Positions 1 to 64,000 of a DNA stretch of 64,000 nucleotides are shown here, piece after piece. The notes below the pieces were generated by a model. The model did no database searches. It saw only the letters and a program-made list of their open reading frames with translations, and was not told where the DNA came from. Within the stretch, counting starts at the first letter, position 1. Each line of letters starts with the position of its first letter. Source of the DNA: Synechococcus sp. PROS-U-1 (lineage in GTDB: Bacteria > Cyanobacteriota > Cyanobacteriia > PCC-6307 > Cyanobiaceae); contig NZ_CP047951.1 of the NCBI RefSeq assembly GCF_014279755.1, forward strand, positions 1,674,001-1,738,000, written 5' to 3'. The position numbers were made by a program, and so were the translations under genes.

Positions 1-145
1 GGATCAAGGTGCTCTTCCCGGACCCTGAAGGCCCCATCACCACGAGGACTTCGCCGCTGTTCACCTCGAAGGTGACCCCATCGAGAGCTCTCACCCCTTG
101 GGAGTAGCTCTTGACCAACTCAGTGGCACGAATGGCAACGGTCAT
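1..145 (-). CDS. aapP: Amino-acid ABC transporter ATP-binding protein (partial, AapP/GlnQ type)
   Basis: Only the first 48 codons are inside the window; the gene runs off the left edge. The N-terminus leads into a clear Walker A motif, GPSGSGKST, after a typical ABC start (ELVKSYSQGVRALDGV). It is the ATPase that would power the permease pair just upstream on the same strand. Its ATG overlaps the TGA stop of that permease gene by 4 nt (ATGA), so translation is probably coupled. The order binding protein, permease, permease, ATPase matches aapJQMP operons. In Anabaena the comparable N-II system is NatFGH with BgtA. Substrate specificity cannot be read from this fragment. Confidence 0.85.
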   Translation of the reverse strand, partial: MTVAIRATELVKSYSQGVRALDGVTFEVNSGEVLVVMGPSGSGKSTLI

Positions 146-1116
146 GGGGAAGAGCGGGCAGGGTCAAGCTGAAGTTCCAGGTGCCGGGCCAGCAAAGCCA
201 TCGCCGTACACGCCAGCCAGTAAACCGCAGCAAGCCAGAGGTACACCTCCAGATAGCGACCGATAAAAGCGGGATTCGCTAGAAGGCTGCGGCTGATGCC
301 CAGCAATTCCACCAAACCGAGAATGGCCATCAAGCTTGTGTTTTGCAGGAGACCCACCGCCTGGTTGGTGAGCGATGGAAGCGCCACCCGCAGCGCCTGG
401 GGCAGCACCACCAATTGCAGCGATTGAGGTGGAGAAAGACCAAGCACGGCTGCCGCTTCCCGCTGGGTGGGCGGAATCGCCTGCAATCCACCGCGCACAT
501 CCTCAGCGATGTAAGCCGCTGCAAACAAAGCGAACGCCACGACCGCCCGAAGAACCCTGTTGATCTCAAGCCCTGGCGGCAGGAACAGCGGAATCAGCAG
601 CTGTCCGAAGAACAAAACTGCAATCAATGGAACAGCCCGCATCAACTCGATGTAGGCGGCACTGCTCCAGCGCAGCACTGGGAGATCACTGCGGCGGCCC
701 AGAGCCAGCAGAATTCCCAATGGAAGCGCCAAAGCGCCGCTGCCTCCCGTGAGCAGCAACGTGAGCGTCAGACCACCCCAACTGCGCGTTCCAACCGGCA
801 GCAGCCCCAGGCCTCCTGCCAGGAGCCAAAGTCCCAGCGGTGCCATCGCGATCCAGAGCAATGGCAACCAACGACGACCAGGGCCACGCTTCGGGCCGAA
901 GAGGGTCAGCAACGTGAGCGTGATCAATCCAGCCATCCACAGCAGCGGGCGCCAACGTTGATCCGCTGGAAAGCTGCCCACCGCATAGAGCGGCAGATTC
1001 GTTGTCACAACAGACCAGTCGGCCGTGTGCAACAACCAATGCAGCAGCGACCAGCCAGCCCAACCGAGGAGGGCCACCAGGAGAAGGGTGATCGAGCGAT
1101 CCAACCAACGGTTCAT
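142..1116 (-). CDS. aapM: Amino-acid ABC transporter permease (AapM/NatH-like)
   Basis: This 324-residue inner-membrane permease belongs to the His/Glu/Gln/Arg family. The N-terminal third has extra membrane segments (about 10-30, 55-75 and 82-105). The conserved core starts near residue 115 and carries the ABC-permease coupling loop with the EAAAVLGLSPPQ motif near residues 220-231. The region SLMAILGLVELLG is also typical of the family. The start ATG overlaps the stop of the upstream permease gene (TGATG). It forms the transmembrane channel with the neighbouring AapQ-like subunit. Aap/Nat systems take up neutral and acidic amino acids; the exact range here is inferred from family membership. 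Confidence 0.87.
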   Translation of the reverse strand: MNRWLDRSITLLLVALLGWAGWSLLHWLLHTADWSVVTTNLPLYAVGSFPADQRWRPLLWMAGLITLTLLTLFGPKRGPGRRWLPLLWIAMAPLGLWLLAGGLGLLPVGTRSWGGLTLTLLLTGGSGALALPLGILLALGRRSDLPVLRWSSAAYIELMRAVPLIAVLFFGQLLIPLFLPPGLEINRVLRAVVAFALFAAAYIAEDVRGGLQAIPPTQREAAAVLGLSPPQSLQLVVLPQALRVALPSLTNQAVGLLQNTSLMAILGLVELLGISRSLLANPAFIGRYLEVYLWLAAVYWLACTAMALLARHLELQLDPARSSP

Positions 1117-2006
1117 CAGCGGCTCCTGTTCAAACGGCCCAGCACCGCACTGTTGAAGGCGGCCATGCCACCGCTGATCAGCAAATTCAGGAGCAGGAAG
1201 CTGAACAACAGGAGCAGGAATCCCTCGATGGCGCGGCCGGTTTGCGTGATGGTGGTGTCACTTACGGCGTAAAGATCGGCATAACCCACCGCAATCGCAA
1301 GGGTGCTGTTCTTGGCGAGATTGAGGTACTGGCTTGTCAGCGCAGGAAGAATCGCCGGCAGCGCCTGAGGCAGCACAATTCGCCGCAGGCCGAGACCTTC
1401 TCCGAGCCCAAGGCTTCGGAAGGCCTCCCACTGGCCCCTTGGCACCGCATTGATGCCACCGCGGACGATCTCTGCAATCGATGCACCGGTAAAGACGGTG
1501 AGTCCGACGAGAACGGCGCAAAATTCAACGCTGAGATTCAGGCCGAACAGCTGAATGCCCTGATTCGAGAGCCTGATCAACCCGCCCACCGGTTCCGAAG
1601 GAAGACCCAGAAAGGCAACGAAGTACCAGAACAGCAACTGCAGAAGCAAAGGAACCTGACGAATCAGCGCCACGTATCCACCGGCAAGGCTGCGCAGCAG
1701 CCGGTTGCCGCTGCTGCGGGCTGAGCCAGCAGCCACCCCCAACACAGTGGCCAGCAACAGGCCAGCCACGATCACCTTGAGGCTGTTGAGCCAACCGATG
1801 ATCAACGCCCAGAAATAGCTGTCGGAGGGGGCATAGGGGAGTGCGGTCTCCGCCAGAGCAAAACCTGCAGGTCGGCCCAGCCAGCCAAAGCCCAGCCCCA
1901 ACCCCGTGCGAATCAGATTGACAGCCAGATTGTTGACCAACAGGGCCAGCAAGCCGAACAGAACGCCGGCGACACCAACCTGAACCAGCAGACGACGGTG
2001 CCGCAT
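1116..2006 (-). CDS. aapQ: Amino-acid ABC transporter permease (AapQ/NatG-like)
   Basis: This 296-residue integral membrane permease pairs with the downstream AapM-like subunit. After an N-terminal membrane anchor (residues about 8-28) and a periplasmic stretch, the core begins at WALIIGWLNSLKV, with RQVPLLLQLLFWYF and the coupling motif region WEAFRSLGLGEGLGLRRIVLPQA around residues 190-214. The match to AapQ-type subunits rests on this long periplasmic insert and the Q-V-P-L-L-L-Q-L-F-W-Y stretch. Start and stop overlap both neighbours by one base (TGATG), which suggests a single coupled operon. Confidence 0.87.
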   Translation of the reverse strand: MRHRRLLVQVGVAGVLFGLLALLVNNLAVNLIRTGLGLGFGWLGRPAGFALAETALPYAPSDSYFWALIIGWLNSLKVIVAGLLLATVLGVAAGSARSSGNRLLRSLAGGYVALIRQVPLLLQLLFWYFVAFLGLPSEPVGGLIRLSNQGIQLFGLNLSVEFCAVLVGLTVFTGASIAEIVRGGINAVPRGQWEAFRSLGLGEGLGLRRIVLPQALPAILPALTSQYLNLAKNSTLAIAVGYADLYAVSDTTITQTGRAIEGFLLLLFSFLLLNLLISGGMAAFNSAVLGRLNRSR

Positions 2007-3067
2007 CAGGTGAAGGGTGGGGCAATCATCAAACCACCCTCACCAGCAAGGCGGTTAGCCCCCCGTGGGATGGCCACAGGGCTCTCCGGTCCCAGATGAC
2101 GGTTGTAGATCTCGCCGTAATTGCCAGTCGACCGAATCACCTGGACGACAAAGTCATCAGGCAGCCCGAGTTTGCGACCCAGGCCGGCATCCACACCCAG
2201 GAAGCGACGCAGAGCCGTCTGGGAAGGGTCGGCTTCGGCTTGCTTCACCACCGCATCAACATTGGATTGGGTGATGCCCCGCTCCTCCGCCTCGATCAGG
2301 GCGTAGATCACCCATGTCATGGCATCCCCCATGGGCTGATCACCACCCACCACGGCAGGAGCCAAAGGCTCCTTGCTGATCCTGTCATCAAGAATCAGAT
2401 GCTGCTGGGGATCGTTGAACCCCGAACGCGCAGCCGCCAGTTGCGACCGGTCCGAGGTCATGGCTTCGCAGCGCCCCTGGAGGTAGCCGCCAACCACCTG
2501 ATTGAGATCCTGATATTTGATCGGTGTATAGGGGAGGCCCTGGGACGCAAAGGCGTCGTTGAGATTCTGTTCAGTCGTGGTGCCCGATCCCACGCAAATC
2601 GATTTGCCACTCAAATCAGCCAGAGATGTCACGCCACTGGCTGCATTCACCATCAACCCCTGCCCGTCGTGGAAGACCACAGGAGCAAAGCGCAGCCCAT
2701 TGCCACCAACCGCATCGCGACTGAGGTTATGGGTGGTGTTGCGGGACAAAAGATCGATCTCGCCTGATCGCAATGCTGTGAATCGCTCCGGCGCAGTCAA
2801 AGGCCGGTACTGAACCTTCTCAGAGTCGCCCACAAGAGCAGCAGCCATGGCGCGGCAGATGTCGACATCCATGCCGGTGTAACGCCCATCAGGACTGAGG
2901 AAACTGAAACCTGGAATCTTGCCGCTCACACCACAAAGCAACTCGCCTCGCGCTTTGACGAGCTCCAGGCGTGACCCTCCTGAATTCTCCAGTGAGGCGC
3001 AGGAGCCGAGTAGGGCAGACAGACCAGCCAATGCCGCGATCAGAGCACGCGAGCGTAATCGGAACAT
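2006..3067 (-). CDS. aapJ: Amino-acid ABC transporter substrate-binding lipoprotein (AapJ/NatF-like)
   Basis: This periplasmic solute-binding protein has about 353 residues. The open frame extends 15 codons further upstream, but the ATG at 3067 places a signal peptide at the N-terminus (RSRALIAALAGLSALLGSC) ending in a lipobox L-G-S-C, so it is probably a lipoprotein. The mature part is a type 3 extracellular solute-binding domain, with GYTGMDVDICRAMAAALVG-like and DLLSRNTTHNLSRD stretches matching the amino-acid-binding AapJ/BztA branch. It is first in the four-gene operon. Its promoter must lie in the roughly 90 bp shared with the divergent gene at 3158. Confidence 0.87.
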   Translation of the reverse strand: MFRLRSRALIAALAGLSALLGSCASLENSGGSRLELVKARGELLCGVSGKIPGFSFLSPDGRYTGMDVDICRAMAAALVGDSEKVQYRPLTAPERFTALRSGEIDLLSRNTTHNLSRDAVGGNGLRFAPVVFHDGQGLMVNAASGVTSLADLSGKSICVGSGTTTEQNLNDAFASQGLPYTPIKYQDLNQVVGGYLQGRCEAMTSDRSQLAAARSGFNDPQQHLILDDRISKEPLAPAVVGGDQPMGDAMTWVIYALIEAEERGITQSNVDAVVKQAEADPSQTALRRFLGVDAGLGRKLGLPDDFVVQVIRSTGNYGEIYNRHLGPESPVAIPRGANRLAGEGGLMIAPPFT

Positions 3068-3157
3068 CAGCTTTGGTACGGATCGGGTGGGATTGTCCCA
3101 GATCCCAGGCAAATCGATTGGAACCGACTTAATTTCGCCTTAATCAAATTCACTGCC

Positions 3158-3481
3158 ATGAAAGTCTCGGCCTGGCTTTTGGCCGGACTGATCGCTGGAA
3201 CCACTGTTCCCGGTGCTCATGCATGGGAGGTCAACGATCGCGGTGCATACAACAACAAAATGGCACTGCTAAGCGTTTTATTAGAGACGGCTCAGCAGCG
3301 AGCAGGACGTGACCTTCAAACGCTTTGCCTGTTGATGAGCATCGGCAACGACGTGACCGAGAGGTACGTGGAGATCAATCCTGAAGATGCGCAGATTCAG
3401 CAACGCCTCCTCGCCATGCGCCAAGACCTCAGTGTCTGCCTGGCCACGCTTGGGAATCCCACCGCAGCCTCAAGACTCTGA
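3158..3481 (+). CDS. Small secreted protein of unknown function
   Basis: This 107-residue protein has a clear N-terminal signal peptide (KVSAWLLAGLIAGTTVPGAHA, cleavage likely after AHA near residue 22). The mature region is mostly helical and polar and contains two cysteines (in LQTLCLLMS and LSVCLATLG) that could form a disulfide. I do not recognise a family. It is divergent from the amino-acid transporter operon and ends 15 bp from the stop of the convergent SulP gene. The ATG is preceded by AT-rich sequence that could hold a promoter. Confidence 0.65.
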   Translation: MKVSAWLLAGLIAGTTVPGAHAWEVNDRGAYNNKMALLSVLLETAQQRAGRDLQTLCLLMSIGNDVTERYVEINPEDAQIQQRLLAMRQDLSVCLATLGNPTAASRL

Positions 3482-3496
3482 AGTCAACAAGCAGGA

Positions 3497-5059
3497 TTAA
3501 GCATGGGCTGATTCCTGACCGCCGATCCGTTCCAACAAATCAAGGCTTTCTTCGTTGAGGCCAACAACGCTCACGGCCGAACCACCGTTGCGGAATTTGC
3601 GAATGACCTGATCGAGCGCAGTCACGCCGCTCTGGTCCCAAATGTGGGCTTGAGACAGATCAATCGTGATGCGCTCGGGATGATCGTGAAGATCAAATCC
3701 CTGCAGGAAGTACACCTTGCTAACAAAAAACAGCTGCCCCTCAACGCGGTAGCGGCGCTCCTGATCGCTGATCTCGATGCTCTCCACCTGAATCACCTTG
3801 GCCACCTTGCGGCTGAACAGAATGCCTGCAAGAGCAACGCCTGCCAACACGCCAAGGGCAAGGTTGTGAGGCGTGGTGAGCATGGTGACGGCAAAGGTCA
3901 TCAGCATCACCGAAGTGTCGCTCTTCGGTATGCGACGCAGGTTGCGGAGCCCAGTGATGTCAGCCGTGCTGACAGCAATGCTGATCATCACGGCCACCAA
4001 AGCCGCCATCGGAATTTGCTTGAGCCAAGGCCCAGCCAGCAGGATCATCGCCAGCAGACTGACACCGGAAAACAGAGTTGAAAGTCGCGTTCGGCCGCCA
4101 TTGTCCACATTCATCACGGATTGGCCCACAAGGGCACAGCCGGCCATGCCACCGAACAGGGACGCGACGATATTTGCAATGCCCTGGCCCCGGGCTTCCA
4201 CGTTTTTGTTGGTGGTGGTATCCGTTTTGTCGTCGAGGATGTCCTGGGTGAGGAAGGTTTCCATCAAGCCCACAAGGGAGATGGCCAGGGCAGTGGGAAG
4301 AACAAGCCCCAGGGTGTCCAAACTGAAGGGAACACCTTCGGCACCGAAGGGAAGACTGAACGATGGAAGGCCGGCGGGGAGAGTACCCAGACTGCTGACC
4401 GTGGGGATGTCGAAGCTGAAGCCCACACTGATTGCAGTCAGCACAATGATGGCCACCAGCTGTGATGGCACCACCCGGGTCAGCTTGGGAAGGCCATAAA
4501 TGATCAGCAGGCCAAGCAGAACCAACCCCCAGACGATCGGGATCTGCCCGCCGTGGGGCAGCAGAGACGAGGCTCCATGATCGGCATCCCCAGCATGGAG
4601 ATTGAAACCGAGCTGGGGCAGCTGGGCCTGAAAAATCAGAAGGGCCAGCGCATTGACGAACCCGCTCAGCACGCCTTGAGGCACGAAGCGCATCTGATAA
4701 GCCAGACGCAGATATCCCCAGAGGATCTGCAGCACCCCTGTCACCAGACCGGCCACCATCAGGTACTGAACCCCCAGACCTGGCCCGCGTGCCTCACCGG
4801 TTGCCACAAGCCCTGTCATCAAGAGCGCCGTGGAACCCGTGGCTGAAGTGATCATGGCCATGCGACCACCCACAACGGCGATGGTCAACGAGAGACAGAA
4901 GGCTCCGAACAGACCAACCTTGGGATCCACCCCAGCGATCCCCGAAAAAGCAATGGCCTCCGGGATCATGGCGAAAGCCACCACCAGACCTGAGAGCAGG
5001 TCTTTGGTGGGATTGGCAAACCACTGATTCACCAGGGTTGGATTGGATCGCTTGGCCAT
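3497..5059 (-). CDS. SulP family anion transporter with STAS domain
   Basis: This 520-residue membrane transporter opens with the SulP signature region ([20 protein letters not shown], residues 19-38), continues with about ten more membrane segments to near residue 410, and ends in a cytoplasmic STAS domain (about 420-515) containing [20 protein letters not shown]. SulP proteins carry sulfate, bicarbonate or other anions, usually coupled to sodium or protons. It is not the canonical BicA bicarbonate transporter, because the N-terminal sequence differs from BicA. The substrate is therefore unassigned. It stands alone, convergent with the gene to its left. Confidence 0.88.
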
Positions 5060-5089
5060 CAGCGGATGCCGGTTAGCGGCGACCGTAAA

Positions 5090-6295
5090 TCAGAGCGATG
5101 GCAGGGTGCCTGCCGGATCCAAACGCTGTTTCAGCTTTCGCAACTCCGGCAACCAGGGGCCGAAGGCTGCTTCCAACTCCCTCCGATGGAACGGCAAGTG
5201 ATCATGCAACTGAGCCAGATGCACTCCAGTACAGACCGGCTGGAGGATCTGCCAGACCGCGTCCAGCCAATCGAGGCTGCGGCTCTGGCCCGAGATATCC
5301 CCCGGGGCCCAGGCCGCCGTGATCCAGGGTTTCCACTCGGCGTTGCGATGAACGAAGGACGTGGCCTCCACGGGGACCTGTCGCGTTGCCGCCCCAAGCT
5401 GCTGACAGGCCAGGCTGCAGCCCGGATGAGGACGGCGCTGCAGCAAACGGCATAGCTCCGGCATCAAATCCCCCCAGGCCTCAGCAGCTGCTGGGCCCAA
5501 CAAACCAACGACCTCCGAATGACTACGGGGGGGCAGCGGGGCTGATCCTCTCAATGATGGGAGCTGATGCAACCCATCGATCCGCTGCGCTCCAGCCCAT
5601 GCAGCATTACCAACCCAGAGCGATTGCACCGCGTCGTCGCTCTCCCAATGCCATTGCAGGCTGTTGCTGGAATCCGATGCTTCCGCCTGGAGCATGAGCT
5701 CAGGAAGTTGATCCAGAGCAACCGAACGCTGCTCCACCCACAGCGGCTGCACTGGCTGGGTGGTCATGCGCACCTCGCTCACCACACCCAGAAACGGCGC
5801 TGCTCCACACAGGCCACGCCACTCCAACGAGCCAGCATCAGCTGCTCGTGACAGCGCAAAGGGGGTTCCATCGCCCCACACCCCCTGAATCTCCAGCAAT
5901 TGATCGACAGCGAGCCCAACTTGTCGACTCAGCGGTCCCATGCCGCCGGTGAGCACATACCCAAGCCCGGGCAGCCCCGACAAACCAGCAGGGATCGTTC
6001 GGCCGTAGGGAAGCAACGCCTCGATTACCTCACCCATTCGCCACCCTGCACCGATCCACACCGTCTGATCGGCAGGCTCCCAATCGAAGCGTTTGAAGTG
6101 GGTTTGAACATCCACTGTCCAGTGGTCGTCGGCGGCGGCGCGAGAAGTGGTGCCCCCCCCACAGAGTCGTAATGGCCGTGGGCCGCTCCAATCCCGAATG
6201 CAATCACTCAAGGTTTCCGGCAGCGGAGACACCAGGCCAGAGCACCTCGCATCAGCCGCCTGCGCATTGATGAAAACGGGACGGTCTGAATCCAT
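5090..6295 (-). CDS. FAD-binding oxidoreductase, glycolate oxidase GlcE-like
   Basis: This protein of about 401 residues has an N-terminal PCMH-type FAD-binding fold. The pattern RPLRLCGGGTTSRAAADD and later [22 protein letters not shown] resembles the FAD-binding subunit GlcE of glycolate dehydrogenase. The open frame extends about 100 codons upstream, but that part is antisense to cbiX. I chose the ATG at 6295 because the family's N-terminal parts start there. Many cyanobacteria use glycolate dehydrogenase in photorespiration, which makes that role plausible, but no GlcD or GlcF lies nearby. Its start is 27 bp from the divergent cbiX start. Confidence 0.75.
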   Translation of the reverse strand: MDSDRPVFINAQAADARCSGLVSPLPETLSDCIRDWSGPRPLRLCGGGTTSRAAADDHWTVDVQTHFKRFDWEPADQTVWIGAGWRMGEVIEALLPYGRTIPAGLSGLPGLGYVLTGGMGPLSRQVGLAVDQLLEIQGVWGDGTPFALSRAADAGSLEWRGLCGAAPFLGVVSEVRMTTQPVQPLWVEQRSVALDQLPELMLQAEASDSSNSLQWHWESDDAVQSLWVGNAAWAGAQRIDGLHQLPSLRGSAPLPPRSHSEVVGLLGPAAAEAWGDLMPELCRLLQRRPHPGCSLACQQLGAATRQVPVEATSFVHRNAEWKPWITAAWAPGDISGQSRSLDWLDAVWQILQPVCTGVHLAQLHDHLPFHRRELEAAFGPWLPELRKLKQRLDPAGTLPSL

Positions 6296-6322
6296 CGCGA
6301 TGCGACCGATATCGTCAATCCA

Positions 6323-7423
6323 TTGGAACAGCAGAGCGACCTTTTGGCCGAACAGCAAGCGGAGAGCAGCAAGGAGCAACTTGGCGTTCTGATCTGCGGC
6401 CATGGCAGCCGAAACCGATTGGCCGTTGAAGAGTTCGCGCAGATGGTGGAAGCCCTGCGGCCACGGCTCGCTCCGATGCCGGTCGAGCACGGTTATCTCG
6501 AATTTGCCCGTCCCATCCTTCGTGATGGCCTTGAGTCGCTTCGGCAACAGGGCGTCACCAGAGTGCTGGCCATTCCGGCCATGCTTTTCGCCGCGGGACA
6601 TGCCAAGAACGACATCCCCTCCGTTCTCAACACCTACACCGCCGAAACTGGTCTGCCGATTGATTACGGCCGAGAGCTGGGGGTGGACCGTCTGATGGTC
6701 TCGGCAGCCGGGGCCCGCGTTCAGGAGTGCCTGAATGAAGCGGAGCAGGACGTCCCCCTGGCCGAAACGCTGCTGGTGGTGGTGGGTCGAGGTTCATCGG
6801 ATCCAGACGCCAACTCCAACGTGGCCAAGGTGACGCGTCTACTGGTGGAAGGGTTTGGCTTCGGCTGGGGAGAAACGGTGTATTCCGGCGTGACCTTCCC
6901 ACTCGTGGAACCAGGGCTACGCCATGCGGTGAAGCTGGGTTTCAAACGTGTGGTGGTGGTGCCCTACTTCCTCTTTTCAGGGGTTTTGGTGAGCCGAATC
7001 CGCCAACACACCGCTCTGGTGGAAGCCGACCACCCGGAGGTGGAGTTTCTCTCGGCGGGGTATCTGGGCGACCACACCCTGGTGGTGGACACCTTCAAAG
7101 AGAGGGTCGAGGAAGTGTTGCGGGGCGACACCGCCATGAACTGCTCGCTCTGCAAGTACAGAGCCCAGGTGCTGGGCTTCGAACAGGACGTTGGGCGTGC
7201 ACAGGAAAGCCACCACCACCATGTGGAAGGACTCGCGGAAAGCTGCACGCTCTGCGAACTGGAGTGCACAGGGGCATGCCAACCCGACGGCGTACCGATT
7301 GCCCATGACCACAGCCATGGGTCAGACCACAGCCATGACCACCACCACCCGCCCTATCCCCATGCGGAACACCCCCTGGGCCCCGTAACGCTGAAACGCG
7401 CCAGCGACGCTCCTAAAGATTGA
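6323..7423 (+). CDS. cbiX: Sirohydrochlorin chelatase, long form (CbiX/SirB type)
   Basis: This chelatase inserts cobalt or iron into sirohydrochlorin in the cobalamin or siroheme pathway. Two CbiX repeats are visible: GVLICGHGSRN starts the first near residue 21, and LLVVVGRGSSDPDANSNV starts the second near 148. A tail from about residue 270 carries MNCSLCKYR, then CTLCELECTGAC, then a histidine-rich stretch (HDHSHGSDHSHDHHH). The MxCxxC motif and His-rich tail are known from long CbiX proteins, where the cysteines hold an Fe-S cluster. The start is TTG at 6323. An internal start is possible, but the conserved GHGSRN motif needs most of the N-terminus. Confidence 0.88.
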   Translation: MEQQSDLLAEQQAESSKEQLGVLICGHGSRNRLAVEEFAQMVEALRPRLAPMPVEHGYLEFARPILRDGLESLRQQGVTRVLAIPAMLFAAGHAKNDIPSVLNTYTAETGLPIDYGRELGVDRLMVSAAGARVQECLNEAEQDVPLAETLLVVVGRGSSDPDANSNVAKVTRLLVEGFGFGWGETVYSGVTFPLVEPGLRHAVKLGFKRVVVVPYFLFSGVLVSRIRQHTALVEADHPEVEFLSAGYLGDHTLVVDTFKERVEEVLRGDTAMNCSLCKYRAQVLGFEQDVGRAQESHHHHVEGLAESCTLCELECTGACQPDGVPIAHDHSHGSDHSHDHHHPPYPHAEHPLGPVTLKRASDAPKD

Positions 7424-7825
7424 GTCCATAACCCTTAAGAGAAACCGTGCCTCGGTCACCAATGACACGGTTCTCGAAAGCGACAGGAGCGACGAGGCAA
7501 AGATCAGTTTTTCTGATCAAGATCCCACTACTCCGGTTGGCCCACGTTTTCCACAGAAAACCCGGCTTCTTTCCACAGGCCGAAGCCGGGTTGCCCGATG
7601 TGACGGTCAACCTGTGAAGTTCCAAGGGAATCACGTCATCGGGTTGACAGTCCGCCTCCCACCCCTAGGCCAAGCAACCTTCGTCCTGCTCCCTTCGTTC
7701 AATCCCAGTCCCTCACATCTGTCTCATCTCGTCTCATCCGTAATTCAGCAAATGGCGACGGCTTTGACGCAAGTGCCGGTGATGTGGCTTTCTTAGTGGC
7801 GTTGGACATGGGCGAGCTAGGCAAC
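7424..7825. other. Intergenic region of about 400 bp with inverted repeats
   Basis: I see no convincing coding sequence here. There are three inverted repeats: 7443-7449 with 7466-7472 (AACCGTG/CACGGTT), a short GATCAG/CTGATC pair at 7502-7518, and a strong 11-bp pair at 7559-7592. A TTGACA hexamer at 7644-7649 could be a -35 element, but the -10 match is poor. The region could hold the cbiX 3' end and terminator, a 5' leader for the DUF2811 gene, or a small RNA. Confidence 0.5.
7559..7592. terminator. Stable hairpin, possible terminator
   Basis: A perfect 11-bp inverted repeat, AACCCGGCTTC and GAAGCCGGGTT, with a 12-nt loop, lies 135 bp after the cbiX stop. There is no T-run on the plus side. 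Read on the minus strand the stem is followed by GGGTTTTCTG, a weak T-run. It may end cbiX transcription or be part of a structured RNA. Confidence 0.4.
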
Positions 7826-8092
7826 ATGGATCGAAATCACCTCGAGCGATGCCATGAGATGGGCGCAAAGGACCACAGCGCCCTCGCAAAGTCCAGCTAC
7901 GTGAGCCTGGAAACGGAAATTCCCGAGGTGCTCTACAAGGGCATGAAGGATTTCATCGGAGAGAACCCCAACTGGGACCAATACCGCGTTATGAGTTCAG
8001 CTCTTGCCCACTTTTTGTTTCAGAACGGCTGTGACGACCGTGCCGTGACCGAGCGTTATCTCGACGATCTGTTCATTCGCCCCGACCACTGA
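7826..8092 (+). CDS. DUF2811 family protein
   Basis: This small soluble protein is of unknown function and found mainly in cyanobacteria. The conserved core is SLETEIPEVLYKGMKDFI followed by WDQYRVMSSALAHFLFQ, NGCDDRAVTERYLDDLF. From the ATG at 7826 it has 88 residues. The frame is open to a GTG at 7784 (102 residues) and another ATG lies at 7859. I prefer 7826 because an AGG lies about 6 nt upstream. Its 3' end overlaps the convergent GMC oxidoreductase by 20 bp. Confidence 0.78.
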   Translation: MDRNHLERCHEMGAKDHSALAKSSYVSLETEIPEVLYKGMKDFIGENPNWDQYRVMSSALAHFLFQNGCDDRAVTERYLDDLFIRPDH

Positions 8093-9716
8093 GGGCTTCC
8101 AAACACGCCCGACGGCTCAGGGCCATCATGGTCAGTGTTGGGCTCTGCCAGGCCGAAGAAGGCCAACAGGCGCCGTCCACCACCAGCACGTTGGGAACCC
8201 GCCAGAGCCGGTTGAAGGGATCAACAACGCTGCATATTTCGGCGGAGCCCATGGCAGCCCCTCCAACTTCATGGATGTAATAGCCCGGAGGTGCTGCACC
8301 ATCCGACAGCGCCACCGCGCCCTCCAACCAAGGCTCAACAAAGGGCAGATGGAAAAGGTTCTTGATCGGCCGAGCCTCGCCTCCGGCAGCGTCGATACAG
8401 GCCTTGATTGAGGCGCGCATGTGCGTCACCATCTCCAGCTCATTTCGGCTCCAACGACAAGAGATCGAGGGAACACGCACGCCCCAGCGATCCGTGCGCT
8501 CACTCAGCGTCACCCTGTTTTCCGCTCTCGGCAGGACTTCACCGTGACCGATGAGAAACCCGGTGATGCAGGTCGGGCGACGCCGCAGCCATCGTGGTGG
8601 ATCAAATCGCCCAATGCCTCCCCAGAGGCCGTAGCCGCCCTGAAATCCAGCCGATGGCAGGTGACGCCCCAACGGAACAAAGAAACTTCCAGCACCCGTG
8701 AGGGGGGGCTGATCAGCTTGGTCCCGTTCGGGAAAGGCAAAAAACTGCGATGTGGAGACGTGGTCCATCAGGCGTGTGCCGAGACGTCCTGAAGGGTCGT
8801 CAAAACCGTTGGACTGCACCCCACGACAGGAACGCAACAAGATGGAAACGGTCTGAATCGTGGAAGCAGCCAAAACCACCAGATCCGCCTTTAACTCCTT
8901 TCGGTTGCCGTTGATTTGATCAACGGCAACAACACCCGTGGCGTTGTTGCCACCTGCATCCATCAGCAGACGTTCCACCAGATGCTCAGGCATCAGCTGA
9001 GTGCGTCCAGTGGCCATGGCGCGGGGAAGGCTGCTGCCGCGACTGCTGGAGCGGGGCCAAGAAGCATCCTGCCCCTGCGGCGCTGGACCAAAGCCCCTTG
9101 AGCGAATAACGGGGTAACCCAACTGATGCTGCACGGCTACAGCAAAGCGCTGTTCCGCCGGCGTCGCCGCCAGAGCCGGTTGCGTGTCTCCATCCGGCAG
9201 ATGATCCAAACCATCGCGCCCACCATGAACGCCAAGCCAGCGCTCCAGTTCGGCGTAATGGGGCGTCAGGTCACTGCTGCGCAGGGGCCAACCAACCTGT
9301 TGGCCATCAACGTTGACACCAGCCAGATCCTCGTCAGAAAGACGCAGGGTGATCCCCCCCCAGGTCAGGCTCCGACCGCCCACCTGCAAACCTCTCGTCC
9401 AAAGAAATGGCTGATCCGCCGGGTGCTCGTAGGGGTGAATCCGCTCGTCGGCATACAAACGAGGATTCGCTTTCCAGTAGCCGGGATGCTGAGACTGCCG
9501 GCGATGGCTGCCGCTGGTCAGACCCGCGATCCGCCGCACCAGATTTCCCGGTTCAGACCCAAAGGCTTCGGTGCTGGTTAGGTCGGGGCCAGCGTCCACC
9601 ACAAGCACACGCGCACCGCCCTCAGCCAGCGTCATGGCTGCCACGCCTCCACTCGCTCCTGAGCCAACGACAATGGCGTCCCAGGGACCATCGCAGTTCA
9701 TAGAGCGACTGCTCAT
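8073..9716 (-). CDS. GMC family oxidoreductase
   Basis: This is a 547-residue FAD-dependent oxidoreductase of the glucose-methanol-choline family. The N-terminus has the dinucleotide-binding motif VVGSGASGGVAA. The C-terminal part has EVGGAAMGSAEICSVVDPF, NVLVVDGACWPSS and SPTLTMMALSRRACE-like sequence, which is the usual GMC C-terminal motif order. The substrate cannot be deduced. Two ATGs are possible, 9716 and 9701; the later one still includes the whole FAD motif. The start lies just past the terminator of the initiator tRNA, so it needs its own promoter or readthrough from the tRNA. Confidence 0.85.
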   Translation of the reverse strand: MSSRSMNCDGPWDAIVVGSGASGGVAAMTLAEGGARVLVVDAGPDLTSTEAFGSEPGNLVRRIAGLTSGSHRRQSQHPGYWKANPRLYADERIHPYEHPADQPFLWTRGLQVGGRSLTWGGITLRLSDEDLAGVNVDGQQVGWPLRSSDLTPHYAELERWLGVHGGRDGLDHLPDGDTQPALAATPAEQRFAVAVQHQLGYPVIRSRGFGPAPQGQDASWPRSSSRGSSLPRAMATGRTQLMPEHLVERLLMDAGGNNATGVVAVDQINGNRKELKADLVVLAASTIQTVSILLRSCRGVQSNGFDDPSGRLGTRLMDHVSTSQFFAFPERDQADQPPLTGAGSFFVPLGRHLPSAGFQGGYGLWGGIGRFDPPRWLRRRPTCITGFLIGHGEVLPRAENRVTLSERTDRWGVRVPSISCRWSRNELEMVTHMRASIKACIDAAGGEARPIKNLFHLPFVEPWLEGAVALSDGAAPPGYYIHEVGGAAMGSAEICSVVDPFNRLWRVPNVLVVDGACWPSSAWQSPTLTMMALSRRACLEALSGRGE

Positions 9717-9731
9717 GGAGCGACCACAGAC

Positions 9732-9763
9732 AAAAAAAGATCCCCCCTAGAGGGAGATCTTTC
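9732..9763 (-). terminator. Rho-independent terminator of the initiator tRNA gene
   Basis: Read on the minus strand, AAAGATC pairs with GATCTTT around a C/G-rich centre, followed directly by a T-run (ATCTTTTTTTG). It lies 13 bp downstream of the tRNA 3' end and is a good intrinsic terminator. Confidence 0.85.
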
Positions 9764-9776
9764 ATTCAATCAGAAG

Positions 9777-9853
<77 letters not shown>

Positions 9854-9899
9854 GCGACCTAAAAATCATACATGTCGGTGTCGCGCGTGACAGCAGAAG

Positions 9900-10868
9900 T
9901 CACGAGTGCAACGCACCGGTCACGGTGAGCCTGACACTCGGGTTCACGACCAGCACCTGGTCCTCAAGCTCGTCAAGCCCCATGGGGGTGAGCCACTCCA
10001 GTTGACGCAACACATGCAGTGCAACCGCCTGCTTGGCACGGCGGGAGCCGTCTTCAACCTTGATGGCTACCCCAAGGCCTTCACCAACGCGACTGAGACA
10101 TTGGATGCCCTCTGCTCCACCTTTGCTCAACACTTGACCGTGACTGCGCCGCATCAGCTCGGTATCGAAGCGCCCCTCGCCTGCCACCAAGTCGGGATGA
10201 CTCAGCATGGCCCGGCTGATCTGTTCAAATTCAGCATGCTGTGAAGCGCCGAGATGGGCATAGAGCAGTGCCATCTGGGCTAGCTGCATGACCAAGGTTG
10301 GAGCACCGCAGTCATCGCGTTCTGCAACCAATTCCTCCGCAGGCAGGCCAATCAGTTCAGCGACCCGACGGTTCACTTCAACCTGCAGCGGATGATCGTT
10401 CTGCAAATACGAGTCAATCGGCCATCCCATCTTCCGACTGGTGGCCAGAAAAGCAGCATGTTTGCCGGAACAATTGTGCTGAAGGGGACTGTCAGCACCG
10501 TCAGGAACAGGACATTGGAGTGAAGCAATGTCCAAATCCGCTTTCCAGAGCAACCTGAAGGCTTCCCGCGCATGGGCGTTGGTGCCCGCATGGGAGGCGC
10601 AACTGATGGCAATGCCCCGGTCATCAACCTCCATCTGATCGGCAGTTCCACTGCTGAGAAATGGCAGGGCCTGAAACGGCTTGAGCGCCGAGCGAATGAA
10701 ACTTTCCATGCCGGAATGCCCCGCCGACATCAACACCCGACCTCGGCCATCACAAACCACCGCATGGACGCGATGCACTGACTCCGTAATCGATCCACGC
10801 CGCAGGCAAACCTCAAGGGGCGCCGACCCGGATCGGGCTGCAGGGCTGAAGCCCGAAGGCAAAGTCAT
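9900..10868 (-). CDS. L-asparaginase II family protein
   Basis: This 322-residue protein matches the bacterial/fungal asparaginase family distinct from E. coli AnsA/AnsB. It shows RGSITESVHRVHAVVCDG near the start, SALKPFQALPFL, ISCASHAG, and NCSGKHAAFLA, which contain the family's conserved serine, lysine and SGKH residues. It should hydrolyse asparagine to aspartate and ammonia, useful for recycling amino nitrogen. A cytoplasmic location is expected, as no signal peptide is seen. It lies just upstream of the tRNA on the same strand and 17 bp downstream of the CGLD27 gene, so it may belong to the transcription unit that starts at DUF3318. Confidence 0.83.
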   Translation of the reverse strand: MTLPSGFSPAARSGSAPLEVCLRRGSITESVHRVHAVVCDGRGRVLMSAGHSGMESFIRSALKPFQALPFLSSGTADQMEVDDRGIAISCASHAGTNAHAREAFRLLWKADLDIASLQCPVPDGADSPLQHNCSGKHAAFLATSRKMGWPIDSYLQNDHPLQVEVNRRVAELIGLPAEELVAERDDCGAPTLVMQLAQMALLYAHLGASQHAEFEQISRAMLSHPDLVAGEGRFDTELMRRSHGQVLSKGGAEGIQCLSRVGEGLGVAIKVEDGSRRAKQAVALHVLRQLEWLTPMGLDELEDQVLVVNPSVRLTVTGALHS

Positions 10869-10885
10869 CGGACACCCCGATTGAT

Positions 10886-11380
10886 TCAGAGAGCCTGACA
10901 GAGACTGGCACCAGCGAGCATTAAACCCGCCGAGGTGGCCATGGCACGGCCAAGCCGCCCAAGGATTGGGCGGACTTCATGGCGGGCCACCAGCAGATCG
11001 CGTTCTCGCCAAGACAGGGGTTTTTCCCAGGTCTGCCCGTCGTACCAGCCGGATTCCTCGTAGTCGACGGACTCACGCAGAAGACGCTGCATGACATAGG
11101 TCCACCCCAACCACTGGCGCACCAGGAGCAGCAAAGGAAGGACAAGGGCCGCCACAGCAGCAGCGGCCACAAGCCGCGGCGGATCCTGCTTAAGGGTCCA
11201 GCTTCCACTGGCGATCAAGGAGCACACCGGCAACATCAGCAACCAGCTGCCAGCCAGACGGTCTAACAACCGAGGATCCTGGCCAGCTGGCCAAGAAAAA
11301 AACCATGAGTCGCAGAGCTGCTGAAACTCCTCGAGAGGACGCTGCTCCGGGGGAACAGGGCAGGACACCGCTTCTGTCAT
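10886..11380 (-). CDS. CGLD27 family membrane protein (DUF1230)
   Basis: This 164-residue protein is conserved in cyanobacteria, algae and plants. It starts with the typical VPPEQRPLEEFQQL motif and has two central membrane helices (about residues 44-60 and 70-90). It continues with YVMQRLLRESVDYEESGWYDG, a well-known stretch of this family, and ends with a third hydrophobic helix. The plant homologue CGLD27 has been linked to chloroplast function; the bacterial role is unknown. It sits 11 bp after rsfS on the same strand. Confidence 0.85.
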   Translation of the reverse strand: MTEAVSCPVPPEQRPLEEFQQLCDSWFFSWPAGQDPRLLDRLAGSWLLMLPVCSLIASGSWTLKQDPPRLVAAAAVAALVLPLLLLVRQWLGWTYVMQRLLRESVDYEESGWYDGQTWEKPLSWRERDLLVARHEVRPILGRLGRAMATSAGLMLAGASLCQAL

Positions 11381-11391
11381 GGGAAAAGCGG

Positions 11392-11748
11392 TTACTTCAC
11401 GGACGGTAAGAAGGTTCTGCTTTCACCGTGACTCCAGAAGGCCTCAAGGTCGTAATAACCACGCTCATCGGGCATCAGCACATGAACGATGACATCGCCG
11501 TAATCCAGAAGAGCCCAGCGCCCCTCATTGAGACCTTCCTTACGCAAGGGCAAGAGATCTGCCTCAGCCTCCAGGCGATCTTCAACGGACAGGGCGATGG
11601 CACGAACCTGGACATCGGATTGACCACCGGCGATCACCATCCAATCGGCCAGGCTGGACACCTCATCGACGCGGATTAAACGGATATCTGTTGCCTTGCG
11701 GTCATCGCAGGCATCAGCCACGAGCTCGGCAAGCTTCTCGCTATCCAT
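11392..11748 (-). CDS. rsfS: Ribosome silencing factor RsfS
   Basis: This 118-residue RsfS/Iojap protein binds ribosomal protein L14 on the 50S subunit and blocks subunit joining under poor growth conditions. Key stretches are DIRLIRVDEVSSLADWMVIA, the conserved WALLDYGDVIVHVL and YYDLEAFW. The frame extends upstream, but the ATG at 11748 gives the usual N-terminus MDSEKLAEL. It overlaps the end of the DUF3318 gene by 8 nt (ATGGATAG), so translation is probably coupled. Confidence 0.92.
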   Translation of the reverse strand: MDSEKLAELVADACDDRKATDIRLIRVDEVSSLADWMVIAGGQSDVQVRAIALSVEDRLEAEADLLPLRKEGLNEGRWALLDYGDVIVHVLMPDERGYYDLEAFWSHGESRTFLPSVK

Positions 11749-12376
11749 AAACGTTCTCGCTGGTGACGGAGCTGCGGGAGCCCTCTTGCTGTGCCATTTC
11801 AGCTCTGGCCTTGCTGGCACTCTTCCGCAGTGCCTCAAGACGGTCCTCGTAGTAGCTGCGACGACGCTTCTTGCGGGTCTTTTCGACCAGCTCTTTCAAC
11901 GCGCCCCCCAGGCTCCGGTAGGCGTTCGGCACGCTGTAACCAAACCGGCAAGCCAGATCAATTGCACGTTCATCGGCACTGATGGCGTCCTGAAGACGCT
12001 TTTCCGAATTGTTCTTCAAGTACAGCCTGTACCCCGCAAAGCCAGACAGGCCGAGGGCCATGAGCAGCAACAACCCGTCCTGGACCCACAACTCACCGAT
12101 GGCGCCCCCGAGACCGATGGCTAGAGCTGCCATCTCCCAACCATCTCTGGGGATGGTGTCGTTCTGAACCCGACCAACCTCGTGCCAGAACAACAAATTG
12201 CGATGGTCCAACGCCAGGGAATCCCATTCGTCGAGATCCACCTGGATCTCCACTTCATCCCGTCCGATCTCTTCGAGGGTGATCAATGGCGGATCAACTG
12301 CAGCAGCTGATTCGACGAACACCCAGCTCTGCATTTCCGGTGGCAGCAGCCCCTTCAGGCGCTGGAGCTCACTCAT
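11741..12376 (-). CDS. DUF3318 domain membrane protein
   Basis: This 211-residue protein is of a cyanobacteria-specific family. The N-terminal region has LLPPEMQSWVFVESAAAVDPPLI-like sequence and LLFWHEVGRVQNDTIPRDGWE, followed by two hydrophobic helices (about residues 82-115) and a basic, coiled-coil-like C-terminus (EKTRKKRRRSYYEDRLEALRKS). The HEVGR motif resembles the zinc-binding HExx of metallopeptidases, but no further ligand is obvious. It is first in the run DUF3318, rsfS, CGLD27, asparaginase and is divergent from carB across about 100 bp. Confidence 0.8.
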   Translation of the reverse strand: MSELQRLKGLLPPEMQSWVFVESAAAVDPPLITLEEIGRDEVEIQVDLDEWDSLALDHRNLLFWHEVGRVQNDTIPRDGWEMAALAIGLGGAIGELWVQDGLLLLMALGLSGFAGYRLYLKNNSEKRLQDAISADERAIDLACRFGYSVPNAYRSLGGALKELVEKTRKKRRRSYYEDRLEALRKSASKARAEMAQQEGSRSSVTSENVYG

Positions 12377-12480
12377 TGCAACTTTGGTGCTGATATCTCA
12401 TCACCGTAGCGAGGCCGAGTCCCCAGGCCGGGGCAACCCCGCGTGAGAGGCTTGAACTGTTTGGCCTAGGACCATTTCCA

Positions 12481-15400
12481 ATGCCCAGGCGGTCTGACCT
12501 GCGTCGCATTCTCCTGCTGGGATCAGGACCGATTGTGATCGGCCAGGCCTGTGAGTTCGATTACTCCGGAACCCAGGCCTGCAAAGCCCTCAGAGCCGAG
12601 GGATATGAGGTCATCCTGATCAATTCCAACCCGGCGTCGATCATGACCGACCCGGAAATGGCGGATCGCACTTACATCGAACCGCTCACGCCTGATGTTG
12701 TCACGCGGGTGATCGAAGAGGAACGGCCTGATGCTCTGCTGCCCACGATGGGCGGTCAGACAGCTCTGAACCTGGCTGTCACCCTGGCCGAAAACGGCAC
12801 CTTGGAGCGTTTCGGCATCGAATTGATCGGCGCCGACCTCAAGGCGATTCAGAAGGCGGAAGACCGTCTGCTGTTCAAGCAGGCCATGGAGCGCATCGGC
12901 GTGAAGGTCTGCCCTTCTGGAATCGCCTCGTCTCAGGAGGAAGCCGAAGCCGTTGGAGCCGCGATCGGCAGTTTCCCCCGGATTATCCGGCCCGCCTTCA
13001 CCCTTGGCGGAAGTGGTGGGGGGATTGCTTACAACCCGGAGGAATACGCAGCGATCTGCAAGAGCGGGCTTGAAGCGAGTCCGGTTTCCCAGATCTTGAT
13101 CGAGCAATCGCTGCTGGGCTGGAAGGAATTCGAGCTTGAGGTGATGCGTGATCTGGCAGACAACGTCGTGATCGTCTGCAGCATCGAAAACCTCGACCCC
13201 ATGGGGGTGCATACAGGTGATTCGATCACAGTGGCCCCGGCCCAGACCCTCACGGATCGGGAATACCAGCGGCTGCGCGATCAATCGATCGCCATCATTC
13301 GCGAGATCGGTGTCGCCACGGGCGGCAGCAACATCCAATTCGCCATCAACCCTGACAACGGCGACGTTGTGGTGATCGAGATGAACCCCAGGGTGAGTCG
13401 ATCCTCCGCTTTGGCGAGTAAAGCCACCGGCTTCCCGATCGCGAAGATCGCTGCACGCCTCGCCGTCGGTTACACCCTCGACGAAATTCTCAACGACATC
13501 ACCGGTAAAACACCCGCCTGCTTCGAGCCGACGATCGATTACGTCGTCACCAAAATTCCACGCTTCGCCTTCGAAAAATTCCGCGGCAGTCCAGCGGTGC
13601 TCACCACATCGATGAAATCGGTGGGCGAGGCCATGGCCATCGGCCGTTGTTTCGAAGAGTCATTTCAGAAAGCCATGCGTTCCTTGGAGACAGGGTTCTC
13701 AGGCTGGGGAGGAGACCGGGAGGAACCGGACCTCAACGACGGTGAGCTCGATCGTCGGCTGAGAACCCCCTCACCTGAACGCATCCTCAGCGTGCGAACG
13801 GCCATGGTGCGCGGACGCAGCGATGCGGAGATTCATCGAATTAGCGCGATTGACCCGTGGTTCCTGGCAAAACTGCGGCGCATCATCGAAGCAGAAACAA
13901 GGTTGCTCAAGGGCAAAAGCCTTGAGCAGCTGGATGCCGACAGCCTGTTCGAAGCCAAGCAGCTTGGTTTTTCAGACCGACAGATCGCCTGGCAGATCAA
14001 CAGCAACGAATTGCTGGTGCGTCAGAGACGTCATCAGCTCGATGTTCGCGCCATCTTCAAAACAGTCGACACCTGTGCTGCGGAGTTCGCTTCATCCACC
14101 CCATACCACTACTCAACTTATGAGCGCCCCTTGCAGAGCCTGCAAGCGGATGGATCCCTCAAGCCCCTTTCCTCCTCCTCCGAGGTGACATGTCGCCAGG
14201 ACAGGCGCAAGATGATGATCCTGGGTGGTGGTCCCAACAGGATCGGCCAGGGAATCGAATTCGACTATTGCTGCTGTCATGCCTCCTTTGCCGGGCAGGA
14301 CCAAGGGATCACCACCGTGATGGTGAACAGCAACCCCGAAACGGTGTCCACCGACTACGACACCAGCGACAGCCTCTATTTCGAACCGCTCACGTTGGAG
14401 GATGTTCTCAACGTGATCGAGGCGGAACGTCCCGATGGCGTGGTGGTGCAGTTCGGTGGACAAACTCCGCTGAAACTCGCCATTCCCCTCCTGCGCTGGC
14501 TCGAGAGTGACGAGGGACGGGCGACGGGCACCACCATCTGGGGGACCTCTCCCGAATCGATTGACCGCGCCGAAGACCGCGAACAGTTCGAGGCCATCCT
14601 TCGCGAACTGAACATCCGGCAACCCCGCAATGGTTTGGCGCGCAGTGAGGAGGAAGCACGAGCCGTGGCAGCAAGGGTGGGCTATCCGGTCGTCGTAAGG
14701 CCGTCTTACGTCTTAGGTGGACGTGCCATGGAGGTGGTCTTCGACGAAGAAGAGCTCAATCGCTATATGCGTGAGGCTGTTCAGGTGGAGCCCGACCATC
14801 CGGTTCTGATTGACCAGTACCTGGAAAATGCCGTGGAAGTCGACGTGGACGCCCTCTGCGATCACACCGGAGCCGTGATTGTCGGTGGTCTGATGGAGCA
14901 CATCGAACCGGCTGGGATCCACTCCGGTGACTCAGCCTGCTGTTTGCCCTCCGTCTCTCTTGGTGAGGCGGCCCTGGACACCATTCGCGGCTGGAGTCGC
15001 TCCTTGGCACAAACCCTTGAAGTTCGTGGACTGATCAACCTCCAGTTCGCCGTTCAGCGCAACACCGATGGTTCGGAAGTCGTCTACATCATTGAAGCCA
15101 ACCCCCGCGCCTCCAGGACGGTCCCCTTCGTTGCCAAAGCGACAGGACAACCTCTGGCACGCCTGGCGACCCGTCTGATGGCGGGAGAAACCCTCACCGG
15201 CATCGGCTTGACCTGCGAACCGAAGCCGCCGCTGCAGTCGATCAAGGAGGCGGTCCTTCCCTTCCGGCGCTTCCCCGGAGCTGACACGGTGCTTGGGCCG
15301 GAAATGCGCTCTACAGGGGAGGTCATGGGATCCGCCGACAGTTTTGGAATGGCTTATGCCAAAGCCGAACTCGGTGCAGGAGAAGCGCTGCCCACCCAGG

Positions 15401-15804
15401 GGACGGTGTTTCTCTCAACCCACGACCGCGATAAGCAGGCATTGGTGCCCATTGCCGCTCGACTGATCGAACTCGGGTTCGATGTCACGGCCACCTCGGG
15501 AACCGCTCAAGCCCTCGCCAACGCAGGACTAAAAGTCCAATCAGTGCTCAAGGTGCACGAGGGTCGACCCAACATTGAGGACCAGATCCGCTCCAATCAG
15601 GTGCAGCTGGTGATCAACACACCGATTGGCCGTCAAGCAGCCCATGACGACAAATACCTACGCCGGGCAGCGCTTGATTACGCCGTACCAACCGTGACAA
15701 CCCTCGCAGGCGCACGGGCTGCGGTGGAAGCAATCTCTGCCCTTCAGCAACAACCAAGCCTCAGCATCCATGCCCTGCAGGACGTCCACGCCATGCAGCG
15801 GTAA
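12481..15804 (+). CDS. carB: Carbamoyl-phosphate synthase large subunit
   Basis: This 1107-residue enzyme makes carbamoyl phosphate from bicarbonate, glutamine-derived ammonia and two ATP, for arginine and pyrimidine synthesis. Both ATP-grasp halves are present: the first starts [19 protein letters not shown] (near residue 10) and the second [20 protein letters not shown] (near 580). The matching [16 protein letters not shown] and [16 protein letters not shown] motifs are intact. The last 150 residues form the MGS-like allosteric domain. Length is close to the usual 1070-1100. It is divergent from DUF3318 and followed 35 bp later by DUF3386. The small subunit carA is not in the window. Confidence 0.97.
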
Positions 15805-15839
15805 GCCACCGGTAGGGTTGATAAAGCCAACTCACCGCT

Positions 15840-16505
15840 GTGACAGCCTCCATTCCCGTCAAGCCTGGGAGCGACCTGCGTGATGATTTCCGTCGCGCCT
15901 ACGCAAATCGCTACACCTGGGATCCTGGCTTTGCCGGCTATCGCGGACGCTGCGTCTGGCAGCAGGACGATCAACGCGTCGAAGGCCAGTTCGAAATCGG
16001 CGCTGATCTCAAGGCCAAGGTGGAGGGAATTGAGAACGAAGACATCCTCAAGGCCGTGAATTCCCAGCTTTGGGAGGTGGCGATCCATCGCGTGCGTCGC
16101 AGCTTTGATCAGACCCACGGCGAGAACACCTTTACCGCCGGTGACACCAACGACGTGGGAACCGAAGTTCTCGTCGGCGGCAAGGGGCAGGGTGACAAGT
16201 ACCGCATCAAGGATGACGTGGTGACCATGGTGCATCGACACATCCATGGCACCGTCGTCACGATCTTCACCACCGATGTCACCGACACGGGTTCGGGTTA
16301 CCTCAGCCACACCTACACAAGTCAATATGCCGACCCGGCGACAGGAGAAGCCCGGGGCGGACGAAGCAGCTTCAAAGACACCTTCGCTCCTCTTCCAGGC
16401 GGTGGCCCCTGGGTGCTGACCGAGCGGGTCGTGACCACCGAAGCCCACGGCGACACCCCTGCAGGAAGCCAGACCTTCCGCTTTGAAGATCTCGAATCGC
16501 TCTGA
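15840..16505 (+). CDS. DUF3386 family protein
   Basis: This soluble 221-residue protein belongs to a cyanobacterial and plastid-lineage family of unknown function. It starts at GTG, giving DLRDDFRRAYANRYTWDPGF and then GYRGRC. The middle part is beta-rich with DDVVTMVHRHIHGTVVTIFT. No signal peptide or membrane segment is seen. It follows carB by 35 bp and could be cotranscribed with it, though no functional link is known. Confidence 0.8.
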   Translation: MTASIPVKPGSDLRDDFRRAYANRYTWDPGFAGYRGRCVWQQDDQRVEGQFEIGADLKAKVEGIENEDILKAVNSQLWEVAIHRVRRSFDQTHGENTFTAGDTNDVGTEVLVGGKGQGDKYRIKDDVVTMVHRHIHGTVVTIFTTDVTDTGSGYLSHTYTSQYADPATGEARGGRSSFKDTFAPLPGGGPWVLTERVVTTEAHGDTPAGSQTFRFEDLESL

Positions 16506-16561
16506 GTTGATTGCCGGCACCAGCTGGCTATGAGACCATCCGCCCAAACTTGTTGAAAGGC

Positions 16562-17914
16562 ATGGGCGGAATCGAGTCGACCATTCAAGCCATCAATGGC
16601 CCGATCAACAGCGTCGTCTGGGGATGGCCCACCGTCATTTTGATTGCCGCGACGGGCATTCTTCTCATGGTGGGCTTGCGTTTCATGCCGCTGCAACGGC
16701 TGGGATATGGCATCTCAATGATGCTCCGCCCGGCGGCATCCCCAAGTGAAGGTGAAATCACCCCGTTTCAGGCGCTGATGACGTCGTTGTCCGCCACGAT
16801 CGGCACAGGCAACATCGCTGGTGTTGCCGGAGCCATCGCTGTTGGAGGTCCTGGAGCGGTCTTCTGGATGTGGATCATTGCGATCTTCGGCATCGCGACC
16901 AAATACGCCGAGGCAGTGCTCGCCGTTCAGTTTCGAGAAACCGATGGAGAGGGCAACCATGTCGGTGGGCCGATGTACTACATCCGCAACGGACTCGGCA
17001 GCGGCTGGAGCTGGATGGCGGGACTGTTTGCCCTCTTCGGGATGTTGGCCGGATTTGGCATCGGCAATGGGGTACAGGCCTTTGAGGTGTCGTCTGCATT
17101 GAGCCTGATCGGCATTCCCAAGTTGGTCACCGGAATCGTTCTGGCCGCCCTTGTCTTTGCTGTTGTGATCGGAGGGATCAAGCGCATCGCCCAGGCGGCT
17201 TCGGCCATTGTTCCTTTGATGTCGATCCTCTACGTGGTGGCATGCCTCTTGGTGCTGCTGATCAATCTGGGAGGCGTCCCTGAAGCCTTCGCCACAATTT
17301 TCTCCAACGCCTTCTCCGGCAAGGCAGCTGCCGGTGGTGCTCTCGGTCAGGTGGTGCTGATGGGTTTCAAGCGAGGCATCTTCTCCAACGAGGCAGGCCT
17401 CGGCAGCGCGCCGATCGCTCACGCTGCAGCACGAACAGATGACCCCGTTCGCCAAGGCACGGTGGCCATGCTTGGCACCTTCATCGACACCCTGATCATC
17501 TGCACGATGACAGCACTGGTGATCATCACCACCAAAGCCAACCTGATCCTCGATGCAGCTGGCGAGAAACTGAGCGGCGCAGATCTCTCGATCGCTGCCT
17601 TCAACACCGGCATCTCCGGCAGTGGCGTGGTGGTCACCCTGGGGTTGGTGGTTTTTGCCTTCACCACCATTCTTGGATGGAGCTTCTACGGCGAGCGATG
17701 CACGACTTATCTGTTCGGTGAATCTGCCGTGATGCCATTCCGTCTGGTCTGGGTCGCTGTTGTCGTGATCGGCGCTGTGGCCGGAGACCGTGGGGTGATC
17801 TGGTCGATTGCCGACACACTGAACGGCCTGATGGCCCTTCCCAACCTTGTGGCGCTGCTGCTGCTCTCGGGAACAGTGTTCAAACTCACCAAGGCTTACA
17901 AGTTCGGCAACTAA
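16562..17914 (+). CDS. Sodium:alanine (AGCS family) symporter
   Basis: This 450-residue membrane transporter belongs to the alanine/glycine:cation symporter family. It contains the family motifs SLSATIGTGNIAGVAGAI, GPGAVFWMWIIAIFGIATKY, and GFKRGIFSNEAGLGSAPIAH, plus GWSFYGERC near the C-terminus. The frame is open to a TTG at 16511, but the ATG at 16562 (MGGIEST) fits the family better. It should import alanine or glycine with sodium, which suits a marine cell. A strong bidirectional terminator follows. Confidence 0.92.
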   Translation: MGGIESTIQAINGPINSVVWGWPTVILIAATGILLMVGLRFMPLQRLGYGISMMLRPAASPSEGEITPFQALMTSLSATIGTGNIAGVAGAIAVGGPGAVFWMWIIAIFGIATKYAEAVLAVQFRETDGEGNHVGGPMYYIRNGLGSGWSWMAGLFALFGMLAGFGIGNGVQAFEVSSALSLIGIPKLVTGIVLAALVFAVVIGGIKRIAQAASAIVPLMSILYVVACLLVLLINLGGVPEAFATIFSNAFSGKAAAGGALGQVVLMGFKRGIFSNEAGLGSAPIAHAAARTDDPVRQGTVAMLGTFIDTLIICTMTALVIITTKANLILDAAGEKLSGADLSIAAFNTGISGSGVVVTLGLVVFAFTTILGWSFYGERCTTYLFGESAVMPFRLVWVAVVVIGAVAGDRGVIWSIADTLNGLMALPNLVALLLLSGTVFKLTKAYKFGN

Positions 17915-17932
17915 GGACGGCGCAGAACTAAC

Positions 17933-17962
17933 AAAAAGGGGGGCTCAACACCCCCCTTTTTT
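17933..17962. terminator. Bidirectional rho-independent terminator
   Basis: AAAAAGGGGGG and CCCCCCTTTTTT pair around a 7-nt loop, giving a GC stem flanked by A- and T-runs. It terminates the symporter gene from the left and the DUF6447 gene from the right. Confidence 0.93.
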
Positions 17963-17974
17963 CATGGCAGGCGA

Positions 17975-18208
17975 TCAGCCCTGACCATCAGGCAACGGCG
18001 TGACGGACTGAAGCTTTTCATTGAGCTGTGTGGCCAGGCTCTGACGACCTACCGCCAGAACCTTGAGGGTGTCTTCATGCATCCGCAGCTGAGCATCAGC
18101 AACCTGCATGCCACGCACAAGCTCCTTGAGCTCATCGGGGAGAGTATTGAGGTCATAGCGCTTGCCCTCAAACGTCAGGACAGGGTTGTTGGCTGCAGAA
18201 TCAGTCAT
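17975..18208 (-). CDS. DUF6447 family protein
   Basis: This 77-residue cytoplasmic protein has the conserved pattern LTFEGKRYDLNTLPDELKEL followed by an amphipathic, coiled-coil-like helix (VADAQLRMHEDTLKVLAVGR). The frame is open 37 codons further upstream, but the ATG at 18208 gives the natural N-terminus. It follows the ABC exporter by about 50 bp on the same strand and ends just before the bidirectional terminator. The function is unknown. Confidence 0.75.
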   Translation of the reverse strand: MTDSAANNPVLTFEGKRYDLNTLPDELKELVRGMQVADAQLRMHEDTLKVLAVGRQSLATQLNEKLQSVTPLPDGQG

Positions 18209-18257
18209 CGTTCGTCGCCGGGATTGCGTGGAACCGGCGGCCAGATCGTAGAGGGAT

Positions 18258-20003
18258 TCAGGACGTCTGCCGATCCCGTATGAACTGCCGTTCGCACAAC
18301 TCCCGGTAACGCCCACCACGCTGCATCAACTCGTCATGGGTTCCTCTATCGACAACAGCACCCTTTTCGAGAACCACAATGCGATCAGCCTCCTGCACCG
18401 TCGCCAGCCGATGGGCGATGACCAAGACCGTTCGGCCTTTCATCGCCTGTTTGAGTCCGAGTTGCACGGCAGCCTCCGCCTCGGCATCAAGGGCACTGGT
18501 GGCTTCATCGAGCAGCAACAGCGCTGGATTGCCGAGCACCGCCCGAGCGATGGCGATTCGCTGCAGTTGTCCACCGGAAACATTGGTCCCCCGTTCCTCA
18601 AGCTGGGTGTCATAACCACGAGGTAAGGCACGGATGAACCCATCCGCATTGGCCAAACGCGCCGCCTCGCGAACCTCATCGTCAGTCGCGCGACGTCCAA
18701 AACGGATGGCTTCGGCAATGGTTCCAGAGAACACGGTCGTTCGCTGGGGAACCAGGGCCACCTGCTTGCGTAGCTCACGGGCGCGCAACTGACTGATGTC
18801 GATGTCGTCGAGACGAATCTGCCCCTGTTGCACCGTGTTAAAGCGCAGCAGAAGCGACATCAAGGTGCTTTTCCCAGCACCAGAGGGGCCAACAATGGCC
18901 AGCACCTGCCCCGCATCCACCCGTAGATCCAGCTGATGGAGAACCGGCTCGGCAGGGTCATAACCAAAACTCACCTGGTCAAAGACCAGATCACCCTGGA
19001 GATCACCGATGGGTTGCGCCTCCGCTGGATCTGCGGGCTCTTGCGGTTCTCGCTCGATCTGACGCAGACGTCTCAGCGACGCCTGACCCTGCTGAAATTC
19101 GTTGAAGTTGTTGGTGACGTGCGCGATGGGATCGATCAGCACGATCAGTCCAGTCAGGTAACTGCTCAGGCCTGCAATGCTCAGATCACCGGTCTGAATG
19201 CGCCACGCTCCGAGCGCCAACACGGCAAACAGACCCACCACCTCGATGATGCCGACCACTGGATGCTGGAGCGCCACGAGGCTGTAGGTGCGGTGACGTG
19301 CCTGGCGGTGCTGGTCGATCTCTATCTCGAAACGTTCCTGCAACCAGGGCTCAGCCGCAAAAGCACGAACCAAGGGCAAGCCTTCAATCGCCTCACCCAG
19401 CAGACCGGCCAGTTCACTCACCTTTTGCTGACTGCGTTCGGTGGCCGCCATCACACGAGCCCCAAACAGACTGATCAGCCAAACGATCACAGGCGCCAGC
19501 AACAGGATGGCGAGCGTCAGTTTCCAGTCGAGCCAGAGCATCATGCCCAGCACCGCAACGAGCTGAAGCACGCTGGGGACCGTGTCGTGGATGGTCTTGT
19601 AGAGCACCTCACTGACGCGGTCAGCGTCTTCCGTGAAGCGGTAGGTGAGATCTCCAGCCGAGAGCTTTTCAAGGGCACCGAGCTCCACAGTCTGCAAGCG
19701 GCGAAACAGATCCCTGCGCAGCCCCTGGCTGACCAGCAGTGCAGGGCCGGCCAGAAGAGAGTCCTGGCCGAACTGAGCGATTTTCTGAACAGCAAAAATC
19801 AGCAACGCCAACCCAATCAGCTGAAGCACTCGAGCAAGATCACCTGAACCCAATGCGGGAAACAGCTCCCCTGCCAGTTGCACCAGCAGCGGAAAACTGC
19901 CGACGTAGACGACCATGCAACAGCCCCCCCAGAGCAGTTCTCGCAGGTGGGGGCGGAGCAGCGGCAGCAACCGGCGGAAACCGGCCTGGGATGGGGTCAG
20001 CAT
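18258..20003 (-). CDS. ABC transporter, fused permease and ATPase (exporter type)
   Basis: This 581-residue half-transporter of the MsbA/MdlB class has six membrane helices (about residues 20-310) followed by one ATPase domain. The ATPase has Walker A GPSGAGKST, the signature VSGGQLQRIAIARA and Walker B LLLLDEATSALD. It should act as a homodimer exporting a lipid, peptide or drug. A marine cyanobacterial lipid A or polysaccharide flippase is possible, but the cargo cannot be read from sequence. The start is 39 bp from the divergent S4 gene. Confidence 0.9.
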   Translation of the reverse strand: MLTPSQAGFRRLLPLLRPHLRELLWGGCCMVVYVGSFPLLVQLAGELFPALGSGDLARVLQLIGLALLIFAVQKIAQFGQDSLLAGPALLVSQGLRRDLFRRLQTVELGALEKLSAGDLTYRFTEDADRVSEVLYKTIHDTVPSVLQLVAVLGMMLWLDWKLTLAILLLAPVIVWLISLFGARVMAATERSQQKVSELAGLLGEAIEGLPLVRAFAAEPWLQERFEIEIDQHRQARHRTYSLVALQHPVVGIIEVVGLFAVLALGAWRIQTGDLSIAGLSSYLTGLIVLIDPIAHVTNNFNEFQQGQASLRRLRQIEREPQEPADPAEAQPIGDLQGDLVFDQVSFGYDPAEPVLHQLDLRVDAGQVLAIVGPSGAGKSTLMSLLLRFNTVQQGQIRLDDIDISQLRARELRKQVALVPQRTTVFSGTIAEAIRFGRRATDDEVREAARLANADGFIRALPRGYDTQLEERGTNVSGGQLQRIAIARAVLGNPALLLLDEATSALDAEAEAAVQLGLKQAMKGRTVLVIAHRLATVQEADRIVVLEKGAVVDRGTHDELMQRGGRYRELCERQFIRDRQTS

Positions 20004-20042
20004 CGCGGCACAGTATCAATGGTGGGATCAGAACTCTCTCCG

Positions 20043-20240
20043 ATGAAGCTGGATCAGTTCCTGAAATGGAAGGGTTGGGTCTCCACCGGTGGTGAAGCCA
20101 AACAACGCATTCAGATGGGTGAGGTGGAGGTCAATGGAAGCGTGGAAACCCGGCGAGGACGCCAGCTTTCCCCTGGAGATCGGGTTGTGCTTGCTGGGGA
20201 GGAGTCCGTTTTGGAGAGCGAAAACGCGCCCGGGCCGTAA
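20043..20240 (+). CDS. S4-domain RNA-binding protein
   Basis: This 65-residue protein is a single S4 domain: MKLDQFLKWKGWVSTGGEAK, then IQMGEVEVNGSVETRRGRQL and SPGDRVV. It resembles the YbcJ/YaaA-type small S4 proteins thought to bind structured RNA or ribosomal RNA. It lies 31 bp before tpiA, same strand, and may share its transcript. The longer frame starting at 19878 is antisense to the ABC transporter and is not used. Confidence 0.88.
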   Translation: MKLDQFLKWKGWVSTGGEAKQRIQMGEVEVNGSVETRRGRQLSPGDRVVLAGEESVLESENAPGP

Positions 20241-20271
20241 GTTGGCTCCCAAATTCCATGGGAAGTAAGGC

Positions 20272-21003
20272 GTGCGGAGACCGGTGATCGCTGGCAACTG
20301 GAAGATGCACATGACCTGTGCCCAGTCGCGGGAGTTCATGGAAGCCTTCCTGCCATTGGTTGCTGACACCCCTGACGACCGCGACTTGGTGCTGGCACCC
20401 CCCTTCACGGCGCTTTCGACCATGGCAGGGCTCAGCCAGAACTCGCGGCTTCGACTCTCCAGCCAAAACGTGCACTGGGAAGGGCAGGGTGCCTTTACCG
20501 GTGAGATCTCGCCAGCGATGCTCAAGGAGCATGGAGTCACCCACACGATCGTGGGCCACAGCGAACCAAGAAAATATTTCAGTGAAAGCGACGAGCAAAT
20601 CAACCACCGGGCCAGGTCATCCCAGTCGAACGGGCTGATTCCGATCGTTTGCGTGGGTGAAACCGATGAGCAACGCGAACGCGGCGAAGCTGAACGGGTG
20701 ATTCGACGCCAAATCGAACAGGGTCTGGAGGGACTCGACGCTGAAAAGTTAGTCGTGGCCTACGAACCGATCTGGGCGATCGGAACAGGCAAAACCTGTG
20801 AAGCCGAAGAAGCAAACCGCATTTGTGGGCTTATCCGGAGCTGGGTGGGCTCTCCAGATCTCGTGATTCAGTACGGGGGGTCGGTCAAACCCAGCAATAT
20901 TGATGAGTTGATGGGAATGAGTGATATCGACGGGGTGCTTGTGGGGGGAGCGTCCTTGCAGCCTGAGAGCTTTGCGCGCATTGCGAACTACAAAACCACT
21001 TGA
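20272..21003 (+). CDS. tpiA: Triose-phosphate isomerase
   Basis: This 243-residue enzyme interconverts dihydroxyacetone phosphate and glyceraldehyde 3-phosphate in the Calvin cycle and glycolysis. The active-site pieces are present: [15 protein letters not shown] with the catalytic histidine, [11 protein letters not shown] with the catalytic glutamate, and the phosphate-binding YGGSV and GGASL. The usual GHSERR is GHSEPR here. The start codon is GTG. The gene overlaps the probable start of folP. Confidence 0.96.
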
Positions 21004-21826
21004 TTCAGCGGTCTGGCCCAAGGGCTGGCGCCAACGCACAACGGTGATGGGGGTCATCAACATCACCCCCGATTCCTTCAGTGATGGAGGAAGATTTCTT
21101 GGAAGCGAACTGGCTCTCGCTGAAGCTCAGCGGCAACTACACAATGGCGCCGACGTGTTGGATTTGGGCGCCCAAAGCACTCGGCCAGGAGCCACTGAGG
21201 TTGGCGCAGAGGAGGAGTTACGAAGGCTTCTGCCGGCACTGACAGCCATCCGGAAACGGTGCCCGGACACCCTGATTTCTGTCGACACCTTTCTCGCGCC
21301 GGTTGCCGCCAGGGCACTGGAAGCAGGTGCCAGCTGGATCAACGATGTGAGCGGGGGCAGACGTGACCCCGATCTGCTGCGGGTGGTTGCCGATGCGGGT
21401 TGTCCAGTGGTGCTGATGCACAGCCGCGGTGACAGTCAAACCATGGATCAACTCACGAGCTACTCCGATGTCGTGGCGGACGTGAAACAAGGATTGCTGG
21501 AGCGCAGTGATGCCGCCATCAAGGCCGGCATCCGGGAAGAGCAAATCGTCTGGGATCCAGGTCTCGGTTTCGCCAAGACCCACGAGCAAAATCTGCAGTT
21601 ACTGCGGAATTTGGAACAACTGACCCAGGGGCCACGCCCCGTGCTGATCGGCCCGTCACGCAAACGCTTCATCGGTGCCGTTCTCGACGAGCCGAGACCG
21701 AAGGCGCGGCTCTGGGGAACCGCTGCGGTGGCCTGCCGCTGCGCTCAGGCCGGTGCTGCCGTTCTGCGGGTGCATGACGTAGGACCAATCACCCAAACGC
21801 TTCGCATGGCTGCCGCACTCTGGTGA
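20981..21826 (+). CDS. folP: Dihydropteroate synthase
   Basis: This enzyme joins para-aminobenzoate to hydroxymethyl-dihydropterin pyrophosphate in folate synthesis. It has the diagnostic [47 protein letters not shown] and GPSRKRFIG motifs. The start is uncertain. The frame is open from an ATG at 20921 inside tpiA, and the codons between 20999 and 21043 contain no start. A TTG at 20981 (used here), a TTG at 20972 or the GTG at 21044 are candidates. The stop overlaps the next gene's GTG (GTGA). Confidence 0.9.
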
Positions 21827-22806
21827 CAGCAACAGTCTTCGTTCAAATTGCGGCTTACCGGGACCCAGATCTACCGGCCACGCTTCAAAACTTGATTGAA
21901 CGGGCAGCCCATCCAGAACGCCTGCACTTTGGAATCTGCCTTCAATTGGCCGAAGACGATCCGGATCACTGGAGATCCAGTGCGTTTCCGGATCATCCAA
22001 ACCTGAACATCGTCGCGTTCAATGCCTCTGAAAGCCGAGGCACCTGCTGGGCCCGGAGACAGGCCCAGAACTTGTACGGCGAAGAAGATTTCCTGCTTCA
22101 GATCGACAGCCACATGCGGGCCGTGGAGCACTGGGATGACCGCCTGCTGAAGACCTGGTCGGACTGCAGCGATCAGCGAGCCATCCTGAGTGTCTATCCC
22201 AACGGATTCCAACAGCCGTGCTGCCTGCAGACATCAACCTTGCCCGTAATGGGAGCTGCTGGTTTCGACGACAACGGCATTCTCAGATTCCGAGGCATCA
22301 GTCGTTTTCGACTGCCGGACGAACAACCTGAACGGCCAATGCCTGGAGCTTTCATCGCCGGAGGGTTCCTGTTCGGCCCGGGCTAAATCGTGAGCGAAGT
22401 GCCCTATGACCCCGAGCTCTACTTCGATGGAGAGGAGGTGGCCATGTCGGCACGGCTGTGGACCTCTGGCTTCAACATCTACGCACCGAATCGTCTTCTG
22501 CTTTTTCATCTCTACAAGTCAGAAGGCACAGCAGCAGAGCATTCGGCCACGCACTGGGGCGATCACAGCAGCTGGTTTGAACGGAACCGACGCTCTCTCG
22601 TGCGAGTGCACACCCTGCTGAACAGCCTGGATCGTGCTCCGCAGAAGCTCAGGGCGACAACCGAAGACCTGACTGACCTCAACAGCTATGGACTGGGAGA
22701 ACAACGCACACTGCATGAGTACCAGCAATGGGCTGGCGTGGATTTCAGCAAAGCAGAAATCAGTGAATGGTCAAAGAGAGCACAGTTTGACAAAACGCAT
22801 CCCTGA
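21823..22806 (+). pseudogene. GlcNAc-type glycosyltransferase interrupted by an in-frame stop
   Basis: Two open frames in the same reading frame (21823-22386 and 22390-22806) are separated only by a TAA at 22384-22386. Together they make about 327 residues of a glycosyltransferase of the GlcNAc-transferase (PF11397-like) family. The first part has FVQIAAYRDPDLPATLQNL and a DSHMR motif at the expected donor-binding position. The second continues EVPYDPELYFDGEEVAMSAR and LLLFHLYK. The stop lies at the most conserved junction, between FLFGPG and EVPYDPELYF. A GTG at 22390 could restart translation, but each half alone lacks part of the fold. It may be a recent pseudogene or a sequencing error. 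The GTG start overlaps the folP stop. Confidence 0.75.
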
Positions 22807-22886
22807 ACACCACGAAAAACAGACGGCCAGAATCTTTTGTTTAAGACCATGTTAAGGTCGTCAAGAGTAAGGAAACACTTGCAAAG

Positions 22887-23639
22887 GTGAAGCCAAGGAA
22901 ACAATCAAAAACAAGCAATATTGAACAAGACCTGCAAACATGCTTCATCATCGCTGGCTACACTGGAGCAGGAAAATCAACGATTGTCAGAACATCCCAT
23001 CAACTTGAAATTCGACTCTTTGGAGAAGAATTTCACCAGCAATTCAGAGACACGAGCAGATCACACTCTCACGAAGAAAACGACAACTACAATGAGGCAA
23101 TAAAAATCAGCGCCAACTTCCAAGGCAAACACATTCGCAAACTCACGAAAGAACAGCACCCTCCCAAAAGCATACTCGTCCAACTGGACTTGAAGCATGT
23201 AGTGCACAGGCTCGGGCACTCAGCAGCAACAAGAAAAGCGCAGAAGAAAATCGAAGTACTCACAAAAATCCCCACCCCACGCAGCAAAAAATCAGATCCA
23301 AGAATTTGCGACCTAATGATGTCGAACTACCTAAAAAATCCATTCTTCCTGCGGTTTAAATGCATCGTCGTAAACACTGTCTACACAGATTTTGAAAGCA
23401 ACTACAGACAATACTCATCCCGCAAAACACAAAAAGGGTCAACAGCTCATTTCGAAGATGCAGACAAGCAAGAGACAGAACAAAAAACACATGCCGCGAT
23501 GTATGGGGCTTGGTACAACAATCTGCACCTTCTCAAGCCAAAACAGCAGTTCATCACAACGGTCAACAGCGATGGAGACCTGATGTCCAACAACCAATGC
23601 ATTTGCGCGAATTGGAAACACAAAGCAGGGCTGGCGTAG
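22887..23639 (+). CDS. Orphan P-loop protein in AT-rich DNA
   Basis: I do not recognise this 250-residue protein. It starts at GTG and has a clean P-loop, GYTGAGKST, near residue 24, and a possible Walker B-like strand ILVQLDLKHV near residue 97. The rest is lysine-, asparagine- and histidine-rich, with no membrane segment or signal peptide. Base composition is clearly more AT-rich than the neighbours on both sides, which points to horizontal transfer. It sits between the split glycosyltransferase and the chlH terminator. It may be a nucleotide-dependent kinase or a sulfotransferase-like enzyme, but that is a guess. Confidence 0.6.
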   Translation: MKPRKQSKTSNIEQDLQTCFIIAGYTGAGKSTIVRTSHQLEIRLFGEEFHQQFRDTSRSHSHEENDNYNEAIKISANFQGKHIRKLTKEQHPPKSILVQLDLKHVVHRLGHSAATRKAQKKIEVLTKIPTPRSKKSDPRICDLMMSNYLKNPFFLRFKCIVVNTVYTDFESNYRQYSSRKTQKGSTAHFEDADKQETEQKTHAAMYGAWYNNLHLLKPKQQFITTVNSDGDLMSNNQCICANWKHKAGLA

Positions 23640-23669
23640 TCGCATCTCCATCACCAGTTCGGTAACTCC

Positions 23670-23701
23670 AAAAAAAAGCCAGAGTTCGATGGAACCCTGG
23701 C
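23670..23701 (-). terminator. Rho-independent terminator of chlH
   Basis: On the minus strand GCCAGGGTTC pairs with GAACTCTGGC (one mismatch) around a 4-nt loop and is followed by eight T residues. It lies 25 bp downstream of the chlH stop. Confidence 0.93.
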
Positions 23702-23726
23702 CTTTATCTGGGTTAATGCTGAGGCC

Positions 23727-26700
23727 TTAGTCGGTGACAACACCCTCAATCCGATCTTCAACCTCCTGATACAACTCCTGAAGCTGCTCAATGTTTTCGT
23801 CTGAGGTCTCCCAGTAGCCGCGACCATGGACTTCGAGAAGGGTGCCCACAATCTGACGGAAACTGTTGGGATTCAGTTCCAACAGACGCTTGCGCATCTC
23901 GGGATCGTTAATGAAGGTCTCATTGGCTTCTTCGTAGACAAAGTTGTCGACGGAACCACTGGTGGCACTCCAACCAAGGGTGAAGTTGAGGCGCTTTGCC
24001 ACCTCTCGAACACCCTCATAGCCGGAGTCGAGCATGCCTTCGTACCACTTGGGATTCAGCAACTTGGTGCGTGAATCGAGACGAATCGTTTCACTCAACG
24101 ACCGCACCTGCGCGTTAGCCGTGGTGGTATCGGCGATGTAGCTGGTGGGAGCTTTGCCGTCGTCCCGGAGGCCAGCGATCAACTTTGTGGGGTCGGAGTC
24201 GAAATAGTGGCTCACATCGGTGAGGGAGATCTCAGCCGAATCCAGATTCTGGAAGGTGACATCCGCCGTCTTCATGACGTTCTCGAACACCTCACGCTTC
24301 TGGTTCATCTCACCAGGGTTGTCGGCATTGAAGGCAAAGGTCTTACGGGAGAGGTACATCTCCTGCAGCTCGCCTTCTTCTTCCCAGGTGCTGTTCTCCA
24401 CAGCGAGGTTCACGTTGGAGCTGTAGCTGCCGCTGGCATTGGAGAACACCCGGCAGGCCGCATCGCGGAGGCTCGTGCCTTCTTTCTCTGCCTGCTCTAG
24501 AGCATGCTTGCGCACGAAGTTCTGCTCCAGGGGCTCATCCGCTTCAGCGGCCATCTTCACGGCCTGATCAATCAGGGCCATCTGGTTGATGAACAGATCG
24601 CGGAACACACCGGAGCAGTTCACCACCACATCAACGCGAGGACGTCCAAGTTCTTCGAGAGGAATCAGCTCGAGTTTGTTCACCCGACCCACGGAATCCG
24701 GCATCGGCTTGACACCAACGAACCAGAGGATCTGCGCTAGGGATTCTCCGTATGTCTTGATGTTGTCAGTTCCCCAGAGCACACAGGCGATGGTCTCGGG
24801 CCAAGTGCCCTGCTCCTCGCGCTGACGCTCGATCAGCTTGTCAACAACAGCCTTGGCTGCAGCGACCGCAGCGCGGGTGGGAATCGCCTGTGGGTCCAGA
24901 GCATGGATGTTCTTGCCACTGGGCAGCACGCCAGGATTACGAATCGGGTCGCCACCAGGACCCGGAAGAATGTATTCGCCATCGAGAGCCTTCAACAGAC
25001 TCTCCATCTCCATGTCGGCACACACCTGCTCGAGACAGAAGCGCAGGTAGGCAAAGAGCTTGTCGAGCTCGGTGGCGTCGATCTGAACGAAGCCAGCGGT
25101 GCAGCAGGCCCGCAGCCAGGGGGAGGGCAGCTTGAAGCCGAACTTGGCCAGCAGGTCGTAGAACCAGCCGAAGCTGTTGCGCAAGCTGACCCTGCCATCA
25201 CGACCGGTGAGCGTACGGACCATGGCTCCGATCGCAGCTCGCGATGTCTCTGTGATTGTGCGATTGAGCTCAACATCGGCGAGCACACCCTCGTCGTTGC
25301 CTTTGTAAACATCCTCAATGGAACGACCTATCGCTTCAGCCAAGAGGCCGGGAAGCGAACGGAGGCCATCCTCCTCACGCTCCAGAGCAGCAATGTTCAC
25401 CAGGGTGGCAATGGCTTCCTCAGCGGTGGGTGGCTTGCCGATGGTGTGGAGACCACAGGGCAAAAGACGGCTCTCAATTTCCATCAATTGGCGGTAGACC
25501 GCACCCACGAGGGCATCGCGCCCGTCTAACTCAAGGGTCGAGGCGTCGTCTTCAGGCAAGTCGACATCCTTGTCGAGGTTGCACTGACGCGCCGTCTCAA
25601 TGATGGTGTTGACGATTTGAACGCCGCGACCACCTTCACGAAGCTGTTGGTAGGAACCAACAAGCTCACCCAGCTCTTTTAGTCCCCTGTAGAGACCTGC
25701 ATTTTCAGCAGGTGGGGTGAGGTAGCTGATGGTCGAGGCATAGCCACGACGCTTGGCAATGGTGGCTTCCGAAGGGTTGTTGGCGGCGTAGTAGTAGAGG
25801 TTGGGGAGAGCCCCGATCAGTGAATCGGGGTAACAGGTTTCGCTCATGCCCATCTGCTTGCCGGGCATGAACTCCAGGGAGCCATGGGTGCCGAAGTGGA
25901 GCACCGCATCGGCCTTCCAGATCTTCTGCAGGTAGGTGTAGTAGGCGGCAAAGCCATGGTGGGGGCTTGCACTGCGGGAGTAGAGAAGGCGCATGGGGTC
26001 ACCTTCGTAGCCAAAGGTGGGCTGCACGCCAACAAAGACATTGCCGAAGTGGCGACCGAACACGAGCAGGTTCTGGCCATCGCTGTTGAGATTGCCGGGA
26101 GGCTTGCCCCAGTTCTCTTCGAGCCTCTCGGAGTAAGGGGTCAGGCGTTCGTATTCCTCAACGCTCATCCGATGGGCAATGGAAAGCTCCGGCGAGCCCT
26201 GCATGGCATCGGCATCGTTGATCACCGCCTCCAGCAGATCACGAGGCGTCGAAGGCAAGCCCTGCACGTCGTAGCCCTTCGCCTTCATCTCCTGCATCAC
26301 CCGATGGATGGAACCGAAGACGTCGAGATAGGCCGCCGTTCCGACATTGCCCTTGTCGGGAGGGAAGCTGAACACCGTGATCGCAAGCTTCTTGTCGATG
26401 CGGGGCTTGATCCGTAGCGACGACCAACGAATCGCGCGCTCAGCGATGGCATCAACACGATCTTGGAGGGTATGGGCCTTGCCGGTGGCATCGTCGCGGC
26501 CGGAGAGAACGATCGGCTCGATCGCGCCATCCAATTCAGGGATGGCGATTTGCAGGGCCACCTGCACAGGGTGAAGGCCGAGGTCGCTCTGTTCCCACTC
26601 CTGGGTGGTTTGAAACACAAGAGGAAGCGCGACCATATATGGACGATTGAGCTTCTTCAGCGACTCAATGGCTTTCGGGTGGTCCTGGCGAGCAGGCCCT

Positions 26701-27737
26701 CCGACCAGTGCAAAGCCGGTGAGGGAGACGATCCCATCTACCAAGGGCTGCTCGGGATTCAGGGGGTCGAAGAAGAAGGCGTTGACCGGCTTGGAGAAAT
26801 CGAGACCACCGCAGAAGATCGGGAGGACTCGCGCACCGCGAAACTCCAGTTCCTGAATGATGGCGACGTAGTGGGCATCGTCACCGGTGACGATGTGGCT
26901 GCGCTGCAACACCAGACCAATTATGGGCCCCTTAAGGGCTTCCTCAGAAAGATCCGTACGACTTGACGTCCAGTTCAGATACTCCTTGAGGTCCTCAAAC
27001 ATCGAGGGGGCAAGGGGGTGCCAAATGCCGAGGTCCGGGAACACCTCAGGCTCCGCTACCTCCATCGCTGGACGTTCATCTCCTTCCGCTGCAGGAAAGA
27101 CGTACTTGTCCGCCAGCATCAGCAGGAAATTGCGCAGGTTGTCCGGTGTTCCCCCCAGCCAGTACTGAAAGCTCAGCATGAAGCTGCGGGCATCCTGCGC
27201 TTTTTCAACCGGCAGGTACTTGAGAACGGTGGGCAGCGTGTTCAGCAGCTTGAGCATGGCGTCTTGGAAACCGGCGCCTCCGGCTTCCTTCCGCTTCTTC
27301 ATGAAGCCAGCAATGGCGCTCTTGCTCTGACCGAGCTGCGCCATGGAGAAGCTGCCCAGCTTGTTGAGGCGCATCACCTCGGGCATGGACGGGAAGACCA
27401 CCACTGCTTTCAGGCGATCTCGGTGAGGAGCAACTGCATCCACAACCTTTTGTGCCAGGTCCTCGATGAAAATCAGCGAGGCGATAAACACATCCGCCTC
27501 GGCCACGTCTGCACAGAACCCGGCGTAGTTGTCCTCGTCTCGCAGTTCCTCGATCAAGTAGCCGCTCAGCTCGATTCCGAGATCGCCACCAGAGGCGTTA
27601 AGCGCAGTAGCTGCCTGGGTTAGGGCGTTTTGATACTGGGGCTCAAGCACCACATAAACCGCCTTCATCACGGATTTGTGGTTCTGACCCTCCACAGGAG
27701 CAACGCGGCGATCGGCGGAGCGGACCTGTGTGAACAT
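23727..27737 (-). CDS. chlH: Magnesium chelatase subunit H
   Basis: This 1336-residue subunit binds protoporphyrin IX and inserts magnesium together with ChlI and ChlD, the first committed step of chlorophyll synthesis. The sequence matches the CobN/Mg-chelatase family throughout, including [39 protein letters not shown] and [17 protein letters not shown]. Length is normal for ChlH. The frame begins five codons earlier at 27752, but the ATG at 27737 ([11 protein letters not shown]) gives the conserved N-terminus. It is a single gene with its own terminator and a 114-bp upstream region shared with divergent dapB. Confidence 0.97.
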
Positions 27738-27851
27738 CAGCGCTTTGAGCAATGTGAAGAACCTTACGGTGACCGCCCCTTGGGCGCGAGGATTTTGGAT
27801 CGGCCGTTACACGAGCCGCCCCATAGGCTTTGAAGCGTCTGCTGCGCTTTC

Positions 27852-28685
27852 ATGACCGCTCCTATTCCCGTCGTTGTCGCCGGCGCCCTGGGGCGCATGG
27901 GAGCCGAAGTCATCAAGGCTGTGGTGGGAGCCCAGGACTGCAGCCTGGCTGGAGCGATCGACAACACTCCTGGCAAAGAAGGCGTGGATGTTGGGCTGGA
28001 ATTGGGGTTGGGCGAGCTGGAGGTGGCCGTCACAGCCGATTTCGAAGGGTGTCTCTGTGCTGTGAGCCAGTCGGTGCGTGACAGCGGCAGCGGTGCCGTG
28101 CTGGTGGACTTCACCCATCCCTCGGTTGTGTATGAGCACACCAGGGCAGCGATTGCTTATGGCGTTCATCCCGTGATCGGAACAACAGGGTTATCTCCTG
28201 AGCAACTCAACGACCTCACCGAGTTTTCTGCGAAAGCTTCCGTGGGTGGGGCCGTGATTCCCAATTTTTCTGTGGGAATGGTGCTGTTGCAGCAAGCTGC
28301 TGCAGCCGCGGCACGGTTTTACGACCATGCCGAACTGACGGAGTTGCATCACAACCGCAAAGCGGATGCACCCAGCGGCACTTGCATCAAGACCGCAGAG
28401 CTGATGGAAGAACTGGGCAAGACGTTCAACCCTGAAGAAGTGGACGAGCACGAATCCCTGGCGGGTTGTCGCGGCGGACAACGGGACAGTGGCCTGCGAC
28501 TTCACTCCGTTCGCCTGCCGGGGCTGGTGGCCCACCAAGAGGTCATGTTCGGCGCCCCTGGTGAGACCTACACCCTGCGTCACGACACGATCGATCGTTC
28601 CGCCTACATGCCAGGAGTACTGCTCACGGTGCGCAAGGTGGGCAGCCTAGGCAGCCTTGTTTATGGCCTCGAGCGTCTGATCTGA
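27852..28685 (+). CDS. dapB: 4-hydroxy-tetrahydrodipicolinate reductase
   Basis: This 277-residue NAD(P)H-dependent enzyme acts in lysine and diaminopimelate synthesis, feeding the cell wall. It has the Rossmann start [14 protein letters not shown], the catalytic motif [15 protein letters not shown], and [13 protein letters not shown] near the end. The start ATG follows a 114-bp gap shared with chlH. The next gene starts 10 bp after the stop. Confidence 0.96.
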
Positions 28686-28695
28686 GGGCGAAACC

Positions 28696-29349
28696 ATGCT
28701 TATCCCCCTGCGCCCCGGTGAACTGCAACGGCTAATCCCGGCCGTTGCCACTGGCAACCAGTTCCGCGTCTCCGTTGGCAAACCCCAGGAAGTGCTGCAG
28801 CGCCTGATGATTGCCGCCATCGGGGGGGTGATCACCCTCCTGATCAGTCAGAGCCAGATGTCCAGCCGCTGGGGACCCTTTTGGCTTGTGGCTGGAGTGG
28901 TGTTTCTGCTCTATGTGCTCTGGGGACCAATCGTTCAGGCAGGTCAACGCAACGCCACCCTGCGGCGCTATCCAGCGGCAGCCATTTTTGAAGGTGAGGT
29001 GGCCGACGTGATCACCCGAGAGCGTGTCGAGAATCGCCATGAACAAGCCGATAGCCGCGGCCGGCTTGAGCTTGTGGAGAACCGACGCACCTGGATGCTT
29101 CTCGAGCTCGAGGACGAGGAGGGCTATCTCGGTCGGGTGGCCTTCCCAATGGACAAAAAGCACCAGCCGATTCGTCGCGGCAGCCTGATTCGCTGCCTGG
29201 TGCTGAGCGAACGAAAGGATTTCTCGAAAATCGACGCCTTCAGCGATGCCTGGCTACCCGGTCTTCGCCTGTGGGTTGGCGAGTACCCGTTCCTGCTCCG
29301 TCCCGCCTTTGAAGAGCTGTGCCAGCTCCGCTTGAACAACCGCCGCTGA
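28696..29349 (+). CDS. Conserved cyanobacterial membrane protein
   Basis: This 217-residue protein starts MLIPLRPGELQRLIPAVATG and has two adjacent membrane helices (about residues 37-50 and 58-76). It then has a soluble C-terminal half with DEEGYLGRVAFPMDKKHQPI. It resembles a protein conserved across cyanobacteria that is sometimes annotated, without good support, as a phosphate transporter permease. It starts 10 bp after dapB and is probably cotranscribed. The function is unknown. Confidence 0.65.
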   Translation: MLIPLRPGELQRLIPAVATGNQFRVSVGKPQEVLQRLMIAAIGGVITLLISQSQMSSRWGPFWLVAGVVFLLYVLWGPIVQAGQRNATLRRYPAAAIFEGEVADVITRERVENRHEQADSRGRLELVENRRTWMLLELEDEEGYLGRVAFPMDKKHQPIRRGSLIRCLVLSERKDFSKIDAFSDAWLPGLRLWVGEYPFLLRPAFEELCQLRLNNRR

Positions 29350-29366
29350 ACATTTCTTAAACCTGG

Positions 29367-29384
29367 TTTACACTTCTTAGCAAT
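29367..29384 (+). promoter_or_regulatory. HLR1-like element upstream of hli
   Basis: The 18-bp stretch TTTACACT-TC-TTAGCAAT matches the HLR1 consensus (two GTTACAWW half-sites spaced by 2 nt) with three mismatches. RpaB binds HLR1 to control high-light genes in cyanobacteria. It ends 16 bp before the hli ATG. The TACACT inside it could also serve as a -10 element. Confidence 0.4.
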
Positions 29385-29400
29385 TCAACCGGTGGTCCTC

Positions 29401-29652
29401 ATGTCCCAGTCCTCCCCTTCCACTCCTGTCGTGCGCGGTGCACAGGTCACCATGGAAGACGGCGGCCGCCTCAACGCCTTTGCCACAGAACCACGCATGG
29501 AAGTGGTTGAAGCGACGCAGGGTTGGGGTTTCCACGACCGCGCCGAAAAATTGAACGGCCGCATGGCCATGCTTGGGTTCATTGCTCTGCTCGCCACCGA
29601 GTTGGCCCTGGGCGGCGAATCCTTCGTTCACGGACTGCTCGGCCTGGGCTGA
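29401..29652 (+). CDS. hli: High-light-inducible protein (Hlip)
   Basis: This 83-residue thylakoid protein has one chlorophyll-binding helix with the Hlip signature [20 protein letters not shown] (residues about 50-69). It protects photosystem assembly intermediates by binding chlorophyll and carotenoid under high light. The frame is open three codons earlier, but the ATG at 29401 is favoured. The N-terminal 45 residues are longer than in the smallest Hlips and are probably stromal. The spacing to the next gene is 41 bp. Confidence 0.92.
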
Positions 29653-29693
29653 TCCCCTCGCACTGGATTGGGATGGCTGGCCAGACTCACTGA

Positions 29694-30839
29694 ATGGCTC
29701 CATCCCCTCCAGAGGTTCATGTCTTGGGCGCTGGTCCCACCGGCGCCCTCACAGCTCTTGCCCTCGGCCTCCGAGGTCAGCGTGTGGTCCTGTTTGACCC
29801 GCTGACGGCATCGGAACTGCAAGCCAGAAGCCGGGCCTACGCCATCACCCATTCCAGTCGTCGATTGTTGACAACTCTGGGGCTTTGGCACGACCTACAC
29901 GATGCCTTGGTGCCCTTTCGAGACCTGGATTTGCGCGACGCTGCAACGAAGTCTCAGGTGCTGTTCAGCCAGACCGATCTCGCTACCGCCAACAAGAACC
30001 ACGACGGGATTGGTTGGATCTTGGATCACCGTCCACTGATGGAGCTATTGCTTGCCCGTCTGAAGGGCAACAAAAACGTTGAAATACACCTGGCCGAACC
30101 ATGCCCTGCACCAAGCTCAGACGCCCTGATCGTCGCGGCTGATGGGCCTGGCTCACCCACGCGAGAAGCCTGGGGAATCCGTCACTGGGGGGTTCGCTAT
30201 CGCCAAGGCTGTCTTACCGCCAAGGTTGCCCTGAGGGGACTCGCCCACGACAGAGCCTGCGAGTTGTTTCGTCCGGAAGGCCCCTTCGCCGTGTTGCCTC
30301 TCGGCCAGGGAACCTTCCAGGTGGTGTGGAGTGCACCCTGGCAGCGATGCCAGCAGCGCAGCACGTTGCAACGAAGTGAGTTTCTGGATCAGCTGGCCGC
30401 TGTTCTGCCTCCGGGAATTGAACCGGATCGTTTGCTCGATCAACCCCGCGCTTTCCCACAACAGTGGCTGCTCGCTCAGAGTTTTCATCGTGGACGGGGC
30501 GTGCTGATCGGCGAAGCCGCTCACCGCTGTCACCCTGTCGGCGGCCAGGGACTCAATCTGTGCTGGCGTGATGTGGATGGTCTTCTGCGCGCCGTGCAAC
30601 GGGGCGGCAGCGCCGCAACGATTGCGAGGAACTACGGAATGAGCCGCTGGCTGGATGTGATTCAAGTGGGTTTGGCGACGGATCTTCTGGTCCGCGTGTT
30701 TTCCAACCGCCAACCGCTGCTTCTGCCGCTGCGACACTTGGCTCTGCAGCTGCTGAAACAGTTCTCGGTTTTGCGCAGACTCAGCCTTCGAGCCATGAGT
30801 GACGGACCCATGCAGCTGTGGCAGGCATTGCCAAAATGA
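29694..30839 (+). CDS. FAD-dependent monooxygenase, UbiH/Coq6 family
   Basis: This 381-residue flavoprotein has an N-terminal Rossmann motif (VLGAGPTGALTALALG), a second FAD motif GVLIGEAAHRCHPVGGQGLNL, and an overall UbiH-like layout. In cyanobacteria such proteins have been proposed to act in plastoquinone or other quinone ring hydroxylation, so a quinone role is likely but not proven. The stop overlaps the DUF2949 start by 4 nt (ATGA). Confidence 0.83.
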   Translation: MAPSPPEVHVLGAGPTGALTALALGLRGQRVVLFDPLTASELQARSRAYAITHSSRRLLTTLGLWHDLHDALVPFRDLDLRDAATKSQVLFSQTDLATANKNHDGIGWILDHRPLMELLLARLKGNKNVEIHLAEPCPAPSSDALIVAADGPGSPTREAWGIRHWGVRYRQGCLTAKVALRGLAHDRACELFRPEGPFAVLPLGQGTFQVVWSAPWQRCQQRSTLQRSEFLDQLAAVLPPGIEPDRLLDQPRAFPQQWLLAQSFHRGRGVLIGEAAHRCHPVGGQGLNLCWRDVDGLLRAVQRGGSAATIARNYGMSRWLDVIQVGLATDLLVRVFSNRQPLLLPLRHLALQLLKQFSVLRRLSLRAMSDGPMQLWQALPK

Positions 30840-31072
30840 CGACAGCACCGGTCGTGACCATGGTGATGTCCAGTCAGCGGCAACCCCCACCAGCCGACCC
30901 CCTGCTGCAATTTCTTCAGCGCAGGCTGGGACTCAGCCCCAGTGCCCTGGATCTGGGGCTACGCCAGGCAGAACTGGAACAAGCTCCCCTCCCAATCGTG
31001 CTCTGGAGCTTCGGGTTGTTGAGCCTGAACCAGCTTGAAGAGGTCTTTGACTGGCAGAACAGTCAGCTGTAA
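30836..31072 (+). CDS. DUF2949 family protein
   Basis: This 78-residue protein has the DUF2949 core [20 protein letters not shown], then [19 protein letters not shown]. It is probably soluble and is found in cyanobacteria. The ATG at 30836 overlaps the ubiH-like stop, so the two are probably translated together. Its 3' end overlaps the convergent apt gene by 10 bp. Confidence 0.75.
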
Positions 31073-31626
31073 CGCAACAACGCTTCCACGGGTTGACCTT
31101 CAGGCAACGCTTTGCGTCCCCCTAGCCCCTCCAGCTCGATCACGAACGCAAAACCCGCCAAGCAACCACCGGCCTGCTCCACCAGCAGACCTGTGGCTCC
31201 CGCGGTTCCACCCGTGGCGAGCAGATCGTCCACCACCAGCACCCGCGGTGAATTTTCAAAGGCATCAGCTTGAATTTCCAGCCGATCGGTGCCGTACTCC
31301 AGGGCATAGTCCAGGCCGACCACCTCACCAGGAAGCTTTCCAGGTTTCCGTACAGGGACAAAACCAAGACCTCGGTCGGTGGCCAGGGGAGCCCCAAAAA
31401 TGAAGCCCCGGGATTCAATCCCCACGATCAGATCCGGCTTCACTTGGTCGCATACGCGTCCAAGCTGCCGGATCACCTCTGCCATGGCTGCTGGTGATCG
31501 CAGGAGCGGATTGATGTCTCGAAACAGAATTCCAGGCTTGGGAAAGTCAGGAACTGAGCGAATGTGCGACTGAAGATCCAAATCCAGGTGACGCAATGGC
31601 AGGGCCCCTGGCATCATCGCAGCCAT
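31063..31626 (-). CDS. apt: Adenine phosphoribosyltransferase
   Basis: This 187-residue salvage enzyme makes AMP from adenine and phosphoribosyl pyrophosphate. It contains the PRPP-binding motif [14 protein letters not shown] and the APT motifs [18 protein letters not shown] and [16 protein letters not shown]. The frame is open further upstream to 31734 inside the divergent gene. The ATG at 31626 or the ATG at 31614 is the likely start. The first overlaps the start codon of the divergent DUF3038 gene. Confidence 0.94.
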
Positions 31627-32173
31627 GACTGAAGCTCCATCGTCCAGCGTCCTGCAGGAGGGCGCACGTCTCAGCCGGCGAGGTGTCGAGCGTCTTGATC
31701 TACTCCTGCTGAGCATCGAGGCTCTTGACCTCAATGGTGGCGAAGCAATGGTCTGGACCAGCCAGCAGATGGGTCTCCAGGCACAATTCCCAAATCGGGT
31801 TGAGCTCTGGAAGCGGCGCTGTCACAACCCCCTCAGGCGCACCACCCGTCGAGACCAACTCGACCCTGTGGATGCCGAATCGCTGATCTGTCTGGTTTGT
31901 GCCATGGCGGAGCGGCTGTATCCAATGCTCCACCAACTCCTCTCGAGCCGCGAGCCGGACGAGCTCACCCAACAGCGCTGGCAGTTGTTCCATGAGCGTC
32001 TCCGCGACCTCATTGAAGAGCGAATGAATCTGCGGCGGGAAGCGGTTGCTCGTCTTCTGAAAATGGAGCCAGCAGGACCTCTGCACCGGCAGCTGATCAG
32101 CACCCTGGCGTTCTGCGCAGGCCCGGGAGGAATCAATCGGCTCCGCGCCACCCTCCTCGACCCCACCCCTTAA
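31625..32173 (+). CDS. DUF3038 family protein
   Basis: This 182-residue protein is from a cyanobacterial family of unknown function. It has the conserved [20 protein letters not shown], then [15 protein letters not shown] and [15 protein letters not shown]. It is soluble and helical. It forms a close pair with DUF4335 (7 bp apart), an arrangement that is common in cyanobacteria. It is divergent from apt with overlapping start codons. Confidence 0.8.
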
Positions 32174-32180
32174 GCCGACC

Positions 32181-32801
32181 ATGCTTCAAACGACATACCG
32201 ATACGAACAAACGGCGGCACGGCTGATGGTGGAGGGCTATCCCGATCTCTCCGCCGGCCATTCCAGTGATGCGATCGGAATCCTCTCGTCCTGGCGGCTG
32301 CAGTTGGTGGGTGCACCGGAACTGGAAGGCACCCGTGATCACCTGGAGGCCCTGATGAAAGCGGTGATGCCCTACGCCAGACATCGCTTGTCGGGTGTGG
32401 AGCGCCGCTTTGGCCAGGACAGCGGGTTTGTAAGCATTGGACCGGATCAGACCACCCATCTGCTGGAATTGCGCAGCAGCCGAGACGGCGTTGAGCCACT
32501 GCAGCTCAAGCTCGATGACGCTGAACTGGCCGACCTGGTGCGCTGCCTCGATCAGTTGCGACTCGATAGCAGGGTCAAGCTGACGTGGGCCTTCCCGGAC
32601 GACCGTCCGCTACAGCGACAGGAGGTCGTCGATCGCATCCCTTTGCAGAAACGCCTGGGACCGCCAGTTCTTGCTGGGGTCGCCCTGGCGTGCACCATCG
32701 CCACGGCATGGCTGGTTCCTTTGCCTCAGGAGATCAAGGAGACCGCGCCAGCCCCAGCAGCCATTGACAAGCCGGAGCAGGAAACGACGTCAGACCGTTG
32801 A
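32181..32801 (+). CDS. DUF4335 family protein
   Basis: This 206-residue protein starts MLQTTYRYEQTAARLMVEG, and PLQLKLDDAELADLVRCLDQ is its main conserved stretch. A hydrophobic helix ([20 protein letters not shown], residues about 161-180) near the C-terminus suggests a membrane anchor, so the N-terminal domain would face the cytoplasm. It is paired with DUF3038 upstream. The function is unknown. Confidence 0.8.
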   Translation: MLQTTYRYEQTAARLMVEGYPDLSAGHSSDAIGILSSWRLQLVGAPELEGTRDHLEALMKAVMPYARHRLSGVERRFGQDSGFVSIGPDQTTHLLELRSSRDGVEPLQLKLDDAELADLVRCLDQLRLDSRVKLTWAFPDDRPLQRQEVVDRIPLQKRLGPPVLAGVALACTIATAWLVPLPQEIKETAPAPAAIDKPEQETTSDR

Positions 32802-32860
32802 CGTGCAAGAAACACGCTTCAGAATCGCCGGAGTGATGTCAACCTGATCCGCACCATGCC

Positions 32861-33229
32861 ATGAAGAAGGCGCGCCGGAGCAGCAAGTTGGATCAGCGAC
32901 GGGTCTTTCGCCCGCGACGTCGCTTCCCCTATGGCCCCGTGTTGCGTCAGTTGACGGTTGTTGTGCTGATGCTGGCTGCTGCTGCAGGACTCGCCGTCCT
33001 GTTGCATCAGTTGCCCCAGCAGGTCGACATTATGCTGCTGGTCAGCGAAGCCATCGATGATCTGATTGGCGGTGTCCAGCAATTGCTGGAGGCTTTGCTT
33101 GGGATTGCCGCCATCCTGCTGATTGCGGCCATTGCGCTTGTGGCTGGGGTCCTCCTGCTCGGCGCTCTCTGGAGGTTGATTCGCACCATCCGACTGGTGG
33201 TGTCTCCCCCCCATCAGGGCCGGCGCTGA
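32861..33229 (+). CDS. Small basic membrane protein
   Basis: This 122-residue protein has a strongly basic N-terminus (KKARRSSKLDQRRVFRPRRR) and two hydrophobic helices (about residues 27-47 and 77-108). I do not recognise a family. It follows DUF4335 by 59 bp on the same strand. Its 3' end overlaps the convergent EF-hand gene by 16 bp. Confidence 0.55.
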   Translation: MKKARRSSKLDQRRVFRPRRRFPYGPVLRQLTVVVLMLAAAAGLAVLLHQLPQQVDIMLLVSEAIDDLIGGVQQLLEALLGIAAILLIAAIALVAGVLLLGALWRLIRTIRLVVSPPHQGRR

Positions 33230-33678
33230 CGCGGGGCCAAGGACCGCTGATGATTCCAAAGCTCCTGCAGCGTCACGGACCCATCCCGATCACGATCCAA
33301 GGCGTTGAAGTTGCGACTGATCCAGGGAATGCGTTTTGCCTCCCGTCGATCCAGGCGTCTGTTGTTGTCGCGGTCAGCCTGGCTGAAATGGTGTTTGAGA
33401 CGCGGCCCACTGGGAGATGAACCCTGGGGACGTAGATCTTCTAAAAGAAGATAGGGACGGTGGTTCTGCCGTTTGAGCCGTCGGCTCAAGGCACGACGAC
33501 CCTGCACTTCAGACGCATCCAGTCGACCGTCACGGTTGACGTCCAAGCGAATGAACAGCGTTTCCATCCTGGCGTTGTACACGCGCATGGTCTTGTTCCC
33601 CGGAGCGGCATGCGTCGCCAAGGAACTCACCATCAAGACCAGTGGCCCGAGCACACGGATGGCGATCAGCGCAGTCAT
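33214..33678 (-). CDS. Secreted EF-hand calcium-binding protein
   Basis: This 154-residue protein has an N-terminal signal peptide (ALIAIRVLGPLVLMVSSLATHA). Three EF-hand loops follow: DVNRDGRLDASE, DRDNNRRLDRRE and DRDRDGSVTLQE, each with the D-x-N/D-x-D/N pattern for calcium binding, though the second has arginine at a usual glycine position. It should be periplasmic or extracellular and bind calcium. The partner is unknown. It overlaps the gene to its left at the 3' end. Confidence 0.8.
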   Translation of the reverse strand: MTALIAIRVLGPLVLMVSSLATHAAPGNKTMRVYNARMETLFIRLDVNRDGRLDASEVQGRRALSRRLKRQNHRPYLLLEDLRPQGSSPSGPRLKHHFSQADRDNNRRLDRREAKRIPWISRNFNALDRDRDGSVTLQELWNHQRSLAPRQRRP

Positions 33679-33814
33679 GTCCCCAGCCTATGGAGCCTGC
33701 GCACCGATGACGATGACTCATGGATGACCGAAGCCTGCTCAGCTGTGACTGGGTCCTACGGGGAAGGGACAGAGGCCATGTCACTGCATACCATCAGCCC
33801 AGCCGCTGATGGAC

Positions 33815-34540
33815 ATGGCCAAGGACACCATGATCTGGGTGGTGGATGACGACCCAGAGCTGAGAAAGATGGTCGGCACCTACCTGATCGACCAGGGTTA
33901 CGACGTACGCAGCCTCTGCGATGTGAAGCAATTGGAGGCACGTCTGGAGTGCCAACGTCCAGACCTGGTGGTCCTTGACCTCATGCTGCCGGGCGATGAT
34001 GGTCTGACGGCGCTGCGGCGATTGCGGGATGCCGGGGATGATCTCCCCATAGTGATGCTCACCGCACGCGCAGACGGCGTGGATCGGATCATTGGCCTTG
34101 AGCAGGGAGCCGATGATTACATCGCCAAACCGTTCTTACCCCGCGAACTCACGGCCCGGATCGAAGCCGTGTTGCGACGGCGCAATGCCATGCCTGCAGG
34201 AACGCCGGTAGAGGGTGGGGAGTGCGTCTGTTTTGGAGACAACCAGCTGGATCTCTCCGCCCGCACATTGCTTCAGAACAACCAGCCGGTTGTCATCACC
34301 AGCGGTGAATTCAGCCTTCTGGCCGCCTTTGTTCGCCACCCGCATCGGCCCCTATCCCGGGAGCGCCTGATCGAACTCGCCCGAGGTCCCGGCAGCGACA
34401 CCGACAGCCGAAGCATGGACGTTCAGGTGTCGCGAGTGCGCAAGCTGGTGGAGCCGGATCCAACCCGCCCCCGCTACGTGCAGACGGTTTGGGGCTACGG
34501 CTATGTGTTTGTCCCGGATGGCACGCCGAGATCCCGCTGA
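33815..34540 (+). CDS. Response regulator, OmpR family
   Basis: This 241-residue regulator has a receiver domain with the acidic pocket VVDDDPE, the phosphorylation site VVLDLMLPGDDG (aspartate near residue 53), and the conserved lysine in KPFLPREL. A winged-helix DNA-binding domain follows (about residues 135-238), ending YVQTVWGYGYVFVPDG. Starts at 33809 and 33815 are both possible. One base separates it from the histidine kinase ATG. The target genes are unknown. Confidence 0.9.
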   Translation: MAKDTMIWVVDDDPELRKMVGTYLIDQGYDVRSLCDVKQLEARLECQRPDLVVLDLMLPGDDGLTALRRLRDAGDDLPIVMLTARADGVDRIIGLEQGADDYIAKPFLPRELTARIEAVLRRRNAMPAGTPVEGGECVCFGDNQLDLSARTLLQNNQPVVITSGEFSLLAAFVRHPHRPLSRERLIELARGPGSDTDSRSMDVQVSRVRKLVEPDPTRPRYVQTVWGYGYVFVPDGTPRSR

Positions 34541-34541
34541 A

Positions 34542-35939
34542 ATGCCTGTTCAACCGGGACTGAAACGTGGACTGACTCGCTTCGGCATCTGGGGAACGAC
34601 CCTTCTGACCAGCTGGCTGCTGGCCCTCCTGGTGCTGCAGGTGCTCTTCGGCCGGCAACTGGAACGAAATCAAACGCTGCAGCTGGGACGAGATCTGGCG
34701 TTGAACGTTCGCCTCACCGAATTGACCCTGGAGCGCTACCCCCCCGCACTGATCAGCGAACTGACCGGTCTAGAACTTCTGGTGAGCCAACAGCCACCGG
34801 GGCCAAACAAAGAGGCACAGGCAATGGCCCAGCGGCGCCAGGAACTGCAACAGGTGCTCTGCGCTCGCCTGACGCAATGCCCTGAGCTCCGGCCAGCTGT
34901 CAACAGAGCTGGCACACCAGAGGTTTGGATTGAGCTTTTTTCTCCGCTGGAACCGGTTTGGTTGCGGACCCCCCTACCGATGGCACGAGCCTGGCCACCG
35001 CAACCGATGCTCCTGCTGCTGGCTCTTGTGAGCGCTGTGGTGATGACTGGGGTGCTTTACCTGCTCCTTGATGTCGCCCGTCCACTGCGAAAACTGGAGG
35101 ATGCTGTCTCCCGCGTGGGGGAACACAACGAACGGGATCCTGTGCCGGAGCAGGGAGCCCCTGAAGTTCGGCGGATCTCACGACGCTTCAATGCCATGGT
35201 GCGCCGACTCGCGGAAGATCAGAGGGAGCGGGCCACGATGCTGGCTGGCATCGCCCACGATCTGAGGGCGCCACTGACGCGTCTGCAGTTCCGTCTGTCG
35301 ATGCCAGAGCTCAATGCAGACGAGCGAACGCGTTGCCAAAGCGATCTCGATGCACTCGAGCGGATCACAGGTCAGTTTCTGCTTTACGCCGGAGGCGGTG
35401 ATCGGGAAGAGTGCGTTGCGTGTCCACTGGATCAGTGGCTGGCTGAAACCGTGGCGGGGCAACCCAGGGACCAGCTTCAACTGCAACTGATTTCGATCAG
35501 CGCACTGATTCGACCGGTCGCCCTGGGGCGCGCCGTCAGCAACCTGGTCGACAATGCCTTCAGCTATGGCGAAGCACCGGTTGTCGTTCGGCTACGAAGG
35601 ACGGGACCCGATGTAGCGATTGAAGTCTGGGACCAAGGCCGGGGGATGCCCGCCAGCGAGTGGGAACGTGCCCTGCAACCCTTTCAACGCCTTGATTCAG
35701 CACGGGGACGTCAAGGCCATTGCGGCCTGGGGCTGGCCATCGTGAACCATGTGGTCCGCACCCACGAGGGAAAGATCGATTTCCAGCAGGGAAGCGGTGA
35801 TCCAGGACGATTCGCGGTGATCATCAACCTCCCCATCCATGAGACGAAAAGTGCCGTAATTCAGGACAAATCCGGTCCGGATCAAGCCGGCACATCAGAT
35901 TTCTGGCAGAAAGGAACTACCGATTCACCGCCGGCATGA
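34542..35939 (+). CDS. Sensor histidine kinase, EnvZ-like
   Basis: This 465-residue kinase has two membrane helices (about residues 15-38 and 155-180) around a periplasmic sensor region, then a HAMP-like segment. The H box is GIAHDLRAPLTRLQ with the phosphorylated histidine, and the ATP-binding parts are NLVDNAFSYG, DQGRGMP and GHCGLGLAIV. The ATG at 34542 lies one base past the response regulator stop. The gene overlaps ppk2 by 4 nt. The signal is unknown. Confidence 0.9.
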   Translation: MPVQPGLKRGLTRFGIWGTTLLTSWLLALLVLQVLFGRQLERNQTLQLGRDLALNVRLTELTLERYPPALISELTGLELLVSQQPPGPNKEAQAMAQRRQELQQVLCARLTQCPELRPAVNRAGTPEVWIELFSPLEPVWLRTPLPMARAWPPQPMLLLLALVSAVVMTGVLYLLLDVARPLRKLEDAVSRVGEHNERDPVPEQGAPEVRRISRRFNAMVRRLAEDQRERATMLAGIAHDLRAPLTRLQFRLSMPELNADERTRCQSDLDALERITGQFLLYAGGGDREECVACPLDQWLAETVAGQPRDQLQLQLISISALIRPVALGRAVSNLVDNAFSYGEAPVVVRLRRTGPDVAIEVWDQGRGMPASEWERALQPFQRLDSARGRQGHCGLGLAIVNHVVRTHEGKIDFQQGSGDPGRFAVIINLPIHETKSAVIQDKSGPDQAGTSDFWQKGTTDSPPA

Positions 35940-36850
35940 GCCAGTCAAGCGACCACGACATGGCAGGCGTGTTTGGGGCCATCGACCATTACAGCGATGG
36001 CGATGTTGACCGTCCGCAGGAAATCATGGTGGAGCTTCAGGAGGGCTTTTCCAACAAGCACAAACGGCTGAACAAAAAGATCTACGAAAAGCAGCTGGCC
36101 AAACTCCAGACGGAGCTGGTCAAGATGCAGTACTGGGTGAAAGCCACGGGCTTTCGCATGATCATCCTGTTTGAAGGACGAGATGCCGCGGGCAAGGGAG
36201 GCTCGATTAAGCGGCTAACGGAGCCTTTGAACCCAAGGGGCTGCCGGGTGGTTGCCCTCGGTACGCCGTCAGAGCACCAGAAATCGCAATGGTATTTCCA
36301 GCGCTATGTGGAGCACTTCCCCGGTGCTGGAGAAATCGTTGTCTTTGATCGAAGCTGGTACAACCGGGCCGGAGTGGAAAAAGTGATGGGCTTCGCCACG
36401 GCCGAACAGGTGGAGCAGTTTTATGTTTCCTGTCCGCGGTTTGAACAAATGCTGGTGCAAGACGGAATTCTCCTACTGAAATACTGGTTCTCCATCAACG
36501 ATGACGAGCAGGAGAAGCGTTTCCAAGAACGAATTGATAACGAAGAACGGCGCTGGAAAATGAGTCCGATGGACATCGAGTCGCGCAATCGCTGGGTGGA
36601 GTACTCCAAGGCGAAAGACATCATGTTTTCCAAGACGCACACTCCAGAAGCACCTTGGTTCACCGTGGAGGCCAATGACAAACGTCGCGCTCGCCTGAAT
36701 TGCCTGAGCCATATCCTCAGCAAGGTGCCCTATGAAGACATGACACCAGAACCGATCAAGATGCCAAAACGCCCAAAGCAAGGAAGTTACAAGCGCCCAC
36801 CCTTCAACGAACAATTCTTTGTTCCCAACCACTATCCCTACAAAGATTGA
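35936..36850 (+). CDS. ppk2: Polyphosphate kinase 2
   Basis: This 304-residue cytoplasmic PPK2 family enzyme transfers phosphate between polyphosphate and nucleotides. It has the Walker A FEGRDAAGKGGSIKR and the PPK2 motifs VVFDRSWYNRAGVEKVMGF and YSKAKDIMFSKTHTPEAPW. Length and motifs suit the class I subgroup, which often phosphorylates ADP with polyphosphate. The ATG overlaps the kinase stop, which ties it to the two-component system. Confidence 0.93.
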   Translation: MSQSSDHDMAGVFGAIDHYSDGDVDRPQEIMVELQEGFSNKHKRLNKKIYEKQLAKLQTELVKMQYWVKATGFRMIILFEGRDAAGKGGSIKRLTEPLNPRGCRVVALGTPSEHQKSQWYFQRYVEHFPGAGEIVVFDRSWYNRAGVEKVMGFATAEQVEQFYVSCPRFEQMLVQDGILLLKYWFSINDDEQEKRFQERIDNEERRWKMSPMDIESRNRWVEYSKAKDIMFSKTHTPEAPWFTVEANDKRRARLNCLSHILSKVPYEDMTPEPIKMPKRPKQGSYKRPPFNEQFFVPNHYPYKD

Positions 36851-36982
36851 AGGTCTACACTTTTCAAAAGCAGATAAAAAGTTTAGCCAGAATCAATATT
36901 CTTACATCAAAACCCGCACGAATTCATCCTTTCTATCCATATCGTCCATTTCATTTCCAATGTCTTTGCACATCTGAGGGCT

Positions 36983-37150
36983 TCACCAAAGCCTGAAGTT
37001 CGCCTCCCCAACAGGCCAGCGATGAAGCTTCTGGGTCAAAGCCAATCCAGCCATGCAAGGAACAATCAGGCCGCAGACGCCCCCCATCAATAACAGACGA
37101 GATGCACGCCTGGATGCCAAGGGACCAAAACCTTGGATTGCGCTGGTCAC
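36983..37150 (-). CDS. Candidate 55-residue membrane protein
   Basis: This very short frame starts at GTG (37150) with AGG 5 nt upstream. It encodes a basic N-terminus (GFGPLASRRASR), one hydrophobic helix (LLLMGGVCGLIVPCMAGLAL) and a short polar tail ending HRWPVGEANFRLW. This is the usual layout of a single-pass small membrane protein. A different-frame ORF (36951-37184) overlaps it but lacks such a pattern. I do not recognise a family. Confidence 0.4.
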   Translation of the reverse strand: MTSAIQGFGPLASRRASRLLLMGGVCGLIVPCMAGLALTQKLHRWPVGEANFRLW

Positions 37151-37250
37151 ACAGACCTATCAGGTTCACTCTTAAGTCCACCACTTTTCAGCCCAGCCTG
37201 CCTGGGAAACTGATGAGAGCTCAATCGCATTTGACCGAGACGAAGCAATT

Positions 37251-37287
37251 ACAATCAATCAAATAAATAAACAAACAAACAAACAAG
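37251..37287. repeat. Tetranucleotide tandem repeat tract
   Basis: Short runs of AATC, AAAT and AAAC units follow each other, with about four AAAC copies at the right end (AAACAAACAAACAAAC-like). It sits in AT-rich DNA without a gene. It could be prone to slippage. Confidence 0.6.
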
Positions 37288-37346
37288 CCAGAACTAAATA
37301 TTAAAATGCACCAATCCATCTCCTCATAGCCCGAAGACTTGACTTG

Positions 37347-37649
37347 TTAATACATAATGAAGCAGAATAAATAAATCAGCAGCGACAAGCCGAACACCAG
37401 CATTCCAACCGATGTTTTAATTCGCATCCATTTCTTATCCCATTTGTATGGGGCCATCACCAAAATCGAAAATAACGTTAAGCCGGCATACACAACCAAG
37501 GTGTGTTTCGGATGCTCCTTCGCAAGAATCATGCCGATGCCATGCCAAAAGAAGGTCAACATCGATGCATAGGATGAAATTGCTCCGAGGTTGTACAGCA
37601 ACTCTTTGCGCTTTCTGAGTTGCTCTCCAATCCATTGTTGAAGCCGCAT
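37347..37649 (-). CDS. Small membrane protein of unknown function
   Basis: This 100-residue protein has a basic amphipathic N-terminus (RLQQWIGEQLRKRKELLYN) and three hydrophobic helices (about residues 22-42, 50-67 and 80-98). I do not recognise a family. The DNA is more AT-rich than average. It is isolated, with a 128-bp gap to the divergent gene at 37778. Confidence 0.6.
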   Translation of the reverse strand: MRLQQWIGEQLRKRKELLYNLGAISSYASMLTFFWHGIGMILAKEHPKHTLVVYAGLTLFSILVMAPYKWDKKWMRIKTSVGMLVFGLSLLIYLFCFIMY

Positions 37650-37777
37650 CGTGGAGCTCTTAGAGATCGACCTGAAATTTAGCGGTCAAAAGTTTGACCT
37701 CAATCCTCGAAAGATAAGGTCACAGCATTGATCGCTGATCGCAAAGGAGGAGGCTTCAACCGAAGTGTTCACTGGGC

Positions 37778-38068
37778 TTGAGCCAAGACGTCGGCACGCT
37801 TAATGTGTCGGACCATCCAATTCCACAGGTTTTGCTCGGTTCCTGGCAAGTCCTAATGCGATGCATCGCCAGCGCGCTGTTCCTTGTTGCCCATGGACTT
37901 CTGGTGCTCGAGCACATTGCGATTGGTACGGCACTCCATGGGATTGCGGAGTTGTTCCTTGCCCCTTGGGCGCTGCGCCACAAGGCCTGGGACATCATCG
38001 TGATTGGGCTGATCTTCTGCGTGTTCGACCTGTGGGGAACGCTGCGCCTGACCGGTGCTCTTGTCTAA
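37778..38068 (+). CDS. Small membrane protein of unknown function
   Basis: This 96-residue protein has three hydrophobic helices (about residues 30-45, 46-65 and 71-92), with VFDLWGTLRLTGALV at the end. The start is uncertain: TTG at 37778, GTG at 37805 or ATG at 37856. A strong purine-rich site (GGAGGAGG) at 37746-37753 is too far from any of them. The family is not recognised. It ends 15 bp from the convergent 36-residue ORF. Confidence 0.55.
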   Translation: MSQDVGTLNVSDHPIPQVLLGSWQVLMRCIASALFLVAHGLLVLEHIAIGTALHGIAELFLAPWALRHKAWDIIVIGLIFCVFDLWGTLRLTGALV

Positions 38069-38083
38069 GAGCTCCCCCGTCAT

Positions 38084-38194
38084 TCAGCCATGCAACCGCT
38101 GGGACCAAAAGCCAAAGAGCTGCCAGGACGACCAGAGAAACATTCCAAGAAAGACCCAGTTCAACCAAGCTGGGCGGCGGTCGTTTTCAAACAT
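38084..38194 (-). CDS. Candidate 36-residue tryptophan-rich membrane microprotein
   Basis: This ORF encodes a polar start (MFENDRRPAW), one hydrophobic segment rich in tryptophan and phenylalanine (LNWVFLGMFLWSSWQLFGFW) and a short basic tail (SQRLHG). That is typical of small single-pass membrane proteins, such as minor photosynthetic or respiratory subunits. There is an ATG start and a TGA stop. No clear Shine-Dalgarno site is seen. The opposite strand also reads open but with no such pattern. Confidence 0.5.
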   Translation of the reverse strand: MFENDRRPAWLNWVFLGMFLWSSWQLFGFWSQRLHG

Positions 38195-38240
38195 CTCTAG
38201 GAAGCGAGAAGGCGACACTTGACCTTATCGGTGAAGTCGG

Positions 38241-38978
38241 TCAGTGGCCATGAAGAAGAAGTTGAAGCAGTAACAGCCCCCCCATTCCGCCACATCCGGC
38301 CAGCAGCCAGGGAAGGCGAGCCTGCCGGGCGTCAGGTAGTTCATCGCGAAACACCGCCATCAAGAGCCCTCCCCCAAGGAACGCCGTTGCCATGGCCAGT
38401 GTGAGCGCATCCACTGGATGAAATACCAAGGCGTGCAGTAGCCCCAAAACGAGAGCGGCACTTCCAATCCAGCGGTTGCGACGGCGAAAGCGCTGCGGAT
38501 GGTGCGCCGCGGCATAGCGGTCCATCAACAGAACGTGGGCACTGATTGCGACAGTGAACAAGACCCCGTAACCGATCCCTGTTGTGATCAGGGATGGAAG
38601 GGAATAGGCATAGAGGTAATTGATGGCCGCAAAACTGGAAAGCTGCAACCACACGGCAAGAGGTGGTGCGTCGTCCCTCTGCTTCATCAGCACATTCAGG
38701 CTGAACACCACCAGGACACCCAAGAGGGCAATAAGGAACAGCAAAGCCTCCACCAGAGATGTCGGCACGTAATCGATGAGACCCGGGGCTTTCGAGAGTT
38801 CAGATCCCCCAGATGCAAGTTCCGGCAGCAGGTGGACGAACACATAGGCAAGGCCGGCACCACCACCAACAGACGACCACCGTCGCTGCTGCTGCTCTGA
38901 ACGTGATGCGACCCAACTGGCCAACCAATGACAACTGCCGATCGCCAGCACACAGAGAACAGCGACACCCCAGACCAC
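38241..38978 (-). CDS. Multi-spanning membrane protein, ZIP-like N-terminus
   Basis: This 245-residue protein has about seven or eight hydrophobic helices. Near residue 37 it reads VGGGAGLAYVFVHLLPELA, which resembles the histidine-containing helix of ZIP metal transporters. The later histidines (ISAHVLLMD, LHALVFHPVDAL) could also line a pore. The full ZIP pattern is not clear, so I call it only a possible transporter. It stands between two small-protein genes. Confidence 0.6.
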   Translation of the reverse strand: MVWGVAVLCVLAIGSCHWLASWVASRSEQQQRRWSSVGGGAGLAYVFVHLLPELASGGSELSKAPGLIDYVPTSLVEALLFLIALLGVLVVFSLNVLMKQRDDAPPLAVWLQLSSFAAINYLYAYSLPSLITTGIGYGVLFTVAISAHVLLMDRYAAAHHPQRFRRRNRWIGSAALVLGLLHALVFHPVDALTLAMATAFLGGGLLMAVFRDELPDARQARLPWLLAGCGGMGGLLLLQLLLHGH

Positions 38979-39028
38979 TGGATAACGCTCAATTGATCAA
39001 AGTCTGATCAGCGACGTGCGACACGTCA

Positions 39029-39274
39029 TCACTTTGCCGAGGAGCTCCAATCGGCCGAGCGAAACGACACATTGGAACCACCACTGCGTTTTAAGTCGTG
39101 CATGCCCTCCAACTGGTTGTAGACCGACAGCAGCTGACGCCGCATGTGATCGGTGTGGGGTAAATCAGCGATCAAACGCAGCACATCCTCCAGGGATCGC
39201 TTGGCATCGATCACCAAACGACAATCAGGGCTGCCAGGCTCATCGCGCATCAGAACGGAAGCGAATAAATCCAT
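39029..39274 (-). CDS. Small conserved-looking protein of unknown function
   Basis: This 81-residue soluble protein has a helical middle (SLEDVLRLIADLPHTDHMRRQ) and a polar serine-rich end. I do not recognise the family. It follows the nuclease gene by about 65 bp on the same strand. Confidence 0.5.
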   Translation of the reverse strand: MDLFASVLMRDEPGSPDCRLVIDAKRSLEDVLRLIADLPHTDHMRRQLLSVYNQLEGMHDLKRSGGSNVSFRSADWSSSAK

Positions 39275-39339
39275 TCAGCAGAAAATCCCGGCATTTGGGT
39301 GTCTGAATCCCTACCAATGCAGCGATATTCACCAGAAAT

Positions 39340-39837
39340 TCAGGGTTCACCACCACGTTCCCGTTCCATCACATCCCAAGGACGCTGGAGAGGAGGTTGC
39401 GCTGACCAAACCCCGCGCTCTGCGGATGCTGCCTGCCGCTCAAGAGAGGGGTAGTCGAGATCATCACAACGTCCGAGGAAGCCATCCCAGGCAAACACCT
39501 CGCCCTTGCTGATCAATGCAGCACCAAGATCCTGCCCATCGATCAAAAGGCGTCCCACCAGTCGCCCGTAAACATCGCGTGAGCGGAGCTCAAACAAAGC
39601 TGGGTCTCCGACCTTCACCAAGGCATTGATGGCCGCCGATGCGCGCGTTGACCATGGCGTCTGACTGCGTCGCGGAGCCTGGAGACACGCCAGCCGAATC
39701 GCTCTCCCCTGACCATCCAGCTCCACCAGCAGCTGCTGCGCGTTGCTGATGCTCAACACACGAACCGACTGCAGCTCTGCGCGACTCGACAGCGGCAGAG
39801 CCAGAGCCATCAACAGGGCTGCAGCCATCCTCTTCAT
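39340..39837 (-). CDS. Secreted thermonuclease-like (SNase fold) protein
   Basis: This 165-residue protein has an N-terminal signal peptide (MAAALLMALALPLSSRA) and a staphylococcal nuclease-like fold. The fold is shown by IRLACLQAPRRSQTPWSTRA, LFELRSRDVYGRLVGRLL and GAALISKGEVF, where the arginines and acidic residues match the family's layout. The usual aspartate after RL is ACL here, so activity is uncertain. The start at 39837 overlaps the arsJ stop by 4 nt (ATGA), so it may be cotranscribed with arsJ. The longer frame to 39912 overlaps arsJ and is not used. Confidence 0.75.
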   Translation of the reverse strand: MKRMAAALLMALALPLSSRAELQSVRVLSISNAQQLLVELDGQGRAIRLACLQAPRRSQTPWSTRASAAINALVKVGDPALFELRSRDVYGRLVGRLLIDGQDLGAALISKGEVFAWDGFLGRCDDLDYPSLERQAASAERGVWSAQPPLQRPWDVMERERGGEP

Positions 39838-41087
39838 CCCGGGGCATGTCGCACAGCCGGCAGTCTGAAGCTGCTGACGCATGACAACAACACCAGCAGG
39901 GATGAAGCCCATAGACAGGCCTGCATGCCAGCAGCTTCCGTCCTCCCAAGCATGAACACCGCACCGGAGAGCATGGTTCCCACCAGGCGTCCGGCGGCGT
40001 TGGCCATGTAATAGAAGCCCACGTTGAGGCTCACATTCTCCGCATCGGTATAGGCCAGCACCATGTAGGAGTGGATTGAGGAATTCATCGCGAACACCAC
40101 TCCGAAGGCAGCGAGCCCTGCCGGGATGGCAACCGCCACATCAACCTCGCGCCAAAGTGCAACAGCGATCAGAGCCGGGATCGCCGTCAACAACGCACTC
40201 CAGAACTGCACAGCGGACACGCCAGGCGGAGCGGTCTGACCCCAGAGTCGTCGCAGACTGGGAGCTGATCCCTGGACGATGCCGTAGCCGATCACCCAGA
40301 GGCCGAGAAAGCCACCGATCTCCCAGAAGTTCCACCCCAATGCGGCCTCGAGGAAGACCGGCAAAGCCACGACGAACCAGACGTCACGGGCACCGAACAG
40401 AAAGAAGCGCGCCAGAGACAGCACATTGATCCCCTGGGATTTGGAAAACATGGATGCAAACGCCGGTTTGGACTTCATCTTTCCGATCTCCCCCGGCAGC
40501 ACCAGCGTCAGCAAGAAGGCCAAGGCAAGGCCCGCCGCCATCCACCCCACGGCGGCGTTGAAGCCGAAGGCGGTGAGCAGCACCCCACCAAGAAAGAAGC
40601 CGACACCCTTGAGAGCGTTCTTGGACCCCGTGAGGATCGCCACCCATTTGAACAGCTGTTGTTGCCCCTGCGTTTGGTCCTCCGGCGTTTCGGGCACCAC
40701 GGTCTTGATGGCACTTTTGGCACTCATCTTGTTGAGGTCCTTGGCGATGCCACTGATGGCCTGGGCCGCCATCACGTAAACCACGCTGAGAAGTTTGGGC
40801 CAACCGGCTGCGACGGGGATCAGCATCAGCAGCGCCAGGATCTGCAACAGCGTGCCCATCCAGAGCGTGAGCCGAAGCCCGTAGCGCGCACCGATCCAAC
40901 CGCCGTACAGGTTGGTGACCACCCCGAAGAACTCGTAAAAGAGGAATAGAGAGGCGATCTCGAGGGTGGTGTAACCGAGCTGGTGGAAATGGAACACCAC
41001 CAGCATTCGCAGGGCGCCATCGGTGAGCGTGAAAGCCCAGTAGTTGGCCGTGACGATGCCGTACTGCTGCAGGGGGGAGAGCTTCAT
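39834..41087 (-). CDS. arsJ: Organoarsenical efflux transporter ArsJ (MFS)
   Basis: This 417-residue major facilitator protein has the characteristic ArsJ start [20 protein letters not shown] and the motif [13 protein letters not shown]. The partner GAPDH gene makes 1-arseno-3-phosphoglycerate from arsenate and glyceraldehyde 3-phosphate, and ArsJ exports it. About twelve membrane helices are seen. The ATG overlaps the GAPDH stop (ATGA). The frame is open to 41144, but that part is inside the GAPDH gene. Confidence 0.93.
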
Positions 41088-42106
41088 GCCTCGAGCTCGA
41101 CCACGTAGCAGGTGAGATCTGCCATGCGGCAGCTGTAGCCCCATTCGTTGTCGTACCAGGCAAAAACCTTCAACTGGGTGCCATCCACAACCATCGTCGA
41201 CAGGGCATCGACGATCGAACTGCGATTGTCGTTGGTGTAATCGCAGGACACCAACGGGCGTTCCTCATAACCCAGGATTCCCTGCAGTGGTCCTTCCGCT
41301 GCAGCTTTGAAGGCAGCGTTCACCTGCTCCACCGTGATGTTCTGCTTGAGCTCGAATACAGCGTCAGTGAGTGAACCATTCAGCAGAGGAACGCGCACGG
41401 CATGGCCATTGAGCTTGCCCGTCAGCTCAGGAAAGATCATCGCGATCGCCTTGGCCGAACCGGTGGTCGTGGGGATCAGCGAGGTCAGTCCTGAGCGTGC
41501 CCGGCGCAAATCGCTTTTGAATGAATCAATCGGCACCTGGGTGTTGGTGATGTCGTGAATGGTGGTGATCAGTCCATGCTCAATGCCGAAGTTTTCCTGC
41601 ACCACCTTCACGACTGGAGCCAGGCAGTTGGTGGTGCAGGAGGCAGCCGTCACCAGCTTGTGCCGCGCCGGTTCATAGAGGTGATGGTTGATGCCGTAGA
41701 CGATGTTGAGCGCTTCCTCACCCGCAACAACACCCTTCACCGGGCAGGCCACGACCACACGCTTCAAGCCCACCTGCTCGAAATAAGGGTTGAGGGTCTC
41801 CGGCGTTTTGATTTTGCCGCTGGCCTCCAGCACCATCTCCACACCCCGATCCATCCAGGGCACGGCGGTGGGATCCTTTTCGCTGGACCAGGTGAGCTCG
41901 GATCCCTCCACGCTGAACCCATCGGCGCTGCTGTTGATCCCCCGATCCCAGCGACCATGGACGGAATCGAATTCCAACAGGTGAGCCGCCGTTGCAGCGT
42001 CACCGGCGGGATCATTGATATGAACCAGTTCAATGCCGGGGCGGCCCCACAGGGCACGAAACACCAGGCGACCAATCCGCCCAAACCCGTTGATACCGAT
42101 GCGCAT
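41084..42106 (-). CDS. ArsJ-associated glyceraldehyde-3-phosphate dehydrogenase
   Basis: This 340-residue GAPDH has the NAD-binding start [17 protein letters not shown], the catalytic cysteine motif [11 protein letters not shown] and the C-terminal [15 protein letters not shown]. Its position between arsR and arsJ, with a 4-nt overlap with arsJ, points to the arsenate-detoxifying form, not the glycolytic or Calvin cycle enzyme. It would use arsenate in place of phosphate. The ATG at 42106 is chosen over the upstream 42124. Confidence 0.92.
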
Positions 42107-42122
42107 GCCGACCTCAATAACC

Positions 42123-42140
42123 AATCAAATTATGTTGATC
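42123..42140. promoter_or_regulatory. Candidate ArsR operator
   Basis: An imperfect palindrome, AATCAAAttaTGTTGATC, lies in the 63-bp gap between the divergent GAPDH-arsJ operon and arsR. ArsR-family repressors bind such ATCAA/TTGAT inverted repeats, and this is the only such site in the gap. Confidence 0.6.
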
Positions 42141-42169
42141 CAAACAGATCAGGGCACGCTGCTCTTGTG

Positions 42170-42484
42170 ATGCAGAACACCCTCAATGTCGAGCAGTCCA
42201 GGCAGATGCTCAAAGCGCTTGCCGATCCCATCCGCCTCGAGGTGATTCATGCTCTGGCGCTTGGAGAACGATGCGTCTGCGATTTGACGGGGGATCTCAA
42301 CCTCTCCCAATCCAAACTTTCCTTTCACCTCAGGGTGCTTCGCGAAGCGGGGCTGCTGTCAGACCGGCAGAGCGGCCGTTGGATTTACTACCGGCTGCAA
42401 CCGGATGCCCTCGCAGCACTGGAAGCCTGGCTGGCCGAGCTGCGCCGCCACTGCAGCCAAGACGCTGTCCCCTGTCAGGAATAA
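42170..42484 (+). CDS. arsR: ArsR family arsenic-responsive repressor
   Basis: This 104-residue winged-helix repressor has the metal-sensing motif ERCVCDL (compare ELCVCDL in E. coli ArsR) and the DNA-recognition helix SQSKLSFHLRVLREAGLL. It ends SGRWIYYRL with further cysteines (HCSQDAVPC) that may also bind arsenite. It likely represses itself and the divergent GAPDH-arsJ operon. The ATG is at 42170. A GTG directly before it is possible. The next gene starts 2 bp after the stop. Confidence 0.92.
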   Translation: MQNTLNVEQSRQMLKALADPIRLEVIHALALGERCVCDLTGDLNLSQSKLSFHLRVLREAGLLSDRQSGRWIYYRLQPDALAALEAWLAELRRHCSQDAVPCQE

Positions 42485-42486
42485 CG

Positions 42487-43104
42487 ATGGACCAACGGCT
42501 GTTTTTTCCTGCAACGGAACGCAATCGCGAACCCATCGGGGATCTGCTGAGCCAGTTGCTGCCCACCTCGGGAGCCGTGCTGGAACTGGCCAGCGGCAGT
42601 GGTGAGCACGCCGTCTGCTTTCAAAAGCTGTTCCCGAATCTGCTCTGGCAAGCCAGTGATCCAGATCCGGAGCATCGCGCCAGCATCGACGCCTGGATCC
42701 ATCACCAGGGCCTGAGCCATGTCATGCCAGCAGCCCTCAACCTGGATGTTGAGATGCGCCCCTGGCCCCTACCCCAGACCATCCGAGGGTCACTGAAGGC
42801 AGTGGTTTGCATCAATCTGCTTCATATCAGTCCAGCCAGCTGCACTGATGCCGTGCTCGCAGAATCTGCCGTGCTGCTACCCAGCGGCGCCCCACTGATC
42901 ATCTATGGCCCCTTCATGCGCAATGGCGCTCACACGAGTGAGAGCAATGCAGCGTTCGACCAGGCACTGCAGCAACGCAACCCTCAATGGGGGCTGAGAG
43001 ACGTCAACACGATCACATCACGCGCCACCAACATTGGATTCAAGACCGAAGACGTGATCCCCATGCCGGCTAACAACCTGACCGTTGTCCTTCGGCGCCC
43101 ATAA
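42487..43104 (+). CDS. DUF938 family methyltransferase-like protein
   Basis: This 205-residue protein has the S-adenosylmethionine-binding motif VLELASGSGEHAVCFQ near residue 32. It has the DUF938 opening FFPATERNREPIGDLLSQLLP and IIYGPFMRNGAHTSESN. The substrate is unknown. It lies 2 bp after arsR, so it may be part of the arsenic response, possibly acting on arsenic or a metabolite; this is inference from position only. It ends 67 bp before the mscS ATG. Confidence 0.8.
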   Translation: MDQRLFFPATERNREPIGDLLSQLLPTSGAVLELASGSGEHAVCFQKLFPNLLWQASDPDPEHRASIDAWIHHQGLSHVMPAALNLDVEMRPWPLPQTIRGSLKAVVCINLLHISPASCTDAVLAESAVLLPSGAPLIIYGPFMRNGAHTSESNAAFDQALQQRNPQWGLRDVNTITSRATNIGFKTEDVIPMPANNLTVVLRRP

Positions 43105-43171
43105 ACCTGAGAAGGTTCTTGCCAGCAACGACAAAACACTCCACAATTCAGTCTTAGCAGCGGCAGCAGAA

Positions 43172-44197
43172 ATGAAACTGGGCGAGTTCACGGTGGAGTT
43201 TGTCATTGGCATAGCAATCACCTTTCTCCTTTCATTTGTGCTGAGAAAAATATTGCCGCGCTTGACCAAGAGCAGCAAAACCAGCTTCGATGATTTTGTT
43301 CTGAAGGCCCTGGCGGATTCAATCGTTCCGTTCGGATTTGTCGTCGTCCTAATCCTTACGGAAAACGAACTTGGCCTGCCCAGCAATATTGAACGGGCCT
43401 ACGACACAGTCTTAAGACTGATTGGCACAATCGTGCTGATCAGGCTTGTCAACCGTATCGGCTCACGCTTCCTGATAGGTCTCGCCAGACATTCGGGCGC
43501 TGAAGATCTTGAGGAGTTGTTTCAAAACCTTCTGCCGCTGCTTAAAGCAGTGGTCTGGGGCATCGGCAGCCTGGTGCTGTTGCAGAGCCTAGGCGTCAAG
43601 ATGACTGTGATCTGGGGCTTGCTCAGCGCCGGCGGCATCGGCATTGGCTTGGCCTTAAAAGAGCCGGCCCAGGAATTGTTTGCCTACTTGATGATTCTTC
43701 TGGATAAGCCATTCAGCGTTGGGCAATTCATCTCGGTGGGCTCAACATCAGCAACGGTGGAAAGAATCGGTGTTCGCTCCACCCATCTGCGCAGCCTGCG
43801 TGGCGAACAAGTGGTGATGAGCAATTCAACCCTCACAGGTTCAACCATCCTCAATTTTGCCGAAATGGCGCAACGCCGCATGATCTATTCGATTGGCGTC
43901 ACCTATGACACAACTGTTGATCAGATGAAGGCCATCCCGGCCATGATTCAAACAATCATCGATTCTCAGAAACACAGTACCTTTAATCGCTGCCACTTCA
44001 CCGAGTTTGCTGATTACAGTCTTAATTTTGAGTTGGTCTATTACATCGACACCCGAGATTTCACAGTTGCATTAAATGATCAGCAAGCGATCAACCTTGG
44101 AATCATGGATGCCTTCGCCAAAGCAGGCATCGACTTTGCCTTCCCAAGCCAGACGCTCTATCTGGAGGGGGATTCACTCACCGGCAAAGCGTCCTGA
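43172..44197 (+). CDS. Mechanosensitive ion channel, MscS family
   Basis: This 341-residue membrane protein has three to four helices (about residues 5-25, 44-62, 75-90 and 135-175). The pore-lining helix is GLLSAGGIGIGLALKEPAQE. A beta domain follows, with KPFSVGQFISVGSTSATVERIGVRST and LRGEQVVMSNSTL, typical of MscS. It would protect cells from hypo-osmotic shock. The frame is open upstream to a TTG at 43085, but the ATG at 43172 gives the natural N-terminus. Its end overlaps the next gene on the opposite strand. Confidence 0.9.
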   Translation: MKLGEFTVEFVIGIAITFLLSFVLRKILPRLTKSSKTSFDDFVLKALADSIVPFGFVVVLILTENELGLPSNIERAYDTVLRLIGTIVLIRLVNRIGSRFLIGLARHSGAEDLEELFQNLLPLLKAVVWGIGSLVLLQSLGVKMTVIWGLLSAGGIGIGLALKEPAQELFAYLMILLDKPFSVGQFISVGSTSATVERIGVRSTHLRSLRGEQVVMSNSTLTGSTILNFAEMAQRRMIYSIGVTYDTTVDQMKAIPAMIQTIIDSQKHSTFNRCHFTEFADYSLNFELVYYIDTRDFTVALNDQQAINLGIMDAFAKAGIDFAFPSQTLYLEGDSLTGKAS

Positions 44198-44472
44198 AGG
44201 CTCGGGGCTGCCGAATGCCATAGGACTCCACCGATCAACAGGGCTACAGCAGCCACGGCAGCGGTGAGGGGAATCAACCGACGCTGATCTGGACTGGTCC
44301 CAAGAGCAATCTGGTTGGAGATGTTGTCGCGCCGTGATGCCACAAATGTCCCTTGGCGACATCTGGTGCACACCGTGTTGGTGAGGCCCGCATTTTTCAG
44401 CTTGAAGCCATAACGACCTGGAATCTCAACGGGTGTTCCGCATATGGAACAGGGGAGAGAAAAAACAGCCAT
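44158..44472 (-). CDS. Zinc-ribbon protein with C-terminal membrane helix
   Basis: This 104-residue protein has two cysteine pairs, CSICGTPVEIPGR and CTRCRQGTFV, forming a likely zinc ribbon. A membrane helix (LTAAVAAVALLIGGVLW) lies near residues 69-85. The family is not recognised. Its 3' end overlaps the mscS gene by 40 bp on the other strand. Confidence 0.6.
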   Translation of the reverse strand: MAVFSLPCSICGTPVEIPGRYGFKLKNAGLTNTVCTRCRQGTFVASRRDNISNQIALGTSPDQRRLIPLTAAVAAVALLIGGVLWHSAAPSLQDALPVSESPSR

Positions 44473-44510
44473 CGGGAATATGCCCTCTGCTCAGGTCTAT
44501 CACCTCGATT

Positions 44511-44834
44511 TCACTCCAAAGGGATGGCTCCATTGGCGCAGACAGCGCCCCAACAGAGACTGCGCTCCGCCGTCCAAAACGGTTGCACCTGTCGCCAGGC
44601 CTCGTTCAACCCAACACGCATCATCATCTGACCAGTTCCGTCGTGGACAAATTCGACGCGCTGCTGATCCCAGGTCAACACCCAGCGCTGTCCAGGACTG
44701 TCGGCGACCATGCGGCAAGGGCTCCAGGCCTGCTGCCCAATCCGGCAGCGCATCGAGGCCGCGGCGGCGGCAGTTCCTACTCCGGAACTGCCAATCAGCA
44801 CAACAACAACTGACCAGAGCTGGATGCGATTCAC
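44511..44834 (-). CDS. Secreted protein of unknown function
   Basis: This 107-residue protein starts at GTG with a signal peptide (RIQLWSVVVVLIGSSGVGTA) and a likely AAAA cleavage region. The mature part has four cysteines (MRCRIGQQAWSPCRM and SLCWGAVCANG) that may form two disulfides, and beta-rich stretches. The function is unknown. The frame is open further upstream to 44915, but that would put the signal peptide inside the protein. Confidence 0.6.
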   Translation of the reverse strand: MNRIQLWSVVVVLIGSSGVGTAAAAASMRCRIGQQAWSPCRMVADSPGQRWVLTWDQQRVEFVHDGTGQMMMRVGLNEAWRQVQPFWTAERSLCWGAVCANGAIPLE

Positions 44835-44970
44835 AGACTCCCCCTGGACAGCACAGTGACGAAAGGACTCCCTCTCACCATGCGACCGGGCAACGGTCAC
44901 GCCGTCGGGGCGCACCGGATCTCTTCAGGGTTTGGTGTCTGTCAGGATTCGATCAGACCAGTTGCTGATC

Positions 44971-45225
44971 GTGCCGCGTTTTCAAGCCCGCGTCCTTGTG
45001 CGTCTGCGCCCCTCTGTGCTCGATCCAGCCGGAGAAGCCGCGCGTGGTGCCGCTGAACGTCTTGGGGTGGAGGGCCTCAGCAAACTGCGGATCGGCAAAG
45101 CCGTGGAAATGGAGGTGGAGGCTCCGAATGAAGAGGAAGCCCGCCGCAGGTTGGAATTGCTCAGCGATCGATTACTCGCCAACCCGGTGATCGAAGACTG
45201 GACTCTGGAGCTGCAGAACCCATGA
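44971..45225 (+). CDS. purS: Phosphoribosylformylglycinamidine synthase subunit PurS
   Basis: This 84-residue subunit of the three-part FGAM synthase in purine synthesis bridges PurQ and PurL. It begins [20 protein letters not shown] and has [20 protein letters not shown], both diagnostic. The start is GTG. The stop overlaps the purQ ATG by 4 nt (ATGA). Confidence 0.93.
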
Positions 45226-45872
45226 GCATCGGGGTCATCGTTTTCCCCGGCTCGAACTGTGATCGGGATGTTCAATGGGCGACTGAGGGATGCCTCGGCA
45301 TGAGCACGCGCCGTGTCTGGCATGAAGAGACCGATCTGAGCGGCTTTGACGCGATCGTGCTCCCTGGCGGTTTCAGTTACGGCGATTATCTGCGTTGCGG
45401 TGCCATTGCCCGCTTCGCGCCAGCCCTGCAATCCCTGATTGAGTTCGCGAAACAGGGCGGGCGGGTGCTTGGCATCTGCAACGGATTCCAAGTGCTGACA
45501 GAACTGGGCCTTCTCCCTGGCGCATTGACCAGAAACCGGGATCTTCACTTCATCTGTGAGGACGCGCCCCTCAAGGTTGTGAGTCAGCGCACAGCCTGGA
45601 TGCAGGGGTACGACGGCGGAACGCTGACCTTGCCGATCGCCCACGGAGAAGGCCGTTATCAGTGCAGTGATGACACGCTGAAGCAGCTTCAGGACAAGGA
45701 CGCCATTGCCCTGAGATACGGCAACAACCCCAACGGGTCGGTCGCCGATATCGCCGGCATCACCAATCCCAGCGGCACCGTTTTGGGCCTGATGCCCCAC
45801 CCGGAACGGGCTTGTGATCCAGCCACTGGAGGAACCGACGGCCAACGCATGCTGGAAGCCCTGCTGGGCTGA
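45222..45872 (+). CDS. purQ: Phosphoribosylformylglycinamidine synthase subunit PurQ
   Basis: This 216-residue glutaminase subunit supplies ammonia for FGAM synthesis. It has the class I amidotransferase nucleophile in [18 protein letters not shown] (cysteine near residue 86) and the His-Glu pair in [10 protein letters not shown]. It starts [14 protein letters not shown]. The gene overlaps purS and shares one base with the next gene (TGATG). Confidence 0.96.
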
Positions 45873-46837
45873 TGCAGAGCCGCCGAACGCTGCTGATCTC
45901 AGGGGCATCAGCCATTGCATCCACAGTCGTTACGGCCCTGCTCTCCCCAAGGGCCATGGGCGCGCAGGGGAGGTTGGCACCGCTGAAACCTGGAGCGCGC
46001 ATCCGGGCGGTGAACCCCGGCACATGGATGGATCCAGACACCGATCTGCAACCCTTGATCGAGCGCTGTGATGCACAGAAATGGCATCTTGAAATCCCAG
46101 CCACCGTCACCCGTCAATGGCGCTACTTCTCGGGAACAGACCGAGAGCGGATCAGCGACCTGGCAGCGGCCTGGAATGATCCAACAGTCGATGCTGTTCT
46201 GACCCTTGGTGGCGGCTGGGGTGCCGCCCGCGTGCTTGAAGCTGGATTCCGCTTTCCGCGACGTCCCAAATGGAGTCTTGGGTTTTCTGACACCAGCTCC
46301 CTGCTGCTGGCCCAGTGGGCCGCCGGCCTGCCGGGGGGCATTCATGGATCAAGCGGCGGCACGGACGCGCAGTGGCAACGGACGGTTGCTCTGCTCCGGG
46401 GAGAACCGGTAGCCCCCCTTCAGGGAGAGCCGCGACGGCGAGGAATCGCTTGTGGCCCCTTGGTTGTCACCAACCTGACCGTGGCGACACATCTGATCGG
46501 AACGCCCTGGCTTCCCTCGCTGAAGGGCGCCATTTTGGTGCTGGAAGACGTTGGAGAAGCGCCCTACCGGGTGGATCGGATGCTGACCCAGTGGCGCAGC
46601 GCTGGCCTGTTGGAGCACTTGGCTGGGGTGGCTTGCGGTCGGTTCAGCTGGGCACAGGACGACATCCTCCCTGGAGATTTCACCATGGAGGAAATCCTTG
46701 AAGAACGCCTGGGCGACCTGGGTATTCCGCTTGTGCTCAATCTGCCGATGGGTCATGGTCGGCCCAACCAGGCGTTGCCGCTGGGTTCACAAGCACAACT
46801 GGATGGCCAGCGCGGCCTGCTCAGCCTGCTCCCCTGA
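45872..46837 (+). CDS. LD-carboxypeptidase (peptidase family S66), Tat-like signal
   Basis: This 321-residue periplasmic enzyme would cut the LD-peptide bond of peptidoglycan recycling tetrapeptides. The N-terminus has a twin-arginine motif SRRTLLISG and a hydrophobic region. The S66 features are LGFSDTSSLLLAQ with the catalytic serine in the S-D-x-S region, GPLVVTNLTV, and LVLNLPMGHGRPNQALPLG with histidine. It is linked to purQ by the TGATG overlap, though the metabolic link is not clear. Confidence 0.86.
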   Translation: MQSRRTLLISGASAIASTVVTALLSPRAMGAQGRLAPLKPGARIRAVNPGTWMDPDTDLQPLIERCDAQKWHLEIPATVTRQWRYFSGTDRERISDLAAAWNDPTVDAVLTLGGGWGAARVLEAGFRFPRRPKWSLGFSDTSSLLLAQWAAGLPGGIHGSSGGTDAQWQRTVALLRGEPVAPLQGEPRRRGIACGPLVVTNLTVATHLIGTPWLPSLKGAILVLEDVGEAPYRVDRMLTQWRSAGLLEHLAGVACGRFSWAQDDILPGDFTMEEILEERLGDLGIPLVLNLPMGHGRPNQALPLGSQAQLDGQRGLLSLLP

Positions 46838-46911
46838 TCTGCGGGTGACGCGGGAAGCACTGGTGCTTCGCGGACTTTGCCGCTAGCGATGAACCAGAGC
46901 AGCTAACAATT

Positions 46912-48036
46912 TTGGCCGACCTCACCATCGCGAACACGGTTTCCGATCTGATCCAAGGCGATGTTCGCGAACATCTGCCATTGGAACGGATTCCCCTGCA
47001 AGGCGATGTGCTGGGGCTTGGGACCACGTCAAGTTTGGAGAACGGTGAACTCACCTTTCTTCGCAACGCCTCCGGGAATTCGGACATCTGGCGCTGCATC
47101 GCCCACAACGGAAGCATCATTCGGCTGCAGCCTGGGGACGGCAGCGGACATTTCCCTTATGTGTGCTTCACAGGAGATGCAACGGAGCTGCGTCGACCTG
47201 TTGAGCTGAGCTCGCTCAAGCAGCTGGAGCAGCAGCCAATCCAAGACATCATCAGCTCCGCGATCAAACAGCAACGCAATCGCGGGGCCCTGGAAGATGC
47301 CCCCATTTACGGAATCCGAATGCTGGCCCACTGGGATGAGCTGGTGATCACCGTGGCCTCCAAGCTCTGCATGGGGCAGCAACGACGGAACCGAGGTTTC
47401 TCCAGTGGTTCAGACAACGGCACACAGGCCGAGACGAGCATCTACGACATGCTCCAGCACTATCGTCTCGCGCCGTTACCGCCTGAGCAACCCGGCGATC
47501 CGATCAGCTATCTCGGCAAATCGATGCAATGGGATTGCTGCGGGTTCTTCGACTGTGAACCGGAACAGGGGCGCGTCACGGTTCCCAAAGCAGGCGATCA
47601 TCTGCATCTGCATGGCTGCAGCACCGACCTGGCCTATGGGGGCCATGTTCTGCATGATCATCCCCACACCCGCCTGGGGAGGATCGAACAACTGGTGCTT
47701 TACCCGCTGCAGTCAATTGAATCGCTCTGCAGTGATCTCGCCATCAATCACCTGAACTATGAGAAGGGCCAGATCCAGTTCAGCGTCACCAATGCTGGTG
47801 CCCTTGATGTGAGCGACGTGGGGGTGGCTGTGATCGTCAACGACCGCTTCAGTGATCACCGTTATCTGCAGATTCCCTGGATGAATGCTGGAGCGAGCGA
47901 GAGTTACAGCCTGGCCTGGCAGCTGCCCCCTGGTCAGCACTCCATCTCAGTGATTGCCGATCCCCAAGAACTGGTCATCGAACCCCAGAACCGGCGCCAA
48001 AACAATCGGATGGATCTGAAGGTCAACATCTCCTAA
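46912..48036 (+). CDS. Acetolactate decarboxylase-like protein with C-terminal CARDB-like domain
   Basis: The 374-residue protein starts at TTG. Residues about 10-270 match the acetolactate decarboxylase (BudA) fold: GDVLGLGTTSSLENGELTFL, YGIRMLAHWDELVI with the conserved arginine (136), and the zinc site DHLHLHGCSTDLAYGGHVL. The zinc histidines are residues 232, 234 and 245, with the same spacing (2 and 11) as in known enzymes. Residues about 275-374 look like a CARDB beta-sandwich (FSVTNAGALDVSDVGVAVIV). I saw no signal peptide. No acetolactate synthase gene is nearby. The fusion is unusual. Confidence 0.75.
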   Translation: MADLTIANTVSDLIQGDVREHLPLERIPLQGDVLGLGTTSSLENGELTFLRNASGNSDIWRCIAHNGSIIRLQPGDGSGHFPYVCFTGDATELRRPVELSSLKQLEQQPIQDIISSAIKQQRNRGALEDAPIYGIRMLAHWDELVITVASKLCMGQQRRNRGFSSGSDNGTQAETSIYDMLQHYRLAPLPPEQPGDPISYLGKSMQWDCCGFFDCEPEQGRVTVPKAGDHLHLHGCSTDLAYGGHVLHDHPHTRLGRIEQLVLYPLQSIESLCSDLAINHLNYEKGQIQFSVTNAGALDVSDVGVAVIVNDRFSDHRYLQIPWMNAGASESYSLAWQLPPGQHSISVIADPQELVIEPQNRRQNNRMDLKVNIS

Positions 48037-48054
48037 ACAAGCCAGATTCACGGC

Positions 48055-48080
48055 AAAAAAAAGGGGGACCGAAGCCCCCC
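48055..48080 (-). terminator. Rho-independent terminator of the class II aldolase gene
   Basis: On the minus strand GGGGG pairs with CCCCC around CTTCGGT, followed by eight T residues. It is 38 bp after the fbaA stop. Confidence 0.93.
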
Positions 48081-48117
48081 TGTGATCCGAAAATCGTTTC
48101 ACTCAAGCGGTGATTGA

Positions 48118-49191
48118 TCAGGCAGCGACGGCAGCCTTGGGATCAAGAGCACCCTTGGCATACAGGCCGGCGTAGTGGGTGATGCTCTGCTGCTGGATCT
48201 TGCTGGCATTGCCGGCAGCCCAGAACTGCTGATAGCGGTCAAGGCAGACCTGCTTCATGTACTTCCGAGCCGGCTTGTTGAAGTGGCGGGGATCGAAGTT
48301 GGCGGGGTCGGCCATGGCTGCCTCACGCACAGCAGCGGTAAAGGCCAGACGGTTGTCGGTGTCGATGTTCACCTTGCGCACACCGTTGCGGATGCCCTCC
48401 TGGATCTCTTCGACGGGAACGCCGTAGGTCTCGGGGATGGAACCACCGTGCTTGTTGATCATCTCCAGCCATTCCTGGGGAACAGAGGAGGAGCCATGCA
48501 TCACCAAGTGGGTGTTGGGGATGGCTTTGTGGATCTCAGCGATGCGGCTGATGGCCAGCACTTCGCCTGTGGGCTTGCGGGTGAACTTGTAGGCGCCGTG
48601 GCTGGTACCGATGGCGATAGCAAGAGCATCACACTTGGTTTTGGCGACGAAGTCAGCAGCCTCTGCAGGATCGGTGAGGAGCATGTCTTTGGACAGCTCA
48701 CCCTCGAAACCGTGGCCGTCTTCAGCTTCACCCTTACCGGTTTCCAGGGAGCCCAGACAACCCAGCTCACCTTCAACACTCACACCCACGGAGTGAGCGA
48801 AGTCAACAACCTGCTTGGTGACGTTGACGTTGTAGTCGTAGCTGGCGGGAGTCTTGGCGTCGGCTTCCAGGGATCCGTCCATCATCACGGAGGTGAAGCC
48901 GTTGATGGCAGCGGAGTAACAGGTATCAGGAGCGTTGCCGTGGTCCTGGTGCATCACCACGGGGATGTGGGGATAGGTCTCGGTCGCGGCCAGGATCAGG
49001 TGACGCAGGAAGATTTCGCCGGCGTAGCTGCGGGCACCGCGAGACGCCTGCAGGATCACGGGGCTGTCGGTCTCGTCAGCCGCTTCCATGATGGCCTGGA
49101 CCTGCTCGAGGTTGTTCACGTTGAACGCAGGGATGCCATAGCCGTTTTCGGCGGCATGGTCGAGCAAAAGCCGAAGCGGAACGAGCGCCAT
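48118..49191 (-). CDS. fbaA: Fructose-bisphosphate aldolase, class II
   Basis: This 357-residue metal-dependent enzyme condenses dihydroxyacetone phosphate with glyceraldehyde 3-phosphate or erythrose 4-phosphate in the Calvin cycle and gluconeogenesis. It has the zinc-binding VVMHQDHGN, the conserved [15 protein letters not shown] and [19 protein letters not shown], and [16 protein letters not shown]. The product is cytoplasmic. It lies just downstream of the class I aldolase on the same strand, with an inverted repeat in the 120-bp gap. Confidence 0.96.
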
Positions 49192-49266
49192 AGGAAAAAT
49201 CTGATACGGAACCTTGACGGAAAGACTCCGCCGGGCGATGACTTTACCTATTTGTGTTCAAATTGT

Positions 49267-49302
49267 CACCAAGCCCGTCCAAACAAACGACAGGGCTTGG
49301 TG
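49267..49302 (-). terminator. Inverted repeat between the two aldolase genes
   Basis: CACCAAGCCC and GGGCTTGGTG form a perfect 10-bp stem with a 16-nt loop. It lies 10 bp after the stop of the class I aldolase gene. There is only a weak T-run after it on the minus strand (ACAATTTG), so it may be a leaky terminator that also lets transcription reach fbaA. Confidence 0.5.
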
Positions 49303-49311
49303 AAATTCGAT

Positions 49312-50379
49312 TCAGTAGGTGTAACCGGCGACAAACAACTGTTCATCCGACGAAGGCTGGGAGCCAGCAACGTATTTGCCGCGTGAGGCTTCAGAGTTAG
49401 CTTGGGCCCTTGCAAACAGTGCTTTCTGGCCAGCTTCAGTGTTGGTCCCACCCCAGCCTTTGAGGCAAGAGTGCTGCAGAGCTCGGCCATAAGAGAAACC
49501 AAGGTTCCACTTGGCCTTGCGCTCAATGCTGTTCATATGGTTCAAGTACACCGAAGCAGCTTCTTCACTCAAGCCTCCGGAGAGGAACACAATGCCGGGA
49601 ACACTGGCAGGGACACTGCGCTCGAGGGTTCGCACCGTCATCGCCGCGACTTTTGCAGGGTCTGCCTTGTCTGGGCAGTCCGCGCCCTGAACCGTCATCG
49701 AAGGCTTCAGCAGAGTTCCTTCAAGCAAGACACCGTTGGCGTAGCAAGCGTGATACACCTCCTGTATGACGTGTTCCTGAACTCGAGCGGTGGTTTCGAT
49801 GCTGTGGTTGCCATCCATCAGGATTTCGGGCTCCACGATGGGAACAAGGCCGGATTCCTGAACCGAGCGGGCATAGCGAGCCAAGCCCCAAGCATTTTCG
49901 CGAACAGAGAGGGCTGAAGGGCAGCCATCTGCAGTGATTTGCAGCACAGCACGCCACTTGGCGAAGCGAGCGCCCTGGGCGTAATAGTCGGCAGCACGCT
50001 CAACCAACCCATCAAGACCAGTGCAGAGCGTCTCGACGGCGTTGGCGCCACCAAGGGGCCTTAGGCCCATATCGACTTTGATGCCGGGAATGATTCCAAG
50101 CTTGCCCAGCTTGTTCACCATGGACTCGCCGTCAGCATGGTTTTGGAAGAGGGTCTCTTCGTAAAGAATGGCTCCGCTGATGAAATCTCCAAGCCCCGCA
50201 GTGGTGAAGAGCATCCCCCGATAGGCCTGGCGATTGGCTTCGGTGTTCTCCACTCCGATGGAGCCAAGGCGCTTGCCGATGGTCTTGGTGGACTCATCAA
50301 CAGCAAGAATTCCTTTGCCAGGTGAGGCGAGGGATTGTGCAGTTGAAATCAGTTCGGAGGTGTAATCCGCCAGAGCCAT
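49312..50379 (-). CDS. Fructose-bisphosphate aldolase, class I
   Basis: This 355-residue Schiff-base aldolase resembles plastid class I enzymes: KGILAVDESTKTIGKRLGSI, LFQNHADGESMVNKL, IVEPEILMDGNHSI and the lysine motif GTLLKPSMTVQG, plus VFLSGGLSEEAASVYLNHM. It does the same reaction as the class II enzyme downstream but without a metal. The two may be used under different conditions. A perfect palindrome is just upstream of the start codon. Confidence 0.95.
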   Translation of the reverse strand: MALADYTSELISTAQSLASPGKGILAVDESTKTIGKRLGSIGVENTEANRQAYRGMLFTTAGLGDFISGAILYEETLFQNHADGESMVNKLGKLGIIPGIKVDMGLRPLGGANAVETLCTGLDGLVERAADYYAQGARFAKWRAVLQITADGCPSALSVRENAWGLARYARSVQESGLVPIVEPEILMDGNHSIETTARVQEHVIQEVYHACYANGVLLEGTLLKPSMTVQGADCPDKADPAKVAAMTVRTLERSVPASVPGIVFLSGGLSEEAASVYLNHMNSIERKAKWNLGFSYGRALQHSCLKGWGGTNTEAGQKALFARAQANSEASRGKYVAGSQPSSDEQLFVAGYTY

Positions 50380-50382
50380 TGA

Positions 50383-50397
50383 GTCGATTCAATCGAC
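50383..50397. promoter_or_regulatory. Palindrome upstream of the class I aldolase start
   Basis: GTCGATT-C-AATCGAC is a perfect 15-bp palindrome, 4-18 nt upstream of the ATG. Two further AATCGA units follow at 50409 and 50415. It could be a protein-binding site or, as RNA, a 5-bp stem over the ribosome binding site. Confidence 0.35.
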
Positions 50398-50489
50398 GTC
50401 AATTCTTCAATCGAAATCGAAGCACCAACGCACGTGAGTTACAGATAGGCCTTTAAATTGGAACCAAGGGATTGCATCATTTGGCCCAA

Positions 50490-51569
50490 TCAGATGTGAG
50501 CAAGTGACGCTTCCACTTGATCACATGCGTTGCGGCTCATCACACCTTCGGCCAAACCAGGAATCATCGGATTGCCATGACGGATGCTCTCGGCCCACCA
50601 ACCCAACACTCTGGCAACGGGCGCAATCCGACCATCACTCCAATTTTGATTGAACGCGAGGTCCGCATCGAGCGGCACCTCTTTTAGACCGCCACCCAAC
50701 GCTGCGTGCTGAAGTTCGAATCCATGCACATAATCCTTCTGGTTGCTGCTGCTGAGCACCAAGGATCCCTCTGATCCAGTGACATCGAGGCAGAATCCCC
50801 GTCCGCATCGGGACACCGAACTCAGGCTGACCTGGGCTGGCACCGGCATGTCAGGTCGGCCTTGCCAGTGCAGATTGGCCTGCACCAACGACACATCGGG
50901 TGCATCAACGGGGGCCAAACCACCCTCCGGGTGCGGTCGCTGAGGAATCGAGACGCTGTTCAATGCTTGAACAGACCCCACAGGACCAACCAACCAAGCG
51001 AGCATGTCGAAAGCATGGGTTCCCAAGGCTCCGATCACACCTCCACCCTGATCCGCCTCGGCATACCAGTTCCAGCCACGTTGGGGATCGGCACGGCTGC
51101 CCATCAGCCAGTCCAGTTTCACCAGCCAGGGCGTGCCAACAGCACCAGCTCGCAGCAGACGCTCCGCCTGCATGAACAGAGGTACAGCCCGATATTCGTA
51201 ATCAACTCCCACCGAAAGTCCCCGTTCCATGGCCAGCCGCTGCAGCTCTCTGGCTTGATCGGCATGCAAAGTGATGGGCTTCTCCAGCAGCAAGTGCTTA
51301 CCCGCCTCAAGGGCTCGACGGGCTAACGCAAAACGCGGTGCAGGGGGGGTGGCAATGACCACCGCTTCCACAGCAGGATCAGCCAGCAGAGCGTCCCAGT
51401 CGCTGTATCCCTTCAGGCCGTGGTCGGCCTTCGCGGCATCCAGCCGCTCTTGGCGTGGGTGCCAGAGGGCAACCGCCTGAAGATCGGGAGCTGCGGCAAG
51501 CGCCGGTAGGTGCACCTTCTCCCCAAAGCCGAGACCGGCAACGGCAACACCAATGGGTTGTGGAGACAT
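50490..51569 (-). CDS. Gfo/Idh/MocA family oxidoreductase
   Basis: This 359-residue NAD(P)-dependent sugar or cyclitol dehydrogenase-like protein has the Rossmann start VAVAGLGFGEKVHLPALAA, the EKPITLHADQARELQ motif with the conserved lysine, and a C-terminal beta-sheet domain with GGGVIGALGTHAFDMLAWL. The substrate cannot be read. It lies 1 bp downstream of the small secreted protein gene and may share a transcript with accD and that gene. Confidence 0.87.
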   Translation of the reverse strand: MSPQPIGVAVAGLGFGEKVHLPALAAAPDLQAVALWHPRQERLDAAKADHGLKGYSDWDALLADPAVEAVVIATPPAPRFALARRALEAGKHLLLEKPITLHADQARELQRLAMERGLSVGVDYEYRAVPLFMQAERLLRAGAVGTPWLVKLDWLMGSRADPQRGWNWYAEADQGGGVIGALGTHAFDMLAWLVGPVGSVQALNSVSIPQRPHPEGGLAPVDAPDVSLVQANLHWQGRPDMPVPAQVSLSSVSRCGRGFCLDVTGSEGSLVLSSSNQKDYVHGFELQHAALGGGLKEVPLDADLAFNQNWSDGRIAPVARVLGWWAESIRHGNPMIPGLAEGVMSRNACDQVEASLAHI

Positions 51570-51570
51570 C

Positions 51571-51942
51571 TCAACTGGAGAGGGGTTCGGTGCAGACAGC
51601 CTCCATCACGGAGGTGATCAGCCCGTCGTCTCCAGCAGGCTGCCATTGGGCACGAAACCGCGGCAAACCATTCACCTGTTTGTCGCGATAGAGACCTTGG
51701 GCACAGTCCAGCTGCATCACATAAAGCTCCCCAGCGGGTTGATCCCCATCGTCAGTCGCCGCTGGCGTAAAACGACTCAGCACCGTTCGGAATCCATCCC
51801 GGTCGATGCGAACACTGCCGCGATCCCACCACTGCTGACCCGCGTCAGTAACAGGAACTTCGATCCATTCGACAGGGGCCGCCAGAACAGGTGCGACCCA
51901 GCAGATCAACCCCAGGATCAAAGCAAGTCCGGACCTGATCAT
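51571..51942 (-). CDS. Secreted protein, surface-adhesin E-like
   Basis: This 123-residue protein has a signal peptide ([20 protein letters not shown]). The mature part is beta-rich with [32 protein letters not shown] and EAVCTEPLS, with two cysteines likely forming a disulfide. It resembles the small family found next to cyanobacterial and bacterial surface-adhesin E proteins. The role is unknown. It overlaps the accD stop by 4 nt, so it may be coupled to accD. Confidence 0.6.
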
Positions 51943-52820
51943 GCGCTGGTGAGCTCCATCGATTTGCTGCCATGCAAGCGCAGCAGGTTGGCCAACGTGG
52001 AGCGCAACTGGGTGCGTGGAACGATCGTGTCCACGAACCCGTGATCCTGCAGATACTCAGCCGTCTGAAAATTGTCCGGCAACTTCTCCCGCAGGGTCTG
52101 CTCAATGACGCGGCGCCCAGCGAAGCCAATCAGCGCTTTCGGCTCCGCCAAAATGAGGTCTCCCAGCATGGCGAAGCTGGCTGTGACGCCTCCGGTGGTG
52201 GGGTGGGTGAGCAAAGGCATGTAGAGCAGCTCGGCTTCACGGTGGCGTTCCAGTGCTCCAGAGATCTTCGCCATCTGCATCAGGCTGAGCATCCCCTCCT
52301 GCATCCGGGCACCGCCAGAGGCGCAGACGATCAGAAGCGGCAGCTTGCGGGCCGTGGATTCCTCGATCAAACGGGTGATTTTTTCCCCGACCACAGATCC
52401 CATCGACCCGCCCATGAAGCGGAAATCCATCGCTGCCAGCCCCATGGGAATGCCCTCAACACGGCACAGGCCGGTCACCACGCCATCCCGCAGCCCCGTC
52501 GAGGCCTGACTCTCCCGCAGCCGATCGGCGTAGGCCCGTCGATCTTTAAACCCCAGAGGATCAACCGGTGAGAGATCAGCATTCAGCACCTGGAAGCTGT
52601 CTGGATCAGCGATCAGCGCGATGCGTTCGGCACTGTCAATCCGGTGGTGATAGCCGCAGTTGGCGCAAACGCTGGCATTCAGTTTCAGGTCTTTGACGTA
52701 GACCACCTGCCCGCATTCAGGGCATTTGCTCCACAGACCATCGCCTTCATCAGGTTCCTGCTTGACATTGGCGACGTACTGACCCTTGCGGCGATCAGCA
52801 AACCAGTCGAACAGAGACAC
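51939..52820 (-). CDS. accD: Acetyl-CoA carboxylase carboxyltransferase subunit beta
   Basis: This 293-residue beta subunit moves the carboxyl group to acetyl-CoA to make malonyl-CoA for fatty acids. It has the zinc ribbon [20 protein letters not shown]-x2-C near residues 34-57, then [15 protein letters not shown], and [20 protein letters not shown] and [18 protein letters not shown] in the transferase core. The ATG at 52820 fits the family. A 187-bp gap separates it from the divergent ferritin. Confidence 0.96.
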
Positions 52821-53007
52821 ACAAGGCTGTCAGCTCTCTCCATTAAAAGCTGCCCTGGGGAGAGCCTTCGAGCTGGAGCAATGACGAACCAACCACGCTC
52901 TACAGCCCCAGAAGGTGATCCATGCTCTGAGGGGATGTTTTTTTTGTTTTTGAAGCCAAGAAATGCAGTCTCTAACCTGCTGATGACGAGATTGAACGCC
53001 ATCAGGC

Positions 53008-53550
53008 ATGACCTCCCATACAGCGGCGATCAACAACCATCTTTCCCTTGAATTCCAAGCCAGCCATACCTATTTGGCCATGGCGATCTGGCTGCGGGAA
53101 AAAGATCTCATCGGCTTCTCCAGCTACATGCTGAACAAGAGCATTGAGGAAAGGGGTCACGCCTCCAAGCTGATCTCGTACCTGGTGGACAGTGATTGCA
53201 AAGTTCAATTGCCCACCATTGACTCGCCGCAACGGGACTGGGAGTCAGTCGAAACATTGTTCGACATGGTTTACAGCATGGAAAAAGACGTCACACGCTC
53301 AATCAACAACATCTACAGCCTCGCGGAGAAGCAGGGAGATCGCACCGCGACAGCCATGCTCGATTGGTTTGTCGAGGAACAACTTCAGGAAGAATCAGAA
53401 GCCCGTTTTGTAATCAAAAGGCTGCGCTTGGCCGATTCGAACAGCGCTGCGTTGATTCTCCTGGATCAGCAGTTCCTGGATGGGACGCTGCTCGCCAATG
53501 TGAAAGCGGGGGGAGCCTTTGATGCGACGGCTGGCGGTGCCGGAGCGTGA
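53008..53550 (+). CDS. Ferritin (non-heme, FtnA-like)
   Basis: This 180-residue four-helix iron store and iron oxidase has the ferroxidase ligands: helix A LSLEFQASHTYLAM (glutamate, tyrosine), helix B SIEERGHASKL (glutamate, histidine), helix C YSMEKDVTRSI (glutamate) and helix D FVEEQLQEESEA (glutamates). It resembles bacterial FtnA more than heme-binding bacterioferritin. It may store iron, a scarce nutrient for marine cyanobacteria. The stop lies 12 bp from the convergent prepilin peptidase stop. Confidence 0.9.
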   Translation: MTSHTAAINNHLSLEFQASHTYLAMAIWLREKDLIGFSSYMLNKSIEERGHASKLISYLVDSDCKVQLPTIDSPQRDWESVETLFDMVYSMEKDVTRSINNIYSLAEKQGDRTATAMLDWFVEEQLQEESEARFVIKRLRLADSNSAALILLDQQFLDGTLLANVKAGGAFDATAGGAGA

Positions 53551-53562
53551 AGCGTGGCGGCT

Positions 53563-54360
53563 TCAGACGCCCAGCAACATCAACCACTCACTCCACCACC
53601 ACATCGGACCGGTCAGCCAGACCAACCAGATTCCGAGAGCAATAAACGGACCGAAGGGGAAAGGTTCCCGAGGGCCCAGCCGTCCACTTAATCGAGCAGT
53701 GCCTCCGACCGCGGCACCCGCCGCAATCGCAATGGCCATGGCGGCTGCAATCCCCCCAGGGCCAAGCCATGCCCCGCCCAGCGCCGCCAACTTGGCATCA
53801 CCCAGACCCAGCGCAGGTTGCCCCAACAGCCGTTCGGCCAAGGCACTGAGGCCTTCCAGAAGCAGCAAGGCAAGCACCGATGCGATCAGATGGGTTGAAA
53901 CCGCGGAGACCCCACCAACGCTGCTGACGAACAACCCCAGCACCACACCCCAGCGACACAGGGGCTCCGGCAGCCACAGGTGATCCAAATCGATCAGCAC
54001 CAGGGGCAGCAGCAGCGCGATCAGAGGAAGACCCGCCCAGGGGAGCCAGAGATCGGGAAGCCCGGCACCAGCACCAGGCCATACCAATACAGCCGACATC
54101 CACAAGCCGGCACTCAGGACCTCCACCGCTGGATAGCGCCAGCTGATCCCGGCATGACAGTCCCGACAACGCCCCCTCAGCAGCAGCCAACCGAGCACCG
54201 GGAGATTGTCATGCCAGCGAATGGAATGACCACATTTCGGGCAGTGGCTTCCCGGGAAGACCACGGATTCCTGACGGGGCAAGCGCCACACCACCACGTT
54301 GGTGAAGCTGCCGACGCAGGCGCCCAGCAGGGCAATCCAAAGCAAGCTCAACCCTTCCAT
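53563..54360 (-). CDS. Prepilin peptidase (PilD type)
   Basis: This 265-residue inner-membrane enzyme cuts and methylates type IV pilin leader peptides. It has the cysteine zinc-like site CPKCGHSIRWHDNLPVLGWL and CRDCHAGISWRYP, and aspartates in LVLIDLDHLWLP and GLGDAKLAALGGAWLG, matching the aspartic protease site. About seven membrane helices are present. The start at 54360 overlaps the end of the upstream small gene. Pilin genes are not in the window. Confidence 0.9.
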   Translation of the reverse strand: MEGLSLLWIALLGACVGSFTNVVVWRLPRQESVVFPGSHCPKCGHSIRWHDNLPVLGWLLLRGRCRDCHAGISWRYPAVEVLSAGLWMSAVLVWPGAGAGLPDLWLPWAGLPLIALLLPLVLIDLDHLWLPEPLCRWGVVLGLFVSSVGGVSAVSTHLIASVLALLLLEGLSALAERLLGQPALGLGDAKLAALGGAWLGPGGIAAAMAIAIAAGAAVGGTARLSGRLGPREPFPFGPFIALGIWLVWLTGPMWWWSEWLMLLGV

Positions 54361-54635
54361 CGAGACCGGCCACGGCTCGTGCGACTCCGGATCAGATCGA
54401 TCGCGATGAACTCCTCATCCGGCAGCAGGACAGGAGTCTCGAAGACCACCCGACCATCAGGCTGCTGCGGATCCACGACAACTCCTGTGGGCTCCTGTCC
54501 CGCAGGGGTGTTGGAGAGATACGCGAAGTAGATCCTTCGGGCTTGAGCGATCAGCGTACGGCTGTCAATACGATCCCAGCGCGGAGCCGACGGAACACCC
54601 GAAGCTCCACGAATTTCGAAGGAGGGCGTTGACAA
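54348..54635 (-). CDS. Small protein of unknown function
   Basis: This protein of about 95 residues is soluble, with LIAQARRIYFAYLSN and VVVDPQQPDGRVVFETPVLL. I do not recognise a family. The frame is open to a GTG at 54650, but that codon lies inside the hairpin downstream of prk, so the TTG at 54635 is a more likely start. It overlaps the prepilin peptidase start by 13 nt and is probably cotranslated with it. Confidence 0.5.
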   Translation of the reverse strand: MSTPSFEIRGASGVPSAPRWDRIDSRTLIAQARRIYFAYLSNTPAGQEPTGVVVDPQQPDGRVVFETPVLLPDEEFIAIDLIRSRTSRGRSRWKG

Positions 54636-54642
54636 AGAAATA

Positions 54643-54670
54643 GAGCCCACCTGATCACTCAGATGGGCTC
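54643..54670 (-). terminator. Rho-independent terminator of prk
   Basis: On the minus strand GAGCCCATCTGA pairs with TCAGGTGGGCTC around a 4-nt loop (one mismatch), followed by TATTTCTTTG. It lies 32 bp after the prk stop. Confidence 0.75.
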
Positions 54671-54702
54671 ATTCTAGAGATGAATGTTGTATCGAGAAGC
54701 GA

Positions 54703-55605
54703 TCAGCTGACCTTCTTCTTCTCTTCGATCATGCGGTGAATGATCGGAGTGAGGATCAGTTCCATTGCAAAGCCCATCTTGCCGCCGTTCACCACGATGC
54801 TGGTGGGGCTGGACATGAAGGAATCGTGGATCATGCTCAGCAGATAGCCAAAGTCGATCCCCCACTTCTCGCGAGCACCCTTGCGGAAGTGAATGATCAC
54901 GAAACTTTCATCAGGCGTCGGGATGTTCCGGCAGATGAAGGGGTTGGAGGTGTCCACCGTGGGAACCCTCTGGAAGTTGATGTCGGTCTGACTGAACTGG
55001 GGGCAGATGTGGTTGATGTAATCCGGCATCCGGCGCAGGATCGTGTCAACGATCGCTTCAGCGGAATAGCCGCGCTCAGCATTGTCACGGTGGATCTTCT
55101 GAATCCACTCGAGGTTGGTGATCGGCACCACGCCCACCAGCAGGTCAGCCAGGGCCGAGACGTCGTATCCCTCTCCCTTCACGCCACCGTGAAGGCCTTC
55201 GTAGAACAGCACATCGGTGCCCGAAGGGATGTCTTCCCAAGGCGTGAACTGACCCGGCTCGAGGTTGACGCCGAGACGGGCGTTGTGTTCGGCAGCTTCT
55301 TCGGGGCTGTGCAGGTAGTAGCGCTTCTGACCAGCACCGGTCTCGCCATAGGTGCGGAACAGCTCCTCGAGCTTGTCGAAGAGGTTGGCCTCAGGGCCGA
55401 AATGGGAGAAATTTTCACCCTTGGCCAGGGCATCCGCCATGGCCTTTTTCATGGGCATCCGCTCGTAGCGGTGGTAGCTGTCGCCTTCCACCACTGCAGG
55501 GGTAATGCCCTCCCGCGCAAAGATGTGCTCGAAGGCGCGCTTGACGGTGCTGGTTCCAGCTCCGGAAGAACCGGTAACAGCGACAACCGGATGACGCTTC
55601 GACAT
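54703..55605 (-). CDS. prk: Phosphoribulokinase, class I (proteobacterial type)
   Basis: This 300-residue Calvin cycle enzyme makes ribulose bisphosphate from ribulose 5-phosphate and ATP. It has the P-loop TGSSGAGTSTVKRAFEHIF, DVLFYEGLHGG, NLEWIQKIHRDNAERGY and CPQFSQTDINFQRVPTVDTS. These stretches match the proteobacterial class I enzyme. The plant and typical cyanobacterial class II enzyme has a GDSGCGKS P-loop with a redox-active cysteine, and this protein has no cysteine in about its first 100 residues. It is followed by its own terminator. No rubisco genes are in the window. Confidence 0.92.
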   Translation of the reverse strand: MSKRHPVVAVTGSSGAGTSTVKRAFEHIFAREGITPAVVEGDSYHRYERMPMKKAMADALAKGENFSHFGPEANLFDKLEELFRTYGETGAGQKRYYLHSPEEAAEHNARLGVNLEPGQFTPWEDIPSGTDVLFYEGLHGGVKGEGYDVSALADLLVGVVPITNLEWIQKIHRDNAERGYSAEAIVDTILRRMPDYINHICPQFSQTDINFQRVPTVDTSNPFICRNIPTPDESFVIIHFRKGAREKWGIDFGYLLSMIHDSFMSSPTSIVVNGGKMGFAMELILTPIIHRMIEEKKKVS

Positions 55606-55669
55606 CGATGCGGGGACTAGTGGCCCGGAGATCTTGCCAGATCAGGGCCCAATTGCACCAATCCAAAGT

Positions 55670-56743
55670 TCAAAGAGCTTTGAGCAATTCCTCACCCATG
55701 GCGCGACAACCCAGCTGAGTGCAGCCTTCTGCCATCAAATCACCGGTGCGGAATCCGCCGGCCAGAACGGCATCAACAGCGGCTTCGAGATCATCGGCAG
55801 CAGCACCCTGCTTCAAACCGGTGCGCAGCATCATCGCGGCCGAGAGCACCATGGCCATCGGATTGGCCTTGTCCTGACCGGCGATATCGGGGGCCGAACC
55901 ATGCACAGGCTCAAAGAGACCAGGTCCTTCACTGCCGAGGGAGGCCGAGGGCAGCATTCCGATGGAGCCAGTGAGCATTGCCGCCTCATCGCTGAGAATG
56001 TCGCCGAAAAGATTCCCGGTGAGCAGCACATCGAACTGACGGGGGTCGCGCACCAGCTGCATCGCCGCGTTGTCCACATACATGTGGCTCACATCGACAT
56101 TGGCGTATCCAGGCGCCATGGCATCGACACGGTCACGCCAGAGCTGGCTCACATCAAGAACATTGGCCTTGTCGACCGAGCACAGCCGTCCACGCCTCTC
56201 CTGGGCGATCTCAAAGGCCACCTTTGCGATCCGATCCACCTCCGAGCCGGAGTAGGTCATGGTGTTGAAGCCACGCTCGTCTCCCTCGGTCTCGATGCGT
56301 CCCTTGGGCTGACCGAAGTAAATCCCACCGGTGAGTTCACGCACCACCATCAGATCAACTCCCTCGATCACCTCGCGCTTGAGGCTGCTGGCCTCAATGA
56401 GGGCGGGGACAATCTTGACCGGGCGAAGATTGGCAAACAACTCCATGCCAGAGCGCAAACCGAGCAGGCCGGTTTCCGGGCGCTTTTCGCGGGGAAGACT
56501 GTCGAAGCGAGGGCTACCGATGGCAGCCAGCAACACAGCATCGGCTGACTTGCAGGCTTCCAGGGTGCTGGCGGGAAGTGGCTCACCAGTGGCATCAATA
56601 GCGCTGCCACCGATGGGCTGTTCCTCGAAGCTCAGCGAAAAGCCATGACGCTGACTGACGACCTCCAGCAACTGGCGGGCGACAGCGGTGATCTCCGGGC
56701 CGATCCCATCACCGGGCAGAAGAACAACGCGGTGCTGAGCCAT
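55670..56743 (-). CDS. leuB: 3-isopropylmalate dehydrogenase
   Basis: This 357-residue enzyme catalyses the NAD-dependent oxidative decarboxylation step of leucine synthesis. It starts RVVLLPGDGIGPEITAVARQ and has LMVVRELTGGIYFGQPKG, DKANVLDVSQLWRD, VDNAAMQLVRDPRQFDVLL and EPVHGSAPDIAGQDKANPM. Length is normal. It is the downstream end of a run of genes with lpxD and proB, same strand. Confidence 0.96.
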   Translation of the reverse strand: MAQHRVVLLPGDGIGPEITAVARQLLEVVSQRHGFSLSFEEQPIGGSAIDATGEPLPASTLEACKSADAVLLAAIGSPRFDSLPREKRPETGLLGLRSGMELFANLRPVKIVPALIEASSLKREVIEGVDLMVVRELTGGIYFGQPKGRIETEGDERGFNTMTYSGSEVDRIAKVAFEIAQERRGRLCSVDKANVLDVSQLWRDRVDAMAPGYANVDVSHMYVDNAAMQLVRDPRQFDVLLTGNLFGDILSDEAAMLTGSIGMLPSASLGSEGPGLFEPVHGSAPDIAGQDKANPMAMVLSAAMMLRTGLKQGAAADDLEAAVDAVLAGGFRTGDLMAEGCTQLGCRAMGEELLKAL

Positions 56744-56775
56744 GACGGTGTAGTGCGGCAGGTCGACCGCTGAGG

Positions 56776-57819
56776 TTACTGAGGGGAGTCGCGTTTGAGC
56801 TCGCGCAAGGTCTTCGCCATCTCCGGCAGCTTGCTGAAGGCTGCAGAGCAGCGCAACCAGAGGCGGTTCGGAATCGCGGGATAACCGCTCACCACCTCAC
56901 CGGGGGCTACCTCACCGTGGATACCGCTTTTGGAGCTGGCGATGGCACGGTCACCCACAACGGCTCGATTGGCGACACCCACCTGGCCCGCCAGGATGAC
57001 CCCCTGACCGATCCGCGCACCCCCAGCGATTCCTACCTGGGAAGCGAAGGCACAGCCGCGGCCGGTGGTGACGCCATGGCCGATCTGAACGAGGTTGTCG
57101 ATCTTGGTGCCGGCTCCAATGCGCGTCTCCCCCACCGATGGACGGTCGATGGTGGTTCCACATCCCACCTCAACGCCATCTTCAAGAACGACCAGACCGG
57201 TCTGCGGCATTTTTCGCCATCCCTTTGCGGTTGGCACGAAGCCGAACCCCTCAGACCCGACAACAGCGTTGGAATTCACCACGCATCCCTTTCCAAGACG
57301 GCTTCCTGGATGCAGCACCGCATTGGCGTGCAGCTCACAGCTGTCACCTATCACCACATCGTCGTAGATCACAACCCCGGGATGAAGGATGCAATCGGAC
57401 CCGACACGACTCCCCTCGCCAATGCACACCCGAGGGCCAACAGCACTGCCTGGGCCCACCACAGCCCGTTCATCGATCACCGCCGAAGGATGAATCTCCG
57501 CCAACGGCCGGCGGCGGGGATGCAACTGATCAAGGGCTTCGGCAAAGGCCAGACGGGGGTCAGCGAAGACCGCAAAGGCGATGCCACGCCCAGAGGCAAG
57601 ATCAATCAGATCCTGTTGGTCCGGCAGCAACAGAGCGCCGACGCTGCTGGCACCCAGGACAGCGGTCAGGGCGTTGCCCTTCTCCAGAAAACTGAGTTGC
57701 GAGGCTGAGGCCTGATCGAGCGAAGCGGCACCCTCAAGCCACGGATCCACTCCGGGCTGGCTCCAGCGCAAGCCTGCATCACCGGTCTGCAGAACCTTGA
57801 TCAGGGTGCTGAAACGCAT
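56776..57819 (-). CDS. lpxD: UDP-3-O-acylglucosamine N-acyltransferase
   Basis: This 347-residue lipid A enzyme adds the second acyl chain to UDP-acylglucosamine. The N-terminal region has [15 protein letters not shown]. The C-terminal two thirds form a left-handed beta helix of hexapeptide repeats ([39 protein letters not shown] and similar). The catalytic histidine is in [12 protein letters not shown]. The ATG at 57819 is chosen over the one three codons earlier. It lies 32 bp before leuB and downstream of proB. Confidence 0.93.
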
Positions 57820-57854
57820 GGCAGCCACGACATTCGCGCGGATCGTAGACGTGG

Positions 57855-58928
57855 TTAACGACCGCGCAGCACCAGAACATCCCGATGCACCACCACCGGA
57901 GAAGGTTCACCCGATGATGCGGCGTGCATGGCAGCCCGAAGCTGGTCGCTGTCCATCGAGCAGAGGCCACGGCCCACGTCAATGCCGCTGGGGCCCAGCA
58001 ACTGAACGGGCTGGTTGGCAGCGAAGTGTCCACGCACCGCCGTCACACCAACCAGCAGCAGAGACGCACCACGGTGCTTCAGAGCGTCGCAGGCCCCCGC
58101 ATCAAGCTGGAGTTCACCCTCAGGCCGGAGCGCATGGGCCAGCCAGCTGCGTCGATTGCCCAGGGGTTCAGGGTGGGGATGGAACACCGTTCCACCCCGT
58201 TCCCCCTGCAGCAAAGCGTCCAAGCGAGAGGGATCACGGCCGTCGGCCAGCTGCACCGTGATGCCACTGGCGGTTGCGATGCGGGCTGCCGCCAGCTTGG
58301 TCGTCATGCCCCCGGTGCCCCAGCGACCACCATCCCCCGCCCCCTGTTCCAGCTGGTCCAGGTCCCGGGGATGGCGGACATCTGAGATGGGCTCGGCGTT
58401 TGCATCGACCCGAGGATCCGAGGAGTACAGGCGATCAACATCTGTCAGCAAGATCAGTTGCTGCGCTTCAACGGCGGCGGCCACCAAAGCCGAGAGGGTG
58501 TCGTTGTCGCCGAAGCGCAACTCCGCCGGGGAAAGGGCATCGTTCTCGTTGATCACCGGCAGCACCCCCCAGCTCAGCAGCTGCCGCAGGGTGCCCGAAG
58601 CGTTCTGATAACGACGGCGATCGGCCAGGTCGGAGCGAGTCAGCAGCACCTGGGCCACGGAACGACCATGGCGGGCCATGGCCCGTTCATACAGCGCCAT
58701 CAGCGCCCCCTGGCCGATGGCAGCCGCCGCCTGCAGGGCCACCACCGTGTCGGGGCGATTGGTGAAGGCCAGCTTCTGGCAGCCCAGCCCGACGGCACCA
58801 CTGGTAACCAGCACCACCTGGTCACCGCGGTCCATGGCCGATGCGAAGCAACGCGCGTAGCCCTCAATGGTGGCTGCGGTCTCACCCCTGAGCAGGCTGG
58901 TACCGATTTTCACGACCCACAGGGTCAT
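57855..58928 (-). CDS. proB: Glutamate 5-kinase
   Basis: This 357-residue enzyme makes glutamyl phosphate in proline synthesis. It has the amino acid kinase start [52 protein letters not shown], the [20 protein letters not shown] stretch, and a C-terminal PUA domain (about residues 265-350) with [14 protein letters not shown]. Length is close to usual. The start overlaps the yqeG stop by 4 nt, so it is probably cotranslated. Confidence 0.95.
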
Positions 58929-59446
58929 GCTGACGGCGCCCCCATCCAGCGCGCCAAAGCGCGTTCAAAACGCTGCACACGGTCATGGCGACAGGCCTTT
59001 CCGTCATCCTTGACGGGTCGAACCAACACCGTGTAGAGCCCCATCCGGTTGCCGCAGAGCACATCCGTGAACAGACGGTCACCGATCATCGCAATCGCGT
59101 GCGGTGGCACAGCGAGATCGCGAACCACAGCGCGCAGTGCTCCACGACGCGGTTTTCCAGCCCCGGAGGTGAAGCTGACCCCGAGCTGATCGGCCACGGC
59201 AGCGATCCGACCGTGGGACGGGTTGTTGCTGAACAAATGCAGTTGCATGCGACGGCCAGCATCCACCAACCACTCGCGAACAGGCTCTGGCAGGGTCACA
59301 TCACGACCGGGCAGAAGGGTGCGGTCGACGTCAATCACAGCGGCCCGCAGACCGTGGGCCGTGAGGTAGGGAAGCGAAAGCTGGGCAATCGTGAGCCGTG
59401 GATCCCAGTCGGGTGTCAACCAGTGCTGTCCCGTCAATCCGGCCAT
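58925..59446 (-). CDS. YqeG family HAD phosphatase
   Basis: This 173-residue soluble HAD IIIA-type phosphatase has the nucleophile motif VIDVDRTLLPG, LHLFSNNP (motif II) and AIAMIGDRLFTDVLCGNRMG (motif III). The YqeG group includes mitochondrial GEP4, which removes phosphate from phosphatidylglycerol phosphate, so a lipid role is possible; this is inference. It overlaps proB and the DUF3727 gene. Confidence 0.88.
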   Translation of the reverse strand: MAGLTGQHWLTPDWDPRLTIAQLSLPYLTAHGLRAAVIDVDRTLLPGRDVTLPEPVREWLVDAGRRMQLHLFSNNPSHGRIAAVADQLGVSFTSGAGKPRRGALRAVVRDLAVPPHAIAMIGDRLFTDVLCGNRMGLYTVLVRPVKDDGKACRHDRVQRFERALARWMGAPSA

Positions 59447-59988
59447 TCACGCTCCTCCAGTTCCGCCTCAATCAAAGGTTGAACACGATCCAACTCATCG
59501 TCGCTCAGCAGCACCGCCTGGCCATCCTCCATCCGCACCAAAACGAGGAACGGGTCAAGGGGGATATAGAGCCCGTATTCCTCCGACTCGACCATGAAGC
59601 TCACCAGGAGCTCAAAAGTCTCGGCGTCCTCGTCGACATCGTCGTCCTCTTCCAGCTCATCGAGCTCATCCTGATCCGGCTCATCCAATTCACCACTCAC
59701 CGTGAGGGTGATCGCCGATCGCACCAAGACCAAGTCGTGCTCCTGAAGCACAACATCAGCCACCGACAGAATCGGCTCACTGCTGGCAACTTCCGTGATC
59801 GGCACCGGCTCAGCCTCATCATTGAGTCGAAACAGCGACACCGGCGTGTCCACCGGCGAAAGCAAGGCGTAGTCCTGCCCCTCGAGGGGGATCAGGTGCT
59901 CCAGGAAACACAGCAGGTCATGGCCCTCGCGATCACGGACCAGCAGGGTCGGATGATCGCTGCTCTTTCCGGGTCCCGACTCAGACAT
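59434..59988 (-). CDS. DUF3727 family protein
   Basis: This 184-residue acidic protein has DREGHDLLCFLEHLIPLEGQ, YALLSPVDTPVSLF, then a very acidic linker (EPDQDELDELEEDDDVDED) and a C-terminal repeat of the same fold. It is found in cyanobacteria and plastids. The ATG at 59988 is chosen over 60093. It overlaps yqeG by 13 nt. The function is unknown. Confidence 0.85.
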   Translation of the reverse strand: MSESGPGKSSDHPTLLVRDREGHDLLCFLEHLIPLEGQDYALLSPVDTPVSLFRLNDEAEPVPITEVASSEPILSVADVVLQEHDLVLVRSAITLTVSGELDEPDQDELDELEEDDDVDEDAETFELLVSFMVESEEYGLYIPLDPFLVLVRMEDGQAVLLSDDELDRVQPLIEAELEEREWPD

Positions 59989-60008
59989 CGACGCGGTTCT
60001 GACTGGGC

Positions 60009-60485
60009 TCAGGATCCACCATCGGCAGCCCGGACGCCCGACCTTGAAGCACTCCTCTGGGCCGGTTTGAGCTCCGGCCCCTCGACAAGCCACTGCTCCA
60101 GCAGCAACGCAGCAGCTGCGCTGTCCAGACGCCCGCTGCGGTCCCCCGTCAGCCCGAATTGCTCACCGGCCGCCCAGGTGCTGCTGTGCTCATTCACCCA
60201 CGCCAGGGGAAGCTCAAGGGCATCGGCCAGACGCAGGCCGTAGCGCTGGCAGTGTTCCGCCTGAGCCGTGGGCTGGCCCGAGGCATCCAGGGGCAAGCCA
60301 ACCACGAGGCCCTGCACCGAACGTGCACTGCAATGGGCACGGAGAACGACTAGATCGGCATCAAAACGACCACGACGCAAGGCCGAGAGAGGCGTCACGC
60401 TGATGCCAAGGGGATCGCAGCCAGCAAGACCAATGCGCTTCCGACCGACATCCAGGCTGAGGATCGAACAGGGTCGCGGCCGCAT
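60009..60485 (-). CDS. ruvX: Holliday junction resolvase-like protein RuvX
   Basis: This 158-residue RNase H-fold nuclease (YqgF/RuvX) acts in 16S rRNA 5' end processing and possibly recombination. It has SILSLDVGRKRIGLAGCDP with the catalytic aspartate, VVGLPLDASGQPTAQAEHC, and WVNEHSSTWAAGEQ with a conserved glutamate, ending RLDSAAAALLLEQWL. It overlaps the preceding gene by one base (TAATG) and is followed 20 bp later by DUF3727. Confidence 0.94.
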   Translation of the reverse strand: MRPRPCSILSLDVGRKRIGLAGCDPLGISVTPLSALRRGRFDADLVVLRAHCSARSVQGLVVGLPLDASGQPTAQAEHCQRYGLRLADALELPLAWVNEHSSTWAAGEQFGLTGDRSGRLDSAAAALLLEQWLVEGPELKPAQRSASRSGVRAADGGS

Positions 60486-61537
60486 TAGTTCCGGTCACCC
60501 AGGCTTGGGGTCGGGAGGGGTGTGCCCTGGGGCCGCAGTCGGCCAAGCACCTGATCCAGCGATCGCGTCAGCTGCAGGTTGCGCTGGGGTGATTGACGGC
60601 GCCACATGCTGCGTCCCAGCAACAGCTGCTCATCGCCACGGGTCCAACCCTCCGCTTCAAGAATCCTGCTGAGTGGCGCATCGTCAAATGCCGTGAGCAA
60701 CCCGCTGGGCCGGCCTCGCTGGCGAATCCCGTTCAACACGCTGGGAAGAGCCTGATCCAACCGTGGATCCCAGGCGATGTCCCGCATCAGCTCCACAAGA
60801 CCGGCCTCTCCAGCGTCGGGGAGTCGGATGCAGCCCGCCAGAACAGCGTCTCCAGCCATGAGCACCCCGCAACCCGGTCCATGCCGGTCAAGCAGATCAA
60901 GCCAGTGGCGGTCAGTGATCTGCCGAAGGTGGCTGTAGCTGCCGCCCTGCTCGATGGGCCAAAGCAACTGGGCTGTGCGGCGGTTGAGAGCTGACCAGCG
61001 CAAACCCGCGGGCAGCTGATCGGTGGTCCCCTGCTCAGCGTCCGTGCTGGGTGGGAGCCAGCACTGGTAGGGGCGAAGCGGTTGAAAGCCGAGTTCCCGC
61101 AGCAGAGCGATGGCCTCGGCATCCGTGGCAGGACATCGGATCACCCAGCTGCAGATCTGGGTGGTCCAGGAGTGCAGGGCCTGCTGAAGCAAGGCCTGCT
61201 GAATCATGCGATGACTGTGATCATCGACCGTCCCAAGCAGCTCCGGCAATTGGAGGATCCAGCAGCTGCCACGACGGTTGAACGGCCGCGCCACAACGCT
61301 GGCCACCGGGCGGTCACCGTCGAGGGCCAGCAGGCAACGCGGCGAGCGACTGGGGAGCAGATCAGGGAAGCGCTGCTCCACTGAAGAGAGCCATTCTCCG
61401 ATCAGAAAGCCCTGAAAACGCGACAGCTGTTCAACCGGCGCGTCTTGAACCCACCGGGCCAGATGGGCTGGATTGAGTGGCTCAATGCGAATCGAGGATG
61501 TCTTGGGTTCTTCCACTGGACACCCCTCCAACCCCAC
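60485..61537 (-). CDS. GNAT-like protein with two possible acetyltransferase-like halves
   Basis: This 350-residue soluble protein has two regions that look like weak GNAT folds (about residues 18-150 and 180-330). The first has SRFQGFLIGEWLSSVEQRFP and LRELGFQPLRPYQCWLPP. The second has GCGVLMAGDAVLAGCIRLP and ILEAEGWTRGDEQLLLGRS, where EAEGW is typical of the acetyltransferase C-terminus. No clear acetyl-CoA-binding QxxGxG motif is seen, so activity is uncertain. It directly precedes ruvX. The function is unknown. Confidence 0.6.
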   Translation of the reverse strand: MGLEGCPVEEPKTSSIRIEPLNPAHLARWVQDAPVEQLSRFQGFLIGEWLSSVEQRFPDLLPSRSPRCLLALDGDRPVASVVARPFNRRGSCWILQLPELLGTVDDHSHRMIQQALLQQALHSWTTQICSWVIRCPATDAEAIALLRELGFQPLRPYQCWLPPSTDAEQGTTDQLPAGLRWSALNRRTAQLLWPIEQGGSYSHLRQITDRHWLDLLDRHGPGCGVLMAGDAVLAGCIRLPDAGEAGLVELMRDIAWDPRLDQALPSVLNGIRQRGRPSGLLTAFDDAPLSRILEAEGWTRGDEQLLLGRSMWRRQSPQRNLQLTRSLDQVLGRLRPQGTPLPTPSLGDRN

Positions 61538-61554
61538 TGATCACAATGTATCGC

Positions 61555-62715
61555 TCATTCCAGCCCTGGCCGCACCAACACCAGGGGGGTGCGCTCGTTG
61601 GCATTGCCAGCTGGATTGGGGCGGAGGGCCCTCCCCAGCAATTCCTCATCACAACCAGGGCTGGAGGCCAGAACCTTCACGCGGCCGAGGTCGTTGACAT
61701 CCACGATGGCGACGTCAACCCCGAGTTCGGCAGAGGCGTCACGACAGAACTGCTCGGCACGGGATGGACCCAGAACAATGGTCTGGTCGTAGGGCGGTGT
61801 TGTTCCTGTGATGTCGTCGATCAAACGGGCCTGATCACCGGCGAGGCGATAAAAACCTCCGGGGACGCCAACCAGCTTCATCAACAGTCCCCCCAGCCAG
61901 GCGGCAAGAACGCGGGTCGGCCCGACCAGATCAATCAAGGTCTGCATGCCGCAGGCGGTTGCCAGGCTGCTGGTGGGGTGGAACACACGGCAGGCCAGAC
62001 GCGCAACCATCCCTGGCTCGACTTCACTGGGGTGGCGGTAGCGCCCCTGGATCACAGCAACGGGGGTCTCGCCGATGGTGAGAATGTCGCCGGGCTGGAT
62101 CAAGTCAGCGGCATAGGTGCGCAAGACCGCAATGGCATCGTCCAAGGGTCCGAGCAAGTGGGTTCGAAGCGGCAGCACACGGCAACCCTCCCCTTGCGTG
62201 AAGTGGGCTTGATCGGGCTGCAGCGGCTGTGGACGCCGAAGAGGAACCAGCACACCCTGACGGCGCTGCGTGCGACCGAAGGGTCCGTAATTCACCCAGT
62301 GCGCATCGACCCAAAGGCTGTCGACCCGAGCTGAGGGGGATGAACCGGTGATCTCGATCGAAACTCGGGCGCGCGTGCTCTTGCGTCCCTTGACGATGTA
62401 AGCCGCCCAGTAGCCATCCGCCCGGGTCTCCTCATCGGGATGATCAGCAATGATCCGCGTTTTCACCTCCAGGCCAGCGGTGTCGGACGAGCCAAGAAGC
62501 ACGGGTTCGACCCGCAGTTCCGGCACAAAGACCTCCATCCGGGGGTGGGGGTTGCTGATCTCCAGCACACCTTCGATGCGGAGGCGCCCCCCCAGGTCAT
62601 CCACGCGCCAATCCTGGGGAGTCATCCGCAGCGGCGACGCTGGCCGAAGGCGATGGCGGAGCTCCAGCCAGGCCACACCCAGTCCAAGGCCCAGCGGAGC
62701 AAACAACAGCGACAC
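61555..62715 (-). CDS. F420-0:gamma-glutamyl ligase-like protein
   Basis: This 386-residue protein has a short N-terminal hydrophobic segment (residues 2-16) and a beta-rich domain (about 40-180). Its C-terminal half has PGDILTIGETPVAVIQGRYR, ACRVFHPTSSLATACGMQTL and GDQARLIDDITGTTPPYDQT, which resemble the CofE ligase fold. Cyanobacterial versions are annotated as F420 ligases, but I saw no other F420 genes here, so the real substrate is open. It lies 17 bp before the GNAT-like gene on the same strand. Confidence 0.65.
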   Translation of the reverse strand: MSLLFAPLGLGLGVAWLELRHRLRPASPLRMTPQDWRVDDLGGRLRIEGVLEISNPHPRMEVFVPELRVEPVLLGSSDTAGLEVKTRIIADHPDEETRADGYWAAYIVKGRKSTRARVSIEITGSSPSARVDSLWVDAHWVNYGPFGRTQRRQGVLVPLRRPQPLQPDQAHFTQGEGCRVLPLRTHLLGPLDDAIAVLRTYAADLIQPGDILTIGETPVAVIQGRYRHPSEVEPGMVARLACRVFHPTSSLATACGMQTLIDLVGPTRVLAAWLGGLLMKLVGVPGGFYRLAGDQARLIDDITGTTPPYDQTIVLGPSRAEQFCRDASAELGVDVAIVDVNDLGRVKVLASSPGCDEELLGRALRPNPAGNANERTPLVLVRPGLE

Positions 62716-62779
62716 AGCGGATCCGGCTCAGCGACCGGGACAACTGGCCGGCAGCGTAGGCGGCGTGGCGATGGGCGTC

Positions 62780-63346
62780 TTAGTTCGCCGTGACTTCAAT
62801 GTTCACTTCGTTGAAACTGCCTTCCTGATCAATCCGCCCCAAATCAGGAGCCGGAAGGCCTGTGGAGGTGCTGATGGCGTCGTTGATCACCGCCAGAGGA
62901 ACCTGGCCGCTCTGATCGAAGACAACCCTGCCATCCGATCCAATCACGACCACCTGAGGAATGGCTCCTGACCAGTAGGTGGCAGGGTCACCAGCCCCGA
63001 GTGCTTCTCGTCCCTGGAGTGGATCGGTCGTGAGAGGCAGCAAATCGATGCTGCGGCCCCAAAGCCGTTGCAACTCCGACACCACTGGAGCGAAACGTTT
63101 GCTGACGGAACTGTCGTCCAGGTAATAGATGATCACTGCAGTGCGTCCCTCAGCGAGGGAGTCCTCCAGGGTGTTGGCGGGAGGAACCAAAGAGCCGTTG
63201 CCGGCATAGAGGGCATAGATGTTGCCGTCGTAGCTATCGCTGTTCAACACAGCGCCCGCTGGGGCGACATAGAGCAGAAGCGCGATCGACACGGTGATCA
63301 AACAGCGCACCAAAGCAAGCATCGAGCCGAAGCAGCGGATCGCCAT
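62780..63346 (-). CDS. Thioredoxin-fold secreted/lumenal protein, possible PSI accumulation factor
   Basis: This 188-residue protein has a signal peptide (VRCLITVSIALLLYVAPAGA). A thioredoxin-like fold follows, with SLAEGRTAVIIYYLDDSSV, FAPVVSELQRLWGRSIDLLP and PQVVVIGSDGRVVFDQSGQV. There is no CxxC and no cysteine in the mature part, so it is not a redox thioredoxin. It resembles a cyanobacterial family described as a thylakoid factor for photosystem I accumulation; I hold this with moderate confidence. The DUF3685 gene lies 15 bp upstream on the same strand. Confidence 0.65.
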   Translation of the reverse strand: MAIRCFGSMLALVRCLITVSIALLLYVAPAGAVLNSDSYDGNIYALYAGNGSLVPPANTLEDSLAEGRTAVIIYYLDDSSVSKRFAPVVSELQRLWGRSIDLLPLTTDPLQGREALGAGDPATYWSGAIPQVVVIGSDGRVVFDQSGQVPLAVINDAISTSTGLPAPDLGRIDQEGSFNEVNIEVTAN

Positions 63347-63361
63347 TGTGGACCCAGGGGC

Positions 63362-64000
63362 CTAACTGCGGCCGAGGCTGCGACCCATTCCCTGGGCAAT
63401 GCCACGACCAACCAGACCGATGGCCCTGCCGAGCACCTGGGTCAGCAGGATGACGGCAAGATCGCCAATGCGACGGACCACGGCCTGCACCTGGGGTGCA
63501 AGGGCATCTCTGGCTTCCAACAGCAACGCCACCTGCCGCTGCCACCAACCGAGCTGGTTCAACTCGTTGTCCCGGGGCTCCGTCAGCAGCAGCGGTTCGA
63601 TGCGACCAGCTCGCAACTGATACAAGGTGCGCTGACTCTCATAAAGCTGGATTGGACGCTCAACCCAGTCGGCCCAACGCAGCTGGGTGTTCAAACGGTT
63701 TCTCAGGCGATCGAGTTCCCGGGTCGCCAGGAGGGGATCCCGCAGGAGATAACGACGCAGCTCAGGCCAGTCACCACAAGCATCAAGAAGTTCTGCACCA
63801 ATCAGTTCAGCCGTTCTGACCAGCCAATTGCTGACCAAGGTTTCCAATTGCAGGAACGCCCTGGGGTCATCGGCCGGCAACAGCAAGCCGTTCACCAGCA
63901 TCGGCTGATCCGCCACCAAGGGAGCCAGCATTCCCGTTGGATCCGGAAGCTCTCCATCCTCACCGGTGAGATCAGCGCGCCCCAGCAATGAAGCCACGAC
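63362..64000 (-). CDS. DUF3685 family protein (partial, C-terminal part)
   Basis: The gene runs off the right edge; 212 codons are in the window. The part seen has PLVADQPMLVNGLLLPADDP and ETLVSNWLVRTAELIGAELL, and ends in a helical stretch (QVQAVVRRIGDLAVILLTQV) and glycine-arginine tail. This fits DUF3685, a cyanobacterial and plastid family of unknown function. It lies 15 bp upstream of the thioredoxin-fold gene and is probably cotranscribed with it. Confidence 0.75.
   Translation of the reverse strand, partial: VVASLLGRADLTGEDGELPDPTGMLAPLVADQPMLVNGLLLPADDPRAFLQLETLVSNWLVRTAELIGAELLDACGDWPELRRYLLRDPLLATRELDRLRNRLNTQLRWADWVERPIQLYESQRTLYQLRAGRIEPLLLTEPRDNELNQLGWWQRQVALLLEARDALAPQVQAVVRRIGDLAVILLTQVLGRAIGLVGRGIAQGMGRSLGRS

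Follow-up and report, generated by a model that had tools for sequence, protein, structure and literature searches.

A CARDB-fused protein with an acetolactate decarboxylase-like fold and altered active-site residues in Cyanobiaceae

The gene, its neighbours and its two domains

The window, a 64,000-nucleotide stretch of the Synechococcus sp. PROS-U-1 genome, carries purQ, an S66 LD-carboxypeptidase gene (45872..46837, + strand; Pfam PF02016 and PF17676), the gene studied here (46912..48036, + strand) and then, on the opposite strand, genes for class II and class I fructose-bisphosphate aldolases. The class II gene (fba; 48118..49191, − strand; TIGR01521 652.9 bits, cut-off 496.35) is the convergent downstream neighbour, and the two aldolase genes lie next to each other (48118-50379, − strand). 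The open reading frame, whose bounds are exact, has a TTG start, encodes 374 amino acids and is given here with its stop codon; copies in marine Synechococcus relatives (L002-L016) can be aligned with it from residue 1 onwards, one of them (L005) being broken further downstream. The 2.58 Mb genome has a single copy, at contig position 1720912. Among eight marine Synechococcus copies, out of ten that were loaded, dN/dS was 0.11-0.22 in 28 of 28 pairs, and pN was well below pS in the acetolactate decarboxylase (ALDC)-like part and in the CARDB part alike. We rejected a chance frame on the grounds of the single-copy locus, the spread over genomes and these ratios; the open reading frame is real, and both of its domains are under purifying selection.

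A sequence-only reading had described the product as an ALDC-like enzyme fused to a CARDB-like domain, and both profile and structure comparisons bore this out. Pfam searches of the protein returned CARDB (PF07705; E 2.4e-8, 34.5 bits against a cut-off of 22.7), with the ALDC family AAL_decarboxy (PF03306) below threshold (E 5e-5, 23.2 bits against 25); the NCBIfam model TIGR01252 gave 15.3 bits against a cut-off of 180.65. At E ≤ 0.01, CARDB was found in all 57 family members searched and AAL_decarboxy in 45 of them. The distant copies in genomes G738 and G507 scored 25.0 and 32.6 bits for CARDB and 16.2 and 24.1 bits for AAL_decarboxy, respectively. Neither the protein nor a 57-row profile reached ALDC in sequence searches of the PDB, where only chance matches came up, and a profile comparison with one true ALDC covered only residues 4-50 (probability 41%, E 3e-4).

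Structure prediction gave a clearer relationship. The AlphaFold model of the whole chain (57 sequences) had a mean pLDDT of 87.2, with one weak segment at residues 152-175 (47365..47436, + strand; pLDDT <50). Its top eight Foldseek matches in the PDB were all ALDCs, and structural comparison with ALDCs gave Z scores of 18.7-20.0 (rmsd 3.1-3.7 over 209-218 aligned residues, 15-20% identity); human PTD012 (1xcr) gave Z 13.6. When residues 1-270 (46912..47721, + strand) were folded alone from 60 sequences, the pLDDT was 82.9 and the match to ALDCs persisted (Z 17.5-18.8, rmsd 3.1-3.5, 200-204 aligned), and 14 of 14 Foldseek matches at E ≤ 0.001 were ALDC or ALDC-like entries. The next matches after the ALDCs were PTD012 (Z 13.0) and AF0104 (Z 6.7), the half folds of the AF0104/PPC type reaching only Z 5.7-6.7. 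The predicted fold of the catalytic domain thus matches ALDC beyond chance. The C-terminal β-sandwich, which had been called foreign to BudA, is a CARDB domain with an Ig-like fold (residues 269-374; 47716..48033, + strand), aligning with the CARDB domain 3idu at Z 14.8 (rmsd 1.8, 100 aligned). Without this domain the pLDDT of residues 1-20 fell (blocks of 88 and 81 to 77 and 62), as did that of residues 211-230, which suggests that CARDB packs against these two segments in the model; we put this as a suggestion only because the two AlphaFold alignments differ by three rows.

Residues at the predicted active site

We aligned 60 copies (57 from Cyanobiaceae and those of G435, G738 and G507) with 19 cyanobacterial ALDCs and the ALDC of B. 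subtilis, with and without the CARDB part, and the key columns were identical both ways. A global hhalign comparison with the 19 true ALDCs (E 2e-6, probability 79%) displaced the HxH motif by two residues; its register was set by the gap-free spacing and by MAFFT alignments, and hhalign likewise placed T147 opposite the arginine discussed below. Marlow et al. (2013) reportedly described Thr58, Glu65, Arg145, His194, His196, His207 and Glu253 in the Brevibacillus ALDC, and the spacings in the B. subtilis enzyme (80, 49, 2 and 11) agree with this numbering.

The presumed metal ligands are retained. H232 (47605..47607), H234 (47611..47613) and H245 (47644..47646; all features + strand), the counterparts of His194, His196 and His207, were each present in 60 of 60 copies and have exactly the BudA spacing of 2 and 11 that had been read from the sequence. 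From this exact motif and the fold we infer that the three histidines bind zinc. Also invariant were T38, the counterpart of Thr58 (Thr in 19 and Ala in one of the true ALDCs), and E46 (47047..47049), the counterpart of Glu65. The ALDC domain of the 60 copies has 48 invariant columns in all, of which 32 hold a polar residue, glycine or histidine.

The rest of the site is different. At the Arg145 position, which we take to be the catalytic arginine of the Brevibacillus enzyme, the family has T147 (47350..47352) in all 60 copies; the 20 true ALDCs all have Arg there. Also invariant in the 60 copies are K151 (47362..47364), C153 and R159, the latter two within the low-confidence segment, which is a possible lid, and the additional histidines H248 and H250 (47653..47661). 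The H248 column, three residues after the third metal histidine, holds Asp in 16, Glu in three and Lys in one of the 20 true ALDCs. Structural alignment to 4bt2/4bt3 pairs the isolated domain up to residue 227 and the whole chain up to residue 240; by sequence, the ALDC tail bearing the second glutamate (Glu253) is replaced by CARDB and has no counterpart in the alignment. Of the two catalytic glutamates, the first is therefore kept as E46 in 60 of 60 copies and the second has no aligned equivalent, although a glutamate from elsewhere in space, for example E357 of the CARDB domain, could possibly take its place. The 'conserved arginine' that had been reported as present was most likely R136, which aligns with a column of Arg (15), Lys (4) and Gln (1) in the 20 true ALDCs. 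With threonine at the catalytic position and the tail unmatched, the earlier case for ALDC activity is not supported. Judged by sequence, on both the arginine position and the family scores, the protein is not a member of the ALDC family.

Distribution, insertion site and the acetoin pathway

The gene was sought in 400 genomes taken as Cyanobiaceae, among which Synechococcus WH7803 is a named carrier, and was matched in 69 of them (about one in six) and in 13 of 59 genera. An intact full-length frame was found in 57 of the 69 (the window and 56 loci). The remaining 12 had only broken, fragmentary or partial copies, of which at least two (G221 and G322) end at a contig edge and in another (G203) the N-terminus is shifted; one further genome, G127, carries two copies, of which one is intact and one broken. 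Because five named loci (L031-L035) repeat numbered genomes, the counts leave them out. A sample of the phylum gave matches in 13 of 386 genomes, three of them outside Cyanobiaceae (G435, G507 and G516). Within the families of these genomes, 2 of 15 genomes matched in that of G507 and 2 of 2 in that of G435, adding G738, which we take to be S. elongatus from a recognised carbonic anhydrase. The copies in G435, G738 and G507 are intact, and that in G516 is interrupted by a stop and lacks any match to residues 1-41. The profile search for the domain pair, which covered cyanobacterial genomes, thus found it in many small ocean and freshwater cyanobacteria, and it is widespread in Cyanobiaceae. 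No match was found in the plasmid and phage collections, and none of 51 pattern matches in viral contigs was confirmed, so that carriage on phages or plasmids was rejected. In literature searches on ALDC or CARDB with cyanobacteria, Synechococcus, Prochlorococcus or acetoin, we found no published report of an ALDC-CARDB fusion.

We classed 66 family loci by their flanks (75 loci less five duplicates and four without a match): 19 had fba and/or S66, 32 were next to gyrA and/or lycopene cyclase (crtL), and 15 had neither within the flanks examined. In 16 of 20 genomes that do not have the gene, the S66-fba junction was closed, with a gap of 53-108 bp (L167-L185), one of these gaps relying on a second S66 piece; three of the other four had S66 but no fba within 1.5 kb, and one had only a distant S66 relative. 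These intact empty junctions indicate clean gain and loss of the gene at a fixed site. The gene tree tracks location, with five site changes against a mean of 27 after shuffling, and a single site holds copies from different genera, as would be expected if relatives exchange the gene there. An fba neighbour was also present in G738 (503 bp away, convergent) and absent beside the gene in G435, of the same genus. We considered a link to fba: the two genes adjoin each other in marine Synechococcus and in G738, and no such neighbour is seen in G435 or at any of the 32 loci of the gyrA/crtL site.

In G507 an MFS transporter gene, a gene for a thiamine pyrophosphate (TPP) enzyme and the ALDC-CARDB gene share a strand and follow one another at spacings of about 110 bp (L090:3545-8019). 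The model nearest to the TPP enzyme is that for indolepyruvate decarboxylase, TIGR03393, at 414 bits (cut-off 946). In the sister genome G516 (L091) the last gene of the row has an internal stop. This 2-oxo-acid decarboxylase neighbour was found in one genus only, and the best-scoring match to it in the window genome is 22% identical. Among the Cyanobiaceae genomes, 14 of 44 that carry the ALDC-CARDB gene and 3 of 23 that lack it encode a relative of this enzyme (≥40% identity over most of the protein), a weak difference that is confounded by kinship.

True ALDC (PF03306) was found in 48 of the 400 family genomes (47 above cut-off, some broken) and, at E ≤ 0.01, in 24 of the 386 phylum-sample genomes (21 above cut-off); these counts are separate from those of the ALDC-CARDB gene because the PF03306 genome search misses the window gene. 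The acetoin pathway therefore does occur in Cyanobiaceae. An als/bud pathway is reported for Black Sea Synechococcus genomes in PMC6776005, and PMC8955281 repeats the report. The notion that acetoin production is foreign to these cyanobacteria thus fails for the lineage and, as regards true ALDC and AlsS, stands for the window genome, which has no PF03306 match at E ≤ 0.001. It also has no match to cyanobacterial AlsS at E ≤ 1e-60, in line with the earlier statement that no synthase gene is near; more distant TPP-enzyme matches lie at contig positions 98528-99982 and 767297-768685. In G064, AlsS (TIGR02418 645 bits, cut-off 551) adjoins a true ALDC. There (L166:7631-12539) AlsS, an ALDC with a ribbon-helix-helix stretch and an opposite-strand 2-oxo-acid-decarboxylase-like TPP enzyme are adjacent. 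Both true cyanobacterial ALDCs that were checked (L166:9339-10193 of G064 and L115:1366-2190) carry such an N-terminal RHH_1-like stretch (20.9 and 20.1 bits, cut-off 20.5), so each is a possible DNA-binding enzyme.

These data bear on the possibility that the protein is a genuine ALDC, its catalytic arginine and tail glutamate swapped for other residues, that stands in for BudA. The shared fold, zinc triad and E46 favour this reading, and so does the rarity with which the two kinds share a genome: 69 and 48 of the 400 genomes have one or the other, and only six of the 111 with either have both (G062, G064, G082, G181, G218 and G253). Both were intact in three of the six, the true ALDC being fragmentary in G062 and G181 and the ALDC-CARDB gene broken in G218. 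Such rarity would be expected of two genes doing the same job. Over all 400 genomes, six shared genomes were observed against 8.3 expected under independence; some mutual exclusion is possible if many of these genomes come from lineages that have neither kind. Furthermore, TPP enzymes, matched at least distantly, were present in 70 of 70 genomes tested; among them is presumably a biosynthetic synthase from which acetolactate could come. Against this reading stand the threonine at the Arg145 position in 60 of 60 copies and the tail missing from the alignment. Catabolic AlsS (≥66% identity) was also found in only 4 of 45 Cyanobiaceae genomes carrying the gene, broken copies included, three of the four also having a true ALDC and the fourth a broken ALDC-CARDB copy. 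Membership of an AlsS operon was rejected on this count. As an argument against a genuine ALDC, however, the rarity of AlsS is weak, because of 25 genomes with a true ALDC, among them G218 with its broken ALDC-CARDB copy, 18 had no AlsS either. AlsS was present in the other seven (once as fragments containing stops) and in two of six genomes with neither kind, and is thus poor at separating the two kinds. The matches to AlsS at E ≤ 1e-60 in G507, G516, G738, G108 and G223 were only 30-35% identical and were taken as other TPP enzymes. Finally, S. elongatus strains engineered to make butanediol receive alsD, in one paper from Aeromonas hydrophila (PMC5355792, PMC12645572), which would count against a genuine ALDC if the added gene is needed and if G738, with its intact copy, is S. 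elongatus. On balance we regard a genuine ALDC as unlikely.

Proposed reaction and comparison with known systems

Because the catalytic site is changed and an Ig-like domain has been added, the substrate is probably something other than acetolactate, a suspicion already raised by the sequence-only reading and supported here by the domain, predicted fold and active-site comparisons. Our best explanation, in which we have moderate confidence, is a zinc decarboxylase of another 2-hydroxy-3-oxo acid that uses the ALDC fold with a rebuilt active site. The three histidines would hold the metal, which, as in ALDC, would coordinate a 2-hydroxy-3-oxo (β-keto) acid through its 2-hydroxy and 3-oxo groups, and E46 would give a proton to the enediolate that remains after loss of CO2. 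Binding of the substrate carboxylate, the job of Arg145 in ALDC, may have passed to K151 and R159 in a flexible lid, and H248 and H250 may take over the role of the lost tail glutamate. CARDB would sit as a cap where ALDC has its tail, and may mediate pairing or docking. With no signal peptide discernible by eye, the protein is presumably cytoplasmic. We count in favour of this explanation the model confidence (pLDDT 87), the invariant site residues, the purifying selection and the window genome, in which no PF03306 or AlsS match was found, together with G507, outside Cyanobiaceae, where an intact copy follows MFS and 2-oxo-acid-decarboxylase-like TPP genes. Counted against it are the mere 6 of 111 shared genomes and the confinement of the 2-oxo-acid decarboxylase neighbour to one genus. 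The best precedent for other β-keto acids on the same fold is C11orf54/PTD012; in the structure comparisons its entry 1xcr ranks directly behind the ALDCs.

A narrower version of this explanation, which we consider a long shot, is that the decarboxylase acts on a phosphorylated or other anionic 2-hydroxy-3-oxo acid of carbon metabolism, for example a damaged or misrouted Calvin-cycle intermediate, with K151/R159 replacing Arg145 and H248/H250 the tail glutamate. The gene does adjoin class II fba in marine Synechococcus and in the S. elongatus-like G738, though this neighbour is lacking in G435, a relative of G738, and at the gyrA site.

A zinc enzyme of another reaction type on the same fold, such as a hydrolase, an isomerase or a lyase that releases no CO2, seems to us about as improbable as a genuine ALDC. 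It would fit a protein whose catalytic set is reduced to the metal site and the Glu65 and Thr58 counterparts and in which five invariant histidines cluster. PTD012 has hydrolytic activity on p-nitrophenyl acetate and belongs to a family earlier annotated as ester hydrolases, but it has since been assigned as a decarboxylase (PMC12435205). Also against another reaction type, E46 and the metal ligands, as expected for enediolate chemistry, are all kept. Least probable of all is that the protein catalyses nothing and serves as a metal-binding structural or regulatory component: CARDB domains usually have a binding function and the spread is patchy, with 12 of 69 genomes having only broken, fragmentary or contig-cut copies, but the 48 invariant columns of the ALDC domain and the dN/dS of 0.11-0.22 argue against it.

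If the zinc decarboxylase reading is right, the fold would have a third branch, with consistent but different active-site residues, in 69 of 400 Cyanobiaceae genomes. To our knowledge, ALDC was the sole known decarboxylase on its fold until the C11orf54 assignment in 2025. A change of substrate on the ALDC fold is now directly testable, the gene also being present in what we take to be the model S. elongatus (G738). We caution against annotating ALDC-CARDB genes as acetolactate decarboxylase.

Among known systems, the C-terminal domain (residues 269-374) resembles CARDB (PF07705; 3idu, 2kl6 and 2l0d) at Z 12.4-14.8 and rmsd 1.5-2.2. CARDB domains usually occur in exported, cell-surface proteins, whereas the window protein has no signal peptide by eye and its CARDB domain is borne by an ALDC-fold enzyme. 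C11orf54/PTD012 (DUF1907, PF08925; 1xcr) shares the zinc fold at Z 13.0-13.6 (rmsd 4.3, 218-224 aligned, 10% identity), and PF08925 was not among the two Pfam families found at E ≤ 10, a search in which HMMER filters drop most matches above about 0.1. A commentary now assigns C11orf54/PTD012 as a 3-dehydro-L-gulonate decarboxylase and mentions no CARDB domain in it (PMC12435205). BudA/AlsD/ALDC (PF03306, TIGR01252; PDB 4bt2, 5xne and 6inc) is the closer relative in fold (Z 17.5-20.0), His spacing (2 + 11) and the Thr58/Glu65 counterparts; the window protein differs in having Thr at Arg145, no aligned counterpart of the tail with the second glutamate and His in place of Asp/Glu after the third His. 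It adds the invariant H250, K151, C153 and R159 and the CARDB domain, and its 15-20% identity to ALDC goes with scores below the PF03306 and TIGR01252 cut-offs. True cyanobacterial ALDC occurs in the same family of genomes and shares the core fold and His triad, but it is a separate gene family that has Arg145 in 19 of 19 sequences, keeps the C-terminal tail, has no CARDB domain, bears an N-terminal ribbon-helix-helix in the two checked and lies beside AlsS in some genomes.
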